A DNA stretch of 26,783 bases from NCBI RefSeq assembly GCF_003324165.1, contig NW_025407842.1:1-26783 (forward strand), in the 5' to 3' direction. The stretch is from Naegleria lovaniensis. Lineage: Eukaryota; Heterolobosea; Eutetramitea; Acrasida; Naegleriidae. Positions within the stretch are counted from its first letter, which is position 1; every line of letters starts with the position of its first letter. The position numbers and the translations under genes are program-made. The notes under the pieces were generated by a model, which saw nothing but the letters and a program-made list of their open reading frames with translations, did not search any database and was not told the origin of the DNA. This document shows positions 1 to 26,783 of this stretch, piece by piece.

Positions 1-390
1 TCATTTTTATTGTGTTGCAGCAATAAAAGCTCTTTCAACAATTTCTTTTTGGATCTCACATCTTCGAATAATATTCCACTAACCTCCAGAATACAGAGTA
101 AAAGACAGTAAATATCAAAAGGATTGCTACGAGAGAATACTTTATGGAGACAAGAAAAGTTCTAAACATTGAATTGTGTAATTATTTTGAAGTGTGTTAT
201 TGGTTCTGTTTATTGTGAAGGCGAATATTTCTTTGTTCACAGTGTAGTTGATTTGCTTTGTTCTCAAAAGAACTTGGAGAAATTGTTCATGTGAATTGTC
301 CAATTGTTATCGAGCATTAATGGTATTGTTGAAGTTTACATCTAACTGATCATATCCTTGTGCTTTTTGACACACATGAGAGTGAGAGAC
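1..390. other. Intergenic stretch 3' of the cyclase gene
   Basis: Apart from the possible short exon at 169-84, I see no supported gene here. The stretch is AT-rich and has several stops in every frame on both strands. It should hold the 3' untranslated region of the cyclase gene and the upstream region of whatever lies to the left. Confidence 0.5.
84..169 (-). CDS. Possible 5' exon of a membrane or secreted protein, cut by the window edge
   Basis: An ATG at 169 opens a short frame that begins MFRTFLVSIKYSLVAILLIF and continues with more hydrophobic residues. This would suit a signal peptide or type II membrane anchor. The frame reaches a GTTAGT donor-like site at 83-78 and then runs into a stop at the ATGTGA in 60-55 if it is not spliced. 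The position, 222 nt past the stop of the upstream minus-strand cyclase gene, suits the start of the next gene in the same head-to-tail series. The acceptor and the rest of the gene would lie at or beyond the left edge. No family can be named, and the call rests only on hydrophobicity and a weak donor. Confidence 0.25.
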
Positions 391-2724
391 TCACTGGTTG
401 ATATTAAAAATTTCAAAAAGTCTTCTTGGAGTTCTGGGAGATGGGAGTGGTTTTCTCGATCCCAATTGTGGACTTGTAATACCTGATAGAGAATAATTCA
501 TCAAAAAATTTGAGACAAAACGTAAAACTGCAGTATTTGGATTCGTTATCCATCTGTTTCTCTCAATTTCATGTGGAAATAAAAGAATACGTTGAAGTAG
601 AATAGATTTCTCATCTTCACTCATTTTGGTGGGATCAGCGAGACATTGTGTCAAAGCTTCAAAGAGCTCATATTTTTCTCTTTCAGAAGGATCAATCACT
701 GCTACTGGAATCGTTCGTCCAATAAGAGACGGAGGTCGTTGTTGTGTCATTTCGAATTGTTCAATGTAGGCATAGCGAAGATTAGACATATCTTTCACCC
801 AGTAAATCGTGTGTTTCCCTTCAAGGCCTTTCAATTCTCGTTCTCCAACATTTTCAAATGTAATTTCTCCTTTCAAAATGGATTGTTTAAAGCCTGATGT
901 ATTGTAGCTTTCTAAATAGGACATGGAGGGTCTTCTTGTGATTGCTGGTTTAACCTCATGATATGTCATATTCCTAATGCTTTGAAATGTCTCAGCACTA
1001 ATATAAACTCGTCCACCACTTGACACTTTTTCAACACGACTTGCCTTATTGACAGTCGTTCCAAAGTAGTCGAATCGTCGTGTTGTGGAATCGAATTGTG
1101 CGTCAATATCATTCCCAAAATGCATTCCCATTTTCACACGAGGCCCTTTGTAAATAATTTGCTCATTCCAAACCACTTGCTGCATGTCAGGAAATGCCAT
1201 CATGTCATTGGTCCACTCACATTCAACAAGTTCTCTCTGAATAGCCATGCAACAAGCCACAGCATCAACTGGGCATTGAAAAGCTATCATGAAACAATCC
1301 AAATGTGTTTTCACTTCATACCCCTTGTGTTTTTTAATGTTCATTCGAACCACTCTGTTGTGAATACTCATCACTTTTTTCATCATGTCTGATGCAAGGG
1401 TCCACAGTAAGGACGCATTTTGAATATGTGTAAAAACAATACAAATAGGAGGATTTTTAGGAGCCATTCGATTCTCTTCCTTAATAATCGAACGCTTTCG
1501 ATACAGGTATCCAAGAATGGCAGCAATGATCAACATAAATATTAATCCCACCAAAACAGCTAAATGTGCCATTCCAACAATAAATCCAACATTTTGAGTT
1601 ATGGGAACTGGAGGACCTTCAAACCAACTCTGAATCAATAGAGTATTGTTTGGATCCCGTAACCATTTACATGATGCATCTCGTACAGTCATATTCTTAT
1701 AATAAATATCTCCCAAAATTTGAATTTGATCTTGACTTTGATAATGAAAATTTTTCAGAAAAAGTTGAACTTGAGGAGAGAGTCGATTCACAGCTTCACT
1801 TTGCAATTTGTTTAACGATGTAGGAGGATAGTCACAATCTACGAGACCTCTCTTTATATTCTCTGGTTTTCTGCAATCTTCTGTGAATAAAGGTAAATAT
1901 ACTCGTTGAGGTGGATGTGGCTTGCTAAATATTTGATGAGGTGTCCAGAAATAGGCAACTAGAGGTGTTTTTGTTCGTTCTGCATTTTCAAGACTATTCA
2001 CAATATACTTTTCAGAATCCTCGTCTGAAATTTGTAACTGTGTGACATTAAGGTTCAATTTTAAATTTTGAATAATCTGAGTGTTGAATGAGAGAACTTG
2101 AGGAACGACGTTAATGAACGGTATGAGAGGAGTGGTTCGAAAATAGCGATAGGAACGAACAAAGTCGTCCATTTCATTGTTATTTCCAGTTTGGGTCATG
2201 AAATATGGAATGTACCATCCTACTCTACCTATTGGTCCTAATTCACCTAAATCAGTAATGTATTTTCCATTTTGTACATATTTTCTTTGTGAAGATGATA
2301 GTGTTGACCATGATAAGATTTACAAAAGAGCTGGATACACCTACCTATAATCTGATACTCGATTGGATTTCCAAAATTCCAACATGACGATTGGAATTTC
2401 ATTACCTTTCTGGTTAATTAATTCTAATCCTCCCGTAACAGTGGTGTTGAGAATGTTCACACATATGCCAAGCTTTTCTTCAAGCAGAATTTTCGCTACC
2501 CTATTGTTCACCCGTGAGGACTCCCAAGGATTCTCTATCAAGGTCAACCCATTATTCACACACTCAGACTTGGAATACAACGTTTCACTATATTTTGTAA
2601 TCATGACAGACGAATCCAAACATGGTTTGTATCCATCGTTAGGAGCTGGTGTTTGTTGATCTTCGTAGGCACTGCAGGAGCTTGAAGCAAGGCACATTAT
2701 AGACCAGAGAAGCACCAGTCGCAT
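391..2724 (-). CDS. Receptor-type nucleotide cyclase with OpuAC (betaine/choline-type) ectodomain
   Basis: Two exons, 2724-2345 and 2284-391, joined across a 60-nt intron (donor GTAGGT at 2344, acceptor AAAG at 2285), give 757 aa. The ATG at 2724 is chosen because a signal peptide (MRLVLLWSIMCLASSSCSA) starts there; an upstream in-frame ATG lies at 2808. Residues about 35-350 match the OpuAC periplasmic betaine/choline-binding fold. Its marks are LLEEKLG, LEFWKS, LGPIGRVGWYIPYF across the junction, YFWTPHQIF, DCDYPPTSL and FLKNFHYQSQDQI. One membrane helix follows at about 360-386, then a class III cyclase domain. There the purine-selecting Lys452 and Asp532 (DYFG) and the transition-state Asn539 and Arg543 are present. 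The first metal Asp is His413 (FTHIQ) and the second, Asp456, is kept. K/D suggests ATP as substrate, but the catalytic state is uncertain. It should sit in the plasma membrane and couple an outside ligand to cyclic nucleotide signalling. Confidence 0.88.
2285..2344 (-). other. Intron inside the OpuAC domain of the receptor cyclase
   Basis: Without splicing, the signal-peptide exon stops at TAG (2343-2341), directly after the SNRVSDYR stretch. Removing 60 nt from GTAGGT to CACAAAG restores SDYR-KYVQNGKYITDLGEL, a continuous OpuAC match. This shows that the two halves are one gene. Confidence 0.85.
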
Positions 2725-2942
2725 AATAATGCTACATGTGTGTGTGGATACGAAAATTTCTTTTCGGAAGGGAGGCTTGATGCTGGTCGTGGCCACGTGT
2801 GTGGCCATTTTTTATCACACGGTGGTCTGACCATCCATAGGAATGTGTTTCATTTCAAATATGGAAAAATGTTTTTGTCTATTTCCTTAAAAAACAAAAT
2901 TCCATTTTGGTATGAACTTTTGTGAACATGAAACATGTTGTA

Positions 2943-5291
2943 TCACTCCTTTCCTGGCCAAAACGTGCACTTGGATCTAAAATCTGGAAGGCAGCAATAA
3001 ATCTTGGCTCCATAATATGCATCAAACGTATTTCCAACGACTATACTACATGATTGAGGCAGTTCCAATTTATCTTTAAGAGCAACAGATAAAAGACTTG
3101 TATATTCTTCTTTCCAATTTCCTGTAACGATAATATTTTCCAACAATTGTTTTCTGGTGTGAATATCTTTTCCAGAAATGAAAGATGTAATCGATGATGG
3201 AATAAAGCTATGTTCTGACACGAAAAGTCTCTTGACAAGTCTCTCAAGTGTGATTTCATCCGTGACCATTTGTAAGAATTTTGTGTCAGCTCTATTCAGG
3301 AAATTATCAATGACAGCCGACACTGAAATACCACAATCATCCCATTCAATGACAATGCAAGTTGGTAATTGGTGTGCCATAGCCACAAGTAAATGACGTG
3401 GGGCCATACAAGCAGCAGGAATTCTCATTTCCATCTATGAATTAATTGTGAAAAGAATCTTTCCATACATTCAGGTCCACTTACCATCATGCTTAACACT
3501 TGGCGATAGGTTTCTTCATCTTTCATCCATTGTGGAGGAAGAGAACATAATAATGGATGTCGTTCATGACACAAGCTCAAGTCCTTGTATATCAAAGAGA
3601 CAAAAAATTGTAGTGCCTTAATGTCTTTAAGCGTTCCAGATGTGTGGAGACAAGGGCAAGGTCTTAAACTTTGCTTGCTTCCCAATACACATCGATGTAA
3701 CCCGAAAAAGCTATAGCTGTTCATGAGTGAAATAAAATTGCAATAAATGGAATCTTTCAAAGATAAATATTAGAAATACCTACTGTCCTCCAATACGGTA
3801 TGAAACCATGGACTCTACCGTTTTTTCATTTTCAGAGTTAAACAAGCCGTACATGGTCTTTTTTGTACGCATATCAATACAAACGGTCACAAATTCTTTT
3901 TCAAAATATCTTCGAGTGATTGTTGTAAAATACCAATCTTCTAGGTCATCTCTATGCTGTTGTTGCTTTAAATATCCAAATGTTTTGTCGTCACTCCAAT
4001 TTCTTCTATAAATTTTCTGCCATAATTGAGGACTTCTTCCAAGTGCATTGAAATATTTGTTCAGTGTTAAAATCTTTTTACACATATCCTTATCACTCAA
4101 GAAGGAGAAAACATGCAGCAGCATTTCTTCAGGCAGTTCTGTCAATTCATTTTCGATATAGTCCAACACGTTTGGTTTCTTGTACGAAGAAGACTTGTAA
4201 TGAAAATATGATTTGTTAAGCAAGTGGTCCATACTTCTACCGCTTTTCATGAGTAAATCCTGTGCAGATATATAGAGCTTTGTGGCTTCTCCAACTTGTC
4301 CTCTTTTTTCTAACGCATCGCTTTCATTTAACATGGCAGCAATTTTCTGATAGAGAGTACTTTTCTCAAAACCTTCATCTCTTGGAACAGTCTTTGAATC
4401 CACCCGTTTGAACATGATTTCTGTTCTCAAAATGAGCTTGGTTCCTTTTGTGACAACCATTCCTTCGTGAAACAAGTCATGATTAAATAAAGCACACATT
4501 CCCAAACTTGGTTTCAACGTGTACAATAGGTGAAAATGTTTTTGTGCTTCACTTGTTGATGGGCTTGTTGGTTGAGCACTTTCAATTTCTTGACAGGATG
4601 GAGGTATTCCCATTTTAGCTCGCTTCTTTTCCATTTCTCGATTTCTTCGACTTGTCGTTTTTACTTTGACGACAGTAAGGTCTTGCTGTTCCTTTTGTTG
4701 TGCAACACGAAGGTCATCATCATTGAATGGTTTCATGAATCGTGTTTCGCCTCCCTCAAAATCATCATTCAAATAGATCAATAAAGTATAAATACTTCTC
4801 TCATGATCATTTCGCACAAATTGCCCATCAATATGTGGTCTGAAATAATTGCCCTCCACGTATTTGCTAAACCTGAGGCATTCATTCACACCACATGCTA
4901 CCCATCTACCAGCAGAATCTAAACCAAAAGGATGAACATTTCGACTTAAATCTTCACAATTCAAATTCTCCTCAAATAGTTTCCATAATCGGTTGGCAAT
5001 GGCCTTGTCCTTGAAAATCACTCGCTCCGAATTTCGATATGATTGTGGATATTCTGCTGCAACAGATTCAAATTGTTGTTTCTTGGCACATTGATCCAAT
5101 AAATCAGAACATTCTTCGGAAGAAAGAAAATTTGGAATGACCAAGAGACGATCCGTGCATGGGATGGTGTTGTTTTGTGAGGATTCACTAACAGAATAAT
5201 CATCCAAATTCCAAGTAATTTTCTGTTGTGAAAGAATGGGAAGGCCTGGTTCAAGGATGGAAAAGGGAGGTGTGACTGTTGTTTGTGACAT
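2943..5291 (-). CDS. Fusion protein: 2OG-Fe(II) dioxygenase (P4H-like), F-box, actin-related domain
   Basis: Three exons, 5291-3784, 3716-3485 and 3434-2943, keep one frame and give 743 aa. The start is the first ATG (MSQTTV). Residues about 45-300 are a prolyl-4-hydroxylase-like 2OG-Fe(II) domain: iron ligands His153, Asp155 (HIDG) and His275 (LFHEG), and 2-oxoglutarate-binding Lys285 (GTKLILRTE). A charged insert of about 60 residues sits between its strands. A helical hairpin (about 310-360) precedes an F-box at about 383-426 (LTELPEEMLLHVFSFL). The remainder is actin-like: a phosphate-1-type strand VCIDMRTKKTMYGLF (Asp473), then TCIVIEWDDCGISVSAVID, then TRKQLLENIIVTG near the end. F-box plus actin-related domain recalls plant ARP8; the dioxygenase in front is what makes it unusual. 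It could be a substrate receptor of an SCF ubiquitin ligase that also hydroxylates. Two separate genes are possible but less likely. Confidence 0.78.
3717..3783 (-). other. Intron joining the F-box part to the actin-related part
   Basis: The upstream frame ends in TAG at 3782-3780, but the donor GTAGGT overlaps that stop (intron from 3783). The acceptor ATGAACAG ends at 3717 and restores the frame (CA + C gives His). A second in-frame acceptor, CTATAG, ends 6 nt later at 3711, so two protein forms differing by two residues are possible. The actin-type first strand lies before this intron and the rest of the actin fold after it. A further 50-nt intron (3435-3484, GTAAGT...CATAG, phase 0) splits the actin-related part. 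Confidence 0.75.
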
Positions 5292-5351
5292 TTTTTTATT
5301 TGGTAGCTTTTCGAAATTGAGCCTCTGGAATGTGTTCCATTGCAGCAAGAT

Positions 5352-6398
5352 TCAAGCGTCATTCCCAACTTTTTCATCTTTAAAAGCAAAAACAGCTTGC
5401 AGTGCCAAATGATCAGATCCATACTTGGAATTTGGAAGATGAGATGTGGTCATGATGTAAGGAACATCGTTAGGTTCACAGACTTCCATCACCTTTTCAA
5501 CATTAAGGAAATTTGAGCTGAAAAAAATATAATCCGTCACTAGGGCATTATTTTTGGTTTTCAATGTGAAAGATGGTTCTTCTCCATCAATTTCCATGTA
5601 TGCACTTTTAAGTTTGAAAGCATGTTTTGTATCAATGGCCGTCGCTTCAACACCATTTTCCTTGACATGAGCATGCAAGTAACCATCCACAACAAGATTA
5701 TACGTAGCTGAATGAGGCTCTGCATTAAAGTCTCCACATAATACGAGTGCATGTTCCTGACCTTTTTGATAACTTTTCAAATGCTTAAAAAGTGACCGTA
5801 ATTGATTAACTCTCACTTGAGGCTGTAACGGATCTCCCAACAAATGACATGATGCAACATAAATAAGTTTTCCATTTTCCTTTAGCTTTAACACAAGAAT
5901 AATTACTGAACTTCTTTCATGTACTTGAACGAGTTCAAATTTTTCTTCTCTATACAAACATCCCACGCCCACTGGGAAATCTCCAAGCTTTTGCTGCACC
6001 ATTCCGTTGTATCCCATTAATTTCAATGGATTTAAAATATCATTTTCAAATAGTGAAATTTCAACTTCCTGCAAACAAATCACATCAGGACGGTGCATTG
6101 AAAAGTCTCTCATAAATTTTTTAACCCTTCCACTCCATTCATAATTTTCTGAATGGGGTGCTTCTACAAAACCGTATCGATCTAAATCAGTCCAATAGGA
6201 AGCAAGTAAATTTTGAGAATAAATGCTGAACGACGGTGAAAGTAGCACATTTTGTAATTCATTTGAAGGATGATTCATCGTTGAATTATTTGCCACATCA
6301 TTGTTGATAAATCGTGAAATAATCTTCCCTTTCCGATCTTTGGTATGGACGGAATGAAATTTGTGTGATGGCATTTTTTTGGGTTGTTGTTTGACCAT
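5352..6398 (-). CDS. Endonuclease/exonuclease/phosphatase family enzyme, CCR4/nocturnin-like
   Basis: This is a single-exon protein of 348 aa. It has the full catalytic set of the metal-dependent EEP fold: Asn63 (SQNLL), the Mg-binding Glu111 (ICLQEVE), His185 (SCHLLGDP), Asp223 and Asn225 (CGDFNAEP), Asp289 (TDYIFF), and Asp329-His330 (GSDH) near the end. The spacing and the RPDVICLQEVE block resemble the CCR4/nocturnin/Angel/PDE12 branch, which removes poly(A) or 2'-5' linked nucleotides from RNA, more than the AP endonuclease or sphingomyelinase branches. The first about 55 residues are basic, Asn-rich and not part of the fold. There is no leucine-rich repeat region as in yeast CCR4. The gene ends 60 nt before the ATG of the dioxygenase fusion. 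The exact substrate cannot be read from sequence. Confidence 0.88.
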   Translation of the reverse strand: MVKQQPKKMPSHKFHSVHTKDRKGKIISRFINNDVANNSTMNHPSNELQNVLLSPSFSIYSQNLLASYWTDLDRYGFVEAPHSENYEWSGRVKKFMRDFSMHRPDVICLQEVEISLFENDILNPLKLMGYNGMVQQKLGDFPVGVGCLYREEKFELVQVHERSSVIILVLKLKENGKLIYVASCHLLGDPLQPQVRVNQLRSLFKHLKSYQKGQEHALVLCGDFNAEPHSATYNLVVDGYLHAHVKENGVEATAIDTKHAFKLKSAYMEIDGEEPSFTLKTKNNALVTDYIFFSSNFLNVEKVMEVCEPNDVPYIMTTSHLPNSKYGSDHLALQAVFAFKDEKVGNDA

Positions 6399-6479
6399 CG
6401 AGCTCGATTCAATTTGGATCTTGACTTCATAGTTACAGTTTCACTTTCAGAATAGCACTTCAAATTCAAGGTTCACATG

Positions 6480-8339
6480 TTAAGAAAGAAAATATCTATT
6501 GAGACCCTTTATTAAGTTTCGTGAAGGTGATGCATCATGAACAAACGATTGAATGAACATGAGCTTCTTCTTAATAAATTGTTTGTCAATGTTAGTGAAA
6601 TTACGCATTGTTTCTTCTCGAGATGTCTTGTCATGAATAAACTCATCTAACGAAGTAAATAGTGATGAAACTCATAATATCACGCCCAATTGTGCATCAC
6701 AAAAAGACTTACAATTTTCAGTGAACATGCTACACAAAATAGCAATGACGATTGCAATTTCTTCGTTTTTACCTGTTCTTCCTAAAATGTACAACTCCTT
6801 TCCTGATGCTAATTGAGTTTCAGAATATTGTAGGACACTTGCCAATTCATCTTCAAGACCTCTCTTATTTTTCTTGTTATCCATTATTGAAAACGCTTTT
6901 CCACATGAAAATTCTTGAGTGTAATCATGACAGCAAATAAATCTAGAAGTTTCTTTCAAGTGAGATTCGAAGTATGTATTTAACATCTCAATTTTCTCAA
7001 CTACATGTGTTGGCATGAAATGAGTATGTCATGAAACTGAAATTTGAAACATGTCCAATCCTTAAATTGGTACTTACAATTTGAAAAATGTCCAATACTT
7101 AAAGGGCAAGAGTTCAATTTTGTGCTTGGTAGTATTGGATTAAGGGAAGCTTCGTCATCACCATGTTTTGAAATGTGTAACAGAGAGATGGATGAAGAAT
7201 CATATAAATGCTGCATGTTAGAAACGGAAGATTGTTTTCTATGGTTCGCAAGAATTTCTCGAATCACTTGCTCACACTCTTCCCCGTTGTGAACCGTGGG
7301 TGACAGTATTGCATCTTTAAATTCCCAAAATAGTTGAGGTGTTAATCCCAAAGACCAAGTTTCATGATCATCACCTAGATTTTGAGTAGTATTAATTTTG
7401 AGTCCAAAGTTGCCATCAACAGTTATGGAGCGATTCATAAACTAATATATTTTGATGGTCTTGAAACCTACCTGCCCCTTGAATATACTCCCAACTTGTT
7501 GTTTTAATTGGATGATCCGGATCACTAACACTAACTAAAAACACAGGAATGAAATCAAGTTCGTCCGTACTAAATGATGAATCCACAAAATCGAGATCTG
7601 TTCTCCTTGAAATCCACACACATTGAAGAGGTTTTTCATACAATTTCACAAATTCCGTAAAATCAATTCCACTCTTCAACAATGTGTCAATCCATTCAGG
7701 CATTCGTTCTTCGATTTGAACTCTTTCGGTATCGTGAACCCATGTGGGTAATTTTAATTCTGAGCTCATACTTCCATACTTGAGTAGTTGTAATACTCGA
7801 TTCATCACACAGCACCATATTGGAACAGTTTTAGAGAAGCTGTCCGGAAATAATTTTCCTTTTCTTGTAGAGTCCACAATCATGATACAGTGAGAAGTGA
7901 GCGCTGTTTTAAGAACGTGTAAATTAAGTCGGCTCAGTGAAAAGGACCAATGATAGGTATGTCCATCTGTTGATTTAAAGTAACATGTTGAATCGAAATT
8001 AGCATGATACCATAACCCACAGCGCAGATTTGCGTATTTTGGAACAGTAGGATATAACCTAATGCAAACAAGTATATAAAATCAATTTTCAAATATTCAA
8101 TACCATTTTCAATTTTAATATTTGCAGTGTTAAACAATTCTTACCGAAACACTGTCTCCACAAATTCCGAATCCTCCGTTATTGATTTCAGACGTGCATA
8201 AATATTTTGAGTGTTTTGTTTCAATTTGCGGCTACATGTCGAAATGATAAAACTGCATATCAACAAAATTTCGCACTCACCTCAGCCTATAAATACTTTT
8301 ATCATCAACCATAGGTGATGATGACGGAAATTGTAACAT
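6480..8339 (-). CDS. RIT1: Initiator tRNA 2'-O-ribosyl-phosphate transferase (Rit1-like)
   Basis: Six exons, 8339-8281, 8231-8145, 8058-7472, 7374-7078, 7000-6713 and 6670-6480, splice in frame to 502 aa, close to the fungal enzyme in length. The hallmark blocks of the Init_tRNA_PT family are all present in order: ANLRCGLWY, TCYFKSTDGH, a block from IVDSTRKGKLFPDSFSK to VPIWC, then WEYIQGAGDDHETWSLGLTP, whose GAG-DDHE part is made by splicing. The C-terminal phosphatase-like part is seen in LYILGRTGKNEEIAIVIAIL and the terminal SPSRNLIKGLNRYF. Yeast Rit1 adds a 5-phosphoribosyl group to A64 of initiator tRNA and so keeps it out of elongation; the same job is inferred here. The start ATG at 8339 lies only 38 nt after the previous gene's stop. 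A second in-frame ATG nine codons on is possible. Confidence 0.92.
6671..6712 (-). other. 42-nt intron, among the shortest in the window
   Basis: The donor GTAAGT (6712-6707) and the acceptor ATTATGAG (ending 6671) remove 42 nt. This joins MFTEN to FSSLFTSLDEF in the RIT1-like gene and keeps the frame through to the conserved C-terminal SPSRNLI block. Confidence 0.75.
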
Positions 8340-8377
8340 TGTGTTATGACTTATTTTTTTTATTGTAAAATTTTGTT

Positions 8378-11008
8378 CTACCACGCCAAAAACAGAGCTA
8401 CCTTGGCCCGTGCCGATGTCATGGTTCCCTGATTCTGTAACCCATACTCGGATGAAAAACATAGAATAGGTCCCTTCTTTCGATCTGAGCGTTCTTCTTC
8501 ACTCGTATTACTTGCCAATGGTGGAAATGAAAAGGCAAACACATAATTGTTGCCTGAGAAAATATGGGGAAGAGGTGGTAAGCTCACTTCTCCAATTAAA
8601 CGCTTATTCTCTTTTTGGAAAGCTTTCTTTTCTTTGAGAAGAATACGAACGGGTTCAAACATGACGCTATAACATGTCTCTGCTTCACTGGCCACACATG
8701 AAATGTCACTGTGTAGAGTTTGAAACAAGATAATGACACCGAATGATTCTCATTGAAGAATTACTTACTATTCAAACGTTTCATTGAATTTTGGATTTTT
8801 ACTCTTAATGACCTGCATAAACAAGGAGTAAGTGATATTTTTCAAGTTTGAAATATATATCAGTTAAAAAATATTCATTGTGTTAAACTCTTGTGAATAT
8901 TCATCAAGATAACTCCTTACCTTTGTTTTAAACTTTCTATCTGTAAACCATAGAGAAATATACACATCCGACAAAAATGGTATATCTTCCACGCTCTCCA
9001 ATTTCACAATTAATTTCCGAGGTGGTATTGGTTTAAATTCATTACTCGATCTAAATTTCCAAATTCTTTCCTTTGTTTTAAAATGAATTCCTCCAACAAT
9101 TTGCTTTCCGAAATAATTTTTGGTATTATTTACATTGGTGTAAAATCGACAGAGCTCTCTTGCATTGTCTTCTCCATAGGAAATGTCTAAAATACTTAAT
9201 TGCATTCGATTACAAAATGGTACATGTTTTACAATGGTCGTATCCCCTTTAGATTTTTGAATTCGTTCCTTGAGAATGGTTTCAGGCATGACAAATTCCA
9301 CAAAAAATATCACATAGTGAAATCTCTCGTCATGCAATAGTATTGAAGAGGATGATGAATCTCCCGAATTGTTCTTGTTTGGTGCAAAGGCTTTTGGTTT
9401 TTTCAAATTTAAGGTCACTATTTCTTCTTGAACAGATAAGAGAGCATTGGCACCTGTATCATTTGCATCTCCGCTATCCAATGCCGTGTCACTCTCATTC
9501 ATGACCGTACTACTTGTTGTTGCAACACCAGAATTTTGTGTGCGTGTATCCAAAAATCGAAAGCTTTCAAATTGTGAAATTTCTTCCAATTTGAGTGATT
9601 TCTTTTTCAAAATTTTTTCATGCTTTGGAATGGATGCCATGCTGTGAATCGTTTTGGGTCCGTTTTTTTGATCTGAGCTTGAAATACAGAGAGGTGCTCC
9701 GAAGCTTGTATAACCGATGGCATACATTGTGAAAGGAACATCCACTTCAATGATTTGTTCTTTTGTTTTGGAGATTTTAGAGGTTTCTGATTTTTCTTTA
9801 ACGGTAGTTGTGGTTGGTGTCTCGTTGGCAAGATCGTCATAGAAACCTTTGTTTGGGTGCGAGTTCAGAATTGAGAGATGTTTTCACAATGACACCATCG
9901 TATAGGTAGAAACAGGATGTTCCAATTATGAAGAGGTGGTGTATCAATAAATTCCAACAACCATTATATAAATGATGAAAAATGAAAATTCAATATCGGT
10001 ATGAATTGAAAATTTGTGAACCATCATCGAGAAACGCGTCAGAAATTTTTCACACACCCAATTTTCAAAGCACCTACCATAATCATGATCATCATGAAAT
10101 TTTTCTCTCGTTTTCAACTTGTCATACATGGTTTCTTCTTCTTGTGACGTTGGTTTTCTCGTCGAGTTCCACATCATCCACTCTCGTTCCATTTCCATTT
10201 GTTTTTCAACGACTGTTTTTTCATATCTCAATTTTACAGCCAATTTTGAACATTTAGATAAATCAAAGTCCTTGTTGGGTGAAAGTAATTGACCTCGGCC
10301 AGTCGTTGAGATAATTTTTGAATTTCCAAATGTCATGCCCTCTACTGCTTCAGAAGCATGACCGAGATCATGATGATGAGTGACATTATGACTTGGTCTT
10401 CGTACCTCTTGTGATCGCTTCTTTTTTGTCAATCCATACAATTCTTCAATGTCTCTCTCGGGATCTTCCTCACTTGACGAATCGTCTTCATCATCTTCAT
10501 CGTGGCCATGATTTCTCGACGTTGATGAAAATGGAATTTCTGGAGTTAAAATTCCTGTAAAGAATTGTTTCACTCCATCAAAAAGAGAACTCGTCGATGT
10601 GTTAATATTCGTTGTTGTTGTTGTTGTGAGGTGTGGTTGTGGCTGCAAATGATCGTGTTGGTAATGACCTGCCGAGGAGGAATGTCCCGATTCAGAAAGA
10701 CTGGCAGACCATGAAGACGTTGTTGTTGGATGGATAAAATTATTATTATTATTATTGGGATAGGTTAGAATTTGGTGTTGTGGTTGAGGTTGATATGGTT
10801 GTTGTGGTTGATTTGATGCATTGGAAATTCCTCCAATAAAAAATTGTTCATTGGGATGGTTGTCATCATAAAACTGTTGTTGATGTTGGTTGTTGTTGTG
10901 AAAAAAACCATAATGTTGTGATTGTTGTGGTGGTTGTTGTGAAGAGGAGGAAGCGGATGGATATGAAAATTGTTGCTGCTGCTGTTGTTTGAATGGCATC
11001 GGAAACAT
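8378..11008 (-). CDS. Gln/Asn-rich protein with C-terminal C2-like domain
   Basis: Four exons, 11008-10078, 9846-8921, 8812-8769 and 8708-8378, join in frame to give 743 aa. The first about 150 residues are low complexity: poly-Gln near the start, His/Gln runs, NNNNNN, poly-Thr. An acidic Ser/Asp/Glu block follows at about 170-195, then a charged, probably coiled stretch (VEKQMEMEREW). The C-terminal third holds a C2-like domain. It begins PPRKLIVKLESVEDIPFLSD and includes a KTKVIKSKNPKFNETFEY block that exists only after splicing two junctions, matching the typical C2 pattern of a threonine-rich strand then NPxxNExF. Few of the Ca-binding Asp positions are present, so membrane binding may be Ca-independent. 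I do not recognise a named family. The gene is the first of the minus-strand series and diverges from the TMEM131-like gene. Confidence 0.75.
9847..10077 (-). other. 231-nt intron with no internal AG
   Basis: The donor is GTAGGT at 10077 and the acceptor CAAAG ends at 9847. After the donor hexamer, the intron contains no AG until the acceptor. The phase match is exact: TATG + GT gives Tyr-Gly, joining HDYG to FYDDLANE. A stretch of open frame inside it (about 9848-9960) has no start and no family match, and I treat it as non-coding. Confidence 0.75.
10742..10770 (+). repeat. 29-nt inverted repeat, copy A (inside the Gln-rich exon)
   Basis: The reverse complement of this segment is identical to 11135-11163. 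It lies in the coding exon of the Gln/Asn-rich C2-like gene, where the minus strand reads LTYPNNNNN. Half of it is an ATT/AAT trinucleotide run; the other 14 nt (GGGATAGGTTAGAA) are unique sequence, so chance alone is a poor explanation. Confidence 0.85.
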
Positions 11009-11608
11009 TTTTTGTGTGTGGATCTCGAGTCAAAGTCAAATGTCATCATATCTTCGAACCCTTAGGCTTTTATTGGAAGCATCAAACCTCAATCTCTTTC
11101 AGCGAACCTGAACCCACGGTTGCTGGAGCACCATTTCTAACCTATCCCAATAATAATAATAATACTTGGATATTTAATATGCCAGCAGACTACCTCTTGA
11201 TCTCTCTTCAAGTGAACCTTCAAGGTGTTGCCTTTCCTGACAACCTTGCCATCTCTTTTGAACTTAAGAATGCTAAAATAAACCCCTCATCTCTTGCCCA
11301 TCATACAACCTGTGAAAAGGGAACCTTGCGTCCTTTTCACGAATGAACAAAGTAACATCAAAAAAAAATTCATCATTCTTGCCAGGTTTTTCATAGGTTT
11401 CGGACAAGTAAATTGTTGCATTTTACAAACTTAATTGGTTCGGACATCAGGGAAAATTGTTGCGGAGACTTGTTCAATCAATTTATAAACCGCAACCATT
11501 TCAAACAATAGCAGCAGTAGTAGTAATAATAGTAGTAATACTTTAGTGGAGTGATTGATAGTATAGGAATTGTTATTTTTATTATTATTTGTTATTATTA
11601 CGCAGAGA
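11009..11608. promoter_or_regulatory. 600-nt divergent intergenic region
   Basis: This region separates the minus-strand Gln-rich C2-like gene from the plus-strand TMEM131-like gene, so it should hold both promoters. It contains copy B of the inverted repeat, a run of TAG/TAA trinucleotides at about 11515-11540, and two similar segments beginning TTCGGACA and ending AAATTGTTGC (about 11398-11421 and 11438-11463). An open frame crosses 10993-11343 on the plus strand, but it overlaps the start of the neighbouring gene and matches no family that I recognise. No defined promoter motif could be identified by eye. Confidence 0.4.
11135..11163 (+). repeat. 29-nt inverted repeat, copy B (intergenic)
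   Basis: This is the second arm of the inverted pair, about 364 nt from copy A and upstream of the Gln-rich gene. Its plus strand also reads LTYPNNNNN in one frame. Confidence 0.85.
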
Positions 11609-14600
11609 ATGATGATGACATCAACAAGTGAAGAGGGTGCAAGCCGACATCGGATTGCTTCTCCTTCAGCATCACCTTCATCATGGATGACATTCTACTT
11701 GATAGCGTTTTTGCTTGGTTGGGTAATGATGATGAACGTGGTCATGGTACCAAACACGTGTAATGCCATGACAACGGTGGCACATCAAATGTTGAAGATG
11801 AAGCAACAACAAGAACATCACCAAAATAACAACAACCATCACCCGATACACGCTCATAACGTGGTGATAGAAGACAAAAATTCGCATGAATTTACGTATA
11901 TTAAAAACTCAGCAGCCCACGCTCAAGGTATGTTTTTGAGAAACGAAGTGGTCATGATCAATATAACATGGTTCATATACATGATATTGGTTCATTCAAA
12001 AATGATATTACTCATTCACTTATTGATTCAAACATTTCCAACCATTCTCCGATTCAATCATTTGCAATTATGATGATGATAATGTAAAAACAGACAAGGC
12101 TGAATTTTCTAATATACTGATTGTACGTATCATTATTCATTGATCAAACATTCTTACCATATGTTTATTAATAACATGTCTTATTCGAACCATCCTATAT
12201 TACTCGCATCATGCTACTCTCTGTCAACTAAACTACAACAATCGTACTCGTTCATTTGCTCATTATCCTTTTAAACAACACACACAAATCAATGAACCAC
12301 ACCATCATCAATCATCACCACAATTACTTTGGCAACGTATGGGATCACAGAACGACCAAGATTTCGCAAGCGGAAATTCAAGGAGGACGTACCTACAACA
12401 ACTTAAAGACAAATTTGTAAATACTCACAAAGGAAATCTCCACTTTGATATTAAACTTGACGATGAAGAGGAAGACGATGAGGATGATGAAGACCATAAC
12501 AAGAATGACTCCTCTTCTTCGAATATTAGTAACAACAACAACAACGGCATCGACCACAGCTTCCACATCGATGGTACCACGTTACCGACATGGAAGACAT
12601 AATTGCATCAGAAATGATGACGACTGATTTAGAACAGCAAAAACATGCACAAACTGATGAAGATTTTGGAGAAGACGATGACAACATGCACCTTGAAACT
12701 ATTTCTGTAACACTCAACAGAAATCCATCTTTAACCAATGGTGATAATGTACATAATAATGATGACACCAATAACAATGTAGGACCATCATCAACATCAT
12801 CATCCTCTACATCATCTTCAAAGAGCAATGCTGGGATGCTCAATAGTGGCAGTGCAGCTTCCACAAGCGGTAGTTCTATTGAGAGCTCTACGTATATGAC
12901 TGAAAACACAAAAGTGAAGCTTATATTTGACCCACCCATGTTGGATTATGAGGATAGGTATGTTATTCACATGTTCATCATTGATTTAGACATTTTAACT
13001 GCTCTTATACACGACCACGTTTCTCCTTCAACTGTACTTCCTTTTTGACCATTCAATTCTTGAATATAATTATTTTCAATTTACATACTTGAAACATATG
13101 TTATAGACCCCTCTGCAATCCAATTGCCAAAACGTTTACAATCACAAAAGAAGCTGCCGATGACGATTCTCAACAACCGTTACAAGTAACCGCTGTTACT
13201 ACTGAATCTTTATTATTTCATCCTTCAATAAGCAAGAAAGAGAATAATAAGATCACAATTAATGTCATTTTCTTGCCAAGAACGCTAAAACGATCCGAAG
13301 GGTCAATAATTGTTCATACAAACTTTGGTTCCTATGTCTACAAGCCTATGGAGGTGGTATTGAAAATGCATACAACATCAAACCGATTCTTGGATACAAA
13401 CTTCCTGTAGGAGCAGATTATAGAAAGCCAATTTACATGCACAATCCTCATCAAAATGAAACTCTTCTCATCAAAGAAATTTATACAAGTGAGGATTTTC
13501 TATTATTGAGTTTACCTGATCAAAATAGTAATGAGAAAAACTTACAGAAAAAGAATTTATTGTTGTCACTATGGAAGTTAGAGCCACAACAAACAAAATC
13601 AATAATTTTATTGAACTTCCATGCAACTCAGCCAAAAACACATACAGGATTTGTTCACATCAATACCAATCGTGGTCAATTTATAATTCCAGTTGAATTT
13701 GTTGTTTCAAAGAATGGTGTACACCGGGTAGCAGAAGAAATTGATTTTGGAACTTTTATTACTCTCAACGAAAAGAGGACACGTGATGTTGTTTTACTCA
13801 ACTCTTCACCACATCCTGTTATGGTATATGAAGCCTCAGTATCATCTCCAGATACCACCAATTTAAAGTTAGAATTTCAAAAGAATATCATGCAAGAGGG
13901 TTCAATAGTTGCAGTAGCCAAATTGGTTTTGACTTCTCAATCTCAAGGAGACATTTCTGGAAAAATTATTTTCAAGACCAACGATACAAACAGTGACAAT
14001 ATGGGAATTATTGAAGTTCCTTATCGCGCTCGTAATGTTATTGGTACTTTGGATTACCGAATGAATAACACCGCTTTTTATACTGGTGATGGAAAAGAAA
14101 AGACTCATGAAATGGTGCTTATCAATGGATTTCAGCTTCCAATCAAATTCATCTCGTGTGATATATTTGACAAGCAGTTCACTATTGAAGATTTCGTTCA
14201 AGGTGCTATACTACAGCCCAATGAAAAGAAGAAGATTCTTTCGATCCGATACTCACCTGGCGAAAATGATGCTGCTGTGCGCAAGACCAATTTAATACTT
14301 CATACAAATGTTACTAGATTGTATATTCCTCTCTATACCTATCATGGAAACCTGGATCACCTACCAATTGATACTGAAAAGAATATTCTTGATGCTGATA
14401 GAGCAAATGAAGGAATCAACTTGGGTATTTTGAGCTTGAGTAGTAGAAAAATTCATTACTTTGCAATTTCCAACACAAATCCTGTACCAATCAAAATTAC
14501 TGACTGGAAAGTGATGGGAATGGCAAATAAGAAATCAAGTATCTCTATATCTTACGTTAAATCATTCCATCCAAGCGACGAGTTACGCTCACTACCTACT

Positions 14601-17600
14601 TTTAAACCAACAAAACTCAGTGACAGTATCAATAACAAACATTTGGAAGGAGCAAAAGATTCATTTATTTTTGCCATTCTTCCAAATCAGAAGGTTATCA
14701 TGAAAATTGATATTTATACACCAACATCAGATGAGGAACAAAATGGTTATATTGAATTTGTGACTCAGACCAAAAATTTAGTAATACCATTGAAGTTTCT
14801 CTGCATGGAAGGTAGCTTGTCTTTCACGAACCAACTACCATTTGATCCTACTTTCCCTGGAAAAATTCAAAAGAAAAATATTTATGCAACCAATACTTTT
14901 GGAAGAGCCATCACCATTACTGGTTTTAAGTCAAACGATGAAAGATTCATTCCACATATCACTCACAAAACTATTGAAGCTAATCAGAAGATGAATATTG
15001 GTTACGTAATTTTGGATGCATCAAAAGTACCAAAAGAAAAGAATTACATGCTTGATGATGGTAAGATGTATTCAAACAATTATTCAAAGAAAATTTCTTC
15101 CATCTCCTCTGAAGAATTTACCAAATATAGATGGAGAAATGGACTTTTTGATGAAATCAAGAATGCAGGACAAACCAATGTTATTGCATCAGTTTCTATT
15201 GACACAGACATTGGAATTAATTGCAATATTAATGTTTCAACAACTTTGGAATATCCAAAGCTGTCTCCAACACGTCAAATATCATTCAAATTGACACATA
15301 TTGGATCCAGTGTTTCTCAATATCTCACTGTTGAAAATCCTTCGGATCAGTTCATTTCTCTCCAATTAATTCTGGGAAATGGCTCTTTGGCCAAATTTTT
15401 GCAACGTAATGCAAAAGGCACACTACCAAAGAATGACATCCAAGGCGACAAGTCATACACTGAATTCAGACTACCCAAAGACGGAATGACCTCTGCGAAC
15501 ATACCTCCTCATAGGCATGCAAGCTTGGGACCAATCATTTTCACACCCAAGTCCGATTCGACTGAATCTGTTGCCTATCTCTACATTCGAAATAATCTCA
15601 CCATATTTGATATTGTGAAATTGAGCGGAATTGGAGGATCTTCAAAACTTGTATTCAGCGGAGAGAATGGAAACGATTTAACTTCCCTAAAATTTGAAAT
15701 TAAGGAATCACAATTGGGTACATGGGACAATTATACAAATAGATTCGTTCAAAACAATTACAGTAGCAGCAATGGAAGCGATGAAACATCCAAGACAACC
15801 ACAGAACTCGTATTCCATAAGAAGTTTACTCTACAAAACAAGGGAAATATGCCCATCACCATTCTGAGCAGTAGTATTGAAAATATGGGATGCAGTGCGT
15901 ATGGAGTGAAAATTCATAAGTGTGGAAGATTTGACCTACAACCAGGACAAAGTACAAGTTTTAAAATTTCTTACAAACCTGATTTTACCACTGCAGTTGT
16001 AGATTTATTTATTAGGTTTAATACCGATCAAGGAAAGATGTCCTTCCCAATTCGCTTCACTCTACCATACAATGTACTTCCCTATTTCTATGAAACACAG
16101 CCACTGAGCACTGGTCACAGACTGTTTAGAGTAGCAGCCACTTTTATTGTTTTGACTTTGGCAGTTTATATCATCTTTAGAGCATGTCGGGAGTTGAAGA
16201 CACTTGATTCGACTGATAACGAGCTCCCTTCTTCCATCAGTGAATTTCTTAAACCTAATTTTTCTTCTTTCCCTTTCATTACTTTCCCATCTACAGATGT
16301 TGAGAAACAACAAGTGAACACTAGTGGCGGTACCAATGCCATCAACAAGGATGGAGATGATCATGAAAAGACATCCACAGAAGATGATTCGAATCGAAAG
16401 AAGAAGACTGAAAAGAAGAAGAAACAAGCCACAACAAGCTCAACTACACAGAAAACTCCAACTGCCAGCTTTTCAAAGACTTTAGAAAAAAGTAATGTTT
16501 CGTCTTCTAAGAAACCAAAACCTACAAAGACAACCAGCACTTCCATGAACCATAGCTCGTCAGAAGATGACGAGAATAAGCTTGTTGAAGTTGTGACGTC
16601 AGACTTTATAGAAGTTCAAGGCAAATCTAGTACAATGACTCACGAACAAGAGCACCCAATGCAATCAACATTGGCAAGAGAAAATTCAGAGCAGTCTTCT
16701 CAAACCTCTTCGACCAGTGTAAGCACAACTTCAAATGCAGGTAACTCTTCTTCAACCAGCATGGTTCAACACTCAAAGAAGCAGCCCTACAGTGACGATA
16801 AGAATATAACAAACACGTATGGCAGTACCAATGTTGCATATCAAGATCATACCGCAGCAGAGGACATGAGCCATTCATCATCATCGTCAAGCTACGAAAG
16901 CAAGGGAACAACTCACAAGCCACAATTTATTACAAAGAAATATCAACAAGACGGCAACACCACTGCTACTACATCTAAAAAGCAGCCGTTTGACAAGAAG
17001 CAACAAATCAAGAAGAAGTTCAACGAAAATGAACCACTTATCATCAAGCCAAAAACATTTGTTGCAGTTCCAAACAACACATCTTCAGGAAATGAGAAAC
17101 CAAAATTCTATGCAGTTAAACCAGCATCGCATTCGATGAATGGCGGCGTAGATCATGGAAATACTGACATGGCTGCTCTCAGCACAAGCAACACGAGAAA
17201 CTATGAATCCACAACCAATCCATTGTCAGGAAGCCGAAGCAGGACTCCAAACTCCAATGAAATGGCCAGATTCACCCGAGAGAGTCCACTCATGAAAACT
17301 CCAGAGCCAGTTGTGACCAGTGCAAATAACCATATTGGCTCGCAACAACAACATTTGAAAAATCCTCAACAATCAAATATTTCTCCAAGTCTCGATAATT
17401 TGCTAAATCAAGCAACTAGAGAAAGATCCACTTCTGACTCTGCCACCTACAAACCTCTCACTCTCAATACTGTTGCATCTTCAATTTCTGAGCCACAAAC
17501 AATGACGAGCAGTAGTAATTTGGATGAAAAGAGCACAACCACGACAGGCAGTGTCACCAGTGATGACCAAGCTCTCTATGGAAGCATTGGAAGTAATTTG

Positions 17601-18347
17601 AGCGGATTATTGAATGACAATTGCAGCACTCCTTCACCAGCCACCAACAATGTCACCACTGATTTTACTAATGATCTATTGAGAAGTGTGTCCGTTTCTC
17701 CTCCTCCACTCAATCAACCATCTGCCATTCCCAGCCATCATCCTCCAAGAGAACAAGTAGGAGTCATTGGTAACAATGCAAGAAAGGATCAACATAGTAA
17801 TCCATTGCAAGTTGGTGGAATTGGTTCTTCACAACCATACTGGTTCTTTGGAAGCACACAACCTCATCATCATGGCCTTACGAGTAACACCAGTAACATG
17901 ATTCCACAAGCAAATACTTCATTATTTGGCTCATCTCCTTACTCTCCACACAATGGATTTATTGGAAGTCCAAATCCACAGCCATCAAACACGACCAACA
18001 TGACAACCACACCATTTGGAATGACAAATCCACTCATTAATCCTACCTTATCTTACAATAATGCTATGAACAGAATGGCATTCCAACAAAGTAGACCAGC
18101 ATACTTTTCATTGTTCGATTCCAGACCATTATTCTCTCCAACGGACCACAATTCATTCTTTAGCTTGAGCAATACCCCACCACATCAACAACATTTGCAA
18201 CGCTCACAATCGAGCAGTCCATCTCACAGTGACGGCAGTGGTAATGCAGAATATGGAAGCATTGGTATGCAACAACATCAACATGGTCATAGTGGCGCTT
18301 CGTCCTTGTTCTCCTATGGTTTTCCTTACGAGGATCAAGATAAATAA
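11609..18347 (+). CDS. TMEM131: TMEM131-like protein: signal peptide, lumenal PapD/ASH-like domains, one TM, long disordered tail
   Basis: Proposed exons are 11609-11927, 12094-12122, 12351-12573, 12612-12957 and 13107-18347. A hydrophobic start (FYLIAFLLGWVMMM) is the likely signal peptide. An Asp/Glu-, Asn- and Ser-rich linker leads into the TMEM131 N-terminal block (KVKLIFDPPMLDYEDR spliced to PLCNP, then FLPRTLKRSEGSIIVHTNFG, then YNIKPILGYKLPVGADY and MHNPHQNE). Repeated Ig-like PapD/ASH strands follow to about residue 1300. One helix (ATFIVLTLAVYIIF) lies near 1315-1334, then about 700 residues of Ser/Thr/Asn/Gln-rich tail. The total is about 2052 aa if one missing base near 13345 is allowed for. 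Animal TMEM131 helps load collagen cargo and binds a TRAPP subunit through its tail; here a general secretory-cargo role is only inferred. The early exons are less certain than the long last one. Confidence 0.83.
12123..12350 (+). other. 228-nt intron with no internal AG
   Basis: The donor is GTACGT after AATATACTGATT, and the acceptor GGATCACAG ends at 12350. No AG occurs between them. It follows a proposed 29-nt exon (12094-12122), itself preceded by an AACAG acceptor. All phases agree (SNILI joined to NDQDF). Confidence 0.6.
12574..12611 (+). other. Possible 38-nt mini-intron, or second frameshift
   Basis: The frame carrying the acidic stretch stops at TAA (12600), while the frame leading into the conserved KVKLIFDPP block is open from 12533. 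Removing GTACCA...GCATCAG (38 nt) joins FHID to EMMTTDLEQ in frame. A single missing base near 12586 would work as well. The region is low complexity, so protein conservation cannot decide. Confidence 0.4.
13342..13350 (+). other. Apparent 1-nt frameshift in the TMEM131-like gene
   Basis: Upstream the conserved frame reads TNFGSYVYK and runs to a TAG about 65 nt further on. The conserved family sequence carries on in another frame as YGGGIENAYNIKPILGYKL starting at TAT 13347. The bases between are AAGCCTATGG, and one extra base after CC would restore a single frame. There is no usable intron in the gap, because coding similarity is continuous on both sides. A base-calling or assembly error in a C run is the simplest cause. 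Confidence 0.7.
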
Positions 18348-18526
18348 TTCGTGTTCGTGCTGACATTGCCTTAGTTTTTTAAAAAACGATCAAAAAAAAA
18401 TATGACAGTTGATGCAGTCCATCTCTGAACTAGAAACTCATAATGGAGCCACATGGTTGATCTTGATCATTTGAACACAAGCAAAAAGCTGCTGACTTGT
18501 TTACCATCATCAAATCCAACAACAAA

Positions 18527-20038
18527 ATGCCACAACCTATACACTCCACGACACCTTCCTTGTCACTTCTTCTTCGTCAGCAACTCAATGACTTCTCCCG
18601 ACAATCCATTCTTTTACTCTCATCATTACTTGTCTTGTTTCTTCTCCAACTCTCACATCCCATCACTTCCCAATGTATGTCCAACCTCATTTCCAACACT
18701 TTCACTCCAACTCTACCTCTGGGCAAATTCTATGATGTTTGTCCTGTCGGTTATGTGAACAACAATGGAAAATGTGAAACATTCGAATCGGTGTGGAAGT
18801 CAAAAGTTGGATCGAGCTGTAATGTCACTGCAGATTGTAAATTTACTTCCATGACATGTGTTAAGAAAAAGTGCCTTGTCATGGGAAGAATGATTGGTGA
18901 CCCGTGTGTTGATGCTTCTCAATGTGTTGTCGATGTTTTGGACATGTATGATACTGCCACTTGTTACAAGTCAAAATGTCAACTTGCTATCAAAAAGAAG
19001 GGAGCAGGAATCGGCCAGGTTTGCAATACGCCCACAGAAAATGAAGATTTTGTGACCACTTGTGAAGATGGTGTGTGTCCTCCAAAACTGACTTTTGACA
19101 TGGAACAAAAGTGTGTCAAAATTTCTACTGCCAAGAAGGGAGAAACTTGTGGATTCAATGTGACCACCTCACCTACTACCTCTATTACTGGAATTGTTAT
19201 TTGCGAAACTGGTACAATTTGTTCAGAGAAAATTCAGAATGGAAAATGCAAAACTCAAGTGAAAAGAAATCAAAAATGTGATCCAAAAGCGGACGACCAA
19301 TTGTGTTATGGAAATTTAGTCTGTCGAAAGAAGAATGCAGAAGCAACCGATCATACCTGTGAATATCGTTCCAATATTGGCGAATTTTGTCAAGAAGACA
19401 AGGACTGTGCCTTTACCAACACTCAAATGGTTTCGTGTGAAAATTCAAAATGCATTCGAGCTCGATATTTACCCAATGGACAATCGTGCACCAATCATAC
19501 TCAATGTTACAGTTCATTCTGTGATCCCTCTTCAAAAATTTGCTCTGCATTTGCCTCGAAAGGTTATGCCTGCAATACCAGAAATACAAGTTGCAATTCC
19601 ATTTCATCTCAAGGATGCGCTTGTGATGGAAAAGAATTTATTCCAAATGCTAATGGACGTTGTGTCGCTTCCTGCACTGGAGCATTCAATGATTTACACG
19701 CCTGTCTCTATAACTTGGGTCTCCTTTATTATATCAATATTTTACCCATTCCACAATATTTGGGATTTACACAATTTGCAGATGAAGAATCTTCTGCTTT
19801 TCGAAAGTGTCGTTCGTATTACAACAAATTCTATTCGTGCATGAAGAAGACGTGGACCGATGCTGGAATTTCAACGAGCGGAGGTTCGATTCCTGGCGCT
19901 ACACTTGATGCTGGTCTCGATGAAGGAAGTAGTATCTTGATGCCATTCAGAAATGCAGCTCCTTCATTTAGTGGAATGACTATTTGGCATTGGGGCATGA
20001 TGAGTGTTTTATTAAGTTTGAATTTATTCATGATGTAA
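18527..20038 (+). CDS. Cys-rich secreted surface protein, probably GPI-anchored
   Basis: A single-exon protein of 503 aa. The ATG at 18527 is chosen as the first in frame. A hydrophobic segment at about 28-46 (ILLLSSLLVLFLLQLSHP) should act as signal peptide after a longer than usual N-region. The mature part has about 40 cysteines in repeated units of roughly 40-60 residues (patterns such as GSSCNVTADC, GDPCVDASQC, GEFCQEDKDC, GQSCTNHTQCYSSFC), which resemble small disulfide-knotted EGF/dickkopf-like modules. Several Asn-X-Ser/Thr sites are present. The extreme C-terminus is hydrophobic (MTIWHWGMMSVLLSLNLFMM) with no cytosolic residues after it. This is the layout of a GPI-attachment signal, preceded by small residues. 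Function is unknown; surface adhesion or sensing is a guess. It lies 179 nt after the TMEM131-like gene on the same strand. Confidence 0.8.
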   Translation: MPQPIHSTTPSLSLLLRQQLNDFSRQSILLLSSLLVLFLLQLSHPITSQCMSNLISNTFTPTLPLGKFYDVCPVGYVNNNGKCETFESVWKSKVGSSCNVTADCKFTSMTCVKKKCLVMGRMIGDPCVDASQCVVDVLDMYDTATCYKSKCQLAIKKKGAGIGQVCNTPTENEDFVTTCEDGVCPPKLTFDMEQKCVKISTAKKGETCGFNVTTSPTTSITGIVICETGTICSEKIQNGKCKTQVKRNQKCDPKADDQLCYGNLVCRKKNAEATDHTCEYRSNIGEFCQEDKDCAFTNTQMVSCENSKCIRARYLPNGQSCTNHTQCYSSFCDPSSKICSAFASKGYACNTRNTSCNSISSQGCACDGKEFIPNANGRCVASCTGAFNDLHACLYNLGLLYYINILPIPQYLGFTQFADEESSAFRKCRSYYNKFYSCMKKTWTDAGISTSGGSIPGATLDAGLDEGSSILMPFRNAAPSFSGMTIWHWGMMSVLLSLNLFMM

Positions 20039-20346
20039 AGTATTGAGATGGAACTTGAAATCACTGCATGCCCATGAGTTTACGGTTTTTCATGACGATA
20101 CGATTGTAATTGATACTTCACATTGACAAATCATTAAAGTTTTGATTTCGAAAATGATTAGTTCGAAGTGAGAATTGTCGTTATTCTGGCGACAAGTTTT
20201 CAACGCCATCGTTTCACTCCTTAAAAGACCTTTCCCGCATTATAATGTTACTTCATGGAATCAGGCAATGAGCACGTTTTACCCGATTTTTCAACTTGAC
20301 ATTTCTCTGTCAGCATTCAAAAACATCATCAAAAAAAACTCTCAAA
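20039..20346 (+). promoter_or_regulatory. Intergenic region upstream of the lysozyme gene
   Basis: Between the Cys-rich protein and the lysozyme-like gene. It is AT-rich, has no gene and no repeat visible by eye, and ends in an A-rich leader directly before the ATG at 20347. Confidence 0.4.
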
Positions 20347-21490
20347 ATGAAGCTGACTGTATTCGCCCTCTTGTTGGCTCTCTTTTCTGCCTGTGCTCTC
20401 ATCTTCTCTTCCAGCCAGGTACAAGTTCAAGCCCTCTCTCTTCCCTCTCTCGAAAAACTCATTCGACAACAAGTCGGCAACAAGAAATTTAACAAACTGT
20501 TGAATCGTTTCACCAATTCATTGCTCAACAAAATTCTTCCAAAAGAAGAACATGAAATTCTTTCAGATTCCATGTGGCCAGAGACTCGTTGTACCAATGT
20601 TGAAAGTGCTCTCAATGTTCGAAATGCTCCATATGGATCCATTGTCAGAACTTTGGGCGCTGAAACTCAAGTCACTGTTTATGATGTTAGTTATGCCAAT
20701 GATGGATCGAAATGGGCAAAAATTGGAGACGGTCAATGGGTTTTTGCTAAATATTTAAAGATGGCTTGTCAAAATTCGAATAATAATGGAGATAAGACAA
20801 CAGTAACTCTGGCAAAGATTTTTGAACACGAGGGATTGTGTCAGAATTGGGCTTCAGATAGTGGAAATGATTTCCAAGTAAGTTTGTTTCATGTGTTGTA
20901 TACTTTGCGCGGTTTCAATGTTTGATTCACGTTGTATCATTTTATTGAACATGTGATAACAATCACAGGGTAAAATTGGTAAGTTTCTTTGCAACCCTTA
21001 ATTTCTTCTCAATCTGACAACTGACATTTAATCTTGACGCTCAGGTTACACTTGCATGGGAGTCACTCCATCCCAATGTTGGAACAACCGCAACACCATC
21101 TTTTCGCCTCTCTACTCTGGTTTTGACGGCCATCCTGCTGACTTTTGCAAATACGCCTACGATCAAAATCCTGCAGTTTACAAACAATGTGCAGCTCAAT
21201 TATATGCTCAAAATTATTTCGGTCCAGGAGGTTGTAATCCTCTTCCAATGCCTGCATACTATGTATGTGCTGATATTGCTGTGAACTCTGGAGTGGGTCG
21301 TTCTCAACAATATATTTCAGAATTAGGAGGTTACAATGGACAAAACGCCAAAGAATTTGCACGAGCTTTGAATGAGAAACATCGAGCAGATTATAAGAGA
21401 TGGGGTTGTCCTACTTGTAAGAATAGAGTGTTCCTTGCTGGTTGGTTGGCAAGAGCTGACGAAAGAGATCGATTTATTGATAATTATTAA
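20347..21490 (+). CDS. Secreted bacterial-type lysozyme: SH3b plus GH108-like domain
   Basis: Exons 20347-20877, 20969-20978 and 21045-21490 give 328 aa. A clear signal peptide (MKLTVFALLLALFSACALIF) directs secretion or entry to the phagosome. Residues about 82-141 are a bacterial SH3 (SH3b) wall-binding domain: a CTNVESALNVRNAPYGSIV strand pair and a terminal GQWVFAKYLK. Residues about 153-328 resemble glycoside hydrolase family 108 muramidases: the presumed catalytic Glu162 in FEHEG, a helix with YYVCADIAVNSGVGRSQQYI, and the terminal GWLARADERDRF. It should cleave peptidoglycan of ingested bacteria. The family is mainly bacterial and phage, so horizontal gain is inferred; the introns and signal peptide show that it is a settled eukaryotic gene. 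The 10-nt exon (GGTAAAATTG) restores DFQ-GKIG-YTCMGVT in the active domain. Confidence 0.85.
20969..20978 (+). other. 10-nt microexon of the lysozyme gene
   Basis: It is flanked by CACAG on the left and GTAAGT on the right, with introns of 91 and 66 nt. Ten bases plus the phase-2 start of the next exon encode Gly-Lys-Ile-Gly. Skipping it would shift the frame in the catalytic domain. Confidence 0.8.
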
Positions 21491-21578
21491 GGTTTCTGTA
21501 TTCTTGCTGAGTGTGATAACTTCCTGTGTTGGAATGAAATAAATTTCGTTGGTGAGGTTTGAACACAATAATGAAGAA

Positions 21579-22055
21579 TCAATGATCATCGATAGATGGA
21601 TTCTTGATTTTTGAAAGCACTGTTATTTTCTCATCTTGAAAATCGTGCACTCGATCGAAAATGGTAACTGCAACGTCGTGCGAAATTCCAAGTCGTTCCA
21701 AACCATCCACAGTGATATTCTTTAAAAGATAACCATTCATTTGTTGAGTTTCAAAAACTAACATGTTTGAAGTTTATAAAGAAAAGTGAACCCAAATTAT
21801 GATAAATTCAAAGAACGTACTTTCAACCACCGTATGATTGTATGCTTCTCTACAATACTGTTTCAAGAAGAACATGGTGTTTTTATGATCCCACTCCTCC
21901 ATGGGTGCGCTAGTCAAGTTTTGCTTTAATTCTTCACAATTGTCTTGAACTGCTGAATCTTCTGAGAACATCATGACACTCTCTGCACATGTATGACTGT
22001 TAAGCTGAATCCATTCGGATAGATCCGAGTTACTAGAAGAAGAGTTGAGAAACAT
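21579..22055 (-). CDS. Small SAM-domain protein
   Basis: Two exons, 22055-21821 and 21757-21579, joined over a 63-nt intron (GTACGT...TTAG), give 137 aa. The C-terminal half is a sterile alpha motif. It opens with a WDHKNTMFFLKQY helix, passes the junction as VVE-IFETQQMNGYLL, and ends with the typical ITVDGLERLGISHDVAVTIF helix pair. The first about 60 residues are Ser-rich and have no visible domain. SAM domains mediate protein or RNA contacts and can form polymers. With no second domain, this may be an adaptor; its partner is unknown. It is convergent with the lysozyme gene (88 nt between stops) and divergent from the membrane protein to its right (127 nt between starts). Confidence 0.8.
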
Positions 22056-22182
22056 TTTTTTGAAAGAATGTTTGGAGTAGGAAGAGAAATGTTACCTCTG
22101 TGAAAAGAGACAAATTGAACGTGAATGTGAGATTTCTCTCAAATGACGTGAAAAACAAGGACCTTCCTAGGAGAGAGTGAAT

Positions 22183-23097
22183 ATGACAGAGTACATGGCA
22201 GCAATAAAAGCAAAGGCCTTAAACAAACGAACAATTGAGGTCACACTCACGAAGGACCTTTCTGCAACCCTATTAAAAAAAATGATCAACATTCATGAAA
22301 CGGAAAATAGTAATCGTTCCTCTCTCGATTCATCGTCGTTGGCCCATGTGCAAGGAGCCAATAACAACAACCTCACGACCTCAACTCCGAAGCAAACTAT
22401 ATTTTCCAAATTGAAATTAGAGAGTCCGAGAAGCGGAGGATCCAATTACTTTATTTTACGATTTTTGTTGGATTCCATGATGGTAATGATTTGGATTATT
22501 TGGACCGGAGCACATATGAAATCGATTGGACAATTGTTATGTCCTCCATATTATACAGATGAGTATTGTTCGGCACAAAGTAGTGGAGCGTTTGCTTCGC
22601 AATTGTGGTATTTCTTGGTGCTGGTTCCTTTGGCATTGGTAGGTTCATCAGCTGATGTATACATGATGATGATTAGATTGTTTCCTTTTTACAAATTTAA
22701 ATTTTACAATCATAACAATTACAAAATAATAATGATTCAAATATTATTGGCTTTACTACACACTGCGCCGCCGATATAGGTTTATATATTTTTCATTGTC
22801 ATGATTAGAAAGAAGGCAAAACGAAATCAAAAGTTCTCGCACTACTTGACATGGAGCCTCTTCGTATTGATTAGTCACATCTATTTTTGTGTATTGTTCG
22901 GATTACATGGATCCAACGTGGGTCTCAGTTTTGCATACTTTGGATTGGCTGGTATATTTATTGGAATCATTCCAGACATCTTTTTCATTTGGAGATTTTC
23001 TCGAATCAGACGTGAACAAAAACTGAAAGAAGATTCCGAGTATCATTTATTCTTCTCGACGAGACATCAAGATTTGATTGCAACAAATGTTATTTAA
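22183..23097 (+). CDS. Four-helix membrane protein of unknown family
   Basis: Exons 22183-22638 and 22780-23097 (141-nt intron, GTAGGT...GATATAG, phase 0) give 257 aa. The N-terminal about 80 residues are soluble, with a Ser/Asn-rich linker. Four hydrophobic segments follow: FILRFLLDSMMVMIWIIW, a segment made across the splice junction (LWYFLVLVPLAL joined to VYIFFIVMI), YLTWSLFVLISHIYFCVLFG and a segment starting FAYFGLAGIFIGIIPDIFFI. Two cysteines in CPPYYTDEYC lie in the first loop and could form a disulfide. Basic clusters (RKKAKRNQK and RFSRIRREQK) follow helices two and four, which suggests that these ends are cytosolic. I do not recognise a family or function. Confidence 0.7.
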
Positions 23098-23308
23098 TTG
23101 AGAGAGGAGGCCGATTATGTATGGTAAACTTTGCATTTTGACCATCGATTGATCTATCTTCATCATCGGTTTCGTTACTATCAAAATGCACACAATTATA
23201 ATATACAACATGATATTCATTCAAAACAACTATTTATTATTACTCACGTAATTTCAACTTGTAAAACCTTCATGCACAAATAAGTCATATTTCTGAACAC
23301 TCGAATGC
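23098..23308. other. Convergent 3' intergenic region
   Basis: Between the stops of the four-helix membrane protein (plus) and the ZIP4-like gene (minus). It is AT-rich with no gene seen and presumably holds both 3' ends. Confidence 0.5.
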
Positions 23309-26300
23309 CTAATTAGAAAGCTTCTCAAAGGCAATGGCATATCTCTCAGTGATGGTTTTCACAACTTCTTCCTCTGCACTCAAATAACAACACAGTTTAA
23401 CACTCAATTTCATCCACTCTTGAGCTTTGTCATTTTTCAACAACCTTTACGTGACGTTCGGGCGCAACGAATGAAAGAAAATATACCAAATAGAAAACGT
23501 ACGACACACAACGGCAAACACTTACTTGTAATAATACACTCCATTGTTCCAAGACTCGGTACAAAACCAAACAAATGTATTGTGCTCGCTTTGAACGAAC
23601 TGCTCACTTGGTTTGATTTGATTTAATAATTTTAGCACCTCCTCAAACACTGTATAGCTTTCCTCTCTACTGTTACAAATTTGGATGATTAACGTATAGA
23701 GTGAAACTAGGCACATTTGAAAATTGTACATTCGAAGAATATTTGAAAACGTGAATGGTCCAATGTACACATTGACACTCTGTACTTACGTGCTTTGGAG
23801 TAATTGGTTGAGGTACCATGTAAAATCTTTTTTAGAGCCATTTGCAAAGCATATTTCGCTGCTGCATGATATGTATTGCCATTACTGTCAGCACTACAAC
23901 AAATGGATGCTATCATTTCATATACACCTGGACCTGTAATTGAATCAAGTTTTAAGGTAGCCTTTATGATAGTTTGTGAGGATTAGTCATCATGATTGAA
24001 TTCTCGAAAAAATAATTTTTCATACCATAGATACTACTTACATTAATGACATCTATTACTAGGGCCTCGTCACATCCCAACATGGTTAAGAGTTGAATTT
24101 CTGCCAAATGTACCAGAGGGTAAATCTTGTCTCTGTTAGAGTCCATGCTTTGGTAATCTCGAGCCAGTAATTGAAGCAATTTCTTGCAAGACTGAGTATC
24201 ATCGAGAGCTTTCTGCAAAATTTCTCTATTTTTCTGAGTGAGTTGAGCACCATTCGCGTACTCATCACTTCTCCGAGTGACCTCAACAGCACAATATATT
24301 CTCATGAGATAGCAGTACTTTTGAGTGGTGAGAGTTTCGAGAGATGCATTTCGATATGTGTAGAAGAGGTATGCAAGCCGATAGAACTCAAATGCCATCT
24401 CAACTTGATTTTCATGTACACATTCACCTGCGCTATTCCAGGCAACTCTGTGAAACCATTCAATTTCTGACTCCTCATGTTCTGTAGAGAACAAGTTCGA
24501 GGTTCCTTCTGTTTGAAAATCTTGCATGGTTCTTTGTAGATATTTGAGAACGCTGCTCCTGTCCTTGATAAGGACGGCTAGATAGGTCAATGTTCGCAGA
24601 ATTTGTCCTCTCTCTAACGATAAGCGTTTATCCTTTTGATTTTCTTTCAAGAGTCCTTCTAAAGCATCAATGGCCACCTCATGAATTCCCTCCTTGTAAG
24701 CATCTTGTGCTGCAATGGCAAAGAAGAGAGACTGAAAATCCTCGTCTTGCATCATGAGTTTCAAGTAATTCTTTGCACTTTCAATATTCTTCATGCGAAT
24801 ACTGATTTGATACATCAAGTAATGAGTATGTAGGGACTTGGGGTCCAACTGTTCAGCACTTTCAGCACATGAATGAGCTTCATAGGTTTTGCCTTCTTCC
24901 AAATGGCACCTTGCCATCGATCGTAAAACTTTGGCTCTATCTACAAGATCATCCATTGGAAGTATCTGTAGAGATTGGTTATAGAAAGAAAGTGCACTGG
25001 CATATTCTTTCTTTTGAAAATGTTTCCATGCAATATTCCAAAGGGTACACTGAAATTCTTTCATGGTTGCCTTCATCATGGTACTTGTTTGATAGCGTTG
25101 ATTTAACGCAAGCAATCGTTTTACAATATTCTCAATCTCATCTGAAAGACTTGATGTTTCAGAAGAATTAACCAAAAAGTCGAAATATCTCATCAGAATT
25201 CGTGGCTCCTGCTCTGTAGAGGCATGCAACTCGAGCAGTAATTTATAAGCTTTGGCCGTGATTTCCATCCTTATGTGAATTGAAGGAACATTCGACGTTG
25301 CAAAGTTTTGGTCAAAATTGAAAATTTAGTGAAACCAAGCAACAAATATGAACCGAGCTGCGAAATACGAACTTCATACTTACATTTTTGCCTGGAAAAC
25401 CTCTTTACAAGCAGCAATGGCCAAATCTAATCCTGCCTCTGGTAGACGAATCAGCTCGAGAAGACTTCTCTCTGCTTGTTCCTCTCTTCTTAAAATGGCG
25501 TAAAATTTTACTTCCAAGAATATTCCTTGTGGAGTCTTGCACATGTTATTGGCCATGGTGATACAATTAAGGCCATTCTCTAAATTACCAGTTTCAAGAT
25601 ACGAATTTGAGAGAAGACGTAAAGTCCTCGATTGCTTTTGCAAGCTCTTTCCCTCAGCTACTAGCTCATACAACTCAAAAGAGTCCTTTAGCCAAGGAAT
25701 GGTTTCCTCATACCTCAGTTGACCATTAAGGTCAACTGCATAATTATACTCAATCATGGCAATACGCTGAATCTCGTGAGGTAGCTTGTGAATGAGCTTC
25801 TTTCCTTGTTGAATTGCTGCAAAGGACCCTTGTACATTGTTCGAGCGATATAAACAATCGGCCCTGTCAATACAAACATTTAAGATGGCACTCAGAGCCG
25901 AGTCTGTGCTCTTATCCAAAGGTTCATCGGACATGATGGCACTGCTGTCCAAAGAAGAAGAATTTTCAGAGGATATGGCTGCATTCATATACTTGTCCGC
26001 ATAGACCGCAGCCTTATCGAAACAAACGAGAGCCAACTCATACTCCTTATTCGCGTTACTTGCTGTAGCTGATGATATAGCATCTTCGAATTCAATATCT
26101 CCATCTTCGTCGCGAGCAGGGGCTCCTTTTTTCTTCAGAAGCTTATGGGGAGAGGCTGTTGTGGAAGTATTACTCTTTTTCAATACTAGATAGTCTCGAG
26201 CTGTTTTAGCGTACAATCTCATCATGTTATGAATGACTTTGAGGGTAAGAGTTGAAGGCTTGAGTGATTTTTCAATGACATGACAAGCAACCTTCCTAAC

Positions 26301-26779
26301 TATAGATGAGGAATGCGTTTTGGTTAAGGACCATTCCGATCATCGTGATGGATATTTGAGAGTCATGATCATTTGATTGATGGATTCATATATTCGCTGT
26401 GCTCCAGTAACAACTACCCTTATAGGAGGAACAACCTACCTCTAATGAGTTGCAATTTCAATAATTCATCCAAATTCAAACTGACCAAAAACTTCTTGGC
26501 ATTCTGCTCAACACATTGATTCCATAATTCATAACCCACAGTTTTCAAGAGCTCACTCGGAGATAGTTTTGAAAAGCTTGGCGATGTGGTCGAGGTAGCC
26601 TCTTCCAAACTCCTCACGACTTGCTCAATGGAATCATGAACACTACGATGAGCCTTAATCTCATTGGACAAGACTGGGGTATGAGCGTTTTGATTAACCT
26701 TTTCCTGAGGAAGTTTGTTCCAGAGAGCCTTCAATTCTGCTCCACTTCCTAATTTTATGTTGGAATTGAAGTAAACCAT
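23309..26779 (-). CDS. ZIP4: SPO22/ZIP4/TEX11-type meiotic TPR protein
   Basis: Six exons, 26779-26440, 26299-25384, 25269-24042, 23961-23790, 23706-23526 and 23444-23309, all agree in phase and give 990 aa, close to plant ZIP4 and human TEX11. The whole length is helical TPR-like repeats. Family marks include a TLWNIAWKHFQKKEYASAL block, SMARCHLEEGKTYEAHSCAE, the signature EIEWFHRVAWNSAGE, and the C-terminal TESWNNGVYYYK-LLKNDKAQEW, completed by splicing. In yeast, plants and mammals these proteins belong to the ZMM group, which promotes crossover formation and synapsis in meiosis. The ATG at 26779 fits the expected length, but the frame is open to the window edge, so a further upstream exon or start is possible. 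An acidic, Ser-rich insert lies near residues 150-215. The name could be debated, since only the family is certain. Confidence 0.85.
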
Positions 26780-26783
26780 TTGA

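Follow-up and report, generated by a model that had tools for sequence, protein, structure and literature searches.

A single gene of Naegleria lovaniensis is predicted to encode one polypeptide in which a prolyl-4-hydroxylase-type 2-oxoglutarate (2OG)-Fe(II) oxygenase is followed by a helical hairpin, then an F-box and finally an actin-related (ARP) domain. Judged from sequence, the triple fusion is larger than a single-gene observation: it forms a family of at least eight genes in the same genome. In animals, Dictyostelium and Toxoplasma, prolyl hydroxylation is linked to ubiquitin ligases via separate proteins. Because the three-domain gene has seven relatives that are built alike, hydroxylation and tagging may here be coupled in one molecule, and an enzyme and an adaptor in one chain would make the coupling of hydroxylation to a ubiquitin ligase directly testable. 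The actin fold would in this case serve as an evolving arm, not as a filament.

The gene occupies positions 2943–5291 of the window (the whole stretch of DNA analysed, 26,783 nucleotides) on the minus strand. The single frame and exon structure proposed in the earlier note (5291–3784, 3716–3485 and 3434–2943) were obtained again, with the same product of 743 aa plus stop. Exon 1 (3784–5291, minus strand, ATG at 5291; 502 codons and 2 bases) encodes the oxygenase, the hairpin, the F-box and the first ARP strand. The 2OG-FeII_Oxy_3 match, placed by Pfam and by alignment, spans 4431–4874 (residues 140–287), and alignment assigns the Fe ligands to H153 (codon 4835–4833), D155 (4829–4827) and H275 (4469–4467) and 2OG binding to K285 (4439–4437). 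The oxygenase is linked to the F-box by two helices at 4212–4358 (residues 312–329 and 333–360), predicted with moderate-to-low confidence in a structure model, which may form a TPR-like hairpin. The F-box follows at 4002–4142 (residues 384–430, from Pfam). The first actin-fold strand pair, near VCIDMRTKKT, lies at 3843–3893 (residues 467–483) and hence in the F-box exon, where it had been placed before. Intron 1 (3717–3783; 67 bp, GTAGGT...ACAG, phase 2) is followed by exon 2 (3485–3716) with the first half of the ARP, and intron 2 (3435–3484; 50 bp, GTAAGT...ATAG, phase 0) by exon 3 (2943–3434) with the second half, ending in a TGA stop at 2945–2943; all of these features are on the minus strand. 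Two neighbouring genes are on the same strand: the one at 391–2199 of the window encodes a membrane protein containing a nucleotide cyclase domain (2.5e-21), and the one at 5352–6398, of the endonuclease/exonuclease/phosphatase family (2.3e-14), ends about 60 bp before the fusion gene starts.

An HMM search of the 743-aa product matched all three of the domains claimed for it. The F-box-like family (6.2e-9; 35.9 bits against a Pfam cut-off of 24.3) and 2OG-FeII_Oxy_3 (PF13640; 5.1e-8; 34.2 bits against 27) scored above their cut-offs, whereas Actin (1e-5; 24.8 bits against 27) and the older F-box model PF00646 (16.6 against 20.5) scored below theirs. Exon 3 alone gave an Actin match of 4.3e-4, again below the Pfam cut-off, and its best PDB match was Arp4 (E 0.36); exon 2 alone matched no Pfam family. 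The best PDB matches of exon 1 were FBXO4 (0.003) and a bacterial prolyl 4-hydroxylase (P4H; 0.0098). The Pfam search of the window protein gave no TPR call above cut-off. JmjC was absent from the Pfam families matched by this protein and by the eight family models, the catalytic part being PF13640. NCBIfam returned no family for the window protein and nothing useful for the eight models (MamK in two of them, best 0.0053, and fliG in one). From the window sequence by itself the actin assignment would thus be arguable; the doubt is settled by the seven paralogues.

The window belongs to a genome of 30.69 Mb in 97 contigs, in which a SAH hydrolase differs from PDB 5v96, an N. fowleri structure, at 11 of 440 positions counted from the alignment. 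A search of this genome with exon 1 revealed seven further loci with actin matches or actin-like exons, on contigs C27, C45, C49, C13, C34, C7 and C2. A search of the genome with the Actin family (E ≤ 0.1) gave a direct match at six of these seven loci and missed the one on C45, as well as the window gene. The paralogues were modelled by splice-aware profile alignment (L051–L057), yielding proteins of 788–881 aa, every one terminated by a stop codon and ordered as oxygenase, hairpin, F-box and ARP; the C45 model begins at an uncertain position, and one intron of the C27 model is doubtful. At E ≤ 0.1, each of the eight models matches the 2OG, F-box-like and Actin families of Pfam; at E ≤ 1e-4, 2OG-FeII_Oxy_3 and Actin are matched by all eight (Actin best 2.1e-16) and F-box-like by six. 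The three-part fusion described in the earlier note thus recurs with the same domain order in seven paralogues, and the case that it had named as contrary, homologues in which the parts are always separate genes, was not found among the paralogues of this genome, all seven models being fused. The parallel that it drew with plant ARP8, which pairs an F-box with an actin fold, also stands: the F-box lies directly N-terminal of the ARP in 8/8 models. The window protein shares 28–34% identity with the paralogues. In a FastTree phylogeny of the eight it groups with L051 and L053 (support 0.978) and has the longest terminal branch (1.30 versus 0.33–0.67), making it the most diverged copy by sequence.

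The HxD...H...K dioxygenase motif reported for the window protein is present (H153, D155, H275, K285) and has counterparts in all seven paralogues, the lysine being aligned at H+10 in seven copies and at H+9 in L052. Retention of the catalytic residues in all eight would fit a working hydroxylase. The window oxygenase carries an extra low-complexity insert that is absent from the paralogues, bringing the domain to 253 aa as against 196–203 aa. A structure model of exon 1 reached a mean pLDDT of 53, with 80–88 in places within the oxygenase core and less than 50 in the F-box region; because the model is poor overall, only the oxygenase core was used. With Foldseek, this model matched 2OG oxygenases best, among them prolyl 4-hydroxylases of viral, bacterial and algal origin (E 1e-7 to 1e-5). 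The named P4H matches (PBCV-1 vCPH, 5c5t; Bacillus, 3itq and 5hv0; Chlamydomonas, 3gze) share the fold and the HxD...H...K layout at 13–19% identity and, unlike the family, are stand-alone enzymes.

Other genes of the genome also carry oxygenase or F-box domains in composite arrangements. A 664-aa ORF on C19 (L079:1599–3590, plus strand; about 421.6–423.6 kb) combines 2OG-FeII_Oxy_3 (PF13640, E 7e-17) with a Gnt1-type GlcNAc-transferase (PF11397, E 5.7e-57), which appears to be the layout of the dual SKP1 prolyl hydroxylase/glycosyltransferase PhyA/Gnt1. Two ORFs (L061:850–2706 and L062:675–2558, both plus strand) show a weak BTB_2/T1-like match after an oxygenase (E 0.0069 and 0.0038, both under the cut-off; the PDB match to KCTD1 reached only E 0.8) and may represent fusions of a 2OG oxygenase with a CUL3-type adaptor; L071:136–1137 (minus strand) is a partner ORF to these candidates. 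A 622-aa ORF on C34 (L078:945–2810, plus strand; about 85.4–87.3 kb) ends in a 2OG-FeII_Oxy_3 domain that is preceded by WD40-like repeats. F-box-like domains are abundant, with at least 147 matches at E ≤ 0.001 among the best 150 of 364 candidates scored. On C21 (L066:1000–3604, minus strand; about 240.5–243.1 kb), an actin-family gene is preceded on its own strand, at a distance of about 80 bp, by an F-box gene; considered as an F-box/ARP fusion, this pair at 242 kb was read as two genes, with a stop followed by a fresh ATG. It was the only candidate for an F-box/ARP gene lacking an oxygenase when the F-box and actin hit lists were compared by eye (150 of 346 and 150 of 364 F-box candidates being scored).

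The actin homology of the family extends, at the level of sequence profiles, across the fold. In the PDB, a profile of the eight proteins matched actins as well as Arp7 (best E 9e-18, covering residues 31–356 of actin), the best 60 of its 163 matches all being actins and Arps, and a profile of the last exon alone matched actin and Arp4 at 1.9e-9 and 6e-8. Alignment of the family with ten actins and ARPs of the same genome by hhalign gave 99.4% (E 3.5e-21) over family columns 5–373 of 383. A chance actin-like match was ruled out on the strength of these profile results (E 9e-18 and hhalign E 3.5e-21). The last exon of L057 gave a predicted model with pLDDT 79, and the 50 Foldseek matches listed for the C-terminal half of this protein (best E 3.8e-10) were all actin entries or actin-containing complexes. 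Across the family, the nucleotide-binding loops of actin have partly degenerated. In particular, the window copy does not keep the equivalents of actin G13, D154, G156 and G302, which we take to be nucleotide-binding loop positions; the glycines of loops 1 and 3 lost here are retained by the other seven copies, in all of which the alignment shows the GG of the third loop to be kept. Its ARP is also shorter (292 aa versus 348–397 aa in the paralogues), and exon 3 has 22 residues, at about the position of actin subdomain 4, where the paralogues have 71–90. Because the G13-type and G302-type glycines and much of the subdomain-4-like sequence are missing, the ARP of the window copy may bind nothing.

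On the analogy of plant ARP8/SUSA2, we see about an even chance that the family consists of SCF substrate receptors, with a degenerate ARP as a fast-evolving target arm and a hydroxylase acting in cis. SCF substrate receptors usually consist of an F-box and one additional fold, and the genome contains SKP1-like and cullin genes. The F-box would dock the protein on SKP1–CUL1, and target binding would fall, as proposed for SUSA2/ARP8, to the fast-evolving, non-filament ARP fold. The oxygenase would then act on the bound target, or on a residue next to it in the complex, which would make tagging dependent on O2, iron and 2-oxoglutarate. We infer all four elements of this scheme: SCF assembly, the ARP as receptor, hydroxylation in cis and O2 dependence. 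The ARP is cast as the target arm because of the analogy with ARP8/SUSA2, and its faster divergence fits this role. Mean pairwise identity among the eight proteins falls from 51% in the oxygenase to 45% in the F-box and 31% in the ARP, a gradient to be expected if enzyme and adaptor stay fixed and the target arm diverges, although the divergence of the ARP could instead reflect mere relaxed constraint. Weighing against this reading are the F-box-like match at E ≤ 1e-4 in only six of eight models, the Actin score below cut-off in the window protein, the pLDDT below 50 of the modelled F-box and the glycines and subdomain-4-like sequence missing from the window copy. We likewise infer, in line with the earlier note, that the protein may hydroxylate a partner and also recruit it to, or release it from, a ubiquitin ligase. 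In its fullest form, which we regard as rather doubtful, the protein would be a self-contained O2-gated ubiquitin ligase receptor, uniting in one polypeptide the hydroxylase, SCF adaptor and target arm that follow the logic of the HIF hydroxylase and VHL, and existing in at least eight copies with the actin fold as a diversifying recognition arm.

Alternatively, the F-box could be a control handle on an O2-dependent oxygenase that has its own targets, with SKP1/SCF binding setting the abundance of the enzyme, as has been proposed for Dictyostelium JcdI. On this precedent, the role of the F-box may be to regulate the enzyme and not to bring in substrates: the effect of JcdI overexpression on O2 sensitivity requires dioxygenase activity and not the F-box, which may mediate a reduced JcdI level (PMC9485057). 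By analogy, an overexpression phenotype that does not need the F-box would also count against substrate receptors in Naegleria, and the oxygenase is the best conserved part of the family. However, the family keeps a whole extra fold, the ARP, right after the F-box, like plant ARP8, whereas JcdI is said to have no obvious receptor domain (PMC9485057). We consider a control handle unlikely.

It is improbable, in our judgement, that the substrate is SKP1 itself, with the oxygenase hydroxylating the proline of the C-terminal TPEEE motif in cis upon F-box binding. The SKP1-like gene at 152 kb on C27 does retain DFTPEEEAK, and Pro143 of Skp1 presumably lies in the TPEEE motif. In Dictyostelium, Skp1 Pro143 is hydroxylated by PhyA (PMC9485057). 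However, the presence of a separate 2OG/GlcNAc-transferase gene makes SKP1 the less likely substrate: the C19 ORF with the PhyA/Gnt1 layout is the better candidate for this reaction, and a single site would not need eight diverging copies.

A similarly low probability attaches to the window copy being a relic, that is, a fast-diverging paralogue whose ARP no longer works, in a family that is otherwise functional. Its terminal branch is the longest of the eight, it has lost the loop glycines and much of the subdomain-4-like sequence that the other seven retain, and an insert lies within its oxygenase. Yet exon 1 is open for 501 codons, the splice sites are canonical and the catalytic residues are intact, and a one-function protein with oxygenase and F-box could persist.

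The intron positions bear on whether the window gene is one gene at all. The aligner was supplied with protein profiles only and with no intron positions. All eight genes have intron 2 at one and the same alignment column, in phase 0. For intron 1, three genes (the window gene, L051 and L053) agree in column and in phase (2); in L052 and L055 an intron lies a few columns off, and the remaining three genes have none there. In six of the eight (the window gene, L052, L053, L055, L056 and L057), a single uninterrupted exon encodes the HxD, distal histidine, lysine region, F-box and first ARP strand, the F-box of L057 being placed inside this exon from F-box search coordinates. In L056 and L057, the same exon also includes the whole first half of the ARP; L054 has an intron inside the HxD, and L051 an exon break after the F-box. 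An in-frame TAG at 3782–3780 and an ATG at 3724 do exist, so that one transcript might end at the TAG and a second gene start at the ATG, but two adjacent genes misread as one are extremely unlikely, and we rejected them because of the conserved intron columns and phases and the exon shared by catalytic residues, F-box and first ARP strand in 6/8.

Our searches of open-licence PMC literature listed no paper on the oxygenase/F-box/actin triple, and passages of two Naegleria genomics papers do not mention F-box/actin fusions. Relatives were also sought in viral and prokaryotic collections: among viral contigs, two loci carry phage-type P4H genes, with no F-box or ARP among the neighbouring ORFs listed, as judged from the ORFs, and the prokaryotic genome contigs gave no relatives. 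Each pair of parts is nevertheless known, F-box with actin in plants and F-box with a 2OG oxygenase of another class in JcdI and JcdH. KDM2A and KDM2B (FBXL11 and FBXL10) likewise have a 2OG oxygenase and an F-box in one chain; they are JmjC demethylases with CXXC, PHD and LRR, and lack an ARP. In plant ARP8/SUSA2 (At5g56180), a divergent actin domain comes immediately after the F-box in the same chain, an architecture shared with the family; the plant protein is single-copy and has no oxygenase, whereas the Naegleria family has the oxygenase and at least eight copies. According to PMC7562919, SUSA2/ARP8 binds ASK1 and can do without those nucleotide-binding residues of its actin domain that were tested, and the authors predict that the actin domain is the target-recognition part. 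The combination of F-box and actin is stated there to be confined to the plant lineage (PMC7562919), which, as a statement about architecture, is contradicted by an F-box/actin-fold protein outside plants. The nearest oxygenase/F-box precedent is JcdI: in JcdI/Fbxo13 and JcdH, from Dictyostelium and other protists, a non-heme 2OG dioxygenase and an F-box share one protein, like the family, and the features reported for them are Skp1 binding and O2 dependence (PMC9485057). In JcdI and JcdH, a JmjC (JmjD6-like) domain follows the F-box and there is no ARP, whereas in the Naegleria family a PF13640 oxygenase precedes the F-box and an ARP is present.
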